Shown: piece by piece, positions 1 to 64,000 of the stretch
How positions within the stretch are numbered: the stretch's first letter is position 1
How the letters are laid out: every line of letters starts with the position of its first letter
Source of the DNA: Litorilituus sediminis
GTDB lineage: Bacteria > Pseudomonadota > Gammaproteobacteria > Enterobacterales > Alteromonadaceae
NCBI RefSeq assembly: GCF_004295665.1
Contig: NZ_CP034759.1
Coordinates: 1,116,001-1,180,000 of the forward strand
Length of the DNA: 64,000 bases
Reading direction: 5' to 3'
Notes under the pieces: generated by a model
What the model saw: only the letters and a program-made list of their open reading frames with translations
Told to the model about the DNA's origin: nothing
The model's database searches: none
Translations under genes and position numbers: made by a program

Positions 1-1170
1 TTGGTTAAACAAATCATCATTGCCATCATTTTAGCAAGTATCACCGCCATGGTAGCGCCAGAATTAGCAAAATCATTTGCTATTTTAGGTAACTTATTTG
101 TTAATGCACTAAAAGCTGTCGCGCCCATTTTAGTCCTTGTTTTAGTCGCCTCTTCAATTGCCAACCAAAAGCTCGACAGTGATGCTGAGCTAAAACCCAT
201 TATTAGTTTATATTTTATTGGCACCTTAAGCGCTGCTTTTGTTGCAGTAGTACTTAGCTTTCTTTTTCCAACAACACTTTCTTTAGATATTGCAAAAGCT
301 GCAGCAACGCCACCGCAAGGGTTAACAGAGGTCCTGTCAAATTTAGCCTTTAAAGTGGTACAAAACCCGATTGCCGCATTGACTGAGGCAAACTTTATCG
401 CGGTATTAGCTTGGGGATTAGGATTAGGCTTTTCTTTAAAACACGCATCCCCCGCCAGTAAAACTATGGTGCATGACTTAAGTGATGCTATTTCAAATAT
501 AGTTAAGTTAGTTATTCGTTTCGCACCCGTTGGTATCTTTGGTCTTGTCGCCAATACCTTAGCAACGACTGGCTTTGCCGCACTAGTTGAATACAGCCAT
601 TTACTCATAGTATTAATTAGCGCAATGTTGGTTATTACACTAGTGGTAAACCCTTTAATCGTTTTTATTATGACAAAGCAAAATCCTTACCCGTTAGTGC
701 TCACCTGTTTAAGAGAATCTGGCATTACCGCATTCTTTACCCGTAGCTCTGCCGCTAATATCCCTGTAAACATGGCCTTATGTAAAAAACTCGATTTACA
801 TGAAGACACCTATTCTGTTTCTATTCCTTTAGGTGCAACCATCAATATGGCTGGTGCTGCTATAACCATTACCGTATTAACGCTGGCAGCGGCACACAGT
901 TTAAATATTCAGGTTGATTTTGCTACTGCGATACTTTTATGTATTGTTGCCTCTATTTCAGCTTGTGGTGCTTCTGGTGTCGCTGGTGGCTCGTTATTGT
1001 TGATCCCACTCGCTTGTGGCTTGTTTGGTATCGATAATGATATCGCCATGCAGGTAGTAGCTATTGGCTTTATTATTGGCGTTATTCAAGATTCAGCAGA
1101 AACGGCGTTAAATAGTTCCACTGATGTAGTTTTCTCTGCCGCGGCTTCACACCAGATCACTAAGCAATAA
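1..1170 (+). CDS. sstT: Serine/threonine:Na+ symporter SstT (5' truncated by window edge)
   Basis: Inner-membrane dicarboxylate/amino acid:cation symporter family protein that imports serine and threonine with sodium. The 389 visible residues are almost entirely hydrophobic helices and match SstT along their whole length, including the conserved stretches [12 protein letters not shown] and [17 protein letters not shown] of the substrate/sodium site. E. coli SstT is about 414 residues and its region LVKQI follows some 18 N-terminal residues. Here the sequence begins at exactly that point with a TTG (Leu) codon, so the true start probably lies before the window and TTG is not the initiator. A strong hairpin follows at 1201-1230. 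Family assignment is confident; only the N-terminus is missing. Confidence 0.93.
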
Positions 1171-1200
1171 CCACGCTTTCTAATAAAAACACTAGCACAT

Positions 1201-1230
1201 AAAAAACGCTAGCCTAGAGCTAGCGTTTTT
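1201..1230. terminator. Bidirectional terminator between sstT and tilS
   Basis: Perfect inverted repeat AAAAACGCTAGC / GCTAGCGTTTTT with a short CTAGA loop, A-rich on the left and T-rich on the right. It can end transcripts from both converging genes: sstT from the left, tilS from the right. Confidence 0.9.
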
Positions 1231-1260
1231 ACTTTTTATAGCAACTGAATTAAATATTAG

Positions 1261-2622
1261 TTACCACTGAATGGTGAGCTTATTCGCTTCACTCTGACTT
1301 AAATAGTCCTGACAGACAAAATACCCTGCTGCCGCGACAAACTCATCATCAAAGTAAATTAACGGGATACGTTTACGTTGCCAAGGTGGAATAGCCAACT
1401 CTTGCAATACCTTTTTAAGTGGCCGTGAGTGCTTTCTATAATCAGGCAAACAGCGCGGATTATTATGGCTAAAACGAATAGTAATTTGCTTAACTGAGTC
1501 AGGTAAATTTAAGTTAAGCATGCGCTCACCTGCTATAGACGCTAATTCATTAATTGGCTCACCATAGCTTAATCTCAACTCAGCTAAATTATCTGGCAAA
1601 CTCACTGTGTCCTGCCAACGATTTCGCTCTAATGGTAAAGCTATGTCCTTCTGCCAGTTTTCTATGTTGGCAAAATTAGCAGTTAAAAACAATGCGCTCT
1701 TATAACGCCTAAATACACCGCCTGATACCTTCACATTTGGCATTTTATCTTCAGCACAATCAAGCTGTTGTCTTAACTGTCGTAGTTGCTCACTACTTGG
1801 CATTAAACAATGGTTTTCATCAAGGTAATAACGCATAGCATTATTAAATCTAGCTTCTGACAGTGACAGCAAATAATCAATCGACAAGCTGTTGTCTTGA
1901 TTAAAGCAATGGGATAAATCTCCTGCTGCTAACTCATCTAATAAGCTTTGCCCTTCTAAACAATGTTGAGCACTGCGATTTATGCTGCGAGCAATACTTG
2001 GCCAACGTATTTTAAGTAAAGGCATAATATCTTGACGAATAAAATTGCGATCAAAACGTGTATCAGTATTTGACTCATCTTCTACCCAATCCAATCGATG
2101 AGCTTTAGCATAAGCGACAATATCATCGCGAGTTATCGCCAATAATGGCCTTACTAAATAATGTTGAGCTAGCATAGTTTGCTTAGCCATAGCGCTAAGC
2201 CCTTTAATGCCAGAGCCTCTTTTTAAGGCCAGCAAAAAAGTTTCACTTTGATCATCACTATGATGGCCAGTAATAATAAATGAGGTATGTTCATTAACTT
2301 GCGTTAACGCTTTATACCTAGCATCGCGAGCTAAGGCTTCAAGTGAGTGCTGAGCTTTGGCTTTTACATTGACGCGAGCTACTTTTAAATCAACCGAAAG
2401 CGCTTTACAGGACTTTTCAGCAAACAATTGCCAAGCTTGAGCATTCTCACTTAAGCCATGATTAACATGACACGCTGTAATGCTATTTGAAATTATTTTT
2501 TGCGCTTTAAGCGTCATTAAAGCATGTAAGAGAACTTGCGAGTCAACACCGCCACTGTAGGCGATTACAATAGGATGAGCGGGAGAATTTTGAAAAAAGG
2601 TTTGCAGTGTGTTTTCGATCAT
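1261..2622 (-). CDS. tilS: tRNA(Ile)-lysidine synthase TilS
   Basis: Cytoplasmic N-type ATP-pyrophosphatase that joins lysine to C34 of the AUA-reading tRNA-Ile, changing both its codon and its amino acid identity; essential in most bacteria. The PP-loop SGGVDS is at residues 23-28, followed by the HHSDDQSETFLL region near residue 120 that typifies TilS. The C-terminal part carries the TilS substrate-binding domains, with SRPLKKVLQELAIPPWQRKRIP near the end. Length 453 residues compared with 432 in E. coli. It lies downstream of accA on the same strand, but a terminator at 2665-2691 separates them, so it probably also has its own promoter. Confidence 0.95.
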   Translation of the reverse strand: MIENTLQTFFQNSPAHPIVIAYSGGVDSQVLLHALMTLKAQKIISNSITACHVNHGLSENAQAWQLFAEKSCKALSVDLKVARVNVKAKAQHSLEALARDARYKALTQVNEHTSFIITGHHSDDQSETFLLALKRGSGIKGLSAMAKQTMLAQHYLVRPLLAITRDDIVAYAKAHRLDWVEDESNTDTRFDRNFIRQDIMPLLKIRWPSIARSINRSAQHCLEGQSLLDELAAGDLSHCFNQDNSLSIDYLLSLSEARFNNAMRYYLDENHCLMPSSEQLRQLRQQLDCAEDKMPNVKVSGGVFRRYKSALFLTANFANIENWQKDIALPLERNRWQDTVSLPDNLAELRLSYGEPINELASIAGERMLNLNLPDSVKQITIRFSHNNPRCLPDYRKHSRPLKKVLQELAIPPWQRKRIPLIYFDDEFVAAAGYFVCQDYLSQSEANKLTIQW

Positions 2623-2664
2623 TAAATTAAACTAAATTAAACCAAACTATCACTACCTTGTATG

Positions 2665-2691
2665 AAAAAAGGCTGGCTATCAAAGCCAGCC
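2665..2691 (-). terminator. accA intrinsic terminator
   Basis: Read on the minus strand: stem GGCTGGC / GCCAGCC with a 7-nt loop followed by TTTTTT. It lies directly after the accA stop codon (2700). Confidence 0.9.
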
Positions 2692-2699
2692 CAATAAGC

Positions 2700-3656
2700 T
2701 TAACAGTAACCGAAAGACATTAAACGTTCATAACGCTTTTCAATTAACTCGTCTTTTGACATGCTTTCTAAATCACTTAAATCAGTTTTAATTGCTTGCT
2801 TAAGCATAGCTGCCATTTGATCCATATCTCGATGAGCGCCACCTAATGGCTCTTCTACAATATTATCAATTAAGTCTAACTCTTTAATACGTGATGCGGT
2901 AATACCCATAGCTTCAGCTGCTGTTGATGCTTTTTCAGCTGTTTTCCATAAGATTGACGCACAACCTTCAGGTGAAATTACAGAGTACGTTGAATATTGC
3001 AACATATTTACTCTATCACCCACACCAATAGCTAATGCACCACCAGAGCCACCTTCACCAATTACCGTACAAATAATAGGTACAGTTAATCGTGCCATTA
3101 CTTTAAGGTTTTTCGCGATAGCTTCACTTTGACCGCGCTCTTCAGCACCAATACCAGGATATGCGCCCGGAGTGTCAATAAAGGTAATGATAGGCATGTT
3201 AAAACGTTCAGCCATTTCCATTAAACGTAACGCTTTACGGTAACCCTCTGGACGAGGCATACCAAAATTACGTTTCACTTTTTCCGCTGTTGAGCGACCT
3301 TTTTGGTGACCAATAACAACGACAGGCTTACCATCTAAACGCGCTGTACCACCAACAATAGCATTATCGTCAGCGTATGCTCTATCACCTGCCAATTCAT
3401 CAAACTCAGTAAAAATACGCGGCAAATAGTCTAAGGTGTATGGACGTTGTGGATGACGTGCTACGCGTGCAGTTTGCCACGGGTCTAAATTGGCAAAGAT
3501 TTTTGTCATTTGCTCTTTGTTTTTTTCTCTTAACTGAGTAATTTGCTCTTCTAAATCAAGATCTAACTCTTGGCCTTTATTAACCAATTGTAACTCTTCA
3601 ATTTTTGCATCTAACTCAGCAATCGGTTGTTCAAAGTCTAAAAAATTTAATGACAT
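2700..3656 (-). CDS. accA: Acetyl-CoA carboxylase carboxyltransferase subunit alpha
   Basis: Alpha half of the carboxyltransferase that, with AccD, moves carboxyl from carboxybiotin to acetyl-CoA to make malonyl-CoA, the committed step of fatty acid synthesis. The 318-residue length equals the family norm. Diagnostic stretches are present: the N-terminal helix [35 protein letters not shown] and [16 protein letters not shown], the last two forming the crotonase-fold oxyanion site. It is transcribed after dnaE with about 95 bp between, the usual gammaproteobacterial order, and ends at its own terminator. Confidence 0.97.
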
Positions 3657-3750
3657 ATGCTTATTTTAACCTGTATTCTTGTTTAGCAACGCAGTTTTGC
3701 CTTGCATCTTAATAATGGTAACTATTTCTAAAGTAAGAAAAACTAATCGC

Positions 3751-6700
3751 TTACTTAAATTGCAAGGTGACACTATCTTCACCTAACAATGTTTTTAATT
3801 CATATAATAACTTGTCTGCTGGCGTTACTCGCCACTGCACCCCAAGCTCTAACATACATGAGGCTTCTTCACGACGATAAAACACTCTTATCGGACAAGT
3901 TCCTTCTTTATAAGGTGTTAACACTTGCTCGAACTGCTCAATAAAGTCATCGGCAATTTGCTCACTATCGACAATAACGTCTAATGAACTAACATAATTT
4001 TCGCGAGCATCAGTGATGGTCATTATATCCCGAGCGGTCATTGTATTACCACCAGAATAATCATCAAAGCTGACCTGTCCACTACAGACTAAAATAGCAT
4101 CATTTACCAGCAATTCTGCAAAAGTATCATAGTCATCTGGGAACAAACGCACGTCCATGCGAGCACTTTTATCATCTAAGGTGACGAGTGCCCAACGACG
4201 ACCACGCTTATTCACTAAAACGCGTACGCCAATCACTAAACCAACGGCAACAGCCTGTCTATCTCTGCCCGTAGGCTGCATGGCAACTAAACGCCCTGAG
4301 GCATATTTTTTTATTTCGGTTAGATAACGATTGATAGGATGACCGGTAAGGTAAAGACCTAAGGTTTCTTTTTCACCATCAAGCCAGACCTCTTCAGGCC
4401 AAGGGGCAACCTCTTTAAACGCTTGTCTGGTATCATCCGGCTCTTCGTTAATTAAACCAAACAGATCATTTTGCCCTAATGCTTGTGCTTTAGCATGTTG
4501 TTCAGCCGCTTTTATCGCATCTGGTAGTGCTTCATACAATGCTGCGCGGTGATGACTACCGTTATATTTAGGGCCTAAATTATCCATAGCCCCAGATTTG
4601 ATTAAACGTTCTAATACACGCTTATTGGTTTTCTTTAAGTCAACGCGGGCACAAAAGTCAAATAGGTCAACAAAAGGACCACCACTTTCACGCGCTGCAA
4701 TGATGGCTTCAATCGGTCCTTCACCAACACCTTTTACCGCACCAATACCGTAAACAATTTCATTATCATCATTTACCGTGAACTTGTACAAGCCAGAATT
4801 TACATCCGGTGGCAACAAGGTTAACCCCATGTTGCTACATTCATCCACTAAGGTAACGATTTTATCTGTGTTATCCATATCGGCAGACATTACCGCAGCC
4901 ATAAATGGCTCAGGGAAATGCGCTTTCATCCATAAGGTTTGATATGAAACCAGTGCATAAGCTGCTGAATGCGATTTGTTAAAACCATAACCAGCGAATT
5001 TTTCTACCAAGTCAAAGATGCGCATGGCAAGTTCGCCATCAACACCTTGTTTTATCGCCCCCTCTTCAAAAACAGCCCTTTGCTTAGCCATTTCTTCCGG
5101 TTTTTTCTTACCCATAGCACGGCGAAGCATATCTGCGCCACCTAAGGTGTAGCCAGCGAGTACCTGCGCAATTTGCATTACTTGCTCTTGGTATAAAATA
5201 ATACCGTAGGTTGGCTCTAATACTGGTTTTAGTGACTCGTGCTGCCAATTAACGTCAGGATAAGATACTTCCTCACGGCCATGCTTACGCTCGATAAAGT
5301 TATCAACCATGCCAGAATCTAGCGGTCCTGGTCTAAATAAAGCCACCAGTGCGATAATATCTTCAAAACAGTCTGGCTTTAATTTTTCAATCAAGGCCTT
5401 CATACCAGAAGATTCTAACTGGAAAACCGCCGTTGTTTGCGAGGCCAACAACACTTTAAATGATGCTTTATCATCTAAAGGAATTGCAGCAATATCAATC
5501 GGCTCTTTACCCGCTTTTAATAACTTCTCGTCGGCCATTTCTATGGCCCACTGTAAAATGGTTAAAGTACGTAAACCTAGGAAATCGAACTTAACAAGAC
5601 CGGCATCTTCAACATCATTTTTATCAAATTGAGTTACCGGGTTTTTACCTTCTTCATCACAGTAAAGTGGCGCGAAGTCAGTAATGGTTGTTGGGGAAAT
5701 AACAACACCACCGGCATGTTTACCGGCATTTCGCGTGGTACCTTCTAAAATACGGCACATATCAATTAAGTCTTTAACTTCACTGTCTTGTGCGTAAATT
5801 TCCGGTAATTTTGGCTCTTCTTCAAAGGCCTTAGCTAAGGTCATCCCTGGTGTAGGTGGGATTAGCTTAGAAATTCGGTCAACAAAACCATAAGGGTGAC
5901 CTAGTACTCGACCAACATCACGAATAACCGCTTTTGCCGCCATAGTACCAAAGGTAATAATTTGCGATACTGCATCTCGGCCATAAAGTTCAGCAGTATG
6001 ATCAATCACTTCATCTCGCCTATCCATGCAAAAGTCGACATCAAAGTCCGGCATAGATACACGTTCTGGGTTTAAGAAGCGCTCAAATAGTAAGTCAAAT
6101 TCTAATGGATCTAGATCAGTAATTTTTAAGGCGTAAGCGATTAATGAACCCGCACCTGAACCCCGACCTGGCCCGACTGGGATATTGTTATCCTTACTCC
6201 ACTGGATAAACTCCATAACGATAAGGAAATAGCCAGGAAAGCCCATATTATTAACAACTTCCAGCTCTACTTTAAGCCTTTCATCATAGGGTTTTCTTAT
6301 TTCAGCAAAGTCGTCTGCGTCCTTATCAAATAAAAACTCAAGTCTTTCCTGTAAGCCTTCTTCAGATACTTTAATAAAGTAATCATTAATGTCCATGCCA
6401 TCGGTTGGAAAGTCAGGTAGAACATATTCACCTAAGCGCACAGTCACATTACAGCGTTTGGCGATTTCCACGGTATTAGCTAATGCTTCAGGAATATCAC
6501 TAAATAGTTCCGCCATTTCTTCGCTACTACGCAAATATTGCTGCTTGCTATAGCGCTTAGGTCGACGCTTATCATCTAACGTAAAGCCATCATGAATGGC
6601 AACACGAATTTCATGGGCGTCAAAATCTTCTGGTGAAATAAAAACCACTTCATTAGTGGCCACTACAGGTAAATCTTGCTGAGAGGCTAACTCAACAGCG

Positions 6701-7281
6701 AGGTGCAAGTAGTTTTCTTCATCACTGCGACCGGTACGAATTAACTCTAAAAAATAACAATCATGGAAATGTTGCTGATAAAACTGCAACATTTGCATCA
6801 CTAATTCATTATTACCTTTTAATAACGCCTTACCTACATCCCCTTCACGACCACCGGAAAGGATAATCAAGCCTTCTTTATGTTCAACTAACCATGACTT
6901 TTCTAGTACTGCTCTATGTTGAATATGGCCTCTAAGATAAGCTTTTGAAATCAGCTCAGTTAAGTTTTTATAACCGACATTATTGCTACAAATAACAACA
7001 AGGCGAAACAACTCATCTTCTAGCTCATCACTTTTCACCCAAAAGTCACAGCCAATAATTGGCTTAATACCAGCGCCATGACTAGCATGATAATACTTAA
7101 CTAAACCACAAAGGTTAGTTTGATCAGTTAGCGCAATTGCAGGCATATTCAGCTCTGCAGCTTTAGCGATGATAGGCTTAACTTTGCTTAAACCATCACA
7201 CATAGAAAAGTCACTATGGACTCGTAAATGAATAAAATTAGGCTCTACATAAGGCTGTTCAACTATTGCTTCATCAGACAT
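3751..7281 (-). CDS. dnaE: DNA polymerase III subunit alpha
   Basis: Catalytic subunit of the replicative DNA polymerase. The ATG at 7281 (MSDEAIVEQ) gives 1176 residues, close to E. coli (1160); an upstream in-frame start at 7299 would add six residues of no family resemblance, so 7281 is preferred. Domains in order: PHP domain from about residue 18 ([13 protein letters not shown]), polymerase palm with the catalytic aspartates in PDFDVDF (D414 and D416), fingers, helix-hairpin-helix ([17 protein letters not shown]), and an OB fold near residues 990-1070. It overlaps the end of rnhB by 8 bp, indicating translational coupling in the lpxB-rnhB-dnaE run. Confidence 0.97.
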
Positions 7282-7900
7282 TGGCAAGCACCTTAGCAAC
7301 TGGCTTAAAACTTTGCCTATAGCAATCTAAAACACCATGCTCTTGTATCTTTTCTAAATGCAACTTTGTTGGGTAACCTTTATGCTTAGCAAAGCCAAAC
7401 TCAGGGTGCTGTTCATCTAAAAGTAGCATGTCATTATCTCGTGCTACTTTTGCCAATATCGATGCGGCACTAATTTCAGCAACTCTGGCATCACCTTTGA
7501 CTACAGCTTGTGTGGCAATATCACCCTCTTGAGAGGAAAAAGTAGGACAGCGATTACCATCAACTAAGACAAAATCTGGAGTAATATTAAGTGAGTGAAC
7601 AGCTCTTTGCATCGCCAACATAGTGGCATGCAAAATATTTAGCGTGTCTATTTCTTCAGGGGTAGCTCGACCAATAGACCAAGCAATAGCATGCTGCTTT
7701 ATTTGTTCTGCCAGCAAGCTACGTTTTTTTTCTGATAGTTTTTTTGAATCCATCAAACCTTCAATAGGGTTTTCTGGATCGAGTATCACAGCTGCCGTTA
7801 CAACATCACCAACCAGTGGGCCACGACCTACTTCATCAACACCAGCAATACAATAAGCAACAGGGTATTCAAAATCAGGCAGCGCTTGTTTTTTACTCAT
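7274..7900 (-). CDS. rnhB: Ribonuclease HII
   Basis: Endoribonuclease that cuts RNA in RNA/DNA hybrids and starts removal of single ribonucleotides from DNA. Visible signatures: the acidic metal-binding motif DEVGRG at residues 22-27, DSKKL at 51-55, and HKGYPT near the C-terminus. Length 208 residues, close to E. coli (198). It sits between lpxB and dnaE as in other gammaproteobacteria, and its stop codon lies inside the dnaE start region. Confidence 0.96.
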
Positions 7901-7923
7901 GATGATTCCTAACAGGTATTAGA

Positions 7924-9111
7924 TTAACGGTTTGTTGGCATTAATTCGATAACCGCTTTAGCTGCTTGCTTACTGGCATCACAGCGCAATTGTTTATGCA
8001 TAGCGGTAAAGCTTTCATTGAGTGACTTTTGCTCATGTGCAATTCGCTCATTAATAAGCGGGACAATATTATCAACAGTGACTTCATCTTGAAGTAACTC
8101 TGGCACAAGGGCTTTATTTGCCAGCAAGTTAGGTAGTGAAAACCACTGAAGCTTAACTAGCCATTTTGCTAACAAGTGGGTAATAGAGCTAAATTTATAG
8201 CAAATTACCATAGGGCGCTTAATTAAAGCGGCTTCTAAAGTCACAGTACCTGAAGCCATTAAAAGACAATCACTAGCCGCCATAACCGTTTGCGTTTGTC
8301 CTATAACTAAATTTATCTTTAATTCCGGTGCTATTTCCTTTTGCAACTGTAAGAATTGCTCTGCACGTTTATCACTTATCATAGGGGCAATAAACTCAAT
8401 ATTACTGTCTTGTTTACTAAGCGCTTGCGCTGATTGTAAAAATGGCGCCATTAATCGGGATAACTCACCGCCACGGCTACCTGGCATAAGTGCAAGTATT
8501 TTTTTCTCATTAGATAAACCTAGCTCTGCCCTAGCGGCTTCTTTATCGCTATACATAGGAATATCATCAGCTAATGGATGACCAACAAAAGTACAAGGCA
8601 CCTTGTGTTTATCATAAAATGCTTTTTCAAATGGTAACAAGGCTAATACCATATCCGTGGCTTTGGCAATTTTAAAAATGCGTTTTTCTCGCCAAGCCCA
8701 AACCGACGGACTAACATAATGTACTGTTTTTACCCCTTTTGCCTTTAACTTTGCTTCCAAACCTAAATTAAAATCAGGTGCATCAATACCAATAAAAACG
8801 CTTGGTGGATTATTCGTAAAATACTGAAAAAGCGACTTTCGAACGTGTAATAAGCGCCGAATACGACCTAACACCTCAACGATTCCCATAACCGCGAGCT
8901 CTTCCATAGCAAAGAGGCTTTCAAAGCCAAGTGCCAGCATTTTGGGGCCACCAATACCGATAAACTTAGCCTGCGGATAATGTACTTTTAACGCAGTCAT
9001 TAAGCCTGCGCCTAGCGTATCGCCCGAATGTTCACCGACAACAATGGCAAAAGTAGGCGCTTGATAAGATGAAGATATTTGATTATTTAGAGGGGAATTG
9101 GTGTTAGTCAC
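7924..9111 (-). CDS. lpxB: Lipid-A-disaccharide synthase
   Basis: Peripheral inner-membrane GT19 glycosyltransferase that condenses UDP-2,3-diacylglucosamine with lipid X to make the lipid A disaccharide. Recognised by [14 protein letters not shown] at the N-terminus, [25 protein letters not shown], and [13 protein letters not shown]. Length 395 residues (E. coli 382); the extra length is an unconserved N-terminal tail of about 20 residues. It is separated from lpxA by about 80 bp that hold no clear terminator, so co-transcription with lpxD-fabZ-lpxA is likely. Confidence 0.96.
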
Positions 9112-9189
9112 AATATTTTTATTTTATTTAAAATGCGTCACTCAATGTGACGCATTACATGCTAAAGACTCAAAAAAGACAATTAGCAA

Positions 9190-9957
9190 CTAACGAATAA
9201 TACCGCGCGTTGATTGCTTAATTGATTCACTAAACGCGCTCAGTTGTGGTGAGCTTTCTTGTGCGTCAATATTTTCTAGCGCTTGCTCTACAGAAAGCCC
9301 TTTACGGTACACTTCTTTATAAGCTCGCTTAATAGACATAATGGTGTCACGCTCAAAGCCACGACGTTTTAAGCCTTCACTATTTAAGCCAAACGGTTTA
9401 GCTGGTTGGCCTGAAGCCATAACATAGGCAGGTACATCTTTTAACACTAAGGCATTAGCAGCTACAAAGCTATGTTCGCCAATATGACAAAACTGATGAA
9501 CACCTGCCATACCACCAATAATTACATGGTCGCCCACTTTTACGTGGCCAGCAATTGAAGCATTATTTGCCATAATACAGTGACTACCGACAATGCAGTC
9601 ATGTGCCACATGGGTATAGGCCATAAATAAGTTATTGCTGCCAATTTGCGTTAAGCTATTATCTTGAACAGTACCACGATGGATAGTACAAGACTCACGA
9701 AAGAGATTATTATCGCCGATAATCAATTCTGTTTTTTCACCAGCGTACTTTAAATCTTGGCAATCTTCACCGATACTGGCGAACTGAAAAACACGGTTGC
9801 CCTTACCTAAACGTGTCGGTCCATTAATAACAACATGAGAACTGATCTGACAATCGTCACCAATAACAACGTCACTAGCAATGTATGTCCATGGCCCTAT
9901 TGATACATTTTCACCAATAGTAGCACCAGGCTCAATAATAGCTTGGGGGTGGATCAT
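9190..9957 (-). CDS. lpxA: Acyl-ACP--UDP-N-acetylglucosamine O-acyltransferase
   Basis: First enzyme of lipid A synthesis, transferring a 3-hydroxyacyl chain from ACP to UDP-GlcNAc. The protein is a left-handed beta-helix built from hexapeptide repeats (such as IGENVS, IGDNNL, VGDHVI). The catalytic histidine is the second His of HVAHDC (His119), matching His125 of E. coli, and the C-terminal helical region LNSEGLKRRGF is conserved. Length 255 residues (E. coli 262). Its place after fabZ is the standard operon order. Confidence 0.97.
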   Translation of the reverse strand: MIHPQAIIEPGATIGENVSIGPWTYIASDVVIGDDCQISSHVVINGPTRLGKGNRVFQFASIGEDCQDLKYAGEKTELIIGDNNLFRESCTIHRGTVQDNSLTQIGSNNLFMAYTHVAHDCIVGSHCIMANNASIAGHVKVGDHVIIGGMAGVHQFCHIGEHSFVAANALVLKDVPAYVMASGQPAKPFGLNSEGLKRRGFERDTIMSIKRAYKEVYRKGLSVEQALENIDAQESSPQLSAFSESIKQSTRGIIR

Positions 9958-10005
9958 ATAATTTTCCTTACACTAAATAAGATTCAGATATGGGGTAACG
10001 AGTTT

Positions 10006-10479
10006 TTACAAGGCTTTGCGAGCACACATTAAGTCAGCGCTACAAACAACTTTACCATCAACTTTCGCTTCACCGTAAAACTTCCACATACCTCTGCGCT
10101 CTTTAATAAACTCAACATGCAAGTGCATAGTGTCACCAGGCAATACTGGCTTTTTAAACTTTGCGTTATCTATTGAAGCAAATAGGTACATCTCATTTTC
10201 ATTACGCTCTTCTGAGCTCTTAAAACCTAATATCCCTGTTGCTTGCGCAAGTGCTTCTAAAATTAATACCCCAGGAAAAATTGCCGCATCAGGAAAGTGG
10301 CCAGTAAAAATAGGCTCATTAATAGTCACATTTTTAATGGCATGTAAGGTTTTTCCTGGCTCGTGATCAACAACTTTATCAACAAGCAGCATAGGATATC
10401 TATGTGGGATTAATGATTTGATTTCATTTAAATCGATTGGTTTTTTTACTGTTTCCAAGAGGTTATTCCTTTTAGACAA
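10006..10479 (-). CDS. fabZ: 3-hydroxyacyl-ACP dehydratase FabZ
   Basis: Hot-dog-fold dehydratase of the fatty acid elongation cycle. It competes with LpxA for 3-hydroxyacyl-ACP, which is probably why the two genes are paired. The catalytic histidine and glutamate are His61 in TGHFP and Glu75 in LILEALAQ. Length 157 residues; the first ~15 residues ([15 protein letters not shown]) form a variable leader before the conserved [14 protein letters not shown]. Confidence 0.96.
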
Positions 10480-10561
10480 GTGCTCGATAATTACTTTAAT
10501 TACGTCTAGGCACTAAGTTTTGCGTTAATGGGTCAGTTAGCTGTTATTATAGTTATTTATG

Positions 10562-11623
10562 CTAGCGCTTTGAAGCTTTACTAACTTGTTGTTCTAACTC
10601 TTTTACTCGTTTATTCAAGCTATCAAGTCGTTTAATTCTTGCATTCATTTTATTCCAATCTTTATTCGGAATAACGGGCATACCTGAAGAGTATACATTG
10701 GCTTGAGTAATATCTTTAGTGACCATAGACATACCAGTAAAAACGGTATTGTCAGCAATGCTTATATGACCATTAATACCTACTAAGCCGGCAATAGTGC
10801 AATTTTTACCTATAGTTGTGCTACCAGCAACGACAGTGCAACCAGCAATAGCGGTATTTTCACCGACAACGACATTATGGGCAATTTGAATTTGGTTATC
10901 TAAAATAACGCCATCACCTATAACAGTATCCTCTAGCGCGCCACGGTCAATGGTTGTGCTCGCGCCAATTTCCACTTTATTACCGATAACAACACTACCG
11001 AGCTGCGGTATTTTATGCCACTTATATTGACCACTTACTGGCGCATAGCCAAAACCATCCGAGCCAATAACGGTATTTGCTTGCACTAGACAATGTTCAC
11101 CAATAACAACATCATGATAAATACTAACATTTGCCCAAAGCTTGGTTGCTTGACCAATAGTTACATTTTTACCAATAAAGCAGCCTGCGCCAATAACAAC
11201 ATCATCAGCCAAGTTAACACCTGACTCAATGACCGCATTAGCGCCAATAGCAACATTATTTCCTAAGGTGACATCATCAGCAATAACCGCTGAGGCATGC
11301 ACACTTTCCGCTGGCATTGGTGTTGTATCAAGTAACTGCGCTAAAATAGCGTAGCCCATATAGGGATTATCCATAACTAGGGCATTTGTTTTACAATGGC
11401 TCAACATCTCAGGCGCTAAAATCACCGCGCTGGCTTGAGTTTTATCTAATTGCTGCTGATATTTACTGTTTGCTAGAAAAGCAATTTGGCCACACTTCGC
11501 ATTTGCTAAGGTGGCCAAAGAGTTAATGCTTTCATCAGCAACCGAACTAGTTGAGTTACCGGAATAACTCACTAACTCGGCACCGATATGCTTGGCGATT
11601 TCCGCCAGAGAAAAACGTTTCAA
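10562..11623 (-). CDS. lpxD: UDP-3-O-(3-hydroxyacyl)glucosamine N-acyltransferase
   Basis: Third acyl step enzyme of lipid A synthesis, adding the N-linked hydroxyacyl chain. It has an N-terminal uridine-binding domain (residues ~1-100), a central hexapeptide-repeat beta-helix with GSDGFGYAP and the catalytic-site stretch [17 protein letters not shown], and a C-terminal helix rich in charge ([13 protein letters not shown]). Length 353 residues, family norm about 341. It starts 19 bp downstream of the skp stop. Confidence 0.96.
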
Positions 11624-11641
11624 TGGAATATTTCTCTCAGA

Positions 11642-12160
11642 TTATTTTAACTTGCTCACTTGCTCTACCACTTTATCAGTGATAACAACATCAGGCTTTG
11701 AAAAAACAACGGCTTGTTGAGACAGCACTAAGTCGTAATCTTCTTTTGCAGCAATATTATCTACCGCCTGACGAACAAGTGCTAAAATTTTGTTGGTTTC
11801 TTCATTTTGGCGCTGGTTAGCTTTTTGCTGTAAGGCCTTACCTTTTACTTGGTAGTCTTGAAATAAAGAAGCAATTTTTGTATCGAGTTCTTCTTTTTCT
11901 TTAGCGCTCATTAATGCACCATCGCGCTTTTTCTTTTCTTGAAAGTATTTAATATCTTTTTCAAGCTGAGTGACTACAGCTTTCTCATCTTTGAACTCGG
12001 CTTCAAGTGATTGCATAAGAGCAGCTGTTTGTGGAATTTTCCCCATTACTTCTTGAAAGTTTACCACCGCAATAGACTGATCTGCTGCCATAGCTGAGCT
12101 GGCTAATAACATACCTGATGCTGCTGTTGTCATTACCACAGACTTAATAAAATTTTTCAA
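11642..12160 (-). CDS. skp: Periplasmic chaperone Skp/OmpH
   Basis: Periplasmic holding chaperone that keeps newly exported outer membrane proteins unfolded on their way to BamA. A signal peptide ends at ...SSAMA with the mature protein starting near residue 26. The rest is a long, charged, largely helical segment with heptad-like character (residues ~45-140), as expected for the tentacle helices of the Skp trimer. Length 172 residues (E. coli 161). It follows bamA directly, the conserved order. Confidence 0.93.
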   Translation of the reverse strand: MKNFIKSVVMTTAASGMLLASSAMAADQSIAVVNFQEVMGKIPQTAALMQSLEAEFKDEKAVVTQLEKDIKYFQEKKKRDGALMSAKEKEELDTKIASLFQDYQVKGKALQQKANQRQNEETNKILALVRQAVDNIAAKEDYDLVLSQQAVVFSKPDVVITDKVVEQVSKLK

Positions 12161-12246
12161 TGTTTCTTCCTCTTGTTATTCATTTCTTTTAACCTGATAA
12201 CAGACTTAGTTCGCCAGTTTCAAGTTAGATATTAATCAAAACTTTT

Positions 12247-14721
12247 TTAGAATGTTTTACCAATATTAAAGCTAAAGAATGCTGTATCGTCGTCTTCTTC
12301 TTCCCTTAACGACTTGGCAAAACTAAAAATCATCGGTCCCATAGGTGAAAGCCATTGTATCGATAAACCAGCTGAGCTTCTATAGCGAGTTGGATCTGAG
12401 TAATCGACAATTTTTTCAAACTCTTTTGGATCAAGATCTCGATAGTCATCTGGATTAAACTCTGTATCCCACACGTTACCAATATCAACAAATAAACTGG
12501 TTCGTACACTATTAGAGTAACTTTCATCTAAAAATGGCGTCGGTACGATTAACTCAAGACCAGCCAAAGCAATAGCATTACCACCAACAGATCGTCTAGA
12601 TGTTTCAATTGCATCATGATCAGAACCTAAACAGCAACCAGTACTGGTTCCAGTTGGGTCTGGCGTGCTAGGGATCTTGGTTGGGTAGCGGTATATTGCT
12701 CTTGGACCAACCGTATTATTTTCAAAACCACGTAGGGTATCGGCACCACCCGCTCTAAAGTTTTCCCAAAACGGTAACAACTGATCATGACCATTAACAT
12801 CACCATAACCGTTAGCATAACCTAGTTGTAATCGGGTTAACACTGACCACTTTTGATTTCGTGTTAACGGGAAGTAATGCTTACTATCATAATTTAACTT
12901 AAAGTACTGTAAATCTGACTTAGGTGAAGTCATCTTATAAGATAACGTCTGTTGAGAACCCGCGGTTGGGAAAGTACCACGGTTCAAGGTTGAACGTGAT
13001 AAACCGGCATTTAAGTCAAGCGTCTTAAATTCTAACTGGCCATCTGGATCATTTGGATCAGCATAAATATCATAAAACTGCTGAATTTGCTCATACGCTT
13101 CTAATTGTGAAATTTGGTTGTATTTCCAGCCTACACCAAAATTAACACGTAAATATTCATTTACTGGGAAGCCCCAGTTTAAACCTAAACCAAAGGTTTT
13201 ATTGTTATATTCAACCATGTTAGCTTGGCCGGCATCATACTCGTTAAAGTATACCTGTCCACCAAGTGACACAGCATCAACAGTAAAATAAGGATCGGTA
13301 TAAGAAACACTCACACTTTTCGAATAAGTATTGGTATTGATATTAAAGCCTAAGCGATTACCCGTACCCAAAAAGTTATTTTGCTGAATACCAGCATTCA
13401 AACTTAACTTCGTTTGTGAGCCATAGCCAATACCGGCAGTAAAGGAACCAGAAGGCTGCTCTTTTACGGTAAAATCAACATCCACTAAATCATCTTCATT
13501 TGGTAATTGCTTGGTTTCAAACTCTACGGTTTCTAAATAAGGCAAGCGCGATAAACGAGATTTTGAGTGCTCAACCATATTATTAGATAACCATGCACCT
13601 TCCATTTGCCTCATTTCACGGCGTAATACCGCATCTGAAGTAACATGGTTACCAGTAAAGTTGACTTTATTCACGTAAATACGTTTACCCGGATCAACGG
13701 ATATAGATAACTTTACCGTATGATCTTCATCATTAATTTCTGGAATAGTGACCACTTTAGGATAAGCATAACCATAACGCCCTAAAAATTTACTTATCAC
13801 TTCTTCGGTATAAGTAACTTCTGCACCGTTATAAAGTTCGTCAGCCTGTATTGGATTAATTGCGCGTATGGTCGACTCAAAACCCGCCATATCGCCAATA
13901 AAGTCTACTTCACTTACTTTATAAGTTTCACCTTCCGTAACGTTTAGTGCAATGTAGACACCTTGTTTATCTGGCGTCATAGATACTTGGGTAGAATCAA
14001 CCTTAAAGCGTAAATAGCCTCGATCAAGATAATAACTATTGATGGTTTCCATATCCCCTTGCAGGGTTTGTTTTTGGTACCTATCTTGCGCCATGAAGTT
14101 CCACCATGGCGAATCAAAAGTTAGCTCAATTTTATCAAGTATTTCAGCATCACTAAAGACTTCATTACCAACAATATTGATTTGTTTAATTGCCGCAGCA
14201 TCACCTTCAACAAAGTTAAACTCAAGGTTCACACGGTTACGCGGCAGGTGTGTTATCTTAGTTGTTACATTGGCACTATATTTACCAACGCTGTGATAAA
14301 AGTCTTCTAAGCCCATTTCGATACCAGAAATTACGGTACGATCTAGGGTTTCACCGACACGAATATTACTGCCATCTAAACTTTCAGTTAGCTGTTCATC
14401 TTTTAAATCACTATTACCTTCAAAAATAATATCGGCAATAGTTTCACGCTCTCTAACACGATAGACTAAGCGATTACCATCACGATAAACTCTAATATCA
14501 TTAAAGTGTCCTGATTTATAAAGCGCCTTTATTGACTGAGAAATTCGAAATTCATTTAATGAATCGCCGACATTGAAAGGGATATGAGTAAGCGCAGCAC
14601 CTAAAGCAACACGTTGTAAGCCTTTTACTTCAATATCTTCTACTTGAAATTCTTGTGCTGCTTGAACGTTTGCCCCTAATGTACCTAATAATACAGCTAA
14701 GGCTAATTTTTTAATTATCAT
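12247..14721 (-). CDS. bamA: Outer membrane protein assembly factor BamA
   Basis: Central component of the BAM complex, inserting beta-barrel proteins into the outer membrane. A signal peptide ends around ANVQA (residue ~22), then five POTRA domains run to about residue 420, then the 16-strand barrel. The loop-6 motif LRGFE, preceded by RAGGAD, is present, and the chain ends in an aromatic (GKTF), as needed for its own insertion. Extracellular loop 6 contains two adjacent cysteines (TGCCLG). Length 824 residues (E. coli 810). Confidence 0.97.
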   Translation of the reverse strand: MIIKKLALAVLLGTLGANVQAAQEFQVEDIEVKGLQRVALGAALTHIPFNVGDSLNEFRISQSIKALYKSGHFNDIRVYRDGNRLVYRVRERETIADIIFEGNSDLKDEQLTESLDGSNIRVGETLDRTVISGIEMGLEDFYHSVGKYSANVTTKITHLPRNRVNLEFNFVEGDAAAIKQINIVGNEVFSDAEILDKIELTFDSPWWNFMAQDRYQKQTLQGDMETINSYYLDRGYLRFKVDSTQVSMTPDKQGVYIALNVTEGETYKVSEVDFIGDMAGFESTIRAINPIQADELYNGAEVTYTEEVISKFLGRYGYAYPKVVTIPEINDEDHTVKLSISVDPGKRIYVNKVNFTGNHVTSDAVLRREMRQMEGAWLSNNMVEHSKSRLSRLPYLETVEFETKQLPNEDDLVDVDFTVKEQPSGSFTAGIGYGSQTKLSLNAGIQQNNFLGTGNRLGFNINTNTYSKSVSVSYTDPYFTVDAVSLGGQVYFNEYDAGQANMVEYNNKTFGLGLNWGFPVNEYLRVNFGVGWKYNQISQLEAYEQIQQFYDIYADPNDPDGQLEFKTLDLNAGLSRSTLNRGTFPTAGSQQTLSYKMTSPKSDLQYFKLNYDSKHYFPLTRNQKWSVLTRLQLGYANGYGDVNGHDQLLPFWENFRAGGADTLRGFENNTVGPRAIYRYPTKIPSTPDPTGTSTGCCLGSDHDAIETSRRSVGGNAIALAGLELIVPTPFLDESYSNSVRTSLFVDIGNVWDTEFNPDDYRDLDPKEFEKIVDYSDPTRYRSSAGLSIQWLSPMGPMIFSFAKSLREEEDDDTAFFSFNIGKTF

Positions 14722-14840
14722 ATAATTTTAACTTAAAATACTTCTTATTCTAACAAGTGCTTAGCACTTATCCTGTTCATTTGCCAAACAAATCTATTAT
14801 CTGGTTTTTTGCGCGACATAAATAACTATCTTTAGCTTTT

Positions 14841-16202
14841 CTAGCCCAAGACACGACTAAAGTCGTTAAACAAGCCAATGGCCATTAGCATCAATAAGGC
14901 AATAGCGCCAAACTTAAATCCAGCTTCTTGCACATTTTCTGGTACAGGCTTTCCAGTTAAAAGCTCTATAACATAATAAAGTAAGTGCCCGCCATCAAGT
15001 ACTGGCAAAGGTAAAAGGTTAATTATGCCTAAATTAATACTAATTAGCGCCAAAAAGCCTAAAAAATAGACAAGACCATGGCCTGCACTACTACCTGCCC
15101 CTTGAGCAATGCCAATAGGCCCACTTAAGTTTTTAACCGAAACATCACCTGTGATCAGTTTGCCAATCATTGAAAATGTTAACTCGGTTAATTCCCAAGT
15201 ACGTTTGATACTTTGCCAAATAGCGTCTATAACACCGTAAGCTAAATTAATTCGATACTCTTGTGGCCAAGAGTCAAACTTAGGAGCTACCCCCAAGTAG
15301 CCAACAGTTTCATTATTTCTTTGCACGGCTGTTGGAGTCACCATGATATCTTTAACAACACCTTGGCGTTCAACTGTAACTGAGACAGCTTGATTTGGAT
15401 ATTGTTTAATTTTTTTCGCAAAAATATGCCAATCAGCATTTATTGACTCACCAGATACCGCCAGTAACTTATCACCAACTTGTAAACCTGCCAACTCTGC
15501 TGGACTACCTTGACCAATATTTGCCAGTTCATTGTAAGCTTTTGGCGTAAATGGGCTAATACCTAAACTTGCTAAAGCACTGGTTTTATCTGGAGAGAAC
15601 TGCCAGTCGCGAATATCTAGCTTTTGATGAGAAACATATTGGCTATCTTTGGACTTAGTACTAATTTCAATACTATCGCCACCTATTTTACTGATCAGTG
15701 CTAAATTAACCGCTTGCCAATCTAACGTCGTCTTTTTATCAATAGCAACAATTTCAGTATCTGCCATTAAGTTGGCCTTAGCAGCGATTGAATCTGGAGC
15801 AACATCACCAATAATGGGTTTGACACTGGGCACACCAATTAAAAACATCAAATAAAAAGCAAAAATAGCAAAAGCAAAGTTTGCCAAAGGTCCGGCGGCA
15901 ATAATAGCAATACGTTGATAAACGCTTTTAGAGTTAAAGGTTTTATCTTTATCTTGCTCAGCTACATCGTCAACTCTTTCATCAAGCATCTTAACATAAC
16001 CACCAAGCGGTATTAGCGCGATAACATACTCAGTGCCGTCTTGCCCAACCTTTCTCCATAAAGCCTTACCAAAACCAACAGAGAATCGCTCTACTTTAAC
16101 GCCATTTTTTCTTGCTACCCAAAAATGACCGTACTCATGCACAGTAACCAGAATACCTAAAGCAATAACAAACGAGGCTAAATTCCAAATAAAATCAAAC
16201 AT
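14841..16202 (-). CDS. rseP: RIP-type zinc metalloprotease RseP
   Basis: Inner-membrane site-2 protease that cleaves anti-sigma-E factor RseA within the membrane during envelope stress and clears signal peptide remnants. The zinc motif HEYGH is at residues 22-26 in the first transmembrane helix; the third metal ligand is in LPLPVLDGGH near residue 400. Two PDZ domains lie between (VAPDSIAAKANL and GSPAELAGLQVGD). Length 453 residues (E. coli 450). Only 6 bp separate it from dxr, so the two are surely co-transcribed. Confidence 0.96.
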   Translation of the reverse strand: MFDFIWNLASFVIALGILVTVHEYGHFWVARKNGVKVERFSVGFGKALWRKVGQDGTEYVIALIPLGGYVKMLDERVDDVAEQDKDKTFNSKSVYQRIAIIAAGPLANFAFAIFAFYLMFLIGVPSVKPIIGDVAPDSIAAKANLMADTEIVAIDKKTTLDWQAVNLALISKIGGDSIEISTKSKDSQYVSHQKLDIRDWQFSPDKTSALASLGISPFTPKAYNELANIGQGSPAELAGLQVGDKLLAVSGESINADWHIFAKKIKQYPNQAVSVTVERQGVVKDIMVTPTAVQRNNETVGYLGVAPKFDSWPQEYRINLAYGVIDAIWQSIKRTWELTELTFSMIGKLITGDVSVKNLSGPIGIAQGAGSSAGHGLVYFLGFLALISINLGIINLLPLPVLDGGHLLYYVIELLTGKPVPENVQEAGFKFGAIALLMLMAIGLFNDFSRVLG

Positions 16203-16208
16203 AGAAAA

Positions 16209-17441
16209 CTACTCACTGACCTCGGCATTATTTTTTTTCAAGCCATCAGCAGGTAAAAGCTCACGAGCAAATTGACGAGCTTTACCATCGATTGCTAAAA
16301 CATCATCAATGCTTGCAATAATTAGTGATTCAAACTCCCGCACCGCAGCAGCATTTATTTTGTAAATATCAGTAAAAGCAATTTGCTCAGATAAAAAGGC
16401 CTCAACGGCAATTTCATTGGCCGCATTTAATGCTGTACAAGCGGCTTGGCCTTTTTTACACGCTGCAATTGCCAACTTCAAATTAGGATACTTGGCAAAA
16501 TCAGGCGCTTGAAAATCAAATGATGCTGTTGTAAAGAAATCTAGTGGTGCTACACCAGAGTCAATACGCTCGGGAAATGATAAAGCATGAGCAATAGGCG
16601 TGCGCATATCAGGATTGCCCATTTGAGCAATAACCGAGCCATCAATATACTGAACCATAGAGTGAATAGTGCTTTGTGGATGCAACACAACCTGAATATC
16701 ATCAGCTGTTAAATTGAATAACCACTTAGCTTCAATAAACTCTAGCCCTTTATTCATCATAGTTGCTGAGTCAACTGAAATTTTACGGCCCATATCCCAA
16801 TTAGGGTGAGCGCATGCTTGCTCTGGCGTAACCGAAGCTAGTTTATCAATTGACCAAGTTCGAAATGGGCCACCTGAGCCAGTAAGCAAAATCTTACTTA
16901 TGCCTTGTTCAGCGATATGACTGTCAGCCGCATTCGCTTGCATATGAGCAGGCAGGCATTGAAAAATCGCGTTATGTTCACTGTCAATCGGCAATAATAT
17001 CGCACCAGACTCTTTAACCGCAGCCATAAAAATAGCGCCGGATGTAACTAAGGCTTCTTTATTAGCAAGTAAAACGCGTTTACCCGCTTTGGCGGCGGCA
17101 AGGGTTGGCATAAGACCTGATGCACCAACGATAGCAGCCATTACCGTATCGACATCTGGAGAGCTCGCCACATCAACTAATGCGTCTTTCCCCAATTTTA
17201 CTTGAATATCATTGATGCCAGCGTGTTTAAGTTTATCTTGTAATTGCTTGCCATGCTCTATAGAAACCATAACAACAACGTTAGGACGAAATTCAAGGCA
17301 CTGCTCAAATAAGGTATCAACACTGGCATTAGCAGCTAGGCTGATAACATCAAAGCGTTCTGGGTGTAAACGAACAACCTCTAGCGTGCTCTTACCGATA
17401 GAGCCCGTTGAACCTAAAATACAAAGCTGATGACGAGACAC
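16209..17441 (-). CDS. dxr: 1-deoxy-D-xylulose 5-phosphate reductoisomerase
   Basis: Second enzyme of the MEP isoprenoid pathway, converting DXP to MEP with NADPH. NADPH-binding GSTGSIG is at residues 10-16. LLANKEALV and the metal/substrate region [11 protein letters not shown] follow, then a flexible-loop segment containing [14 protein letters not shown]. Length 410 residues (E. coli 398). It supplies precursors used by the neighbouring uppS product. Confidence 0.97.
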
Positions 17442-17446
17442 TTAAC

Positions 17447-18313
17447 TTACCAACCTAATAATACGTAGCACAATGCAAATATAGGCGCAGTTGCAGTTAA
17501 ACTATCGATGCGATCAAGAATACCGCCATGACCTGGTAAAATAGAGCCACTATCTTTTACGCCGGCTTGTCTTTTAAACATGCTCTCATTTAAATCACCC
17601 AGCACTGAAATTGTGGTAATCAATATAGTAACCGCTAAAGCAATGGTAAATTGTTCTCCGCTCCAACCTAAATTAAAACCGAGAGCCGCAGTTAAAATGC
17701 AGGCACAAACAACACCACCGACAAAACCTTCGATTGTTTTTCCTGGGCTGACATTCGGCATTAATTTATGTTTACCCATAGATTTACCGACAAAGTACGC
17801 GCCAATATCAGCACTCCATACCATTAAAAATAAAAACATCAGTAACTGCGCCCCGTGATATGGATCTAACGGATAGTCGTTACTGCGAATAACCACAAAG
17901 GCTAACCAGGTAGGAATGAGTGTTAACCAGCCAAAAATACCACGCACAGAGCGATGGCTTGACCAAAACGAACTAAACTTAGGGTATACAAACATTAGTA
18001 CTGCTGACAATGCCCACCACAATACCGCAAGCCATAAAAGCATAACAGCTACTTGAGCCAGTTGTCTGTCATCACGCCATAAGTCTTGCGGAGGTAAGAT
18101 ATACCAAAGTAACGCAATAAGACCTGCCGTTGCGCCAACAAAAAATAGACGTTTAGCGTTGCTAACAAAGCCCATTAAAGGGCCCCACTCCCATGCACCT
18201 ATTGCCAAAATAGCGAGCAACAAAGCTGAAAAATATGGCAAAGGTAAATAAAAAATAGCACTAATAGCTGCGGGAGCTAAAATGACTGCTGTGATGATGC
18301 GTTGTTTTAACAA
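17447..18313 (-). CDS. cdsA: Phosphatidate cytidylyltransferase
   Basis: Polytopic inner-membrane enzyme making CDP-diacylglycerol, the branch point to all phospholipids. Several hydrophobic helices are visible, and the C-terminal CDP-DAG synthase signature is complete (GVKDSGSILPGHGGILDRID). Length 288 residues (E. coli 285). It lies 5 bp upstream of dxr; 72 bp separate it from uppS. Confidence 0.96.
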   Translation of the reverse strand: MLKQRIITAVILAPAAISAIFYLPLPYFSALLLAILAIGAWEWGPLMGFVSNAKRLFFVGATAGLIALLWYILPPQDLWRDDRQLAQVAVMLLWLAVLWWALSAVLMFVYPKFSSFWSSHRSVRGIFGWLTLIPTWLAFVVIRSNDYPLDPYHGAQLLMFLFLMVWSADIGAYFVGKSMGKHKLMPNVSPGKTIEGFVGGVVCACILTAALGFNLGWSGEQFTIALAVTILITTISVLGDLNESMFKRQAGVKDSGSILPGHGGILDRIDSLTATAPIFALCYVLLGW

Positions 18314-18385
18314 GTGTTACCCTTCTATATTAAATACTTGAAATTATTATTTTTATTAAATTTATAAATCACTTTAATCGCGATA

Positions 18386-19156
18386 TTACGCTTGTTCTTT
18401 TTTACCTGCTACTTGCTCGCCAGTTTTACCAAAACGTCTTTCTCTTTGTGTAAACGTGGTCATCGCTTGCTCAAAAGCTTGTTCATTAAAATCAGGCCAC
18501 AGTGTTTCAGTAAAATACAATTCTGCATAGGCTGCTTGCCAAAGGAGAAAGTTACTAATTCTGTAGTCACCGCCTGTTCTAATCAATAAATCCAGCGGTG
18601 GTAAATTTGCTAAACAGGTATGCTGATGAAGTAACTCTTCTGAAATATCTTCTGGTGCGAGTTTACCTTGTTGTACTTTGTCTGCTAATTGCTTAGCCGC
18701 ATGAGTAATATCCCATCGTCCGCCATAATTAGCGGCAATTGATAATACCATGCCAGTATTTTGTGCTGTTAACTCTTCTGATTTTTTTATATTTTTTTGT
18801 AGTTTCTCAGAAAAACGGCTAACGTCACCAATAATTTGAAAGCGAATATTGTGTTTATGAAGGCGCTTCACTTCTTTTGTCAGCACATACATAAACAAGT
18901 CCATTAACACACTAACCTCTTTTTCAGGTCGTTGCCAATTTTCACTACTAAAGGCAAACAAGGTTAACGCTTGCACGCCATTTTTTCTGGCACTGGTTAC
19001 AACGGCCCGTACCGACTCGACACCGGCTTTATGGCCCGCAACACGACCTTTCCCTTGTAATTGCGCCCAACGACCATTACCGTCCATAATCACAGCGACA
19101 TGCTGTAAAGATGATATGCTCGCTACTTCTGCTGTGCCTTTATTATCGTTATCCAA
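18386..19156 (-). CDS. uppS: Undecaprenyl diphosphate synthase (cis-prenyltransferase)
   Basis: Makes the C55 undecaprenyl diphosphate carrier for peptidoglycan and surface polysaccharide by cis-condensation of IPP onto FPP. The signature MDGNGRWA is at residues 24-31 with catalytic Asp25. NYGGRWDI and [12 protein letters not shown] supply the second substrate-binding region; the usual Glu of RTGGE is an Asp here, a conservative change. Length 256 residues (E. coli 253). An intrinsic terminator at 19240-19276 isolates this gene from frr, so uppS probably begins a new transcript. Confidence 0.96.
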
Positions 19157-19239
19157 TGATGCCTATTCCTATATGATAACTATCACAAAACTGTCGTACT
19201 TATTTCAGCAACTAAACTAGTGTTAGCCACATAAAATAA

Positions 19240-19276
19240 AACGCCAGTAAGCTCCGATATGGGCTAATCTGGCGTT
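19240..19276 (-). terminator. frr intrinsic terminator
   Basis: Minus-strand stem AACGCCAG / CTGGCGTT, with further pairing in the 21-nt centre (AGCC/GGCT-like), followed by TTATTTT. Located 20 bp after the frr stop. Confidence 0.85.
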
Positions 19277-19295
19277 GTTATACCGAGTTAAAGTG

Positions 19296-19853
19296 TTAGA
19301 TTTCCATCAATTCTGCTTCTTTTTTAACAAGCAGCTCATCAACTTGTTTAACATACGTATCGGTAATTTTTTGGATTTCATCTTCTGCTTGGTGCATTTC
19401 ATCATCACTGATTTCTTTTTCTTTATTCAGTGATTTGATATCAGAGTTAGCATCACGACGAATATTACGAATAGCAACCTTACCGCTTTCGGCTTCACCA
19501 CGAACCACTTTAACTAAGTCTTTACGACGCTCTTCTGTTAATGGCGGTAATGGAATACGAATCAAAGTACCGTTTGATTGTGGGTTTAAGCCTAGGTCTG
19601 ACTTCATGATAGCTTTCTCTACCGCAGCAATCATGGCTTTATCAAATACTGTTATTGATAGATTACGTGCGTCAGGTACTGAAATATTACCTACCTGATT
19701 TAGTGGCGTATCCATACCATAGTATTCAACTGAAATGTTGTCTAACAAAGAAGCGTGAGCACGGCCTGTTCTCACTTTATTTAAGTTGTTTTTAAGCGCT
19801 TCAATACTTTTGCTCATACGCTCTTGAGCATCTTGTTTTATTTCTTCAATCAC
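19296..19853 (-). CDS. frr: Ribosome recycling factor
   Basis: Translation factor that, with EF-G, splits the post-termination ribosome. Length 185 residues equals the family norm. Conserved stretches: the N-terminal helix [38 protein letters not shown], and the C-terminal three-helix-bundle segment [15 protein letters not shown]. It follows pyrH by 56 bp, the typical order. Confidence 0.97.
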
Positions 19854-19909
19854 GTTAAATTTCCTGAAAATTATTAGTGTCTATAACAGTTATCTTATCA
19901 AGTAATTAC

Positions 19910-20641
19910 TTAGCTTGCATTGGTAATCGTGGTACCTTCTGTTTCACCCATAATTACTGACTTTAATGCCCCGGCTTTATTCATGTTAAACACACGAATA
20001 GGCATATTATGATCTCTTGCTAAAGTAAAGGCAGCTAAGTCCATTACTTTTAATTCTTTCTCTAGCACTTCGCTATAAGTTAATTCAGTATAAAGTTCAG
20101 CTTCTGGGTTTGTCACCGGATCTTCTGAGTAAATACCGTCCACTTTAGTGGCTTTTAAAACCGCATCGGCTTCAATTTCAATACCGCGTAAACAAGCCGC
20201 TGAATCAGTTGTAAAAAATGGATTACCCGTACCAGCAGAGAAAATTACCACACGACCTGACTTTAATAAGCTAATGGCATTTGCCCAGTTATAGCGCTCA
20301 CAAACGCCGGCTAAATCAATGGCTGACATCAAACGAGTATTGACAAAAGCACGATGTAAAGCATCACGCATTGCTAGACCGTTCATCACAGTAGCTAGCA
20401 TGCCCATTTGGTCACCAACAACGCGGTTCATACCAGCATCAGCAAGACCAGCACCTCTAAATAAGTTACCACCACCGATCACTAGACCGACTTGAATACC
20501 CATTTCAACGAGCTCTTTAATTTCTTGCGCCATACGGTCAAGAATTTTTGGATCAATACCAAAGCCCTCATCTCCCATGAGTGCTTCACCACTAAGTTTA
20601 AGAAGAATACGACGATAAGTTGGTTTAAGATTGGTGGTCAT
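19910..20641 (-). CDS. pyrH: Uridylate kinase
   Basis: Hexameric bacterial UMP kinase of the amino acid kinase fold. Conserved parts: [20 protein letters not shown] at the N-terminus, [50 protein letters not shown] and [13 protein letters not shown]. Length 243 residues (E. coli 241). It is cut off from tsf upstream by two terminators and a 490-bp gap, so it must have its own promoter inside or near that gap. Confidence 0.97.
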
Positions 20642-20714
20642 AGGGAAAACATTCCTTCATTGATGTTCAATATACGGTGTTTAACAAACATTGCTTGTTA
20701 AAAAGCCTATAAAA

Positions 20715-20740
20715 AAGCCACGGCCAAAATTGACCGCGGC
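20715..20740 (-). terminator. Second hairpin terminator between tsf and pyrH
   Basis: On the minus strand, AGCCGCGGTC pairs with GGCCGTGGCT (two G-U pairs) around a 6-nt loop, then TTTTTTATAGG. A GC-rich stem plus U-tract makes a good intrinsic terminator upstream of pyrH. Confidence 0.75.
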
Positions 20741-20829
20741 TATTTTAATACGTTTAGCCTAGTATCGAAAGTCTTTACTGAAAAAACTCATCGTTATTAG
20801 GGACTATTGATCTTTAGAGATTGTTTTTG

Positions 20830-21024
20830 CAGCTATTTGTTAGGCTTTTATACAAGGCGGAGACTTTGCAACGTAGTTATTCTACTTAAAAAGTCGACAA
20901 CGCTGTAAAAATGACCAACAAATGCTGTCCGAAGGATTCGGCTAAAAACGTTTTACTCTTTGTTGAACAGTATTTGCTTAGAATACTAGGCTACATACTA
21001 TTCGCCTTGATTAAAACGTTTTTA
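20830..21024. repeat. Palindromic intergenic element (candidate repeated extragenic element)
   Basis: Two nested inverted-repeat units. Unit 1 (20830-20927) is an imperfect palindrome: outer arms CAGCTATTTGTT and CCAACAAATGCTG, inner TTATACA / TGTAAAA and GACTTT / AAAGTC, centred on GTAG-TTATT-CTAC. Unit 2 is bounded by a perfect 13-bp inverted repeat, TAAAAACGTTTTA (20943-20955) and its complement (21012-21024). The structure is seen directly. Its identity as a dispersed repeat is inference, since no second copy occurs in this window. Confidence 0.55.
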
Positions 21025-21085
21025 TCTCGAACAAAATTTAACCTCAAAAGAACAACAGCCCCTTACACAATAAATATTACAGGCA

Positions 21086-21112
21086 TAAAAAAACGCCTCA
21101 AAGGAGACGTTT
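21086..21112 (-). terminator. tsf intrinsic terminator
   Basis: Minus-strand stem AACGTCTC / GAGGCGTT around CTTT, followed by TTTTTT, just after the tsf stop at 21134. Confidence 0.9.
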
Positions 21113-21133
21113 TTCATTAAAAAAGTTTAAAAC

Positions 21134-21973
21134 TTACTCAGCTTTTGCAGCAGCAATTTGTGCTTCTACTTCAGCAGCAAAGTCTTCTTCTTTCTTCTCA
21201 ATACCTTCACCAACTTCTAGGCGAGAGAAAGCAGTGATAGAAACACCTTTTTCTTTTAATACTTCGCCAACAGTACGCTTAGGTTCGATGATGAAAGCTT
21301 GACCAGTTAAAGAAATTTCACCAGTGAATTTCTTCATACGACCTGTAACCATCTTCTCAGCGATTTCAGCAGGCTTACCTTCGTTCACAGCCATTTCGAT
21401 TTGGATGCGTTTTTCATTCGCAACAACATCAGCTGGAACATCATCAGGCGTTAAGAATTCAGGCTTAGAAGCAGCAACGTGCATAGCAACTTGCTTTAAT
21501 ACTTCAGCATCGCCAGAACCAGCAACAACAACACCAATTTTAGCACCGTGCTTGTATGAAGATAATTCAGCACCTTCAACGTACTCTACACGACGTACAT
21601 TGATGTTTTCACCAATTTTAGCAACTAAAGTAACACGCTTTTCTTCAAATTGTGCTTGTAGCTCTTCAATTGAAGGCTTAGAAGCAGCAGCAGCCTCAGC
21701 AACTTCGTTAGCAAATGCTAAGAAGTTGTCATCTTTAGCTACGAAGTCAGTTTGACAGTTAACTTCAACTAAAGCGCCATCTTTAATGATGATTTGACCT
21801 TCAGCAGCAATGTTACCCGCTTTTTTAGCAGCTTTTGCTTGACCAGACTTACGCATGTTTTCAATTGCAAGTTCCATATCACCATCAGTTTCCTGAAGTG
21901 CTTTCTTACAATCCATCATGCCCGCGCCAGTGCGTTCACGTAATTCTTTAACTTGTGCAGCAGTAATTGCCAT
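21134..21973 (-). CDS. tsf: Elongation factor Ts
   Basis: Guanine nucleotide exchange factor for EF-Tu. The start is placed at the ATG at 21973 ([18 protein letters not shown]), which matches the family N-terminus; an upstream in-frame start (21988) would add MRKLL. Hallmarks: [12 protein letters not shown], the [17 protein letters not shown] motif that contacts EF-Tu, and VAASKPEFL. About 279 residues (E. coli 283). Transcribed with rpsB; a partial terminator-like hairpin lies between them. Confidence 0.97.
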
Positions 21974-22048
21974 GAGTAATTTCCTCAATATCTATTCTAT
22001 TATCCCCTACTACATTAACTTAGTAATAAGGCATAAATATTAATAAAG

Positions 22049-22088
22049 AGCCATAAAAGCACTATTTTTCAATGGAGCTTCTATGGCT
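22049..22088 (-). promoter_or_regulatory. Hairpin between rpsB and tsf (possible attenuator)
   Basis: AGCCATAGAAGC and GCTTTTATGGCT pair on the minus strand with a ~16-nt loop, followed by CTTTATT. The U-tract is weak, so partial termination, or a processing site lowering tsf relative to rpsB, is more likely than full termination. Confidence 0.55.
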
Positions 22089-22117
22089 GTTGCATAAAAC
22101 AGTTTTTAAGCTGGTAA

Positions 22118-22846
22118 TTACTCAGCTTCTACGAAACCGTCTTTTTCAGCTTGCACAACGATGTTTTGCTCACGACCTTCAATTACTGCATTCGCAGCTG
22201 CATCACAGTATAAAGTGATTGCACGGATCGCATCATCGTTACCAGGTACGATGTAATCAACACCGTCTGGGCTTGAGTTAGTATCAACAACAGAAATTAC
22301 TGGGATACCTAAGTTGTTTGCTTCTTTAATAGCAATGTGCTCGTGATCAGCATCGATGATAAATAACGCATCAGGTAAGCCACCCATGTTCTTAATACCA
22401 CCTAAGCTCTTGTCAAGCTTTTCCATTTCACGAGTACGCATTAATGCTTCTTTCTTAGTTAACGCTTCGAAAGTACCATCAGTGCTTTGTGCTTCTAAAT
22501 CTTTTAAACGCTTGATAGATTGACGTACTGTTTTCCAGTTAGTCAACATACCACCTAACCAACGGTGGTTAACGAAGAACTGGTCACTTTTAACAGCAGC
22601 ATCTTTGATTGCATCACTTGCAGCGCGCTTAGTACCAACAAATAAAACTTTACCTTTCTTCGAAGAAACATTGTTTAAGAAAGCTAATGCATCGTTGAAC
22701 ATAGGAACAGTTTGTTCTAAGTTGATGATATGAACTTTATCGCGAGCGCCAAAAATGTATGATTTCATTTTTGGATTCCAGTAACGAGTTTTGTGACCGA
22801 AGTGAACACCGGCTTTAAGCATATCGCGCATTGAAACGTTTGGCAT
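22118..22846 (-). CDS. rpsB: 30S ribosomal protein S2
   Basis: Small-subunit protein binding late in assembly and needed for S1 docking. Length 242 residues (E. coli 241). Family stretches: [73 protein letters not shown] and [20 protein letters not shown]. The ribosome binding site GGAAA is just upstream of the ATG. Preceded by a structured leader typical of S2 autoregulation. Confidence 0.98.
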
Positions 22847-23255
22847 GTTTTTTTCCTTTCTGGGGTTAAGCGTTCATACATCCAATATGCTCGACCTCTG
22901 TGCTGTAAGTAGTAGTACTTCAGCTAGGCACCCCGGCATATCTTATTCAGATGTATGTGAGTTTATAGTAATAATTACCCTGTTATTAGCACAAGATAAT
23001 CGATTCAATTAAGACTAAAAATCATCGTTTAGTGAAGTAAATTCAGCTAAGCGAGTTTTTAGCGCGGCATTTTATACCACAAAAGCCATAATTTAGCTAG
23101 TAAAATAAATCGTTTTAATGGTGGGATATTTAGTTAAGGCGCGTTAAAATTAGCGTTTAATAGCAATTGAATTAACTATTTGCTCATTCAGCGAGAATTA
23201 TTTCACTTGATATAATACATCTACATTACATAAAACGTTCATCTTAGGGTAAATA
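22847..23255. other. rpsB / DsbA-like divergent intergenic region
   Basis: The left ~110 bp is the rpsB leader RNA (own entry). On the minus strand a TATAAAAT -10-like box at 23069-23076 is followed by a GC-rich GCCGCGC discriminator, the pattern of growth-rate/ppGpp-controlled ribosomal promoters; no good -35 box is visible. The remainder, toward 23255, is AT-rich and shows nothing else recognisable besides the weak ribosome-binding region before 23256. Confidence 0.45.
22875..22957 (-). ncRNA. rpsB 5' leader structure (S2 autoregulatory / t44-like RNA)
   Basis: On the minus strand the leader folds into a long helix: CATACATC (outer) pairs with GATGTATG, ATATGC with GCATAT, and inside these GTGC..GCTG pairs with CAGC..AC capping a stem AAGTA/TACTT. 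It ends about 30 nt before the rpsB start. In E. coli the rpsB leader (annotated as t44/tff RNA) mediates repression by free S2. The structure is seen; equivalence to t44 is inferred from position and shape. Confidence 0.65.
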
Positions 23256-23867
23256 ATGGCTACAGAATTATATTTCATTTATGACACGCATTGTCCATGG
23301 AGTTATGCAACAACACCACTTGTTAATGAAATTAGTAAAAAGCTAAATCACATTGAAATACACCTGTGGCACTGTGCTTATTATGAAGGTGACTCTGGCA
23401 TTAAAGATGCGCAATTAAAAGAAATAGAACAGCTTTCAAATATTACTTTTAGCCAAGCGTATAAAAACACGATTGAACAAGCAAAAGACTCAACGCTTAG
23501 CGCCAACTTAATGGCTTGGGCACAAGCAAAAGCGCCAAAACAAGCCTTAGCGCTATTAAACGCCCTACAAGCGCAGCATTTTGTTCAGGGTAATCAGTTA
23601 ATTGTAGAGGCGGATGTTGAGGAAATGATAAGCCAGTTAAAATTATCTCCGCCAGCAAAAGTATATAAAACAGATAAACTAAGCAAAGATGCTGAAGCAG
23701 TTGTTCACGATGTATTTTCATTACAAGACATCATTGCTACTCAAGCTATCCCAGCATTACTACTGGCAATTGATGATGAACTCATTCTATTAAACCATAA
23801 CTTCTACTTACAACAACCTGAAGCAATTATTGAAGCAATAGAATTAGAGTTAGCAAAGCACAAATAA
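23256..23867 (+). CDS. DsbA-family thioredoxin-fold protein with single-Cys CPWS active site
   Basis: A 203-residue cytoplasmic protein (no signal peptide) beginning ELYFIYDTHCPWSYA, the beta-strand plus active-site turn of DsbA/FrnE/GST-kappa proteins. The motif is Cys13-Pro-Trp-Ser16, so the second catalytic cysteine is replaced by serine. The only other cysteine visible is Cys40 (LWHCAYYEG). A helical middle (residues ~65-130) and a conserved cis-Pro-like TQAIPALLLA near residue 170 complete the fold. It is probably not a classic oxidase, more likely a thiol isomerase or glutathione-dependent enzyme. It stands alone between rpsB and map. Substrate unknown. Confidence 0.7.
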   Translation: MATELYFIYDTHCPWSYATTPLVNEISKKLNHIEIHLWHCAYYEGDSGIKDAQLKEIEQLSNITFSQAYKNTIEQAKDSTLSANLMAWAQAKAPKQALALLNALQAQHFVQGNQLIVEADVEEMISQLKLSPPAKVYKTDKLSKDAEAVVHDVFSLQDIIATQAIPALLLAIDDELILLNHNFYLQQPEAIIEAIELELAKHK

Positions 23868-23963
23868 ACCACAAATTAATCGTTTGTTGTAAAGCGTTAA
23901 CACGTTATATTTAACCTTATTACTGTAATTAAAGTTACAAACCAGACAAAAGAGAAATAAAGC

Positions 23964-24752
23964 ATGGCAATTACAATCAAAAGCCAAGATGAAATTGAAA
24001 AAATGCGCGTTGCTGGCCGCTTGGCTGCTGAAGTATTAGAAATGATCGCCCCACACGTAAAAGCGGGTATTACAACAGATGAACTCAATACCTTGTGTGC
24101 TGAATATACCGATAAAGTGCAAAATGCCATTTCTGCCCCGTTAAATTATCATGACTTTCCTAAGTCTATTTGTACTTCAGTTAACCATGTTGTTTGTCAT
24201 GGCATCCCTGATGATACGCCATTAAAAGACGGTGACATTATCAATATCGACATCACAGTTATCAAAGATGGTTACCATGGCGACACCAGTAAGATGTTCC
24301 TTGTTGGTGAAACTAGCCCTGAAGATAAAAGACTCTGTCGTATTACTCAAGAAGCCCTGTATTTAGCACTGAAAAAAGTAAAGCCTGGGGTTGCCTTTGG
24401 TGAAATTGGCGCAACCATTCAAAAGTTTATTAAAAAGTCTGGCCGTTACTCTATCGTTAAAGAGTATTGTGGCCATGGCATAGGTAAAGAGTTTCATGAA
24501 GAGCCACAAATTGTTCATTACAAAAATAATGACAAAACTAAAATGAAAGAAGGCATGTGCTTTACCATAGAGCCAATGATTAATTTAGGTAGAGCGAACA
24601 CGGTTTTAGATAAAGAAGATAACTGGACGGTATATACCATAGATGGCAAAAAGTCGGCACAATGGGAACATACCATAGTTGTTACTAAAACAGGTTGTGA
24701 GATTTTAACCTTACGAAAAGAAGAAACTATTGCTCGCATATTACACAACTAA
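23964..24752 (+). CDS. map: Type I methionine aminopeptidase
   Basis: Removes the initiator methionine from nascent proteins. The five metal ligands of the pita-bread fold are all present: Asp96, Asp107, His171, Glu203 and Glu235, plus His79 in the substrate pocket. Length 262 residues (E. coli 264). The start follows AAAGCATG with AGAGAAATAAAGC upstream. Next to glnD and dapD, as in most relatives, with 49 bp before glnD. Confidence 0.97.
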   Translation: MAITIKSQDEIEKMRVAGRLAAEVLEMIAPHVKAGITTDELNTLCAEYTDKVQNAISAPLNYHDFPKSICTSVNHVVCHGIPDDTPLKDGDIINIDITVIKDGYHGDTSKMFLVGETSPEDKRLCRITQEALYLALKKVKPGVAFGEIGATIQKFIKKSGRYSIVKEYCGHGIGKEFHEEPQIVHYKNNDKTKMKEGMCFTIEPMINLGRANTVLDKEDNWTVYTIDGKKSAQWEHTIVVTKTGCEILTLRKEETIARILHN

Positions 24753-24801
24753 GTTTACCGTTTACAGCGAAAAAAAGCGCGCGCCATAAAAGGATAATCA
24801 C

Positions 24802-27426
24802 TTGATTGATAACACAATTGTACCTGAACAGTATTTCACACAATTAGCTATCACAGCTGACTTTTTAACTAGCAATGAAATATGTCAGCTAACACAAGAA
24901 TTTAACGAATGGCTTAAAGAAGCCTTTGCTGATAGCGACATCAGTGATTTACTTTCTGCGCGTGCCGCTTTTGTTGATGCAACCTTGAAAAAGCTTTGGT
25001 GTCAACATCACCTCGATGAATATCAAATTAGCTTAGTAGCAGTAGGTGGTTATGGCCGCGGCGAATTACACCCCAAATCTGATGTTGATATTTTACTACT
25101 CACTCAAGAGTCCATTGATACCGATTTGGAAGCTAAGATTTCAAGTTTTATCACCCAACTTTGGGATATTAAGCTTGATATTGGTCACAGTGTTCGCTCT
25201 ATCAAAGAGTGTTTAAAACAAGCCGTTAACGATGTCACTGTTGCCACAAATTTAATGGAGATGCGTCAAATAGCGGGTAATGAAGGCTTAACACAACAAT
25301 TGCTACCTTTATTACATGAAGATGTTTTTTGGACCTCAGAAAAATTCTTTATCGCTAAATGTAAAGAGCAAGAACAGCGTCATCAACAATATCACGGCGC
25401 AGCATACACCTTAGAGCCTAACCTAAAAGCTAACCCTGGCGGATTACGTGATATTCAAACCATAGTTTGGGTGGCAAAAAGACATTTCCTTGCCGACTCT
25501 CTAGAGGAACTAGTGCAGCACAACTACCTCTACCCTAACGAATTTTTTGAATTGCTGGAAGCTCAGGATTACTTATGGCGTATGCGCTTTGCACTACATT
25601 TTGTTGCTGGTCGTAGTGAAAATAGACTGTTATTTGATTATCAAACCGATGTCGCCAAGATGATGGGCTTTGGTGATGAAGGCAAAGCACCAGTAGAGCG
25701 CATGATGAAACGCTTTTTCCGTATTATCGCCCGCGTTGCCGAGTTAAATACCATGCTATTACAGCATTTTGAACAAGCGATTATTAAAAAACCTGAAGAA
25801 ACCACCATTACCGAGATTAATCAGGATTTTGAGTTAGTTGATACCTTAATTAACACCCGAAACGATCGTATTTTTATGCGCCCGGTAAAAATGATTGAAA
25901 TGTTTTTAATCATAGCGCAAGAGCCAAACATTAAAGGCATACACTCTCATACCTTACGTTTGATGCGTAACGCTAGACGTCGTTTAATCTCCGGCCTTAT
26001 TGATTATGCCGAATGTCGCCGTATGTTTATGGCAATCATCAGGCACCCCCGAGGTCTGGGCTTAGCATTTAATTTAATGCATCGTCACGGCATTATTAGC
26101 TCGTATTTGCCGCTATGGCGTAGCATAGTCGGGCAAATGCAATTTGACTTATTCCACGCTTACTCAGTGGATGAGCACTCTTATAGGGTCATTAAAAACC
26201 TCTACCAATTTAGTTTAAAAGAACACAATCATAAATTCCCGTTATGTAGCAAGATAGTACAAAAGATACGTAAGCCTGAAGTGCTCTATTTAGCAGGTAT
26301 CTTCCATGACATTGCCAAAGGCCGTGGCGGCGATCACTCTGAGCTTGGCGCAATCGATGCGTTAGAGTTTTGCCAGTCCCATCAAATGAATAAGCATGAT
26401 GCCAATATGGTTGCTTGGCTGGTTGATAACCATTTACTTATGTCAATTACCGCACAGCGACGCGATATTTCTGATGAAAATGTAATCCGTACCTTTGGTG
26501 AAATTGTACGAGACGAAGCTCACTTAAATTACTTGTATTGTTTAACGGTTGCCGACATGCGCGCAACTAACGAAAGCCTATGGAATGGCTGGAAGGCTAA
26601 CTTACTGGAAGACTTATACTTTAATACCTTACGAGCCTTTCGTCATGGTTTGGAAAAACCAGTAGAGATTCGCTCAAAAATACGTGAAAACCAGCAACAA
26701 GCCTTTGAGTTATTAACGCAAGCGGGTATTGAAGAGCAAGTGATTAAGTCTTTGTGGGCAGAATTTAAAGTCGATTATTTTCTGCGTTATTCGCCTGAAC
26801 AAATCGCCAGACATAATCAGCATATTATTAACCACAATAGAGAAAAGCCTCTGGTATTAATTAGCCCAGAGCCGTATCGCGGCGGTACTGAAGTCTTTAT
26901 TTTTACCAAAGAAAAAGTGAATACCTTTGCTAGCACAGTATCTTTACTGGGTACAAAAAAGTTATCAATACATGATGCAAAAATCATCACAACAAAAACT
27001 GGCTATACCGTTAATACCTTTATTGTCTTAGATAGCCGTGGTAAAACCTTAAAAGAAAGTTACCGTATTGATGAAATATGCCAAGCATTAACGCAAAGGC
27101 TCAGCCAAGATAATGTTTGTGATATTCCACTACGGGTACCAACCAAACATATTAAAGAATTTAAGGTGCCAATGCAGGTAAACTTTATTAAGTTACATGC
27201 TAAAAACCGCACTATGATAGAAATAATAGCCTTAGATAGGCCGGGCCTTTTAGCGAGTATTGGCCAGGTTTTCCAACAGGAAAAAGTTAATATTCACTCA
27301 GCCAAAATCACCACGTTTGGTGAAAAAGCGGATGATGTATTTACTATATCAACGTTAGAAAATAAAGCGTTAAACGAGCAAGAAAAACAAGCGTTAGCCA
27401 CTAGGTTAACGCAAGAAATAGATTAG
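24802..27426 (+). CDS. glnD: Bifunctional [protein-PII] uridylyltransferase/uridylyl-removing enzyme
   Basis: Primary nitrogen sensor: adds or removes UMP on PII according to glutamine level. Domains: nucleotidyltransferase with GGYGRGEL at 82-89 and catalytic Asp94/Asp96 (PKSDVDILL); a linker domain; an HD phosphohydrolase domain around residue 505 ([17 protein letters not shown]) for UMP removal; two C-terminal ACT domains ([16 protein letters not shown] and [19 protein letters not shown]) that bind glutamine. It uses a TTG start (ttgattgataacaca) preceded by AAAGGATAATCAC, a good ribosome binding site. Length 874 residues. Confidence 0.96.
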
Positions 27427-27473
27427 CATGCTTACATTCATTACCTTACTCAAAATCATTTTTGGAAAACAAT

Positions 27474-28313
27474 ATGAGCGACAACAGTCAATTACAAACA
27501 ATTATCGAACAAGCCTTTGAGCAAAGAGCTTCCATTACCCCAAATACCGTATCTGATGAAATCAAGCAAGCGGTACTCGATGCCTTAGCCGCTTTAAATG
27601 ATGGCTCAGGTCGTGTTGCAGAAAAAATTGCTGGCAGCTGGCATGTACATCAATGGCTAAAAAAAGCAGTACTTTTATCGTTTAGAATTTGGGACAACCA
27701 AGTGATTGATGGTGCAGAGAGCACCTTTTATGACAAAGTACCGATGAAGTATAGCGACTACAATCAAGATGACTTTATTGCCGACGGTGTCCGCGTAGTA
27801 CCGGGTGCAAGTGTCAGAACGGGCAGCTTTATCGGTAAAAACGTTGTTGTTATGCCAAGCTTTGTTAATATTGGCGCCTTTGTTGATGAAGGCTGTATGA
27901 TTGATACATGGGCAACTGTAGGCTCTTGTGCACAAATTGGTAAGAATGTGCATTTATCTGGTGGTGTTGGTATCGGTGGTGTACTAGAGCCATTACAAGC
28001 CGGCCCGACAATTATTGAAGATAACTGCTTTATTGGCGCTCGCTCTGAAATTGTTGAAGGTGTTGTTGTCGAGGAAGGCTCGGTAATTTCTATGGGAGTG
28101 TATATTGGCCAAAGTACACGCATTTTTGATCGTGAAACTGGCGAAGTCCACTATGGTCGTGTACCTGCTGGCTCAGTTGTCGTACCTGGCAACCTACCAT
28201 CTAAATGTGGTAACTACAGCTTATATGCTGCCATCATAGTGAAAAAAGTTGATGCCAAAACACGTGCCAAAGTGGGCATTAATGAATTATTACGCTCTGT
28301 AGACGAAGCCTAA
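27474..28313 (+). CDS. dapD: 2,3,4,5-tetrahydropyridine-2,6-dicarboxylate N-succinyltransferase
   Basis: Succinylates tetrahydrodipicolinate in the lysine/diaminopimelate pathway. The protein is a left-handed beta-helix trimer type with many hexapeptide turns (IGKNVV, IGAFVD, IGARSE) and the family stretches [15 protein letters not shown] and [25 protein letters not shown]. The ATG at 27474 (MSDNSQLQ) is preferred over the one at 27462 because it matches the family start; the protein is then about 279 residues (E. coli 274). Confidence 0.96.
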
Positions 28314-28327
28314 TCATTCAAGCAAAC

Positions 28328-28359
28328 AGAGAAAGTGTTAATTAATTGACACTTTCTCT
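28328..28359 (+). terminator. dapD intrinsic terminator
   Basis: Perfect 11-bp stem AGAGAAAGTGT / ACACTTTCTCT with a 10-nt loop, 15 bp after the dapD stop; the U-tract is short (TTTG). Confidence 0.8.
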
Positions 28360-28620
28360 TTGACCTTAGCTTTCCTCAATAACTTTCCTTAATAAATAGC
28401 CGATTATTTATTGACCCCATTATCAAATTCCGTTTGAGTTACAAAAAAATTCAACTATTTTCTTTAGCACTTTCAGATACTTGAATGGTTCACACTGAAC
28501 AAAAGCTGACTACAATTTATATTGGCATAGCATTTGCCCTATTCATAAATAACAAAATCAATTTAGTTACCTAGTTTAATTAAACAGTAAATTAGCTAAC
28601 CCGTATTATTAGGTTTATTT
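28360..28620. other. AT-rich gap between dapD terminator and the lipoprotein gene
   Basis: About 260 bp of AT-rich sequence after the dapD hairpin. It presumably holds the promoter of the lipoprotein gene at 28621. No conserved RNA, repeat or open frame was recognised. Confidence 0.5.
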
Positions 28621-29022
28621 ATGAAAAACGTCACATTACTTATCGCGCTATTAAGCAGTTTCATTTTAAGTGCATGTGGAAGTACGCAAGCTGTTAGCCA
28701 ACACGATAACATGCAAAATAACTACTATACCTCACAGTTTAACCACACTAGCTTTACCACTTATAACAAAGACTCAGTAAAGAAGCAGTTAAGCTCAGAT
28801 CATGAATTAATGATGTCGCTTCTTAATAGACCTATGACACAAGACCAAGCCATGATGTTAGCTTTTGCACAACAAAGAGAAAGCTATCAACATAACGGTA
28901 GCGCTACCGGTGTAGCAATCAGGGGCGATAAAGCAAGCGATGATAACCAGCAATACCACCATGCTTATCAAACCCTAATAGCTCAAGATAGCAATAGCGT
29001 TATCATCAGTGCGCCTCAATAA
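28621..29022 (+). CDS. Small putative lipoprotein, function unknown
   Basis: A 133-residue protein whose N-terminus is a clear lipoprotein signal: MKNVTLL, a hydrophobic core, and the lipobox LSAC with the modified Cys at residue 19. The mature part is hydrophilic, rich in Gln, Asn, His, Ser and Tyr, has no other cysteine, and carries a short conserved-looking helix (MTQDQAMMLAFAQQRESY). No family is recognised. Monocistronic, converging on truC. Gene reality is supported by the signal peptide and codon pattern; function is not inferred. Confidence 0.7.
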   Translation: MKNVTLLIALLSSFILSACGSTQAVSQHDNMQNNYYTSQFNHTSFTTYNKDSVKKQLSSDHELMMSLLNRPMTQDQAMMLAFAQQRESYQHNGSATGVAIRGDKASDDNQQYHHAYQTLIAQDSNSVIISAPQ

Positions 29023-29044
29023 AGCTAGTAGACTCGCAGTTCAG

Positions 29045-29899
29045 CTAGCGTTGCTTCGCTGACCAGCCAAGGCGCTGAAAAACTAACTGCCATTGCGCGT
29101 CAAACTCAGCAGTAATGCAAATATTCTTACCCGTTACAGGGTGAACAAATTCTAACGACTTCGCCATTAACATTAGCCGCTTAAAGCCGAATTGTTGATG
29201 GAAGAAAGGGTTTTGCTTATTATCCCCATAGTTAATATCGCCAATGATGGGATAACGTAAATGGGCTAGATGACGACGGATTTGATGTCGCCTCCCTGTT
29301 ATTGGTAACAGCTTTACCAATGAATAACGAACACTATCATATTTACCTAAAGGTATAGGTAAACTTGCCTTAGCAACAGGGTAAGCAAAGGTTTTAGCCT
29401 CTTGTGCTGCTTTGTTTTCATTAACAAATTTATCACCAATTTTATCTAGCTTTTCTTTTAACGGATAATCAATTAAACCAGAATCAGCGTTTACGCCTGT
29501 CTTACCTTGCAAATCAATATATCCTCTGACCAAGGCATAGTAAGTCTTTTTCATCGCCAATGAATCTACTGATATAAAATCATGGTTAAAATCAGCTTTA
29601 TTCGCAAATGCTTCACTTAACAAGGTGGCAACGTCTTTGGTTAAAGCAAATAACAGCACACCAGAGGTTGGCCTATCAAGTCGATGAACAGGATAAACAT
29701 ACTGCCCTATTTGATCTCGTACTAATTGCACTGCAAAGTAAATTTCGTCTTTATCCATAAAACTTCGATGAACAAATAAGCCAGCGGGTTTATCAACGGC
29801 AACAATATATTCATCTTGATATAAAATGGTTAAATAAGGTTTATCAGCAAGCATCTCTTTTGACGAGCATGCATGTTGAGGAAGTTGACTATCAGGCAT
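29045..29899 (-). CDS. truC: tRNA pseudouridine(65) synthase TruC
   Basis: RluA-family pseudouridine synthase modifying U65 of tRNAs. Catalytic Asp75 lies in the motif HRLDRPTSG; the start of the domain is ILYQDEYIVAVDKPAGLFVHRS; GRRHQIRRHLAHLRYPIIGD is the conserved C-terminal motif. Length 284 residues (E. coli 260), longer mainly at the N-terminus, where Met16 (MLADKPYL) could be an alternative start. Five bp separate it from the yqcC-like gene, the pairing seen in E. coli and Vibrio. Confidence 0.93.
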   Translation of the reverse strand: MPDSQLPQHACSSKEMLADKPYLTILYQDEYIVAVDKPAGLFVHRSFMDKDEIYFAVQLVRDQIGQYVYPVHRLDRPTSGVLLFALTKDVATLLSEAFANKADFNHDFISVDSLAMKKTYYALVRGYIDLQGKTGVNADSGLIDYPLKEKLDKIGDKFVNENKAAQEAKTFAYPVAKASLPIPLGKYDSVRYSLVKLLPITGRRHQIRRHLAHLRYPIIGDINYGDNKQNPFFHQQFGFKRLMLMAKSLEFVHPVTGKNICITAEFDAQWQLVFQRLGWSAKQR

Positions 29900-29904
29900 A
29901 TCAG

Positions 29905-30222
29905 CTAACTCTCTGACAGCAAGTGATCAATTTCAGCAATAACCACACACACAGAACTATCTTTTGCGCTTTTAAAAACTTCTTCTGCTAAAGGAGATAA
30001 AGCAATCGAACTTGGTAGCGATGTTCCCGCAGCTATCATTTCAGTTATGCGAGGAATAAATATAAACTGTAACCATTGTGCAAAGGTTAAGGTGTCACAA
30101 CAAAAAGGCGCAGTACTTGCTAATGCCTCTTTGCTAGGTAAATTTTCTTGCCAATGGCCTGCTTGCATTAATTCAATGGTTAACTTTTTTAATAAAATCG
30201 TAGCTTGTTGTGCTTTAGTCAT
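29905..30222 (-). CDS. yqcC: YqcC family protein
   Basis: Small cytoplasmic protein of the YqcC family (about 105 residues here), function unknown, found directly upstream of truC in many gammaproteobacteria. The ATG at 30222 (MTKAQQATILLKKL) is preferred to the TTG at 30231. Family features: LQFIFIPR in the middle and a helical N-terminus. By gene-neighbour logic it may be connected with tRNA modification, but nothing in the sequence shows a catalytic site. Confidence 0.8.
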   Translation of the reverse strand: MTKAQQATILLKKLTIELMQAGHWQENLPSKEALASTAPFCCDTLTFAQWLQFIFIPRITEMIAAGTSLPSSIALSPLAEEVFKSAKDSSVCVVIAEIDHLLSES

Positions 30223-30318
30223 GAAGGTCAAATTTTACTAGGTTAATAACGCTATTATCTCTATAATGACCGCCATTAACAACGAATTATTAACTCGCCT
30301 TTTTTCTACACTGCACTT

Positions 30319-31356
30319 ATGAATAATATTGAAACCCTGTCACAACTATTACAATTATCAGATTCACAATACCGTATTTATGATATTGGCCGTAAGATTG
30401 AAAAAATATCAAAAGAGCAATTTGAAAAAGTCGAATTAAACCAAATTCCTTACCCTACTCCATCGCAAGGTCATGCCATTTTCGCCATCACTTTTTGGCA
30501 AAAGCAATCGCCACAGCCATATCTTTGGTTATTAAAACTCCCACTAGATGAGCGAGGTTTACTTAATCAAGGCGCGAGAAATCACTTTATTGCCATTGTG
30601 GTTGAAGCATTAGGCTCAGATTTAACCAAAGATCCAAGCGAACAACAGCAAGAGCTACTAAACAGTAACCCTTATCTTTATACGCCAGCACAATATAAAC
30701 TCGCCAGTTTAAACAGCAAAATAAAGACAGATTTAAAACAAGCCCCAAGCGAGTATTTTGCGCCGTTTCTGACATACCTTAGTGGCGAACTAGGCTGGCA
30801 AAATTGGCAAGCCGTAGGGGTTCAAGGCATCACTGATTTTGCCACACGTATTAATCAAGATAACCACAGCCAAGTTTTGATTTCAGCATTAGCAAATTTA
30901 CCTGATGAAGTGTTATTTCCACTTTGTAGCGCATTAGAAAATGAACCATTAGCTATTGAAGTCATTGATGCGCTATTAACGCAATTAAAACAAGCGATGC
31001 CTGATAGTAACCAGCTAAGCAAACAACAGCATCTACTTAGAAGCTTATCAGCAAACAGCCAGCATCCCCATGTAAAAACATTTATTGCAGGCTTACTATC
31101 ACAACAAACCGTGGCGTCAGAGCTATTAATTACCTTATCAGGCCGTTGTTGGTCAGCATTGGCAAGTACCGAGCTAATGATGCAATACTTTGAGCATTTA
31201 GTTGCCAGTGACGATACTGCATTATTTAACAGCATATTTAAAGACTTAGTGGCGCTTCCTGAATTAAGACCCATAGTATTTCAATGCATGAGAGCACCTA
31301 ATAGATCAACAAAACTGGCGCAAGCCATTGGACAACTTTTTAATCAAGCTTCATAA
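30319..31356 (+). CDS. DUF3549 family protein
   Basis: A 345-residue cytoplasmic protein without signal peptide or membrane helix. The N-terminal part (residues 1-130) contains QYRIYDIGRKIEKISKEQFEKVE and PQPYLWLLKLPLDERGLLNQGARNHFI, which I recall as typical of DUF3549. The C-terminal half consists of helical repeats resembling HEAT-type solenoid (LANLPDEVLFPLCSALENEPLAIEVIDALL). Conserved in Alteromonadales and Vibrionales beside truC-yqcC, divergent from them. Function unknown. Confidence 0.75.
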   Translation: MNNIETLSQLLQLSDSQYRIYDIGRKIEKISKEQFEKVELNQIPYPTPSQGHAIFAITFWQKQSPQPYLWLLKLPLDERGLLNQGARNHFIAIVVEALGSDLTKDPSEQQQELLNSNPYLYTPAQYKLASLNSKIKTDLKQAPSEYFAPFLTYLSGELGWQNWQAVGVQGITDFATRINQDNHSQVLISALANLPDEVLFPLCSALENEPLAIEVIDALLTQLKQAMPDSNQLSKQQHLLRSLSANSQHPHVKTFIAGLLSQQTVASELLITLSGRCWSALASTELMMQYFEHLVASDDTALFNSIFKDLVALPELRPIVFQCMRAPNRSTKLAQAIGQLFNQAS

Positions 31357-31398
31357 GCTTGCTATAAGCAGCGCTTTTTATTCGAGGCAAATAGAGCA

Positions 31399-31701
31399 AT
31401 GGAAAACATTTATTATTTACTTATATTTTGCTTATTCTGTTGGTACTTTATTTATTTAAGAAAAGTATCAGAAGCTGGCCGAAAGCATGTTAACCTTTAC
31501 TGCAAACAAGCTGGCCTACAGTTTATCGCCTTGGCTAGGCGCTCAACTCGGCTCAAGTTCAGCAAAGAAAATGGCTTATTCTTTTATTCCATTTTTGATT
31601 TTGACTTTAGTGGTGATGGTGAGTCTCATAATCAAGGTTCGCTGTCCTTAATTGGCTTAAAGCTGGAGCAAGTTGACTTACCAGCCTATAAAATAAATTA
31701 A
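31399..31701 (+). CDS. DUF3301 family small membrane-anchored protein
   Basis: A 100-residue protein with one N-terminal transmembrane segment (ENIYYLLIFCLFCWYFIYL) followed by a basic cytoplasmic part containing CKQAGLQFIALARRSTRLKF and a terminal beta-type segment (YSIFDFDFSGDGES). The DUF3301 family has this layout. A GAGG ribosome binding site precedes the ATG. It follows the DUF3549 gene by 42 bp in the same direction, so the two are probably one operon. Function unknown. Confidence 0.75.
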   Translation: MENIYYLLIFCLFCWYFIYLRKVSEAGRKHVNLYCKQAGLQFIALARRSTRLKFSKENGLFFYSIFDFDFSGDGESHNQGSLSLIGLKLEQVDLPAYKIN

Positions 31702-31751
31702 AGATCAGGCATAAAATTATTTATGCTGTGTAGAAAATAGTTGGAGTTTTT

Positions 31752-32894
31752 GTGCAATTCATACAATCTATTCTGTGTCGAGAAGGCTATGACAACAGAA
31801 GCCGTTTTTTAAGTATTTATGCCCTAAGCGTGATCTGCTTTACCGTTCTGGCAAACCTATTTTCAAACTACTTTATTATAGCGCTTATCGCCATGCTCCT
31901 GATTGCGGCTATGATAACCCTAACCACGATAAGGCGCTTACGTGATGCTAAACTCAATAAAAATTGGCAATTTGTACCAGGCGCAGCTTTTATTGTTGCT
32001 GGCACCATTATTTTGCTATTAGGTAGTAGTGTTAGTTATTGGTTCTTATTAGTTCCTTCAGTATTTTGTTTATTATTAATGACTTACCCAAGTAAGTTAT
32101 CCAATGAACAACAAACTAGAGATTATATATTAGGCTATTTTGGCCCGGTAGATTTATCTCAATACAAAGAAGCACACAATCAGCATCACGTCAGTAATGA
32201 TCGAATTGAACCAACCTTAGTAGGTCAAGCAAGCCAAGCTGGAGATATCCATTTTGATGAATTTAACGCTCAAGCACATCAGCCAGAAGATAGTGATACT
32301 GCCAGCAGTAACCAGGTGGATTTTGGTGAGCTAATTCGACTTAAACTACTTGGTAATAAAAAGCTACAAATCATCTTGGCAAGTGCTATTGCATTTATAT
32401 TATTAATCGCCTTTATTGCTAGCCTGATAAAGCCATCTAATGATAATGCCACAAGCTCGCAAAGCAGCCCAACGTCTTCTATGCAAAATGAACTACAGCC
32501 AGTTATAGCTACTGAGAGTAGTCAACTTGAGCGACTGCACGCTTTATCTATGCCTGATAATTTCGAGCTATATTTATCACAACACCAAGGCGTAACCATA
32601 GCTTGGCAAGCTGATGATGTTAACAATGGCTTATTATGGTCACAATTAAGCGCTAAGGGTGACAGTAGCTGCCAAGCTATCAAGTTTAATAAAGGCAAAG
32701 GCTTTAGACCGCTCAATGTGCAAGTAGAAGGTAAAATTAACTACTTCGCCAACTTCTCGCCACTTGATAGCCAGGCGCTCATTAAGGCACTTGCTGTTAG
32801 AGGTAATTTCTCTTTATGCGGCTATAGCTTCTCCTTAAAAGGAAGCCAAGCGGCATTAGGTAAAAATAATCAATACGCTGACTTGCTAAACTAA
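31752..32894 (+). CDS. Membrane protein with DUF805-like N-terminus and unassigned C-terminal domain
   Basis: A 380-residue protein starting at GTG with GGAG five bases before it. The N-terminal ~125 residues have four hydrophobic segments and the pattern RSRFLSIYALS...TTIRRLRDAKLNKNWQF...LLLMTYPS, resembling the DUF805 signature (RRLHD followed by a W). A hydrophilic, acidic linker (126-205) precedes a fifth membrane helix (208-228). The last ~120 residues form a soluble domain with two cysteines (DSSCQAIKF and FSLCGYSF) that I do not recognise. The helix count places this domain probably in the periplasm. It ends at a terminator. Confidence 0.7.
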   Translation: MQFIQSILCREGYDNRSRFLSIYALSVICFTVLANLFSNYFIIALIAMLLIAAMITLTTIRRLRDAKLNKNWQFVPGAAFIVAGTIILLLGSSVSYWFLLVPSVFCLLLMTYPSKLSNEQQTRDYILGYFGPVDLSQYKEAHNQHHVSNDRIEPTLVGQASQAGDIHFDEFNAQAHQPEDSDTASSNQVDFGELIRLKLLGNKKLQIILASAIAFILLIAFIASLIKPSNDNATSSQSSPTSSMQNELQPVIATESSQLERLHALSMPDNFELYLSQHQGVTIAWQADDVNNGLLWSQLSAKGDSSCQAIKFNKGKGFRPLNVQVEGKINYFANFSPLDSQALIKALAVRGNFSLCGYSFSLKGSQAALGKNNQYADLLN

Positions 32895-32917
32895 AAACAC
32901 TTCGCAAATAAGCAATA

Positions 32918-32952
32918 AAAAAGCCGCAACCTTGCTCAAGGTTGCGGCTTTA
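32918..32952. terminator. Bidirectional terminator
   Basis: Perfect stem AAAGCCGCAACCTT / AAGGTTGCGGCTTT around GCTC, A-run on the left and TTTAT on the right, lying between the converging genes at 31752-32894 and 32976-33407. Confidence 0.9.
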
Positions 32953-32975
32953 TCAAAATGAGTAATCAACTTTGG

Positions 32976-33407
32976 CTAGTTAAAGCCGATACCCTCTTTT
33001 AACAGTGCCTCATAAATAGCTGTCATAGCTATGGTATTTTCTGTTAACGAATCGTCCCACTTACTTCGTTTTTCAAAACCAAGCTCACTTAATTTGAAAT
33101 AGTAATGACTGTCTAAATCACTCGCATCTAAGCAGGCTTTAGTACAACCAAGCTCACAGCCATCAATTGCTATAATCGGCCTACCTGACTTAGCCAAAGC
33201 CATGATAGGCTCAACTTTACCAACGACCCCAGAAATACAGGACATTTCTGCTAAGCCGTCGCCATCTATATTAACCGAGATATTATGCGCCATTTGCGCT
33301 AAATTTGAACAGCCAGAGCATGAATAAACAATAGGCTTTTCTGCCTGATGAGCCTTATCCACCTTAGCTGTAGCATAGTTAGTTAACTGCTTTTTTTGTG
33401 CTGCCAT
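32976..33407 (-). CDS. DGC-type cysteine-rich putative zinc-binding protein
   Basis: A 143-residue cytoplasmic protein with clustered cysteines: YSCSGCSN, EMSCISGVVG and AIDGCELGCTKACLD. The DGC tripeptide (here IDGCELGC) names the family (PF08859 type). The pattern suggests metal or Fe-S binding; the actual ligand is not known. The ATG at 33407 (MAAQKKQL) has AAAGGG upstream and is preferred to the start at 33431. It lies about 115 bp after cobQ on the same strand, so it may be the last gene of the cob transcript. Confidence 0.75.
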   Translation of the reverse strand: MAAQKKQLTNYATAKVDKAHQAEKPIVYSCSGCSNLAQMAHNISVNIDGDGLAEMSCISGVVGKVEPIMALAKSGRPIIAIDGCELGCTKACLDASDLDSHYYFKLSELGFEKRSKWDDSLTENTIAMTAIYEALLKEGIGFN

Positions 33408-33521
33408 CGTTACACCCTTTAATAGCATCAATTTTCGTCAGTATAACGGCATAACTAGTTAGTTATTTGATCTATATCAAAGACATAAGCTTAACCACAA
33501 TAAAGATAAGGTTATTGGTGT

Positions 33522-35030
33522 TTATCGCCAACTTTGTAACATAGCTGTTAGTTTATCTATAGCTAAATATTGCTCACAGGCATGACTTACCCGCTCAATA
33601 GCCTCCTCTTCGAGACTGTCTAAACTAGGCTGAATATTAGTTTTCAGGCCCAGCCAGCTAATCAGTAGTTGTAAGGCACTTGGGTTATCAAATAAACCAT
33701 GTAAATAACAGCCTGCTATTTGTTGATCATTTGAAACAAAGCCCTGCTCTTCACCACCTAGTGTCAACATTGCTGAAGGCTTATCTTCTGCTAAGGTATT
33801 CGTTAATAACTGAGTGACACCTGCGTGAATTTCATAGCCAGAAACCTCACTTTTAGCCTCTCCAAGCATCATGGTACCGGCAGCATTAACAAGCGTTTTC
33901 TCACTAGCTAATTCAGTTTCTATTGGGAAGTAGCCAAGCCCTTTTGAACTACCTGCCTGCCCTTCAATAGCATGCGGATCATGAATTACTTGACCTAACA
34001 TTTGATAACCACCACAAATACCAATAAGTTTACCGCCATAGCGTAAGTGCCGAGCAATATCCTGATGCCAACCTCGTGCATATAAAAACGCTAAATCTGA
34101 GCGGACATTTTTACTCCCAGGCAAGATGATCAAATCACATGCAGGAATACTGACCTTTGTCTTTTCGTTTTTAGCAAATAAGAACTGACAGTTAATATGT
34201 GGGTGATGGCGTAAAATATCAAAATCAGTATGATTGCTCATATGAGGGTACACTAGAACAACAATCTCAACTTTAGTATTCGCTTTATCATAACTTTGGC
34301 TTGTGGTTAGCGCATCTTCTGATGATATATCTAAGCCATGCAAATAAGGTAAAACACCTAACACAGGTTTATTGGTTTTTCTCTCCAGCCATTCAAGTCC
34401 AGGTTCAAGTAAACTGATATCTCCCCGAAATCGATTGATAACAAAACCAATAACCCTGTCTTGCTCTGATTGAGAGAGCAACATTAAAGTGCCAACCAAT
34501 TGCGCAAAAACACCGCCCTTATCAATATCTGCAACAATAATAACTGGGCAGTCTACTGCTTCAGCAAAACCCATATTGGCAATATCACCTTCACGTAAAT
34601 TAACTTCAGCCGGGCTACCAGCCCCTTCCACAACAATAAGTTGATAATTTTCCTTAAGCTTTTTATGAGAGTGTAAAACAGCCTGCATAGCGACTTTTTT
34701 ATAATCATGGTAACTTTCTGCTTCCATATTACTGAGCGCTTTACCATGAACAATAACCTGAGCGCCAGTATCGCTGTTAGGTTTTAGCAAAATCGGATTA
34801 AAATCTACCGATAACGCCACCCTCGCAGCTTTAGCTTGTAGGGCTTGCGCTCTACCAATTTCACCACCACAAGGTGTTACAGCACTATTTAATGCCATAT
34901 TCTGTGGTTTAAATGGTGCCACTTTTACCTGCTTATCGGCAAATAAACGACAAAGCCCTGCAACTAAGGTAGTTTTACCGGCATCAGACGTGGTGCCCTG
35001 AATCATAATTGTTTGACAGTTTGTCATCAT
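33522..35030 (-). CDS. cobQ: Cobyric acid synthase
   Basis: Glutamine-dependent amidotransferase that amidates side chains b, d, e and g of the adenosylcobyrinate a,c-diamide ring. N-terminal dethiobiotin-synthetase-like ATPase domain with [18 protein letters not shown] and [12 protein letters not shown]-terminal class-I-like glutaminase domain with the nucleophile Cys339 in [11 protein letters not shown] and the YLHGLFDNP histidine region. Length 502 residues (family about 480-510). It is the only corrin-ring enzyme in the window; the rest of the cluster is nucleotide-loop assembly. Confidence 0.95.
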
Positions 35031-35047
35031 ATCAACCTAAAGAGTAA

Positions 35048-35815
35048 CTAAGAAATTAGTGGCGTAGCAATGTGCTTAACTTGATAGTGTAGAGAAGCAC
35101 TTGAGCTAGATTCAACTAAACTAAGGTTCTCAGAATTAAGCGGATTATCAGAATTAAGCGACGAAATGACTATTCTAGTTAAGCTGCCATTGGCAATGGC
35201 TAAGGTGCTATACAAGCTAGGATTGGTCCAATCAAGGTTTAAAATGTGCGCCAAAATCATTCGAATAACACCACCATGGCATACCAGCAACAGCTTTTTC
35301 TGCTTATTTTTGCAGGTCACACCTTGATGAACTACTTGGCTAAGCAATTGTTGCCACATTTGAATAATACGGCGATTAAAGTCAATAAGAGGCTCAGCTA
35401 AAGGTAAGTTCACCTGTGCCGGATTTTGCCAAAACGCTTCCAGCAATGACCAAGGCTTTTGCTGACTAACTTGTGGAAATGCACTTAAGTCAACCGTTTC
35501 AAGCTCATCAAATGAAACGCCATCCAAAAGGCCAAAATTCATTTCTTGCAGTGTTGATAATGTTTTAACTTCAGTCTTTGTTTGTCTGCCAATAAGCTGA
35601 GCTAAGCTCCTACAGCGCGTTAACGGCGATGTATATATCTCATCATAATGACCTGTTGAGGAGTTATCATAACTTCTATCTATAAACTGCGATAACTTTG
35701 TCACTATCTTATGATTTTCTTCAGCCGCCACAAAAGCATCAGTAACCCCATATAAAGCAGGTGGTGCATCGACTTTTCCATGGCGTAAAAGATCTATTTC
35801 TATCAAGTTAAACAC
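35048..35815 (-). CDS. cobC: Histidine phosphatase family protein, CobC-like
   Basis: Phosphoglycerate-mutase-fold phosphatase; in this setting most likely alpha-ribazole-5'-phosphate phosphatase of the cobalamin lower-ligand pathway. Catalytic LLRHGKVD is at residues 9-16 (His12), IYTSPLTRCRSLA is the second signature, and LLVCHGGVIRMIL holds the second His. Length 255 residues, about 50 longer than E. coli CobC; the extra part is a C-terminal Ser/Asn-rich tail containing the repeated SLNSDNPLNSENLS. The specific substrate is inferred from cob neighbours. Confidence 0.8.
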   Translation of the reverse strand: MFNLIEIDLLRHGKVDAPPALYGVTDAFVAAEENHKIVTKLSQFIDRSYDNSSTGHYDEIYTSPLTRCRSLAQLIGRQTKTEVKTLSTLQEMNFGLLDGVSFDELETVDLSAFPQVSQQKPWSLLEAFWQNPAQVNLPLAEPLIDFNRRIIQMWQQLLSQVVHQGVTCKNKQKKLLLVCHGGVIRMILAHILNLDWTNPSLYSTLAIANGSLTRIVISSLNSDNPLNSENLSLVESSSSASLHYQVKHIATPLIS

Positions 35816-35834
35816 CTATTCACCTACTTATTAC

Positions 35835-36449
35835 CTATTCACCTAGTGCATCAGGGCTAGCAGAGCTATTTTGTCGCTTAATTTGCATTGGGATACCCGC
35901 TGTAACTAAGGTCACTTTATCAGCCAGTTGTGCGATAGCCTGATTTAACCAGCCACAATAATCGACAAACAAGCGTGTCTGCTCACCAAGAGGAATAACA
36001 CCTAAACCAACTTCATTACTCACCAAAGTAATCTGCACTGTTGATTGCATAGAATGCTCTGCTAGACAAGAAACTAATTCATCAATTGCAGAGCTAACAT
36101 GCTGTTCAATTAAATCCTTGCGCACCTCGGCCCCTTTAGCCATTAACTGCTGTTCTTTATCGTATATTAGGTTATTAAGCCATAAGGTAAGGCAATCAAC
36201 CAATACTACTTGTCGGTGCTTAAATGATGCTATCAGCTGAACAAGATCATTTGGGCACTCATGTAATTGCCAATGGTTACTTCTATCTTTTTGATGTTTA
36301 GCAATACGCTTAGCCATTTCATTATCAAACGCAGTTGCTGTGGCAACATATAATGGCTTTATTTTTTCGGCTTGAGCTTGTTGTAAAACGTTGCGTTCTG
36401 CAAAGCTTGATTTACCCGAACGGGCACCACCTAAAACTAAATGAATCAT
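35835..36449 (-). CDS. cobU: Bifunctional adenosylcobinamide kinase/guanylyltransferase
   Basis: Phosphorylates adenosylcobinamide and transfers GMP to give adenosyl-GDP-cobinamide. The P-loop GGARSGKS is at residues 7-14; YVATATAFDNEMAKRIAKH is the conserved second motif with the guanylyl-accepting histidine region; LVDCLTLWLNNLI and VSNEVGLGVIP are further family motifs. Length 204 residues (Salmonella CobU 181). Overlap-free but tight spacing to cobS (18 bp) supports one operon. Confidence 0.94.
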   Translation of the reverse strand: MIHLVLGGARSGKSSFAERNVLQQAQAEKIKPLYVATATAFDNEMAKRIAKHQKDRSNHWQLHECPNDLVQLIASFKHRQVVLVDCLTLWLNNLIYDKEQQLMAKGAEVRKDLIEQHVSSAIDELVSCLAEHSMQSTVQITLVSNEVGLGVIPLGEQTRLFVDYCGWLNQAIAQLADKVTLVTAGIPMQIKRQNSSASPDALGE

Positions 36450-36467
36450 AAAAATAAGCCCGTTACA

Positions 36468-37283
36468 TTAATAGAGAAACGCCAAAACAACTAAATAGAT
36501 AAGCAATTCATTGATTTGCTGTGCAGCACCTAAACAATCGCCAGTAAAACCGCCAATCCGGCTTTTTAACCAACGACTAAAACCAAGTTGAAAAAACATG
36601 AGCACACATAAAAGTGCGACTGAAACTAACCAAGAAAACAACAGTAACGGAATTAAACCTATAGCAAATAACATAAGCAGATCACTCACTGTTTGCTTAT
36701 TCGCAAGCGGTTTACTTTTACTACTTGATACCTCGCTCACATAAGGTAAAGTAGAAATAAGACTTGCAGCAAATGCCCTTGATAAGCTTGAAGCGAGCAC
36801 TAAAGTAGTTATTAGCTCGATATTCCCCACATGAGCAATATTCACTAACAACTGAAACTTTAATACTAGCGCTAACATCAAAGTTATGGCGCCATACGTA
36901 CCTAAACGACTATCTTTCATGATCTCTAGTCGTCGTGATACTTCAAGCGCACCACCTATACCATCAGCCATATCCGCTAAGCCATCTTCATGAAAGGCTC
37001 CAGTTAATAGCACACTGATAATCATAGTAATGATAATGGCAACATCGACTGGGAATATCTGGCCCAAAACCAAGTAAACACTCGCTAAAACTAAACCGAG
37101 AAATAAGCCTACCAGTGAAAAATAACGATTTGCGCAATTTAACAAATATGCAGAGTAGCGCGTACTTTTAGGTACAGGTATACGAGTAAAAAAGCTAACA
37201 GCAAGAAAAAACAAATTTAGTTGGTATTTGAAGGCGCCATACTTTGTTTGCTCCTTGGTTAAATTGTCGCTAGCTTTAGCCAC
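36468..37283 (-). CDS. cobS: Adenosylcobinamide-GDP ribazoletransferase (cobalamin synthase)
   Basis: Inner-membrane enzyme joining adenosyl-GDP-cobinamide and alpha-ribazole(-phosphate) to make adenosylcobalamin (phosphate). Several membrane helices; metal-binding motif HEDGLADMADGIGGA, SRLGTYGA, and GDCLGAAQQINEL near the C-terminus. Length 271 residues (family about 250). Its start codon overlaps the end of cobT by one base, indicating translational coupling. Confidence 0.95.
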   Translation of the reverse strand: MAKASDNLTKEQTKYGAFKYQLNLFFLAVSFFTRIPVPKSTRYSAYLLNCANRYFSLVGLFLGLVLASVYLVLGQIFPVDVAIIITMIISVLLTGAFHEDGLADMADGIGGALEVSRRLEIMKDSRLGTYGAITLMLALVLKFQLLVNIAHVGNIELITTLVLASSLSRAFAASLISTLPYVSEVSSSKSKPLANKQTVSDLLMLFAIGLIPLLLFSWLVSVALLCVLMFFQLGFSRWLKSRIGGFTGDCLGAAQQINELLIYLVVLAFLY

Positions 37284-38401
37284 TAAACTGTGACCCCAGC
37301 ACTATCAAAGCTTGCCATATCATTATAAAAAGCAATAGCAGCGAGCAATAACTGGTAACATAACACAGCACCTGTGCCCTCCCCTAAACGTAGCTGTAAA
37401 TCGAGTAAGGCTACATCACGCCCTTTACCGACAATATGTTCTAATAGTAAGGCATGTGCTTTTTCTTGAGATACATGGCTAAAGACCAAGTAGTCAGTAA
37501 CATGTTTATCCAGTTTTTGTGCAATTAGCGCAGCGACTGAAACAATAAAGCCATCAATAACAACAGCAACCTGACGGCTTGCTGATGCCAAGATTGCGCC
37601 AACCATTTGCATTATTTCAAAGCCACCTAGTTCACTAACGATTCGATAAATGACTTGAGCAGAAGGTTGCTGCTGCAAATCGATATCAATTCGAGCGATT
37701 GCTTGCTCAATCAGTGACGTTTTCTTGCTCAACTGCTCATCAGTAATACCTGTACCTCGGCCAACACACACATCAACAGTTAACCCGGTTAGTGCTGACA
37801 TTATGGCAGCGGCAGAGCTTGTATTACCTATGCCCATTTCCCCCAATAGTAATAGTTCACTACCTTGCTCTATTTGACGCAAAGCTATTGCCTTTCCATA
37901 AGCTAAGCACTGTTCTACCTGCGCTATACTCATCGCGGCTTGCTTACTAAAATTATTGGTTCCAGCTGCTATTCGCTGCGCTATAAATTCTACTTCCGCT
38001 TTGCTTAGCATAGCTTCACTCTCAGTAATAGGAGTGATAATTCCACAATCTATTACCGCTAGCTTAAGGTTACTCACCTGACAAAAACAATTAATCGCCG
38101 CGCCGCCTTGTAGAAAATTAAGCACCATTTGCCTGGTTACCGCACTTGGGGCAATACTGACGTTCTCTTCATTAATACCGTGATCACCAGCAAAAATTAG
38201 CACACTCGGTTTAGCCAGTGATAACTTAGGTAGGAGTGCTAAATTTAAATCAGAAGTGCCTTGTCGTTGATATTGAATAAGCGCAAGCTGCTTGGCAAGC
38301 GTTTCAAGTTTACCTAATGAAGCAACAGGTTTGGTTTTGTTATCAATAAATGTTTGAATAGAGCTGGATGCAGATGTAGATAAAGGGTTAATTTCCATCA
38401 T
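37283..38401 (-). CDS. cobT: Nicotinate-nucleotide--dimethylbenzimidazole phosphoribosyltransferase
   Basis: Activates the lower ligand base to alpha-ribazole phosphate. Recognised by FAGDHGINEENVSIAPSAVTRQMVLNFLQGGAAI (the start of the active site; only part quoted: AGDHGINEE), LLGEMGIGNTSSAAAI, VGRGTGI and LGEGTGAVL with the terminal catalytic region. Length 372 residues (Salmonella 356). First gene of the cob run; the 143 bp upstream contain the wecA terminator and no recognisable cobalamin riboswitch. Confidence 0.94.
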   Translation of the reverse strand: MMEINPLSTSASSSIQTFIDNKTKPVASLGKLETLAKQLALIQYQRQGTSDLNLALLPKLSLAKPSVLIFAGDHGINEENVSIAPSAVTRQMVLNFLQGGAAINCFCQVSNLKLAVIDCGIITPITESEAMLSKAEVEFIAQRIAAGTNNFSKQAAMSIAQVEQCLAYGKAIALRQIEQGSELLLLGEMGIGNTSSAAAIMSALTGLTVDVCVGRGTGITDEQLSKKTSLIEQAIARIDIDLQQQPSAQVIYRIVSELGGFEIMQMVGAILASASRQVAVVIDGFIVSVAALIAQKLDKHVTDYLVFSHVSQEKAHALLLEHIVGKGRDVALLDLQLRLGEGTGAVLCYQLLLAAIAFYNDMASFDSAGVTV

Positions 38402-38493
38402 AAAAAGAGATCGTTAATATTTTTAACCATGGTATGTTAAAACGACACTTAAGCCCACGGCATTTACTAATAAATTTATTATTAAATATAAAA

Positions 38494-38523
38494 AAAGCTT
38501 TTACTCAAATAAGTAAAAGCTTT
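38494..38523 (-). terminator. wecA-like gene terminator
   Basis: Minus-strand stem AAAGCTTTTACT / AGTAAAAGCTTT with a 6-nt loop followed by TTTT. Ends the polysaccharide gene set before the cob genes. Confidence 0.9.
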
Positions 38524-38544
38524 ATTAACTGAATTTGTATTGGC

Positions 38545-39582
38545 TTACGAGGCTTTGCCTCTGCGGGATATGTAGCGAATTGATAAAGCATATAAGCAAA
38601 AACTAATCAAGAACATAAATAACATAATAGACTCTGCTATTTGTAAGTATTCACCTAATAAGCCAATACCGGACATAAAGGCAGCAACAATAGAAATAGA
38701 AGCTAATGTTTGCTTAGGTGACAAACCTGCTCTTTGCAACATATGGTGTAAATGATCACGATCAGGCTTAAAAGGAGATTTACCATTTTTATATCGGCGC
38801 ACAACAATGGCTAACATGTCCATTAGTGGAATCGCACAAATCCACAACGCCGTTACTGGTCGAAATGACGCTTGCTCACCTTGCGTGCCCATAGTTAATA
38901 GCCAAATAACACTTAAGCCAACAAACATGCTACCAGCATCACCCATAAATATTTTTTTAGTTTCTCGCTTAAATAAGCCCAGATTAAACATTAAGTAGGG
39001 TAAAGTAGCCGTAGCTAAAATTAACGGGTAACTTAAATAATCTGTCTGACCACTCATTAAGAATAATAAAGCTACAGAGGTAAAAGTATTAATACTCAAG
39101 CTACCAATAAGGCCATCAATACCATCGATCATATTATAAGCATTAATCACCACAATAATGGAAATATAAGTAAAAATAATACCGAAGGGGCCTAAATTAA
39201 CATCACCGAGTGAAAATAGATTACCTAAATTAGCGATATAGCCGCCAACGCCATATATCATAAGGCTAGCAATAATGATCTGACCAACAATTCGTACTCT
39301 GACTCTTAAGTCGAATTTATCGTCTAAAGCCCCTATAAACACCATCATGGCCGAGGCTATTAAATACATTCGCAGCTCTAAAGTGTTCGGTAACCAAAGC
39401 AGGCTTGCTGCCAATACAGCAAGAAAAATAGAAATGCCGCCAATTAAGGGGATATGACCATCATGTTGCTTTCGCTCACATGGTTTATCTACTAAGCCCA
39501 CTTCAATTGCGACGGGTTTAAAAAACTGTATCGCTAAAAATGCGAAAATAAAGGTGGATAGTATGGTCGCTAATATATACAT
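38545..39582 (-). CDS. wecA: Undecaprenyl-phosphate HexNAc-1-phosphate transferase, WecA-like
   Basis: Polytopic inner-membrane glycosyl-1-phosphate transferase that starts a surface polysaccharide on undecaprenyl phosphate. WecA/MraY signatures are all present: GALDDKFDLR with Asp87/Asp88 and Asp91, NAYNMIDGIDGL (148-158), IFMGDAGSMFVG (Asp215) and the cytoplasmic HLHH loop (277-280) typical of the WecA/TagO branch. Length 345 residues. About 200 bp separate it from the epimerase gene upstream, so it may have its own promoter. Sugar donor (GlcNAc or GalNAc phosphate) is not readable from sequence. Confidence 0.88.
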   Translation of the reverse strand: MYILATILSTFIFAFLAIQFFKPVAIEVGLVDKPCERKQHDGHIPLIGGISIFLAVLAASLLWLPNTLELRMYLIASAMMVFIGALDDKFDLRVRVRIVGQIIIASLMIYGVGGYIANLGNLFSLGDVNLGPFGIIFTYISIIVVINAYNMIDGIDGLIGSLSINTFTSVALLFLMSGQTDYLSYPLILATATLPYLMFNLGLFKRETKKIFMGDAGSMFVGLSVIWLLTMGTQGEQASFRPVTALWICAIPLMDMLAIVVRRYKNGKSPFKPDRDHLHHMLQRAGLSPKQTLASISIVAAFMSGIGLLGEYLQIAESIMLFMFLISFCLYALSIRYISRRGKAS

Positions 39583-39780
39583 TTAAGGTCCAAATATTGG
39601 TCTTAGTTTCTTGCTACAGTATATTATTTGAGTAACAACTCTATAAAAGAGCTTTTCGGCGTATTATATGTGATTAATTACCAAAACAAAAGCAAAGCGA
39701 CTGTTTCTTCATACAAAAAACACTTTGCTAATGACTTATAAACACTGGTTAGCTACCTATAAGCATAAATAGCGTTAACC

Positions 39781-40812
39781 TTAGTTAGCTTTTTGCAAAA
39801 AATCAACGTACCAAGGCATAGCCTTGACTATTCCTTGAGATATTTTGAATTCCGGCTGATATCCAAGCAAACTTTGCGCCTTAGATATATCCGCTTGAGA
39901 ATGCCTTACATCACCAGCACGAAAATCTCTATATACAGGTTGCTTTAAATAACTTATTTCATTTTCTTTCAAAGTAGAGGCTAGACTTGAAAATAACTCA
40001 TTTAAGGAGGTTCTATCACCTAATGCTACGTTATAGACTTGGTTTTTAGCTTCTTGACTGGCTGTTGCCGCTAAAATATTCGCCTGTACGGCATTTTCGA
40101 TAAAGCAAAAATCTCTACTTGTTTCACCGTCACCATTAATGTAAACATCTTCATTTGCTATCATAGCAGCAGTCCATTTAGGAATTACCGCAGCATAAGC
40201 ACCATCAGGGTCTTGTCTTTTGCCAAAAACATTAAAGTAACGAAGACCTGTGCTATTTAAACCATAAGTTTTTTGAAAAACATCCGCATATAATTCATTA
40301 ACATACTTAGTTACAGCGTAAGGAGACAAAGGCTTCCCTATAGTATCTTCCACTTTGGGAAGGCCTGGATGGTCGCCATAAGTAGAGCTTGAAGCGGCAT
40401 AAACAAAAGTTGCTACTTTCGCTTCTTTAGCTGCAACTAACATATTTAGAAAACCAGTAATATTTGCACTATTGGTTAACAGAGGGTCTGCTATTGAACG
40501 TGGTACTGAGCCCAAAGCGGCTTGATGCAAAATATAATCACTGCCAGTAACGGCTGCTTGGCAATCTTCTAAATTACGAATATCGCCCTGGATAAACTTA
40601 AAGTTGCTCCATAAATCATCACCTACTTGCTGCTTGACTTCATCAAGATTTCTTTGGTGACCCGTAGCAAAGTTATCAAGACCTATGACCTTTTGCTTTA
40701 AACCTAGTAAGGTTTCCAATAAATTTGAACCAATAAAACCGGCACAGCCCGTGATCAACCAGGTCTTTGGCTGTTGCAATAACTCATTTTGAATTTTTTG
40801 ATAGGTGCTCAT
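39781..40812 (-). CDS. UDP-N-acetylglucosamine 4-epimerase, TviC/WbpP-like
   Basis: Extended SDR epimerase interconverting UDP-GlcNAc and UDP-GalNAc. The Rossmann motif [10 protein letters not shown] starts at residue 21; the catalytic Ser143 region [11 protein letters not shown] and Tyr165-x3-Lys169 (PYAVTKY) are intact; the N-terminal ~17-residue helix before the Rossmann fold is typical of the TviC/WbpP group rather than GalE. Length 343 residues (WbpP 341). It works on the same nucleotide sugars as the dehydrogenase upstream. Confidence 0.88.
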
Positions 40813-40832
40813 CTGTGAAATTTTCCTTTAAT

Positions 40833-40893
40833 ACAGAAATAAAGAGCTCAGAAATAAAAAGCTCAGAAATAAAAAGCTCAACCGAAGTTGAGC
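40833..40893 (-). terminator. Intrinsic terminator with tandemly repeated tail, between the dehydrogenase and epimerase genes
   Basis: On the minus strand, just after the dehydrogenase stop (40903): stem GCTCAAC / GTTGAGC with a UUCG tetraloop and then TTTTTATTT. The tail is repeated: plus-strand unit AGCTCAGAAATAAAA occurs at 40845-40859 and 40860-40874, with partial copies on both sides. Each minus-strand repeat therefore gives another TGAGC plus U-tract. Confidence 0.8.
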
Positions 40894-40902
40894 ATTTGGG
40901 TC

Positions 40903-42171
40903 CTATAGACGAATATCAGCAATTTCTGGATCTAACATATACTTTAAATCATAGATAATATGCTCAGGCTTCATCATCGCACGAATATCAGCCCCTGAAA
41001 GTACCTTAAACTCATTGTGAGCAACAGCAAAAATCACAGCATCATAATACCCAGCTTTAGGCTTATTGATAAGCTCAACACCGTATTCAGATTTTGCTTC
41101 TTGGGCATCAACCCATGGATCGTATACCTCAAGGTTAATATCATACTCTTCTAACTCTGAGATAATATCAACAACCTTAGTGTTTCTAACATCTGGGCAG
41201 TTTTCTTTAAAAGTAAGCCCCATAATAAGCACATTAGCACCACTAACCGCAAGTTTTGCTTTTAACATTGCCTTAACGAGTTGAGAAACAACATACTCAC
41301 CCATAGAGTCATTAATACGACGACCCGCTAATATAACTTCAGGGTTATAACCAATAGCTTGGGCTTTATGCGTTAGATAATAAGGATCTACGCCAATGCA
41401 ATGTCCACCGACAAGACCTGGACGAAACGGTAAGAAATTCCACTTTGTTCCAGCGGCTTTTAGTACTTCTTCAGTATCAATATTAAGCTTATTAAATATA
41501 ACAGCTAGTTCATTAATCAAGGCAATATTAAGATCACGTTGGGTATTCTCAATAACTTTTGCCGCTTCTGCTACTTGAATACTTGAAGCTTTATACGTGC
41601 CCGCTGTGATAATAGATGCATATAAATCATCAATAAAATTTGCAATTTCAGGTGTTGAGCCTGAAGTAACCTTTAAGATATTGGTTACCCTGTGCTCTTT
41701 ATCGCCTGGGTTTATTCTCTCAGGGCTATAACCTCCGTAAAAGTCCTGGTTAAAGACTAAACCAGAATGTTTTTCTATTTCAGGAATACAAACATCTTCT
41801 GTAGCCCCTGGATAAACAGTAGATTCATAAATAACAATGTCGCCCTGTGCTACCACTTGCGCTAGCATCTTACTTGCGCTAATAAGCGGAGTCAGATCTG
41901 GCTGCTTATGCTCATCAATAGGGGTAGGTACGGTAACAATATAAACATTACAACTAGCCAGCTCATCAACATTGGCAGTGTAACTAATTAACTTAGGCTC
42001 AGCTAGCTCCTCATCACTAACTTCCATGGTTGTATCATGACCAGCTTTTAACTGGCTAATACGGTTTGCATTAATATCAAAACCTACTGTCTGATATTTT
42101 TTGCCAAACTCTACCGCTAGAGGTAAGCCGACATAGCCTAAGCCGACAATAGCAATTTTTATATCTTTCAT
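40903..42171 (-). CDS. UDP-N-acetylhexosamine 6-dehydrogenase, TviB/WbpO-like
   Basis: NAD-dependent four-electron oxidation of a UDP-HexNAc to its uronic acid. NAD-binding [15 protein letters not shown] starts at residue 9 and the catalytic Cys258 is in [26 protein letters not shown] and [12 protein letters not shown] are typical of the TviB/WbpO group, which makes UDP-GalNAc/GlcNAc uronate. The ATG at 42171 ([12 protein letters not shown]) is used; the ATG at 42195 lacks a ribosome binding site. 422 residues. Confidence 0.88.
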
Positions 42172-42227
42172 ATTATCCAAAATACTTATTTCCATTTTAT
42201 AAATGTCTATTTGTTTTGTGTTACGCG

Positions 42228-44987
42228 TTAATTAATACCACTGATCGCGGCAATTGCAACGGCCGTGTTATACATAATCGTGGTAGCACTGGTCCATAAG
42301 GTTAAGTTATTCATATATTCAGCATCGAGCGGAACAACAACAGTATCTCCTGGTTGCATACTGGTATTATTACTACTAAACCAATTACTGCCTGGCATTT
42401 CTCGTATACTACCGTTGGCAGAGATGATATAAATCCTACTTGTATCGGCACGCTTTTTACTACCGCCGCTTTTTGCTAAATAATCTTCCGCGGTTAAAGT
42501 TTCATCATATATATGCGATGAAGTAACTTGCACTTGACCAATAACATTGACTGAGTTTTTCATTGTTGGTACATAAAGTACATCACCATCTTCTAATAAA
42601 ACATCATAATCTTTATCTGTAATAACCTTAGGTAGATCAACAACTAATCGCCCTACAGGTTCAACTTTTGCCATATCTGCCAGCATTTTTTGCACTTCCG
42701 TATATGACTGAGTGTAATCTTTATCTGATAACGACTTAGAGGCCATTTCCACACGTAAATCTGACGTCAGTTTTAGCAAGTTTTGACGCTCTAAATCTCG
42801 TAATTGTACGCGAGTAAATACCGAACCTTCTTGATGTGCAAAAGGCGTAAAACCACCAGCTTTTTCAATTAAATCAGCTAAGCTTTCACCTCGGCGAATG
42901 GTGTATTTACCAGGGAAGACAAATTCACCTCTAAGCTCTACTACATGATTCTCACTCCATGCTGGAATCTTATGAATGTTCACCCTGTCTTTAGACGTTA
43001 ATAGAACATTATTTGCATCATCCCCTGCTAAAGCCTTGCCTAAGTCAATTGAAAATGACTCTTTATAAGCACCTTGATTAGCAATTTTATTGCGTGTTAT
43101 TTCTGAACGCGCAAGGTAAGCTGACTCAGTTAAGCCGCCGCCAGCAATAATAAGCTCACTCACACGGGCATTAACAGCCAGTGGATAGACTCCCGGAAAC
43201 TTAACCGCACCATCAATCTCAGCTAATTGCAACGGCGCTCCAGCACGACCTTGGCGCTTAAGCTTCTCAATAATTGGTAATAACAAACGTTGACGAGAAA
43301 ATAGTGCTAACTCCTTTATATCAATCTCTTCTTCTAATTCACCACCCGACATTTGTTCAATGGACTGTTTAAATAACTTAGCTGTATCAGCAGCGGCTTG
43401 TTCTTCTTGGGTAAACTCAGCGATTTGCTGCTCATCACCATATTTTTGCCAAAACTGCTTGGTTTTAAAGTTCTCTTTTGCCAGCTGCTGCTCTTTTTTA
43501 GTCAACTCTTCTTGAGTATAAGCAAGTAACTCTAAGTCAATGCTATTTTCATCAACCTTGGCAATACTAGAAAAAACAACTACTTTATCATTTGAAGCCA
43601 GCTTAATATTATCCTTAGAACTTTTATCAGACAGCGCTTTGACTAAATCAAACTGCAATACTTCAATATTTTTTGCTAAATCTATCTCACGAATCACTAA
43701 GCCATAATTTAAATCAGCATTAGCAAGCAAGTGAGTATCTATTGATGGCAATAATTCAGCGATAGTCAATTTATCATGCCACTGATATTTTCCTGGGCGA
43801 TTTACCGCACCAATTAACGTCACAGACTGACTAAACATCTCAGATGATTTCATCACGCGAACGGCATCGCCTGCTTGTACAGGCCTTGCTAAATCACCAG
43901 CATTGGATAGATCGATATTTACAACACTACGCAAACCTTGACGATTAAAGCGCTCAACGATTGTTGATTGTGCAAAAGCGGTTGGCAATACACCACCAGA
44001 CATAGCAATAACATCTTTAAATGTTTCGCCTTGAGCTAGCTCATAAATGGCAGGACGCCTTACTTCCCCTTCAACTCGAACTCGACTCCCTACTGGCGCA
44101 ATAAAAACAACATCCCCCGATTGCAATAACATATCATCGCTTGAATCACCTTTGATAAGTAAATCATATAAATCGAGTGTTTTAACTAGCTTACCAGCGC
44201 GCTTTAGCTGTACATTTCTTAGCGAGCCTATTTCGCTGATACCACCAGCGGCAAAAATTGCATGAGTGATACTTGATAAAGAACTTAATGTATAAGGGCC
44301 TGGCTTATAGGCATCGCCTAAGACAAATACACGCATCGAACGCAAAGATGCCATACCTATAACAACATCAACGCCAATGACCTTTTCTTTTATTTTTGCT
44401 GTGAGCAAATGCTCCATTTCAGCATACGTCATCCCTGCAACCGTATAAGGGCCATATTGCGGAAAAATTATCTGCCCTTCGCGATTAACATCTAACTCGA
44501 GCTCTTCATTTTCTTTACCGAAGACTTGAATGGAAATTTTATCGCCAGGTCCAACAATATAATTGGCAGGGATAGCAATATCCATGGTGGGCGCAAAAGT
44601 TTGTGGCGCATTAGCAAAAACATCATAGCCAAATGGCTCTAGCTCTTTTACTAAATCAAAATCGTCTTCTTTTTCTTGCTGTGATTCTTCTGAAAAAATG
44701 GGATTACCTTGAGCATCAAACTGAGTGCCTCGAGGGTAGACATTCGAATTTTCTATCATTCCAGATTGAGGGGATGAAGATATTTGTCTTTTAAGCGCAT
44801 TAATATCAACCCCCATGCTTTTAGCTAATGCCGCCTGTTGCGATGCTGGCAACTTTTTAAACTGTTCGAGTTGTTGTTGGCTAACTTGTGCAGCATAGCT
44901 AGAGGGAACATAGCTAAACAAGAGCAATAAGGTACAAATGATGCTAAGTAATAGCGCGAGCTTCTTATTATAGTTAACTTCTAACAT
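42228..44987 (-). CDS. Large SLBB-domain polysaccharide export protein (Wza-related)
   Basis: A 919-residue periplasmic/outer-membrane protein, more than twice the length of Wza (about 380). The N-terminus has a signal or anchor helix ([18 protein letters not shown]). The polysaccharide-export domain starts near residue 140 ([16 protein letters not shown]), followed by five or more SLBB-like repeats, each seen as a G-x-V..PG-x-Y pattern ([56 protein letters not shown]). A helical Glu/Lys-rich insert lies at about 480-570. It ends in a hydrophobic tail ([12 protein letters not shown]). First gene of the polysaccharide set. Confidence 0.87.
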
Positions 44988-45364
44988 TTGAGAAAAACAT
45001 TCCTAAAACTAAAGTACAGGGATTTGGCTTTGACTACAAACAGCAAGGTTAGTTCTTTCCTTGTGTGATACTGACACCAAAATTAGCAGCCACGAAGTTT
45101 ACCAGTATCTGGTTATGCAAACAATAACAGCTAAACTATTGGCAAAAATTAATTGAATAAAAAGCACAAGATACCTCCTTCAACAGCCAACAAACACTAT
45201 TAGGAAAGATTTCTCTACATTGCCAAGCCTATTTAGCGAGTAGATTTACCCTGAAACTTGCCTTTCCTCCTGCACATAGGTATAACAGCTCATTGAATAT
45301 TTTTTTGTTTTCATTTTAATAAGCGCTAACGCAAAGAATTTTTGAGAAAATTTAGGATAATTAT
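44988..45364. other. Divergent intergenic region, nothing recognised
   Basis: A 377-bp gap between the SLBB gene (minus) and the POT transporter (plus). It must carry both promoters. I looked for a JUMPstart/ops element (GGCGGTAG core), as expected before capsule operons, and did not find it. AGGA lies 7 bases before the transporter ATG. No structured RNA or repeat was recognised. Confidence 0.5.
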
Positions 45365-46810
45365 ATGAACAAACCTAATGTGGGAACTTTTTTAGGCCAT
45401 CCAAAAGGACTCTTCCTTTTATTTGGTACGGAAATGTGGGAACGCTTCAGTTACTACGGTATGCGCGCCATTCTTGTACTTTATTTAGTAGATTTAGTTG
45501 AACATGGCGGGCTAGGCTTTAGTCGAGCTGATGCACTCAGCCTATACGGTACTTTTACTATGCTAGTGTACTTAACACCATTGATTGGTGGTTGGCTAGC
45601 AGATAATCATTTAGGGCAACGACGCTCAATCATCATTGGTGGTGTGTTAATGGCTTTAGGCCAGTTTGCACTAGGTACACCACATCATTTTGTTGAAGGC
45701 TTCGAAATCGAAATGTTCTACATAGGTCTAGGCCTATTAGTATGTGGTAATGGTCTATTTAAGCCAAATATCTCTACCATGGTAGGTGATTTATATAATG
45801 AAGGCGATCACCGTCGCGATGGCGCATTCACTATCTTCTATATGGGTATCAACTTAGGTGCAGCTTTCGCACCACTTGTTGTTGGTACTATCGCTGAAAA
45901 AGCAGAATGGCAATATGGTTTTGTTGCTGCTGGTGTTGGTATGGTTATCAGTGTTATCATGCAACTTACCTTTGGTAAAAAATACCTTGGTAACATAGGT
46001 ATTGTGCCTGCGGCAAAACTTGCGCAACAATCAAGTGAAAGTAATAAAAAAGAGCCTTTAACAGCCGAAGAAAGAGATCGTATTAAAGTAATCTTCATCA
46101 TGGGTGTATTTACCATTATTTTCTGGGCAGGTTTTGAACAAGCTGGCGGCCTAATGAACTTATTCGCCAATGAATATACTGATCGTATGATTGGCGCATT
46201 TGAAGTTCCGGCAAGTTGGTTCCAGTCTGTTAACGCTATCTTTATCGTAATATTTGCCCCTATCATTGCCTCTATATGGGTAAAAATGGGTGATAACGAG
46301 CCTACCTCGCCAGTCAAGTTTGCCTTAGCTCTAGTTTTATTAGCTATCGGTTTCTTCTTTATGATTGGCGCTACTTTACAGCAAGGTGGTGATGCTAGCG
46401 TGAAAACCTCAATGATATGGTTAATCATGGCGTATTTATTCCATACCTTAGGTGAGTTATGTTTATCGCCAATTGGCTTATCTATGGTAACTAAACTGGC
46501 TCCACTACGTTTAGCTTCATTATTAATGGGTATTTGGTTCTTCTTTACTGCTTTAGCAAATAAAGTTGCTGCCTTTGTTGGTTCATTTATCGGTGAAGGT
46601 AATGAAGCTGCCAACAACGCCTTAGCTATCTTCTCTGGTATTGCTATTACCGCCATTGTTTCAGGTATTATTATGTACATGATCAGTGGTAAGTTAGTTG
46701 ATTGGATGCACGGCGCTGAAGGCCAACATACAGATAGCGTTGAAGAAAAATTAGAAGAAGAGCTAGAAGTAACTGCTGCACATGAAGGTGTATCAAAACA
46801 GCATAGCTAA
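45365..46810 (+). CDS. POT/PTR2 family proton-coupled peptide transporter
   Basis: Inner-membrane MFS-type symporter for di- and tripeptides. The family motif ExxERFSYYG is at residues 23-32 (Glu23, Glu26), the second signature FTIFYMGINLGAAFAPL near residue 158, and GELCLSPIGLSMVTKLAP near 370. About 12-14 membrane helices; length 481 residues, close to E. coli DtpA/DtpB (~490-500). The C-terminal tail is acidic (EEKLEEELEV). Stands alone and ends at its own terminator; peptide preference cannot be told from sequence. Confidence 0.92.
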   Translation: MNKPNVGTFLGHPKGLFLLFGTEMWERFSYYGMRAILVLYLVDLVEHGGLGFSRADALSLYGTFTMLVYLTPLIGGWLADNHLGQRRSIIIGGVLMALGQFALGTPHHFVEGFEIEMFYIGLGLLVCGNGLFKPNISTMVGDLYNEGDHRRDGAFTIFYMGINLGAAFAPLVVGTIAEKAEWQYGFVAAGVGMVISVIMQLTFGKKYLGNIGIVPAAKLAQQSSESNKKEPLTAEERDRIKVIFIMGVFTIIFWAGFEQAGGLMNLFANEYTDRMIGAFEVPASWFQSVNAIFIVIFAPIIASIWVKMGDNEPTSPVKFALALVLLAIGFFFMIGATLQQGGDASVKTSMIWLIMAYLFHTLGELCLSPIGLSMVTKLAPLRLASLLMGIWFFFTALANKVAAFVGSFIGEGNEAANNALAIFSGIAITAIVSGIIMYMISGKLVDWMHGAEGQHTDSVEEKLEEELEVTAAHEGVSKQHS

Positions 46811-46834
46811 ATTTTACTAATCATTTTACAATTG

Positions 46835-46866
46835 AAAAAGCTGGTAGCACTCTACCAGCTTTTTTT
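46835..46866 (+). terminator. POT transporter terminator, abutting the fau start
   Basis: Perfect stem AGCTGGTAG / CTACCAGCT around CACT with flanking A and T runs. The T-tract ends at 46866 and the first in-frame fau ATG begins at 46867. Confidence 0.92.
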
Positions 46867-47532
46867 ATGGCTCAAATTAACATAAGTAAACAAGCAATGG
46901 ACTCAAGAAAAGAGATCAGACGCCACATTAGACAACGGCGTAAACAGCTAACAGTCAATGAACAACAACAAGCTAGCCAAGCATTAAAAGCTCAGCTAAC
47001 AAGTCACCATCAAGTGCAAAAAGCAACACGTATAGCCCTCTATTTAGCTAATGATGGTGAGCTTGATATGCAACCATTTATTGACTGGTGCTGGCAGCAA
47101 AATAAAGAGGTTTACTTACCTGTTTTACACCCTTTTAATCAAGGTAATTTGCTTTTCCTTCGCTACCAACAAGAAACAAAGTTAATCACAAATAAATACG
47201 GCATTTATGAGCCAGCACTGAATGTGAGTCAAGTCTGCCCTGTTAGCAATTTAGATGTGCTATTTACTCCATTAGTTGCCTTTGATGATAGCGGTGCTCG
47301 CCTTGGTATGGGCGGTGGTTTTTATGATCGAACACTCGCTAACTGGTTTGATAGTCAAACTAACACGCCAAACAAGGCTAACCAAGCTTGCCAGTTTCAC
47401 CCGATAGGCATCGCCCATGACTGCCAACAAGTGGAAAAAGTCCCCACAGAAAGCTGGGATATTCCCTTGCCAGAAATCATTACACCAACACAAAATGTAA
47501 AGTATACATACAAAAGCAAGGCTAGCAGTTAG
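46867..47532 (+). CDS. fau: 5-formyltetrahydrofolate cyclo-ligase
   Basis: ATP-dependent conversion of 5-formyl-THF to 5,10-methenyl-THF (YgfA in E. coli). Motifs: KEIRRHIRQRRKQL at the start of the fold, YLANDGELDM, VYLPVLHPFNQGNLLFLRY, TPLVAFDDSGARLGMGGGFYDRTL (part of the nucleotide site) and the AHDCQQVEKVP...WDIPLP end. The first ATG (46867) sits directly on the preceding terminator; the ATG at 46900 (MDSRKEIRR) is an equally plausible start. 221 or 210 residues (E. coli 182); a Gln/Asn-rich insertion near residue 165 adds length. fau, rpiA and serA keep their enterobacterial neighbourhood. Confidence 0.93.
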   Translation: MAQINISKQAMDSRKEIRRHIRQRRKQLTVNEQQQASQALKAQLTSHHQVQKATRIALYLANDGELDMQPFIDWCWQQNKEVYLPVLHPFNQGNLLFLRYQQETKLITNKYGIYEPALNVSQVCPVSNLDVLFTPLVAFDDSGARLGMGGGFYDRTLANWFDSQTNTPNKANQACQFHPIGIAHDCQQVEKVPTESWDIPLPEIITPTQNVKYTYKSKASS

Positions 47533-47615
47533 CTCAATCACAATGCTATAATCGCCAAAAAATAGCAATTTGGCGATTGCTAGCCCTCTTCCTAATGACT
47601 AATTAAGGCACAACC

Positions 47616-48281
47616 ATGACGCAAGATGAAATGAAAAAAGCCTCTGCTATCAAAGCACTAGAATTTATTGAAAAAGACACTGTAGTCGGTGTGGGTACAG
47701 GCTCTACGGTCAATCACTTTATTGATGCTTTAGCTACAATAAAGCATGATATTACCGGTGCAGTTTCAAGCTCAGAAGAATCAACAAAACGCCTTAAAGC
47801 CCACGGTATAGAAGTGTTCGATCTAAATAGCATAGACACACTTGATGTTTACGTTGATGGCGCCGACGAAATTACTCAGCATATGAGCATGATTAAAGGT
47901 GGTGGTGCTGCCCTAACCCGAGAAAAAATTGTAGCCGCTGTCGCTAAAAAATTCATCTGTATTGCTGATGATTCAAAGCAAGTGGATATTTTAGGACAGT
48001 TTCCACTCCCTGTAGAAGTAATTCCTATGGCGCGAAGCTATGTTGCTCGTGAGCTGGTAAAACTTGGCGGAGATCCTGTTTATCGTCAAGGTGTTGTGAC
48101 TGATAATGGCAATGTTATTCTTGATGTTCATAACCTTTCAATTACTGATCCTAAAAAATTAGAAACTCAAATCAATGCCATTGTAGGTGTAGTTACAAAT
48201 GGCTTATTTGCTCAGCGCGGCGCCAACATCTTAGTTTTAGGTACAAAAGATGGTGTTCAAGTCATTGGTGAAAATGAATAA
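47616..48281 (+). CDS. rpiA: Ribose-5-phosphate isomerase A
   Basis: Interconverts ribose-5-P and ribulose-5-P in the pentose phosphate pathway. Conserved: [15 protein letters not shown] phosphate-binding loop, [17 protein letters not shown] with the catalytic Asp, and [14 protein letters not shown] with the catalytic Glu/Lys region. Length 221 residues (E. coli 219). AAGGCACAACC precedes the ATG. 83 bp after fau. Confidence 0.97.
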
Positions 48282-48320
48282 ATACACAGGAAAATCGCGT
48301 AAAACAACTTAATTTCTGCA

Positions 48321-48352
48321 TAAGCACTTATTTTATACAAAATAAGTGCTTT
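48321..48352 (+). terminator. rpiA hairpin terminator
   Basis: Perfect 14-bp inverted repeat TAAGCACTTATTTT / AAAATAAGTGCTTA with an ATAC loop. The following T-tract is weak (TTAGAGTTT), so termination may be partial. Confidence 0.7.
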
Positions 48353-48453
48353 AGAGTTTATACACTATATGTTATGTTGAGGTTATTATTTAGAAATCTA
48401 GCCATCTAAATAATTAACTTTATCCTGTGCAACAATAAGTGAAGCTAAACTGT

Positions 48454-49707
48454 ATGAACCCAGAAACTCAAAATTCATTAGCAAAAGAAAAAATCAAGAT
48501 ACTACTCCTTGAAGGCGTCCATGAAAGTGCCGTTGAAGAGTTAAAGTTGAAAGGCTACTCCAATATTGAGTACCTTAAAACCTCCCTTGCCCAAGACGAA
48601 TTAATTGAAAAAATTGCCGACGTACACTTTATAGGTATTCGCTCTCGCACACAATTAACTGACCAAGTACTTAGCCACGCCAAAAAGCTGGTTGCTATTG
48701 GTTGTTTCTGTATCGGCACTAACCAAGTAGATATCCAGTCAGCACAAAAGCGTGGTATTCCTGTCTTCAACGCACCATTTTCTAATACGCGCTCTGTTGC
48801 TGAATTAGTCCTTGGCGAAACGCTACTGCTACTGCGTGGTATTCCTGAAAAGAGCGCTAAAGCACACCGAGGCGAATGGTTTAAATCAGCTGCTGGCTCA
48901 GTAGAAGCGCGTGGCAAAACACTAGGTATCGTAGGTTATGGTCATATAGGAACGCAATTAGGCATTTTAGCAGAAACCTTAGGAATGCGAGTTCGTTTTT
49001 ATGATATTGAAACCAAGCTGCCGCTTGGCAATGCTAGCCAAGTATTCTCTCTTCACGCCTTATTAGCTGAAGCTGATGTAGTTAGTTTGCATGTGCCTGA
49101 AACAGCGCAGACACAAGATATGATCAGCACAGCAGAATTTAATGCCATGAAAGATGGCGCAATATTTATCAACGCCTCTCGCGGTACTGTGGTTGATATT
49201 GACGCATTAAGTGAAGCTTTAACCAGCAAAAAAGTAGCTGGTGCTGCAATTGACGTATTCCCTGTCGAGCCAAAAGGCAACGATGAAGAGTTTATCTCAC
49301 CACTGCGCGCCTTTGATAATGTTATTTTAACACCGCATATTGGTGGTAGTACTAAAGAAGCGCAAGCAAACATTGGCCTTGAAGTAGCAAGTAAATTAGC
49401 GAAATACTCTGACAATGGCTCAAGTTTATCTGCGGTGAACTTCCCTGAAGTATCACTTCCTGAGCACGCAGTAGCTGGTGAGCCAAGCACAAGCCGCTTA
49501 CTGCATATTCATCACAACCAGCCAGGCGTGCTAACTCAAATTAACCAAGCATTTGCCGAGCACAATATTAATATCGCCGCACAATACCTACAAACAGATG
49601 ATAAAATTGGTTATGTGGTAATAGATATTGAAACCTCAGATAGCGCTCAAGCACTAAAAGCACTTAAAGCTGTCGATGGTACAATTAGGGCAAGAATTTT
49701 ACACTAG
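48454..49707 (+). CDS. serA: D-3-phosphoglycerate dehydrogenase
   Basis: First enzyme of serine synthesis. The ATG at 48454 (MNPETQNSLAKEKIKILLLEGVH) is chosen over the GTG at 48439 by comparison with E. coli SerA. NAD-binding GIVGYGHIGTQLG near residue 155, catalytic Arg in NASRGTVVD and His in TPHIGGST, and a C-terminal ACT domain (LLHIHHNQPGVLTQINQAF) that binds serine for feedback inhibition. 417 residues (E. coli 410). Its native terminator is the one now split by the IS element at 49734. Confidence 0.96.
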   Translation: MNPETQNSLAKEKIKILLLEGVHESAVEELKLKGYSNIEYLKTSLAQDELIEKIADVHFIGIRSRTQLTDQVLSHAKKLVAIGCFCIGTNQVDIQSAQKRGIPVFNAPFSNTRSVAELVLGETLLLLRGIPEKSAKAHRGEWFKSAAGSVEARGKTLGIVGYGHIGTQLGILAETLGMRVRFYDIETKLPLGNASQVFSLHALLAEADVVSLHVPETAQTQDMISTAEFNAMKDGAIFINASRGTVVDIDALSEALTSKKVAGAAIDVFPVEPKGNDEEFISPLRAFDNVILTPHIGGSTKEAQANIGLEVASKLAKYSDNGSSLSAVNFPEVSLPEHAVAGEPSTSRLLHIHHNQPGVLTQINQAFAEHNINIAAQYLQTDDKIGYVVIDIETSDSAQALKALKAVDGTIRARILH

Positions 49708-49733
49708 TCTTATTGCTTATTGAGCATAAAAAA

Positions 49734-49755
49734 ACGGTCATTAACAAATGACCGT
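49734..49755. repeat. Left 22-bp direct repeat: copy of the serA/mmsA terminator hairpin
   Basis: Stem ACGGTCATT / AATGACCGT around AACA. An identical 22-bp copy is at 51386-51407. The A-run is kept on its left, but the right side now reads CAGATTACTG (the IS end) instead of a T-run. Interpreted as the target-site duplication of the IS1182-family element. Confidence 0.88.
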
Positions 49756-49764
49756 CAGATTACT

Positions 49765-49796
49765 GACAAACCCCGTCATTCTGTTCGGGGTTTGTC
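49765..49796 (+). terminator. Hairpin terminator inside the left end of the IS1182-family element
   Basis: Perfect 11-bp stem GACAAACCCCG / CGGGGTTTGTC with a 10-nt loop and TTTT after it on the plus strand. It would stop plus-strand transcription coming from serA before it runs antisense through the transposase gene. Confidence 0.75.
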
Positions 49797-49943
49797 TTTT
49801 ATGAGCAGCCGTAGGCTGCGATCTCGATATTTTTCTAGCCACGTCTTTTCTATTTTATTTGGTTTTTCTGGACTTGTTTGGGGCTTATCTTCCCTATTTG
49901 GCGTGTTAATGTCTCGAATTGAGCTTTTAAAGGGCTATCCTTT

Positions 49944-51308
49944 TTAGATTGCCATTATTTGGGGAATATTTGATAGCGTCATTGCTATCTTCTTCATATT
50001 TTGTGCTGCCGCAGCCATATATGCTTGCATTTGAACATTATGCTTACCTCGGTATCTTGCATACCTGTGACCATGGTGTTGCTTTGCATCAGCAAAACTT
50101 CTTTCAACGGTTTCGCATCGTCGTTTGTAAAGGTATTTACCAAGGCTTGTTAAGCGAAATTCATTAGCCCGATCTTGACTCGCAGCCATTACGTGGCGTG
50201 TTATCACTTTCTTATGACTTTTACTCTTAGTGCAATCTTTTAATTGAGGGCAATTAACGCATACCTTGGGGTCAGAATGATATTCTCGGTAACCCTCTCG
50301 ACTGGTGGTCGAGTAGATTAACGTTTGCTCTTGCGGGCAGGTATACGTATCTGCTTTCTCGTCGTATTTGAAGTGCTTTTTCTTAATGGCATTCTTCGTT
50401 CGTGAAGGACGACGGTAACCAAACACCCCTTGGATGTTACGTTGTTCCAGATTAAAACAGACGGGCGCTGTGAAGTAGCCTGCATCAATACCAACAAATT
50501 CAGGGGATAGTGCAAAGCGATTTTCAATGGCATCAAGGCGAGCAATGTATGGTTGAGAATCGTGGACATTACCTGGCGTAATATGCGTATCTACAATAAT
50601 GTTATAGTCGTTATCTACGGTTCTGTGGTCTAGGTAGAAAAAACCTTTTGGCTTTTCATCTCGGTGCATATAACCGCTATCACTATCGGTTTTACTTACC
50701 TTATTCCGCTTTATCTCACAATAGCCTTTATCCTTGAGTGGCTTTTTTCCAGCCGCTTTACGGTCTGCCTCCACAGCTTTGTTGATTTGCTTAATATAGG
50801 CACTGGTTGAGACGGGTTTGAGCTTGTTGGTGAACTTTCGTTTATTGGCGTTTGCTTTTAAGTGTGTGCTGTCGGTGAATAAGGCTTTGCCCCCAACTAG
50901 ACCATGTTTAATGGCTTGTTGGACGATGTGATTAAATATACGTTCAAATACATCTGTGCCATTGAAACGACGAATACGATTTTGACTAAGTGTTGAGGCA
51001 TCGATAACTTTCTCGGTAAGCCCCATGCGGAGAAACCATCGATACGCGACATTTACTTCGATGTCTTTGATGATTTGGCGCTCACTTTTAATACCAAATA
51101 AGTACCCAAGTAGCATAATTTTAAATAGCTGGACTGGCTCCACCGGAGGACGACCATTATCAGTGCAATATAAGTCTTTGACTTCATCTCGAATAAACTC
51201 AAAGTCAATATACTTATCGAGTTTACGAACTAGATGGTTGGCTGGAACTAACTGGTCTAGCGTGACCATTTCGAGTTCATGTTGTTGCGGGGAAGGTTCT
51301 CTTAACAT
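49944..51308 (-). CDS. IS1182-family transposase
   Basis: DDE transposase of 454 residues. N-terminal IS1182-type domain (VTLDQLVPANHLVRKLDKYID, RPPVEPVQLFKIMLLGYLFG), then the RNase-H-like catalytic core with Asp146 (LFTDSTHLKANAN), Asp275 (FVGIDAGYF) and Glu402 (ETVERSFADAKQ). A Cys cluster at about 350-359 (VCVNCPQLKDC) lies in the insertion domain, as in other members. The reading frame is complete with no stops or frameshift. Confidence 0.93.
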   Translation of the reverse strand: MLREPSPQQHELEMVTLDQLVPANHLVRKLDKYIDFEFIRDEVKDLYCTDNGRPPVEPVQLFKIMLLGYLFGIKSERQIIKDIEVNVAYRWFLRMGLTEKVIDASTLSQNRIRRFNGTDVFERIFNHIVQQAIKHGLVGGKALFTDSTHLKANANKRKFTNKLKPVSTSAYIKQINKAVEADRKAAGKKPLKDKGYCEIKRNKVSKTDSDSGYMHRDEKPKGFFYLDHRTVDNDYNIIVDTHITPGNVHDSQPYIARLDAIENRFALSPEFVGIDAGYFTAPVCFNLEQRNIQGVFGYRRPSRTKNAIKKKHFKYDEKADTYTCPQEQTLIYSTTSREGYREYHSDPKVCVNCPQLKDCTKSKSHKKVITRHVMAASQDRANEFRLTSLGKYLYKRRCETVERSFADAKQHHGHRYARYRGKHNVQMQAYMAAAAQNMKKIAMTLSNIPQIMAI

Positions 51309-51344
51309 GGTTAATTTTTGTAATTTTCCATGTTTTTATTAGAT

Positions 51345-51374
51345 CAAAGTCCTAGACTACTGTCTAGGACTTTG
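51345..51374. repeat. Subterminal hairpin at the right end of the IS1182-family element
   Basis: Perfect 13-bp inverted repeat CAAAGTCCTAGAC / GTCTAGGACTTTG with a TACT loop, between the right IS end and the transposase start. No U-tract on either side, so it may reduce read-in translation or mark the end for the transposase rather than terminate transcription. Confidence 0.7.
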
Positions 51375-51385
51375 TCATCAGTCTG

Positions 51386-51407
51386 ACGGTCATTAACAAA
51401 TGACCGT
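51386..51407. repeat. Right 22-bp direct repeat: second copy of the terminator hairpin
   Basis: Identical to 49734-49755. It keeps the original T-run on its right (TTTTTTTTACCC) but has lost the A-run on its left. It lies just after the mmsA stop codon (51429). Confidence 0.88.
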
Positions 51408-51428
51408 TTTTTTTACCCATAAATTAGC

Positions 51429-52931
51429 TTATTTTAAACTGATAGTGGTATGAATTGCTGAGCCATCTTGATGATCTGGTTCAAACCATCGAGCAGTTAC
51501 TGACTTAGTATAAGTCCAAAAACTCACAACTTGCTTACCATTAGGACCTAAATCACCTAATTTCGAGCCTCTTGAGCCGGTAAAACTAAAATAAGCTACT
51601 GGCACTGGAATTGGCACATTAATACCAACCTGCCCTACGTCAATATCGTTCTCAAACTTACGCGCCGCCCAGCCAGATGAAGTAAATAATGATGTACCAT
51701 TACCGTTTGGATTGGCATTAATAATTTCTATCGCTTCATCTAAGGTTTCTGCTTCAAGTACACACAGCGCCGGACCAAAAATTTCTTGCGTATAAATATC
51801 CATATCGGTAGTCACATCAGTAAACATGGTCGGACCAACAAAGTTACCATCTGGATAGCCTTCTACCTGACAATCTCTACCATCTACTAATAAGGTTGCC
51901 CCTTGCTCCACACCAGAGTTTAAAATATTCAAAATACGTTGTTTCGCTTGAGGTGACACTACTGGGCCTAAATCAGCATCACGTTGTGTACCTGGCCCTA
52001 CTTTCATTAACTTAGCGCGTTCGGCGATTTCAGGTAGCCACTTACGCGCTTCACCCACTAAAATAGTCACTGGGTTTGCCATACAACGCTGGCCCGCAGC
52101 ACCAAAGGCTGAGCCTAATAAATCGTTGATAGCTCTATCTTTATTAGCATCAGGCATAATTACCATATGATTTTTAGCACCCATCATGGCTTGCGCTCGT
52201 TTGCCGTGCTTAGCAGCATGATTGTAAACTTGTGTTCCTATAGCCGTTGAACCAATAAAAGAAACCGCCTTAACCGCATCACTTTCTATTAATTGATTCA
52301 CAACACCTGCATCACCGTGCACAACATTTAGTACACCTGCTGGAATACCAGCTTCTAAGGCAAGCTCAACAAAACGAATCGTTGATGATGGATCTTGCTC
52401 AGATGGCTTTAATACAAAGGTATTACCACAAGCAACCGCCGGCGGGAACATAAAGGCTGGTAACATGAGCGGGAAGTTAAAGGCGGTAATGCCTAAACCA
52501 ACACCTAATGGCTTGTTCAGGGTATAAGTATCAACGCCCGTTGCAGCATTGTTAGCCATCTCGCCCAGTTGTAATCGCGTAACTGAACAGGCATTTTCAA
52601 TCGCTTCTAAGGCTCTACCCACTTCACCTTCAGCATCAGGTAAGGTTTTACCGTGTTCAAGCGTCACTAATTCAGCAAGCTCTTGAGTGTGCTCTCTCAC
52701 AAGTTGTTGGAAATTCAACATAATACGCATACGATTTGTTAATGATACTTGTGACCACGACTTAAATGCTTGCTCTGCGCTATCAACTGCCGCTTTAACT
52801 TCCTCAGGCGTTGCAATAGGTACACGAGCAACAACTTCTTGAGTTGCCGGGTTTAATACATCTAACCACTTATCAGATTTTGAGCGGACTTTCTCACCGC
52901 CGATAATTAAAGGAACTTCTCTTATAGTCAT
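51429..52931 (-). CDS. mmsA: Methylmalonate-semialdehyde dehydrogenase (CoA-acylating)
   Basis: Aldehyde dehydrogenase superfamily enzyme of valine (and thymine/inositol) breakdown, oxidising methylmalonate semialdehyde to propionyl-CoA. The ATG at 52931 ([15 protein letters not shown]) is chosen because GAGG lies six bases before it; upstream in-frame starts at 52955 and 52979 lack this. MMSDH features: [28 protein letters not shown], catalytic Cys in GQRCMANP, and [21 protein letters not shown] near the end. About 500 residues, family norm. Divergent from a LysR gene. Confidence 0.94.
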
Positions 52932-53048
52932 AACAACCTCGCAATGTTTATTCATGGCTACTTCTCGAAAATTCAACAAGAGAAGTAATAGATAAGTTAA
53001 AGTAGAACTTAATTGCCCTTATAACAACAATCATAAATGCAATATACC

Positions 53049-53089
53049 TTGCAAATTTGCAACGCAATAAAAAAATTGCTAATTTAGCA
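53049..53089. promoter_or_regulatory. Twin palindromes in the mmsA/lysR promoter region (candidate LysR operators)
   Basis: TTGCAAATTTGCAA (53049-53062) and TGCTAATTTAGCA (53077-53089) are both perfect dyads with a shared TTGC-AATTT-GCA pattern and start about 27 bp apart. The second ends 2 bp before the LysR start codon. LysR proteins typically bind two sites near the divergent promoter of their own gene and the target. The palindromes are seen; binding by this regulator is inferred. Confidence 0.55.
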
Positions 53090-53091
53090 CC

Positions 53092-53982
53092 ATGAATTGG
53101 GATGATATAAAAGTATTTCTAGAAATAGCGCGCTCAGAACGGCTCAATATAGCAGCTAAACGTTTAGCTATGGACGCATCAACATTATCTAGAAGGTTAC
53201 ATAAATTAGAAGAACAACTAGCCACTAAGCTATTTAGCCGCACCACTGAAGGTCATGTACTGACACTAGACGGTGAAAAGTTATTACAGTTTGCGAGGCG
53301 TATGGAGCTCAATGCAAATCAAGCATTTACGCATATCAAAGAGCATAATCCATTAGATAGTGGCCGAGTTAGAATTGGCGTAACCGAAGCCTTTGGCAGC
53401 TTTTTTATTGCTCCGCATTTAGGTGACTTCCAAGAAAAGTATCCAAACATTGAAATTGAGCTGCTTCACTTTGCCCGAAATATTAAAATAAGTCGTAATG
53501 AAGCTGATATTGCAGTTGCAGTTGATAAACCCAAAAATACTTCAACCATTATCAGTAAATTATGTGATTATCAGTTACAGCTCTACGCACATCCTAGTTA
53601 TTTAACTAAAGTAATGGGCAAGATAGATTTAGCACAATTAGCCAGTTATCGCTGGATAAGCTACGTTGACAACTTGTTATATACAGAGCAACTTGCTTAT
53701 TTAAAAGATCTCAACCCCAACATTAAACCTCACTTTCAAAGTACCAGCATTACCAGCCAATATAGTGCAATTAAAAGTGGTTTAGGTATTGGCATTCTGC
53801 CTTGTTTTTTGGCAGAGCAAGATGCAAGTTTAATTAAAGTCTGTGCTGAAGAAGTTAAACTTACCCGCAGTTTATACTTAGTGACTCACCCTGAAAGTAA
53901 GCGTTTATCGCATGTAAACTCGGTGTGGCAGTATTTAAGAGCGCTGACGGAAAAACATCAGAGGCTTTTAATACCTGAATAA
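53092..53982 (+). CDS. LysR-family transcriptional regulator
   Basis: 296-residue regulator with an N-terminal winged helix-turn-helix (MNWDDIKVFLEIARSERLNIAAKRLAMDASTLSRRLHKLEE region, quoted in part as LAMDASTLSRRL) and a periplasmic-binding-like effector domain (GRVRIGVTEAFGSFFIAPHL onward). No Shine-Dalgarno sequence is visible, since the upstream palindrome runs almost to the ATG. Divergent from mmsA with 160 bp between, so mmsA is the likely target and the inducer probably a valine-pathway intermediate. The IS110-type element begins 6 bp past its stop codon. Confidence 0.88.
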   Translation: MNWDDIKVFLEIARSERLNIAAKRLAMDASTLSRRLHKLEEQLATKLFSRTTEGHVLTLDGEKLLQFARRMELNANQAFTHIKEHNPLDSGRVRIGVTEAFGSFFIAPHLGDFQEKYPNIEIELLHFARNIKISRNEADIAVAVDKPKNTSTIISKLCDYQLQLYAHPSYLTKVMGKIDLAQLASYRWISYVDNLLYTEQLAYLKDLNPNIKPHFQSTSITSQYSAIKSGLGIGILPCFLAEQDASLIKVCAEEVKLTRSLYLVTHPESKRLSHVNSVWQYLRALTEKHQRLLIPE

Positions 53983-54067
53983 TTAACCTGATGTGATGGT
54001 CTCCTCCCTAATTCGGCATTTAAGTGCCATGATTGAATTGCATACAATCAAAACGGGAGAAGACCAG

Positions 54068-55078
54068 ATGCAGATTACAACAATTGGTATAGATATAGCA
54101 AAAAACGTATTTCATGTGGTGTGCTGTAACGCTAAAAATAAAATAGTCCGTAAGAAAGCCGTCAAACGTCGGGAACTGCTCCATTATGTGACAAACTTAC
54201 CAAAAAGTATTGTTGCCATGGAGGCATGCTCTACTTCCAACTACTGGGGTAGAGAGATTGCCTCATTAGGACATAAGGTAAAGCTACTTCCTGCTCAACA
54301 TGTAAAAGCGTTTTTAACAGGAAATAAAAATGACTACAACGACGCATATGCGATTGTTGTAGCTTCACAGCAGGCACATATTAAAGCAGTGCCAATAAAA
54401 ACCATTGAAGAGCAGGATAATCAGCTTATTCATAAGGTCAGGGAATTAGCGATAGGGCAAAGAACAGCCTTATCTAATCAAATTCGTGGGTTACTGCTTG
54501 AATATGGAGTTAGCATTAAACAAGGCATCAAAAATTTACGCAAGGACGTTGTTGATTTATTAGATGAGACATCAAGCTTAAGTAGTACATTTAGGCAAGT
54601 ATTAGCTCAGTTATATAGTCAGCTAGTGCACTTGGATAAAACTATTAAACAATATGACGAGCATATTAAGAAACAGGTAGCAAGTAATGACGCTTGTCAG
54701 CGTCTACAGACTATCCCAGGAGTTGGTCCAATAGTCGCTAGCGGCTACTACAATGAGGTTGGTAATGGTAGACACTATAAAAGAGGACGAGATGTCTCGG
54801 CGTCACTTGGTTTGGTGCCACGTCAGCATAGTACTGGCGGTAAAGACATATTACTTGGCATAAGCAAGCGGGGAAATCGCTATCTGAGATATCTTCTAGT
54901 ACAAGGTGCTAAAGCAGTCGTCTCAAGAGCGAAAAATAAAACAGATAAGCTTAGTCAGTGGATAAATCGAATCGTAGCAACACGAGGACATAACAAGGCT
55001 TGTGTTGCCTATGCCAATAAAATGGCAAGAATAGCTTGGGCTATAACCGTTTCAGGGGAAAGTTACCAAGCTTTATAG
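54068..55078 (+). CDS. IS110-family transposase (IS1111 group)
   Basis: 336-residue DEDD recombinase. The ATG at 54068 (MQITTIGIDIAKNVF) has GGGAGA upstream; the in-frame ATG at 53993 starts inside the IS end and is rejected. N-terminal RuvC-like domain with Asp9, Glu52 (AMEACSTSNYWG), Asp89 and Asp92 (NDYNDAYAIV). C-terminal Transposase_20 domain with LQTIPGVGPIVASGY and ASLGLVPRQHSTGGKDILLG, the latter containing the serine region used for strand exchange. Frame intact. Confidence 0.93.
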   Translation: MQITTIGIDIAKNVFHVVCCNAKNKIVRKKAVKRRELLHYVTNLPKSIVAMEACSTSNYWGREIASLGHKVKLLPAQHVKAFLTGNKNDYNDAYAIVVASQQAHIKAVPIKTIEEQDNQLIHKVRELAIGQRTALSNQIRGLLLEYGVSIKQGIKNLRKDVVDLLDETSSLSSTFRQVLAQLYSQLVHLDKTIKQYDEHIKKQVASNDACQRLQTIPGVGPIVASGYYNEVGNGRHYKRGRDVSASLGLVPRQHSTGGKDILLGISKRGNRYLRYLLVQGAKAVVSRAKNKTDKLSQWINRIVATRGHNKACVAYANKMARIAWAITVSGESYQAL

Positions 55079-55305
55079 AAATACTCTTCAGCGAATTGCG
55101 AAGGTAAATGGGTAGATGATTAAACAGGTCAAACCGGCATATTGAAAACCTGTCGAGCTCAGGGGTAGTAAAATACCGACAACCTGATAAGGACAATATG
55201 CGCGATTTACATCTAGGTCAGGGCAAATAAATTAAGTGCTCATAAACAGACCGAATATATGACAGCAAACCTGTCCCTGTTATCACCTAATAGACCTTGC
55301 AATAC
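55079..55305 (+). ncRNA. Predicted seekRNA/bridge RNA region of the IS1111-group element
   Basis: Non-coding tail after the transposase, where IS1111-group elements encode their guide RNA. Local pairing: ACAGGT / ACCTGT (around 55126-55151) and GGTA-GTAAAA-TACC (about 55164-55177). Flanking the second hairpin are GTCGAGCTCA (55152-55161), the exact complement of the right target TGAGCTCGAC (55322-55331), and AACCTGAT (55181-55188), identical to the left junction (53985-53992). RNA ends cannot be set from sequence. Confidence 0.65.
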
Positions 55306-55347
55306 GGGAGGAGACCATATATGAGCTCGACTTAATAAATAGCTCTG

Positions 55348-56148
55348 CTAAAAGATAGTTTGCAAATACTGCTGATAATTCTCTAACGATGCCGGGTTGC
55401 CTTTACTTCGTTGACAAACACTTTTTTGGTACTGAAAATTAAAAACATCAAACCATAAATCAAGTAAATGGGCATTTTGATGCTCGCCACACATATCTAG
55501 AACTCGCGCGGCAACTTCAGCAGTAGAAAATTGATGTGCTAATTCGGTTTTTCTTACCGTATAACGTGAATCTTCCCCTACCGGCGTAACAGAGAGCTGT
55601 TTAGACTGGCTTGCAAGCTCAGGATCAAATGAAATTACAGGGAATCGATTAAGGTAAGGGCTTTTCCTAAACATTTTTTTCGCCTCTCGCCAACTGCCAT
55701 CAAGCATGATAAATAAAGGCCTCTTGCCGTGCTCACACTCAACTTCCTTGCTGACAACTTCTCTCCCCTCTTCAACATAAGCCTCTGGAAAAACAACCAT
55801 AGGCTGCCAAGTATCATCATTTAAAATAGCAAGTAGCTCAGTATTTTCTTTGGTTCTATCCCATAAAAAAGCATAGGTATCTGGGACAATATCAGCGATT
55901 AATTTACCGGTATTACTCGGTTTTAATACTTCCGTGTCATACATGAGTAATAAAAAACCAGCGCCTTTATTTACAGCATCTTGTTTTTTCTTTTCCTCAG
56001 TAATTTTTGCCAATGGCGATAGTTCACAAATACAAAAGCGACTTGCAAGGCGACAATGCTCACACCTGATCACTCTTTGCCCTCGAGCTTTGTAGGTTGT
56101 GGTGCTAAGACTTTTGCGATATTGATAAAGTTGATGAACCGAATGCAT
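55348..56148 (-). CDS. DTW domain protein, probable tRNA-uridine aminocarboxypropyltransferase
   Basis: 266-residue protein of the DTW family (TapT/YfiP type), which makes acp3U in tRNA from S-adenosylmethionine. An N-terminal zinc-ribbon-like set of cysteines is at 29, 32, 39 and 41 (RCEHCRLASRFCIC). The signature motif reads DGSW (150-153) instead of DTW/DGTW, followed by REAKKMFRKSPYL. LLMYDTEVLKPSNTGKLIAD (SAM-side motif, His replaced by Tyr-Asp) and FLWDRT are also seen. Function is by family; target position not known. Converges with the LysR/IS110 locus. Confidence 0.8.
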   Translation of the reverse strand: MHSVHQLYQYRKSLSTTTYKARGQRVIRCEHCRLASRFCICELSPLAKITEEKKKQDAVNKGAGFLLLMYDTEVLKPSNTGKLIADIVPDTYAFLWDRTKENTELLAILNDDTWQPMVVFPEAYVEEGREVVSKEVECEHGKRPLFIMLDGSWREAKKMFRKSPYLNRFPVISFDPELASQSKQLSVTPVGEDSRYTVRKTELAHQFSTAEVAARVLDMCGEHQNAHLLDLWFDVFNFQYQKSVCQRSKGNPASLENYQQYLQTIF

Positions 56149-56164
56149 AGAAGTACAGCCAAGA

Positions 56165-56201
56165 AAAAAGGCTTTGCATTGTATCAGTGCAAAGCCTTTT
56201 T
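56165..56201 (-). terminator. Terminator of the YggN-like gene
   Basis: Inverted repeat AAAAGGCTTTGCA / TGCAAAGCCTTTT with a 9-nt loop; A-run on the left gives a U-tract on the minus strand. Also a T-run on the right, so bidirectional in form. Confidence 0.88.
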
Positions 56202-56236
56202 GTTGAGTGCTCAGTTAATGAATTAACGTATTTCTC

Positions 56237-57076
56237 TTACATTAACTGCTGATGACGAGACTTAGCCGTGTTGTGCTTACTCACAGAGATAACATTAATA
56301 TCTGCTAACTGCTTTATTTGTGCCTTCATCTGCTCTTCTAATTGATCAATTTCAGTAATGGCATGGCAAAGCGCCATCGCTTGGTGCTCTATTTTTTCAG
56401 CACGTACCTGCATTTGCTGCTCAATGTTTTCACCAAAATTTTCCATACGGGTTTCAAAGGCATCAGCATCACCACCAGCAAACATCATTTCTTGACCAAG
56501 TGCTACCAACAAGCTCCCCATTGAATTCATAACCGCTTTTTCCACCACGGATTCAATACGCTGCTCAAAGTCTTCACCTAAAAACTCTCCGTTATCAATA
56601 CCATTTGCACCTATGCTAAAACCATGTTCAGCTGACATACGAGTATCAATTTCAGCTCTGATCTGATCAAGCTCTAAAGTTAAGTCTCTGCCAAGACTAT
56701 TGCCTTCACCTAACAATTCATTAAAAGCTAAGTTAACGCCTTCAATCGCCAAATCAACTCCTTCTATAGCCACAGCTTGAGCCTTAGGTACAATAGCTCG
56801 AATGCTTGATGAATAACGAGTTACTAGCGCTTGTTGCCCTTGATTTAATTCTATCTCTTTACCTTGTACCATGAGCGACTCATCATTACTGATGGTATAA
56901 AGTGGTTTATCATGCTGATCTAAAAATTTAATAGTGCTTTGATTAATGCTAAAGCCAGCTTCCAAATCAACATCGCAATTATCATGGGCTTGCACTGCAG
57001 TAGAAGCTACCGCCATAGATAACACAGCTGGCAGCAATAATTTAGTTGTTTTTATTTTAGATAGTAATTGCATCAT
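56237..57076 (-). CDS. YggN/DUF2884 family periplasmic protein
   Basis: 279-residue exported protein: the signal peptide ends at ...STAVQA before HDNCDVDLEAGFSIN. The mature part follows the DUF2884 plan: a beta-rich N-terminal portion with IKFLDQHDKPLYTISNDESLMVQGKEIEL-type pattern (in part FLDQHDKPLYTI), then a long amphipathic, Met/Gln/Glu-rich helical portion (residues ~150-260). Two cysteines (DNCDVD and ALCHAI) could form a disulfide. Function unknown; E. coli yggN is the nearest named relative I recall. Confidence 0.75.
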   Translation of the reverse strand: MMQLLSKIKTTKLLLPAVLSMAVASTAVQAHDNCDVDLEAGFSINQSTIKFLDQHDKPLYTISNDESLMVQGKEIELNQGQQALVTRYSSSIRAIVPKAQAVAIEGVDLAIEGVNLAFNELLGEGNSLGRDLTLELDQIRAEIDTRMSAEHGFSIGANGIDNGEFLGEDFEQRIESVVEKAVMNSMGSLLVALGQEMMFAGGDADAFETRMENFGENIEQQMQVRAEKIEHQAMALCHAITEIDQLEEQMKAQIKQLADINVISVSKHNTAKSRHQQLM

Positions 57077-57241
57077 AATGATTCCCTATAGAGTTATTCT
57101 GTCTTCCAGTTTTATTACAATTCTAGTGCCAATATAAATTTAATATATTTTTCAAAAGGTTAAGAACGAACATATAATTCAGCATTGATTATATGACTCT
57201 GCATTAGTGTTATTGACTAATATATTGTCTTTTTAACCATG

Positions 57242-58348
57242 CTAGAAACTTTGCATTTCATGTAATCGGGATTGACAACGTTTAAACGCGAAGGTTAATT
57301 CTCTACCTTGATACAAATCGTTAATGTCTACTTGGGCACTCAAAAACAGTCTAACTTTTCGATCATAAAGCTCATCCACTAAGGCGATAAAACGTCTAGC
57401 CTCATCATCTTGCACAGCCATATTAGCAAGTAAATCCCCTTTACGTTGGTAACCATCTTCTACGCCAGAAGTAACTGTGGCGCTTAGCGTTCCAGAAAAT
57501 TGCGGGACATTAAGCAAAAATACATCACTATAGCTATCTGCTAACACAATGTAATCAAGTTGACTTCTCGCCTCAGTACACAAAGCAGCAAAATCAAACA
57601 ATATACAAGTATCAGTCTTTGCCAGATAATCAATTGCACGGTTATTAACTGTGATAGCGCCTGCTTGTAGCTTTGCGTTTTGACTTACTTGCTGATAGCT
57701 AGTGATTAAGGCACTAGCACCATCATCATTTTGTAAAAAATACTTGCGCTGCTTTAACTGCTGATCATGAACAATTAACCGATAGTCTCTCTCACCATCA
57801 ATCGATATCACATGGCAATGTTGATGAATCAGCGCAATCGTTGCGATAAAGCGTTCTCGATGCAAACCATTTTTATAGAGCTCATCTGGCTGGGAGTTAG
57901 AGGTAGCCACTAATACCACGCCATGTTGAAAAAGCGCTGCAAGTAACCGAGAAAGTAGCATGGCATCGGCGATATCGGTGACAAAAAACTCATCAAAACA
58001 CAGTAAATCTATCTCAGCAGCAATTGAGCTAGCAACATGTGTTAATGGCTCTGTTATCTTGTTCCCTGAAACGGCGAGTAAATTAAGCCTGCGATGGATA
58101 TCGGCCATAAAGCGATGAAAATGAACACGTTGCTTGCGATGAATGGCTAAGCTGTTATAAAACAAATCCATTAACATGGTTTTGCCACGTCCAACCCGGC
58201 CATGAAAATATAGCCCGCGAATAATTTCATCACGCTCGCTCGCTTGTAATTGTTGCGCCAGCCTTTGCAGAGCATTTACAGCCAGCACCTGAGCTTCATC
58301 AGGCATCAATTTTTGCTTTTCAAGGAGCAATTTATACTCTGTTAGCAT
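57242..58348 (-). CDS. zapE: Cell division protein ZapE (AFG1-like ATPase)
   Basis: AAA-type ATPase associated with FtsZ rings under stress. Walker A GRVGRGKT (50-57), Walker B LLCFDEFFVTDIADAM, sensor ATSNSQPDELYKNGLHRERF, and the family's C-terminal RRFIALVDELYDRKVRL. Length 368 residues (E. coli 375). 22 bp after dbpA on the same strand, so probably co-transcribed. Confidence 0.93.
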   Translation of the reverse strand: MLTEYKLLLEKQKLMPDEAQVLAVNALQRLAQQLQASERDEIIRGLYFHGRVGRGKTMLMDLFYNSLAIHRKQRVHFHRFMADIHRRLNLLAVSGNKITEPLTHVASSIAAEIDLLCFDEFFVTDIADAMLLSRLLAALFQHGVVLVATSNSQPDELYKNGLHRERFIATIALIHQHCHVISIDGERDYRLIVHDQQLKQRKYFLQNDDGASALITSYQQVSQNAKLQAGAITVNNRAIDYLAKTDTCILFDFAALCTEARSQLDYIVLADSYSDVFLLNVPQFSGTLSATVTSGVEDGYQRKGDLLANMAVQDDEARRFIALVDELYDRKVRLFLSAQVDINDLYQGRELTFAFKRCQSRLHEMQSF

Positions 58349-58370
58349 CTGAAATACGTTAAGCTAGAGT

Positions 58371-59786
58371 TTAGCGGCCAGTTGAGCCTAAGTGCCTTAC
58401 CTTAAAATTTCGCCCCTTCATTTTACCTTTAGATAATTTCTTCAGTGCTGCATTTAAAACTGTTTTATCAACAGCGACATAAGCTTTATTATCAAACACA
58501 TTAATTTTGCCTACCAGCTTGCCTTGAATCCCTTTGTCGCCAGTTAAAGCACCTAAAATATCGCCAGGGCGAAGCTTTTGTTTTTTGCCGCCATCAATTT
58601 GAATTGTCGCCATTTGTGCCTGCAACGGCGGTGATTGGCGTACTGAGTCATCAGGAAGTTGCTCAGCCTTAATTACCTTTTCTAAATAATCCTCTAGTAA
58701 CGCCAGCTTGTAGCTTTCTTTATCAGAAAACAGTGACAAAGCCTTGCCAAGGTTTCCAGCACGCCCCGTCCTACCCACGCGATGTACATGTACTTCGCTG
58801 TCCCTTGCGATATGGTAATTAATTACTAGATCTACCGCTTCAATATCTAAGCCTCGAGCAGCAACATCCGTCGCCACTAATATAGCGGCACTTTTATTCG
58901 CAAAGCGCAATAATGTTTGCTCTCGATCTCTTTGTTCAAGGTCGCCATGTAAAGCAACAACACTGAAACCTTCTGCAGCTAAGCTATCCGCGACTTCTTG
59001 TGTTTCTTTTTTAGTATTACAAAAAACCACACTAGAGCAAGCTTGGCAATCTAACAGTAATAATTGCAGAGCTTCCAAGCGATGAACATCATTTTCAACC
59101 TTATAAAAATGCTGACTAATGTTAGTGTTATTTTCACTGCCCTTCACCTCAATTAATGTTGGGCTATTCATAATATTTTCGCTAATTTTCGCAATTTTTT
59201 CAGGGTAAGTAGCACTAAATAATAAGGTTTGTCGCTTTGTTGGTATTCTGCCAATGATATTATCAAGCGCAGCTTGAAAGCCCATTTCTAGCATTCTATC
59301 AGCTTCATCTAATACCAACATATTGACATCATCTAATCGCAATGTCCCTTTAAATACGTGCTCTTCAACTCGCCCCGGTGTACCAACAATAATATGAGCA
59401 CCATGTTCAAGCGAGCCAATTTGAGGTCCAAATGGTGTACCGCCACATAAAGTCAGCACCTTTATATTATGTATTGCACGAGCTAGCTTTCTAATTTCAA
59501 GCGCTACTTGATCGGCAAGCTCTCTTGTTGGGCATAACACAACCGACTGAACCCGAAAGCGCTGCACTTGCAATTTATGTAATAGTGCTAAACCAAAGGC
59601 TGCGGTTTTGCCTGAGCCTGTTTTGCCTTGACCAATAACATCTTTACCTTCGAGCATTAGTGGCAAGGTTTTCGCTTGAATGGGCGTCATCTGCTTATAG
59701 CCCAAAGTTGTCAGGTTAGTCAGTAAACCTTTACTTAATGGTAAAGAAGAAAATACGCTGTCATTTGCTTGTGATTGAGTCGTCAA
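58371..59786 (-). CDS. dbpA: ATP-dependent RNA helicase DbpA
   Basis: DEAD-box helicase activated by 23S rRNA hairpin 92 and acting in large-subunit assembly. Q motif TPIQ (34-37), GKTGSGKT (54-61), DEAD (160-163), SAT, and HRVGRTGRAG in the second RecA domain. The C-terminal DbpA-type RNA-binding domain is present (GDILGALTGDKGIQGKLVGKI). Length 471 residues (E. coli 457). Confidence 0.95.
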   Translation of the reverse strand: MTTQSQANDSVFSSLPLSKGLLTNLTTLGYKQMTPIQAKTLPLMLEGKDVIGQGKTGSGKTAAFGLALLHKLQVQRFRVQSVVLCPTRELADQVALEIRKLARAIHNIKVLTLCGGTPFGPQIGSLEHGAHIIVGTPGRVEEHVFKGTLRLDDVNMLVLDEADRMLEMGFQAALDNIIGRIPTKRQTLLFSATYPEKIAKISENIMNSPTLIEVKGSENNTNISQHFYKVENDVHRLEALQLLLLDCQACSSVVFCNTKKETQEVADSLAAEGFSVVALHGDLEQRDREQTLLRFANKSAAILVATDVAARGLDIEAVDLVINYHIARDSEVHVHRVGRTGRAGNLGKALSLFSDKESYKLALLEDYLEKVIKAEQLPDDSVRQSPPLQAQMATIQIDGGKKQKLRPGDILGALTGDKGIQGKLVGKINVFDNKAYVAVDKTVLNAALKKLSKGKMKGRNFKVRHLGSTGR

Positions 59787-59893
59787 ATTATTGGCCTTAA
59801 ATTGTTTTTAAAACAAAACTGCTTTGCTAGCTAGATTAATGGGCGCATAATACCAGCAAATATACTCAACCGCTAAAACTAAAAACCTAACCA

Positions 59894-60301
59894 ATGAATA
59901 AGACTGAACTTGCCCCCCAACACAGCCAATGGCTTAACTTACATGACAGTATTGAAAAATATGAACAATGGGCATTAATAATCAAATTAACCGCGCTTAT
60001 CACTTGCGTTATGACGTTTATATTTAACTTAGCAGCCATATTCACTGTCGTATTCATCGCATTGTTTTGGCTACAAGAAGCAATTTGGAAGACATACCAA
60101 GCAAGATTAATCAAAGCGATTACCGATTTAGAGTCTCAGTTAAACACATCAAATGAATTACTGATATCACCGCTTTATAGTCAATGGCAAGCAAATAGAG
60201 GTGGCACTTTAGCTCTAATAGCCGAGTATTTAGAGTCAAGTTTAAAGCCAACAGTTATGCTGCCTTATTTACCTTTAATTATTATTAGTTTGTTTGCTTA
60301 G
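59894..60301 (+). CDS. Small membrane protein, function unknown
   Basis: 135 residues. An N-terminal hydrophilic stretch is followed by two closely spaced hydrophobic segments (about 27-64: WALIIKLTALITCVMTFIF and AAIFTVVFIALFWLQ), a soluble helical part (65-115), and a hydrophobic C-terminus (MLPYLPLIIISLFA). No family recognised. Only 10 bp separate it from the DUF2986 gene, so the two are probably one transcript, divergent from dbpA. Confidence 0.65.
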   Translation: MNKTELAPQHSQWLNLHDSIEKYEQWALIIKLTALITCVMTFIFNLAAIFTVVFIALFWLQEAIWKTYQARLIKAITDLESQLNTSNELLISPLYSQWQANRGGTLALIAEYLESSLKPTVMLPYLPLIIISLFA

Positions 60302-60311
60302 TGAGAAAGTG

Positions 60312-60482
60312 ATGAATAGAAAAAAGAAAATCAAAAATATACTGACCAAGAAAGCGAAAAAAGCAAATGCTAAGCTTCATAAAAGTAACAAGCCTAAATA
60401 CATCAGTAAGACTGAACGTGAAAAGCTTGCACAACAGGAATCACTTGATGATTCTATTGAATCTACACCTGAATCAGAATAA
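60312..60482 (+). CDS. DUF2986 family small basic protein
   Basis: 56 residues starting at the ATG at 60312 (MNRKKKIKNILTKKAKKANA) with GAGAAAGTG upstream; the start at 60294 is less likely. The N-terminal two thirds is extremely lysine-rich, the C-terminus acidic (SLDDSIESTPESE). The run KKANAKLHKSNKPKYISK is what I recall as the core of DUF2986. A nucleic acid or ribosome-associated role is conceivable from charge alone; function unknown. Confidence 0.75.
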   Translation: MNRKKKIKNILTKKAKKANAKLHKSNKPKYISKTEREKLAQQESLDDSIESTPESE

Positions 60483-60502
60483 AAGAAGAGATAACCGCCA
60501 AC

Positions 60503-60536
60503 AAAAAAGCCGCAAACAATGTTTACGGCTTTTTTC
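60503..60536. terminator. Bidirectional terminator
   Basis: AAAAAAGCCG..AAAC / GTTT..CGGCTTTTTT with a 3-nt loop and one bulged pair, between the DUF2986 gene and the converging RND pump gene. Confidence 0.9.
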
Positions 60537-60563
60537 ATTATACTTGCGTTATTCTGTGTAGAC

Positions 60564-63500
60564 TTAACTTACTTCTTGCGTTTGACCTTTTAGTTTCTCA
60601 CGCATGCGCTGAACTAACATATAGAAGTAAGGCACTAACAAGGTACCAAACACAGTTGCCGCAATCATACCAGCTAATACAGTAAGACCAAGTGACACTC
60701 GGCTACCTGCGCCAGCTCCGGTTGCAAATACTAATGGCAATACACCTAAAATAAACGAGAAGGCTGTCATTAATACCGCTCTAAAACGCATTTTCGCAGC
60801 AATTAAGGCAGCATTTAAAATAGACTCTCCTGCGGCTCTTTGCTCCATAGCAAACTCGACAATTAATATTGCTGTTTTTGTCGATAAGCCGATCAGTAGC
60901 ACGAGGCCGACTTGCGCATAAATATTATTGGCCATGCCGACGGTATAGAGGGCTAACATTGCCCCAAAGAGCGCTAAAGGCACCGCAGCAATAACAGAGA
61001 ATGGAATTGACCAACTCTCGTATTGAGCCACCAAGAAAAGGTAAACAAAGACAATAGCTAAACCAAATAAAATTGGCGCTAAATTACCGGCTTCGATTTC
61101 TTGTTTAGATTGTCCTGACCACTCATAAATAAAGCCTTGTGGCAATTTATCAGCAAGCTCTTCCATTACTTGTATTGCCTGACCAGAAGCATAACCTGGC
61201 GCTGACTGTCCAGTAATACTAGCGCTACGATACAAGTTAAAGTGACTAATAGTTGTTGGCCCTAAAATAGGCGTCATTTTAGCTAAGGTTGTTAAAGGTA
61301 CCATCTCGTTGTCTTTGTTTCTCACGTAGTAATAACGAAGATCTGATGGCCCTTTACGGTATTTAGTTTCCGCTTGAATTGTCACCCTATAGGTACGACC
61401 AAACTGACTAAAATCATTGATATACAGTGAACCAAGTTGTGCTTGCAAGGTAACAAATATATCTGAAAGTGCTACCCCTTGCGCTTTCGCTTTATTGCGA
61501 TCAACTTCCAAAAAGTACTGCGGCACATTGGCGCGATAAGTACTAAATACACGTGTTAGCTCTGGTCGTTGATTAGCTTCATAAATCAAGCCATTCATTA
61601 CTTGAGCAAGTTGTGCAGGGTCTCGACCTTCACTATCTTGTAATTTAAACTCAAAACCTGAGCTATTACCTAAACCTGGGATAGGTGGTGGATTAAACAC
61701 CATAATCTGGGCATCTGGCATAGTCCAAAGCTGCCCCATAAGACGAGGGATAAGCTGCTTCAGCCCTAATTCCGGCTCAGTTCTTTCTTCCCAATCTTTT
61801 AAGGTAATGATGGCAAGACCATTATTTGAACCTGCTCCACCGAGTAGTGAAAAGCCTGAAACCGTAATCAGATCTTCCACCGCCTCATCAGCAGTAATAA
61901 CAGGCGTTATCTTATCCATGACAGCTTGTGTACGATTAGTAGATGATGCATCAGGTAATTGAATATCAACAAACAAATAACCTTGATCTTCTGCTGGCAC
62001 AAACGCTGTCGGTACAGCATTGCTTAACCAACCAGCACCAACAAAAATAGCCACAGCAAAGATACCAACACGAGCAACACGCTTTAATAAAAAGCCAACC
62101 ACTTTGCTATAGCCAGCAGTTGAGTTAATAATCACGCGCTCAAAAGGCTGCAACCAAGCGATAGGCTTCATTTTATCAGCGCTTAACAGTACGCTACAAA
62201 GCGCAGGACTCAGAGTTAAAGCATTAATAGATGAAATAATAACTGCAAAAGAAATTGTTACTGAGAATTGCTTATACAATTCACCGGTAATACCAGGCAT
62301 AAAGCCTACAGGAACAAATACCGCCAATAACACTAAGGTTGTTGCCACAATAGGGCCTGATACTTGACTCATCGCCTTAGTAACAGCTTCTTTAATTGGT
62401 AGTTTTTCTTCTTTTAAAATACGCTCTACGTTTTCAATAACGATAATGGCATCATCGACCACAATACCTATAGCGAGTACTAAGCCAAACAAGGTTATCG
62501 TATTAATGGAGTAACCCATTAAAATCATAAAAGCAAAAGTACCCACTAAAGATACAGGAATTGCTAATGTTGGAATTATGGTTGCTCGCCAGTTTTGTAA
62601 AAACAAAAACACCACTAAAATAACCAAAGCAACAGCTTGGAATAAGGTTACTTTTACCTCTTCAATTGAGCGGTCGATAAACTCTGTGGTATCAAAGGGT
62701 AAAATATACTCTAAGCCATCAGGAAATCGCTCAGATAAAACTTTCATTTCAGCTTTGACTAAGTCAGCAACTTCAGTGGCATTAGCATCTGGTAATTGGT
62801 AAATAACCAAAAACGCTGTTTCTTGGCCATTAATTCTTGCTTGGGTTGAGTAGTCTTCTGCACCTAGCTCTAGTCGGGCAATATCGGCTAGCCTAACAAA
62901 ATTACCATTTCGTTGTGCTCGGATAATAGTTTGACCAAACTCCTCAGGCGTTTTTAATCGTCCCTTAGCTTGAATCGAATATTCAAATTGTTGGTTCGGA
63001 AGACTCGGGCTTGCACCTAGTTTACCTGCAGCAACTATCATATTCTGCTCTTGCAGCGCTTGTTGAACTTCAGCAACAGTGACATTTAAAGAAGACATAC
63101 GCTCAGGGTTTAACCAAGCACGCATGCTATAAGTCATCTCCCCCATAACCTCAGCAGAAGCAACACCTTTAATTCGCCCCAAAGGCTCTACAAGATAATT
63201 GGTTGCATAGTTACTTAAGAAAAGCTGATCTATACCTTCTTGATCTGAATATAGGTTAATGCCCAGCAACATACTGCTTGAACGTTTCTTAACATCAACA
63301 CCTTGTCGGGTTACCTCTGAAGGTAATGAGCTGGTAGCAAGTGCCACACGGTTTTGCACATTAACTTGGGCAATATCGCCGTCAGTGCCAACCTTAAAGT
63401 ATACCGTGATAATGGCACTACCATTATTGTTAGCCGAAGACTCGATATACATCATGTCTTCTACACCATTAACTTGCTCTTCTATCGGCCGAATAACGGA

Positions 63501-63680
63501 CTCTTCAACCACTTGCGCACTGGCGCCCGGATATATGGCTGAAATTTGTACTTGCGGCGGGGTAATTTCTGGGTACATATTTACCGGCAATAAGCTCATC
63601 GCTATTAAACCAGCAAGTGAAATTACAATTGAAATAACAAATGCAAATTTAGGACGATTAATAAAAGTTTTACTGATCAT
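60564..63680 (-). CDS. RND multidrug efflux permease, HAE1/AcrB family
   Basis: Inner-membrane proton/drug antiporter of a tripartite efflux pump. 1038 residues with the 12-helix AcrB plan. The proton-relay aspartates are Asp409 and Asp410 ([16 protein letters not shown]), Lys in [11 protein letters not shown] near residue 940, the N-terminal [13 protein letters not shown], and porter-domain stretches [17 protein letters not shown] and [12 protein letters not shown]. It follows its adaptor gene by 16 bp. Closest in pattern to the MexF/AcrB group; substrates cannot be read from sequence. No outer-membrane channel gene lies downstream. Confidence 0.94.
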
Positions 63681-63696
63681 TTAATCTTCCTTTGCA

Positions 63697-64000
63697 TTAG
63701 TTTGCATTTGTCGGAGCTTGGTCAGAAATAGTACCTGTTAGGCCATCAACGAACTTGTTAACACCCTTTACTTCAATACCCGGTCTTACTTTTTGCAGGC
63801 CTTCAATAATCACTTGCTCTCCTGCTTTGATACCTTGCTCTACAACCCACATGGCATTAATACGACGCCCTAAAACAACATGTCTTTGCTTAACGGTATT
63901 GTTTTCATCAACAACCAGAACAAACTTACCTTGCTGACTTTCTTGTACCGCAACCTGTGGAATCAGTGCCATTGGCTCTTTATATTTGCTTTCTGCAATT
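63697..64000 (-). CDS. RND efflux periplasmic adaptor subunit, C-terminal part (cut by window edge)
   Basis: The frame stays open to the window end: the codons before the internal ATG at 63972 read IAESKYKEP without a stop, so the gene starts outside. The visible C-terminus has the beta-barrel/membrane-proximal pattern of MexE/AcrA-type adaptors: LIPQVAVQESQQGKFVLVVDENNTVKQRHVVLG and GLQKVRPGIEVK (parts). It lies 16 bp upstream of the permease gene, as expected. Confidence 0.88.
   Translation of the reverse strand, partial: IAESKYKEPMALIPQVAVQESQQGKFVLVVDENNTVKQRHVVLGRRINAMWVVEQGIKAGEQVIIEGLQKVRPGIEVKGVNKFVDGLTGTISDQAPTNAN

What the first reader, a model, noticed from the sequence alone, without database searches (positions are those of the whole stretch)
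53985..55331. Guide-like matches between the IS1111-type element's non-coding tail and its own insertion site
In the tail after the transposase, GTCGAGCTCA (55152-55161) is the exact reverse complement of TGAGCTCGAC (55322-55331). That site is the first ten bases of flanking DNA when the element's right end is set 3 bp outside the subterminal repeat. A second stretch, AACCTGAT (55181-55188), is identical to the left junction (53985-53992), of which AACC is flank and TG is shared by both junctions. A small hairpin (GGTA-GTAAAA-TACC) separates the two. IS110/IS1111 elements are known to choose targets with a bridge RNA/seekRNA, one guide complementary to the right top strand and one to the left bottom strand. 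The observed polarity fits that logic, and the reconstructed empty site is AACC-TG-AGCTCGAC. Caveats: GAGCTC is self-complementary, which raises the chance of matching, and the second match is short. A weaker pair for the donor ends (ATATG 55196-55200, ACATC 55209-55213) is only 5 nt each.
Basis: partly seen in the sequence, partly recalled or inferred. Interest (0 to 1): 0.8.

Follow-up and report, generated by a model that had tools for sequence, protein, structure and literature searches.

The report
RNA-guided transposon aimed at another transposon
A marine bacterium carries a small jumping element whose non-coding tail spells out the DNA site it sits in, and that site is the end of another, repeated mobile element; relatives with different tails sit in correspondingly different sites, so the tail works like an address label.

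Summary
The element (53989-55321, 1333 bp) is an IS1111-type IS. A letter-identical second copy elsewhere in the genome sits in the same target, AACC^TGAGCTCGRC, and uninterrupted copies show that the target is host DNA. It is the terminal inverted repeat of MITEs (182-207 bp) that share their ends with an IS982-family IS.

In 61 of 64 elements with both flanks (the window's included), two guide positions follow each element's own flanks: top-strand guide 6.44 of 9 against 3.01 permuted, bottom-strand guide 5.03 of 6 against 2.34, 0 of 10000 permutations each. A Colwellia maritima relative, its transposase 94% identical to another's, carries other guides and sits in the same kind of repeat in the opposite orientation. 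The RNA fold shows compensatory changes.

Corrections: the guides are 55153-55161 and about 55181-55186; ATATG (55196-55200) is RNA stem, not a donor guide; ACATC (55209-55213) does co-vary with the left end.

The mechanism is published (seekRNA/bridge RNA, 2024). New here are the target, the reversed target and the extent of natural retargeting. No RNA or transposition was measured.

The parts
53989..55321 (+). IS1111-type insertion sequence, 1333 bp; identical second copy at G000:C1 about 2.793 Mb
   Evidence: ends set by the 7/3-bp rule and consistent with uninterrupted sites
53985..53988 (+). left half of target, AACC, host DNA
   Evidence: uninterrupted AACCTGAGCTCGGCTTAA at G000:C1:295402 and 4140253
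55322..55346 (+). right half of target: remainder of an IS982-type MITE end; AACC plus these letters match an intact MITE end (L006) at 28 of 29 positions, then diverge
53989..53995 (+). left 7-bp extension TGATGTG
53996..54008 (+). left subterminal inverted repeat ATGGTCTCCTCCC
54068..55078 (+). transposase, 336 aa from ATG 54068 (an upstream in-frame ATG at 54029 gives 349 aa, the form used in searches); PF01548 DEDD + PF02371; motif GLVPRQHSTG
55079..55305 (+). downstream non-coding region (seekRNA/bridge RNA gene)
55137..55144 (+). 5' strand of main RNA stem, pairs with 55194-55201
   Evidence: helix 2: all 8 pairs have double changes
55194..55201 (+).
55149..55151 (+). CCU, pairs with AGG 55190-55192, closes the target loop
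   Evidence: helix 3 (nearly invariant)
55153..55161 (+). top-strand (right-target) guide TCGAGCTCA
55164..55177 (+). hairpin between the guides, GGTA/TACC
   Evidence: helix 4: all 4 pairs have double changes
55181..55186 (+). bottom-strand (left-target) guide AACC plus core TG
55208..55213 (+). left-end (donor) guide UACAUC, would pair with GATGTG of the left extension (last pair U:G)
   Evidence: 0 of 20000 permutations
55216..55252 (+). 3' stem-loop GGUC/GACC with inner stem
   Evidence: helices 5 and 6
55297..55302 (+). TTGCAA, -35-like; completed by -10-like TA^TGAT only when the ends join in a circle
55306..55318 (+). right subterminal inverted repeat GGGAGGAGACCAT
55319..55321 (+). right 3-bp extension ATA

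Best explanation
This is an intact-looking IS1111-family insertion sequence whose downstream non-coding region encodes a seekRNA/bridge RNA. One internal loop of the RNA holds two guides: 55153-55161 pairs with the top strand right of the insertion point, and about 55181-55186 pairs with the bottom strand left of it. Together they specify AACC^TGAGCTCG, the terminal inverted repeat of an IS982-related MITE family scattered through the genome, so this IS homes into end sequences of another mobile element. A further segment (55208-55213) pairs with the IS's own left end. Joining the ends in the excised circle would assemble a promoter (TTGCAA-17-TATGAT) that drives transposase and RNA. Shown here: anatomy, target, uninterrupted sites, and covariation of guide with target, of guide with left end, and of stem partners. 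Inferred from published work on other IS1111 members: that the RNA is made, is bound by the transposase, and directs insertion.
For: Identical second copy in the same target; its flanks agree with the window's for 7 nt on the left and 8 nt on the right up to the first mismatch. 27 target-like sites in the own genome (13 forward, 14 reverse), 0 for the reversed control pattern; 14 of the 27 form seven inverted pairs that bound 191-193 bp elements. Guide/target match in 61 of 64 elements: strict T 6.44/9 vs 3.01, B 5.03/6 vs 2.34, 0 of 10000 each; sliding the guide window by 1-4 nt removes nearly all of the signal. Sister pairs: T own better than crossed in 26 of 30, equal 2, worse 2; B 21 of 30, equal 9, worse 0. 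Donor guide against left end: 62 of 64 usable, 1.71 of 2 vs 0.97, and 42 distinct 1.67 vs 1.05, 0 of 20000 each. RNA fold: 27 pairs, 38 sequences, 98.1% of cells paired vs 85.1% shuffled, 19 pairs with double changes vs 11.2, slid controls 33-44%. Transposase: PF01548, PF02371, NF033542 'IS110 family RNA-guided transposase' 319 bits, cut-off 140. Circle-junction -10 has at least 5 of 6 letters in 46 of 64 elements, against 0 of 64 with the integrated right flank.
Against: No transcript, ribonucleoprotein or transposition was observed, and there are only two intact copies in this genome. Weak rows in the fixed register with G:U allowed: the T guide scores 4 or less of 9 in 9 of 61 (L075, L095, L038, L040, L039, L045, L055, L048, L049), of which L075 and L038/L040 look better one nucleotide along; the B guide scores 4 or less of 7 in 14 of 61 (L068, L066, L078, L102, L100, L106, L038, L040, L039, L044, L046, L058, L056, L047). 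In a blind scan of the tail the single best hit fell on the guide column for T in 48 of 61, and for B in only 32 of 61; the window element itself is among the B ties. The window RNA alone does not fold unusually well (z = -1.34), and Rfam has no match. The structure counted came from RNAalifold on the same sequences, which favours it over slid versions. The L063 guide fits no exact site of the searched pattern in its own genome G039.
Confidence: 0.93

Rival explanations
1. The matches are chance, favoured by the self-complementary GAGCTC and by short lengths.
For: The 7-nt identical stretch alone occurs in 153 of 3000 shuffles.
Against: Complement of 10 or more in 0 of 3000 shuffles; covariation with non-palindromic targets such as L068 ATATACCCA/TGGGTATAT, L126 TGTAGCCCG/CGGGCTACG and L061 TGAGGCACG/CGTGCCTCG at the same columns, 0 of 10000 permutations.
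Confidence: 0.01
2. The ends are misplaced: TGAGCTCG belongs to the IS and not to the host DNA.
For: TG is shared by both junctions, so the cut cannot be placed inside it by sequence alone. In the 64 relatives the ends were set by the 7/3-bp rule, so their spacing is no independent evidence.
Against: Uninterrupted AACCTGAGCTCGGCTTAA exists at other loci of the genome; relatives with nearly the same element ends have different flanks.
Confidence: 0.01
3. The RNA recognises the site only at excision (the flanked donor), or the tail is a copied record of the last target, picked up by gene conversion, rather than a guide for insertion.
For: The last two letters of the 8-nt match are conserved letters that agree with the IS's own left end; published work reports that excision also needs the correct flanks (PMC11187229).
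Against: The guides sit inside one conserved RNA loop with compensatory stems and have opposite strand polarity, which simple copying would not give; experiments on other IS1111 members show reprogramming of insertion (PMC11187229, parts 1-5 of 9 read).
Confidence: 0.04
4. The IS is aimed at a folded or protein-recognised feature of MITE ends, and the RNA match is secondary.
For: The target is a terminal repeat holding a palindrome; some IS1111 relatives use REP or attC sites (PMC11187229).
Against: Relatives sit in AACC^TGAACTCG, CGAGC^TGAGGTT (opposite strand) and unrelated sites, following their guides.
Confidence: 0.02

Closest known systems
IS1111-family seekRNA elements (ISEc11, ISKpn4, ISPst6, ISPa11; Siddiquee et al. 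2024, PMC11187229; parts 1-5 of 9 read)
   Same: DEDD transposase, downstream non-coding region, subterminal repeats with 7/3-bp extensions, top-strand guide before bottom-strand guide, overlapping target matches, natural retargeting (ISEc11 versus ISXne4), circle-junction promoter
   Different: Target is an IS982-type MITE terminal repeat; a left-end guide is supported here by covariation, which the parts I read do not report; expression and transposition not tested here
IS4321/IS5075 (IS1111 family, target Tn21-family terminal inverted repeats; seen as a title in the reference list of PMC11208160, otherwise recalled)
   Same: An IS1111 element homing into the terminal inverted repeats of another transposon
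   Different: Other transposon family; here the target repeat is that of an IS982-type IS and its MITEs, and one relative uses the opposite orientation
Bridge RNAs of IS110/IS621 (Durrant et al. 2024, PMC11208160; passages and section 12)
   Same: RNA with target and donor guides; [quoted passage not shown]
   Different: In the IS110 group the RNA lies in the left end (PMC11208160); the reversed guide order is stated for ISEc21 in PMC11187229

Membership tests
IS1111 family | DEDD (RuvC-like) N-terminal domain plus PF02371 C-terminal domain | tested here: met
   PF01548 3.1e-13, PF02371 4.4e-21; NF033542 3.2e-95
IS1111 family | GL-P----S/TG motif; transposase of 330-350 aa | tested here: met
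   GLVPRQHSTG, 336 aa from ATG 54068
IS1111 family | 11-13 bp subterminal inverted repeats with 7-bp left and 3-bp right extensions | tested here: met
   13 of 13 bp; the ends so set rejoin to the uninterrupted repeat
IS1111 family | long non-coding region downstream of the transposase gene | tested here: met
   55079-55305, 227 nt
IS1111 family | specific target, one orientation, no target duplication | tested here: met
   two identical copies in the same target and orientation; flanks rejoin to the repeat without duplication; only two copies
IS1111 family | top-strand match precedes bottom-strand match in the RNA and both follow the target | tested here: met
IS1111 family | promoter formed by abutted ends in a circular intermediate | tested here: inconclusive
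   sequence present: TTGCAA-17-TATGAT; no circle or transcript observed
IS1111 family | 70-100 nt seekRNA bound to the transposase and needed for transposition | not testable with these tools
   needs RNA sequencing and a transposition assay
IS110 family (as opposed to IS1111) | long non-coding region upstream of the transposase, bottom-strand match before top-strand match | tested here: not met
   region is downstream and the order is top then bottom
IS982-family MITE (the target repeat) | short element without gene, terminal inverted repeats shared with an IS982-family IS, direct repeats at its ends | tested here: met
   14 short elements of 182-207 bp in five genomes; 995- and 996-bp elements with like ends in G007, one of which was tested and encodes an NF033520 IS982 transposase, 277 bits, cut-off 130; direct repeats exact in some (TTAATTAA, TTACTTAA), imperfect in others

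The most novel reading that the evidence does not exclude
A clade of IS1111 elements in Colwellia, Shewanella and their relatives has specialised as a parasite of another transposon family: its RNA guides follow the variant of the IS982/MITE terminal repeat that is common in each host, and have even been re-set to enter the same repeat from the opposite strand. Exact-site counts for three guide patterns agree in G007 (27 for its own, against 11 and 14), G040 (9 against 2 and 1) and G042 (15 against 1 and 1), are neutral in G000 (4 against 5 and 0), and disagree in G039 (0 against 8 and 1). The three patterns are not equally degenerate, and the own guides of the resident elements of G016 and G041 were not counted.
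Probability: 0.35. Interest if true: 0.65.

Novelty: new member of a known kind. Interest (0 to 1): 0.5.

Why it matters
It supplies a natural experiment: dozens of RNA-guided recombinases with guide, target and left-end sequences that can be read directly from genomes, including sister elements over 90% identical in transposase with different addresses. That suggests pairing rules (9-nt top-strand guide, 4 nt plus 2-nt core bottom-strand guide, G:U tolerated, a left-end guide next to CAU) before any experiment, useful both for understanding how such elements change targets and for choosing recombinases for genome writing. It also shows one mobile element apparently using RNA to home into the ends of another.

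Tried and rejected
Rfam search of 53900-55420: no match at E <= 1. Viral contigs: no relative confirmed. Single-sequence folding of the window RNA: z = -1.34, and its minimum-energy fold pairs CCUG with CAGG across the guide, which is not conserved; replaced by comparative folding. ATATG as a donor guide: rejected, it is a stem strand with compensatory changes. attC or REP as the target: rejected for this element; it is a terminal repeat of an IS982-type MITE. My first guess that the repeat was IS1595-type was wrong (note; NCBIfam says IS982). Papers on IS982-type MITEs in Shewanella or Colwellia, or on IS1111 elements entering MITE ends: one search found none; of the titles listed (15 of 451; 20 of 71; 6 of 6) none was on this subject; only open-licence papers are held, and these were seen as listings.

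Rows dropped: loci without a recognisable ATGGTC/ATGGAC-type subterminal repeat pair, and duplicates, were left out, giving 64 elements from 141 loaded loci, which also include loci of the target repeat; 3 of 64 lacked flank length; 2 of 64 lacked the donor motif, and in a few more the first CAT picked may not be the guide; for the fold 38 of the 64 were used (transposase identity of 45% or more, five left out by hand, two duplicates); 14 of 64 transposases were left out of the tree for a stop or short length.

Full report
What was checked. The coordinates and letters in the finding are correct. The element spans 53989-55321 by the IS1111 convention of 7 bp left and 3 bp right outside perfect 13-bp subterminal repeats (53996-54008, 55306-55318). 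Its transposase (54068-55078) has both IS110/IS1111 domains and the GL-P----TG motif.

Same-genome test. A whole-genome search with the element and its flanks gave two full matches and three short ones. The second copy is identical over all 1333 bp. It sits in TTAACC^TGAGCTCGGCTTAAT, against TTAACC^TGAGCTCGACTTAAT in the window; the flanks agree for 7 nt on the left and, with that one mismatch, about 15 nt on the right, then differ. The change (A to G) leaves a G:U pair with the guide. One short match (L003) is a decayed left end of a related element that also abuts AACC; the other two are uninterrupted target repeats.

Nature of the target. A search for AACCTGAGCTCGRYTTAA with up to 2 mismatches found 27 sites in the genome (13 forward, 14 reverse) and none for the reversed control. 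Fourteen of them form seven inverted pairs that bound elements of 191-193 bp with direct repeats of about 6-8 bp, exact in some (for example TTACTTAA) and imperfect in others. In genome G007 the same kind of end bounds 995- and 996-bp elements; the 996-bp one encodes an IS982-family transposase (NF033520, 277 bits against a cut-off of 130). The target is therefore the terminal repeat of an IS982-type MITE family. At the window site the first 29 letters match an intact MITE end at 28 positions and then diverge, and the second site matches the first 19 letters, so both look like repeat-end remnants rather than intact MITEs. G007 is taken to be Colwellia maritima because its contig C7 has the same length (271,096) as the named record of L064 and holds the same element; the window genome is in the same genus.

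Relatives. A search of 39 genomes of the genus found relatives (E <= 1e-60) in 19; a scan of named genomes gave 79 loci, capped at the best 80 of 89; a scan of viral contigs none. Ends could be set mechanically for 64 distinct elements, the window's included. Selection used the subterminal repeats, not the guides; the ends were set by the 7/3-bp rule.

Guide test. With fixed alignment columns taken from the window element, 61 of 64 elements had both flanks. Watson-Crick matches of the 9-nt guide with the element's own right flank averaged 6.44, against 3.01 when flanks were permuted; the left guide (4 nt plus 2-nt core) 5.03 of 6 against 2.34; neither was reached in 10000 permutations. Allowing G:U the values were 6.95 of 9 against 4.15, and 5.51 of 7 against 3.38 (0 of 2000 each). 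Moving the guide window by 1-4 nt brought the means down to about 3-4 of 9 and 2-3 of 7; a small excess over permutation remained at T +1 and B -1, as one-base register slips in some rows would give. To reduce the effect of relatedness, 30 disjoint nearest pairs with different guides were compared: own pairing beat crossed pairing for T in 26 (2 ties, 2 worse) and for B in 21 (9 ties, none worse). Scanned blind, the single best position for the right flank in the tail was the guide column (within 1 nt) in 48 of 61; for the shorter left flank in 32 of 61. Weak rows are listed under evidence against.

Reversed target. L034 (the same element as L064, in G007) has guides ATAACCTCA and CGAGCTGA, and flanks CCGAGC^TGAGGTTAA. 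This is the same IS982-type end read on the other strand, in the variant AACCTCAGCTCGG, of which 27 exact sites (pattern CGAGCTGAGGTTA) exist in G007. Its transposase is 94% identical to that of L035, which has forward guides and sits in AACC^TGAGATCGG. Exact-site counts for three guide patterns in seven genomes favour the resident element's own guide in G007, G040 and G042, are neutral in G000 and contrary in G039; they are not a controlled test.

How TIR-like the relatives' sites are. Among the eight distinct flank pairs with AACC or CGAGC on the left, my reading is that the window copy, L002, L034, L035 and L125 carry a clear end of this repeat, while L063, L067 and L085 match it only in part.

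RNA structure. On 38 sequences, 27 named pairs are 98.1% paired (85.1% when shuffled), 19 pairs show changes on both sides (11.2 shuffled), and slid versions give 33-44% paired. The named structure came from RNAalifold on a first alignment of the same sequences; RNAalifold on the second alignment gave the same helices except the outer GAUG/CAUC one. Layout: stem 55137-55144/55194-55201; CCU/AGG; loop with T guide, hairpin 55164-55177, B guide; then the left-end guide; then a 3' stem-loop. ACATC is supported: in 62 of 64 usable elements the two bases before CAU pair with the two bases after ATG in the left extension (mean 1.71 of 2 against 0.97 permuted, 0 of 20000; 42 distinct cases 1.67 against 1.05, 0 of 20000).

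Circle junction. Joining right end to left end gives TTGCAA-17-TATGAT; the -10 has at least 5 of 6 consensus letters in 46 of 64 elements at the junction and in 0 of 64 with the integrated right flank. A plain scan of the integrated sequence found no excess of promoters.

Place among known things. The testable defining features of the IS1111 family are met; the circle promoter is a sequence match only, and the RNA itself could not be tested. The mechanism, guide order, 7/3 ends and natural retargeting are published (PMC11187229, parts 1-5 of 9 read; PMC11208160, passages and one section read). Homing of IS1111 elements into terminal repeats of Tn21-family transposons is also known (title seen in a reference list; otherwise recalled). 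New here, as far as the listings show, are the IS982-type MITE end as target, the opposite-orientation relative, the covariation evidence for a left-end guide, and the scale of natural retargeting in one clade.

Limits. Everything is comparative sequence evidence. No RNA, protein complex or movement was measured; counts treat related sequences as separate except in the pair test.

Noticed in passing
window 55115-55118 with 55210-55213: The RNA's own GAUG can pair with the CAUC of the left-end guide (100% of cells paired, 3 of 4 pairs invariant); the same CAUC also matches the IS left end, which suggests a pairing exchanged on DNA binding.
   Followed up: partly
L003:1501-1568: Decayed left end of a related IS1111 element in the same genome, also preceded by AACC.
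   Followed up: partly
L173 around 219-236; L174 around 277-294: Two solitary IS982-type end sequences in the own genome lie directly behind what look like gene stop codons (AAATAACC...), like the window site behind the LysR-type gene; they may serve as 3' ends or terminators (not tested).
   Followed up: no
window 49944-51308 (-): Another transposase gene (DUF772 plus DDE_Tnp_1_6) about 2.7 kb upstream of the IS1111 element.
   Followed up: no
L100 (Shewanella canadensis), right end: The right end is duplicated in tandem (GGGATGGGTCCATATAAAACGGGATGGGTCCATATA).
   Followed up: no
G021:C1:4137021-4146833 (L059, L061 and one copy not fetched): Three copies of a distant relative within 10 kb; the two that were fetched have the same right flank CGTGCCTCGCTTATTT, so the target may be a local repeat array.
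   Followed up: no
L075, L038, L040: The top-strand guide appears to fit its flank one nucleotide off the register of the other elements, suggesting some slack in loop length (by eye).
   Followed up: partly
L083, L074, L087, L107 flanks: Several relatives sit in GTAGG/GTAGCC-type palindromic sequences that look REP-like, so the clade may move between repeat families (REP likeness recalled, not tested).
   Followed up: no
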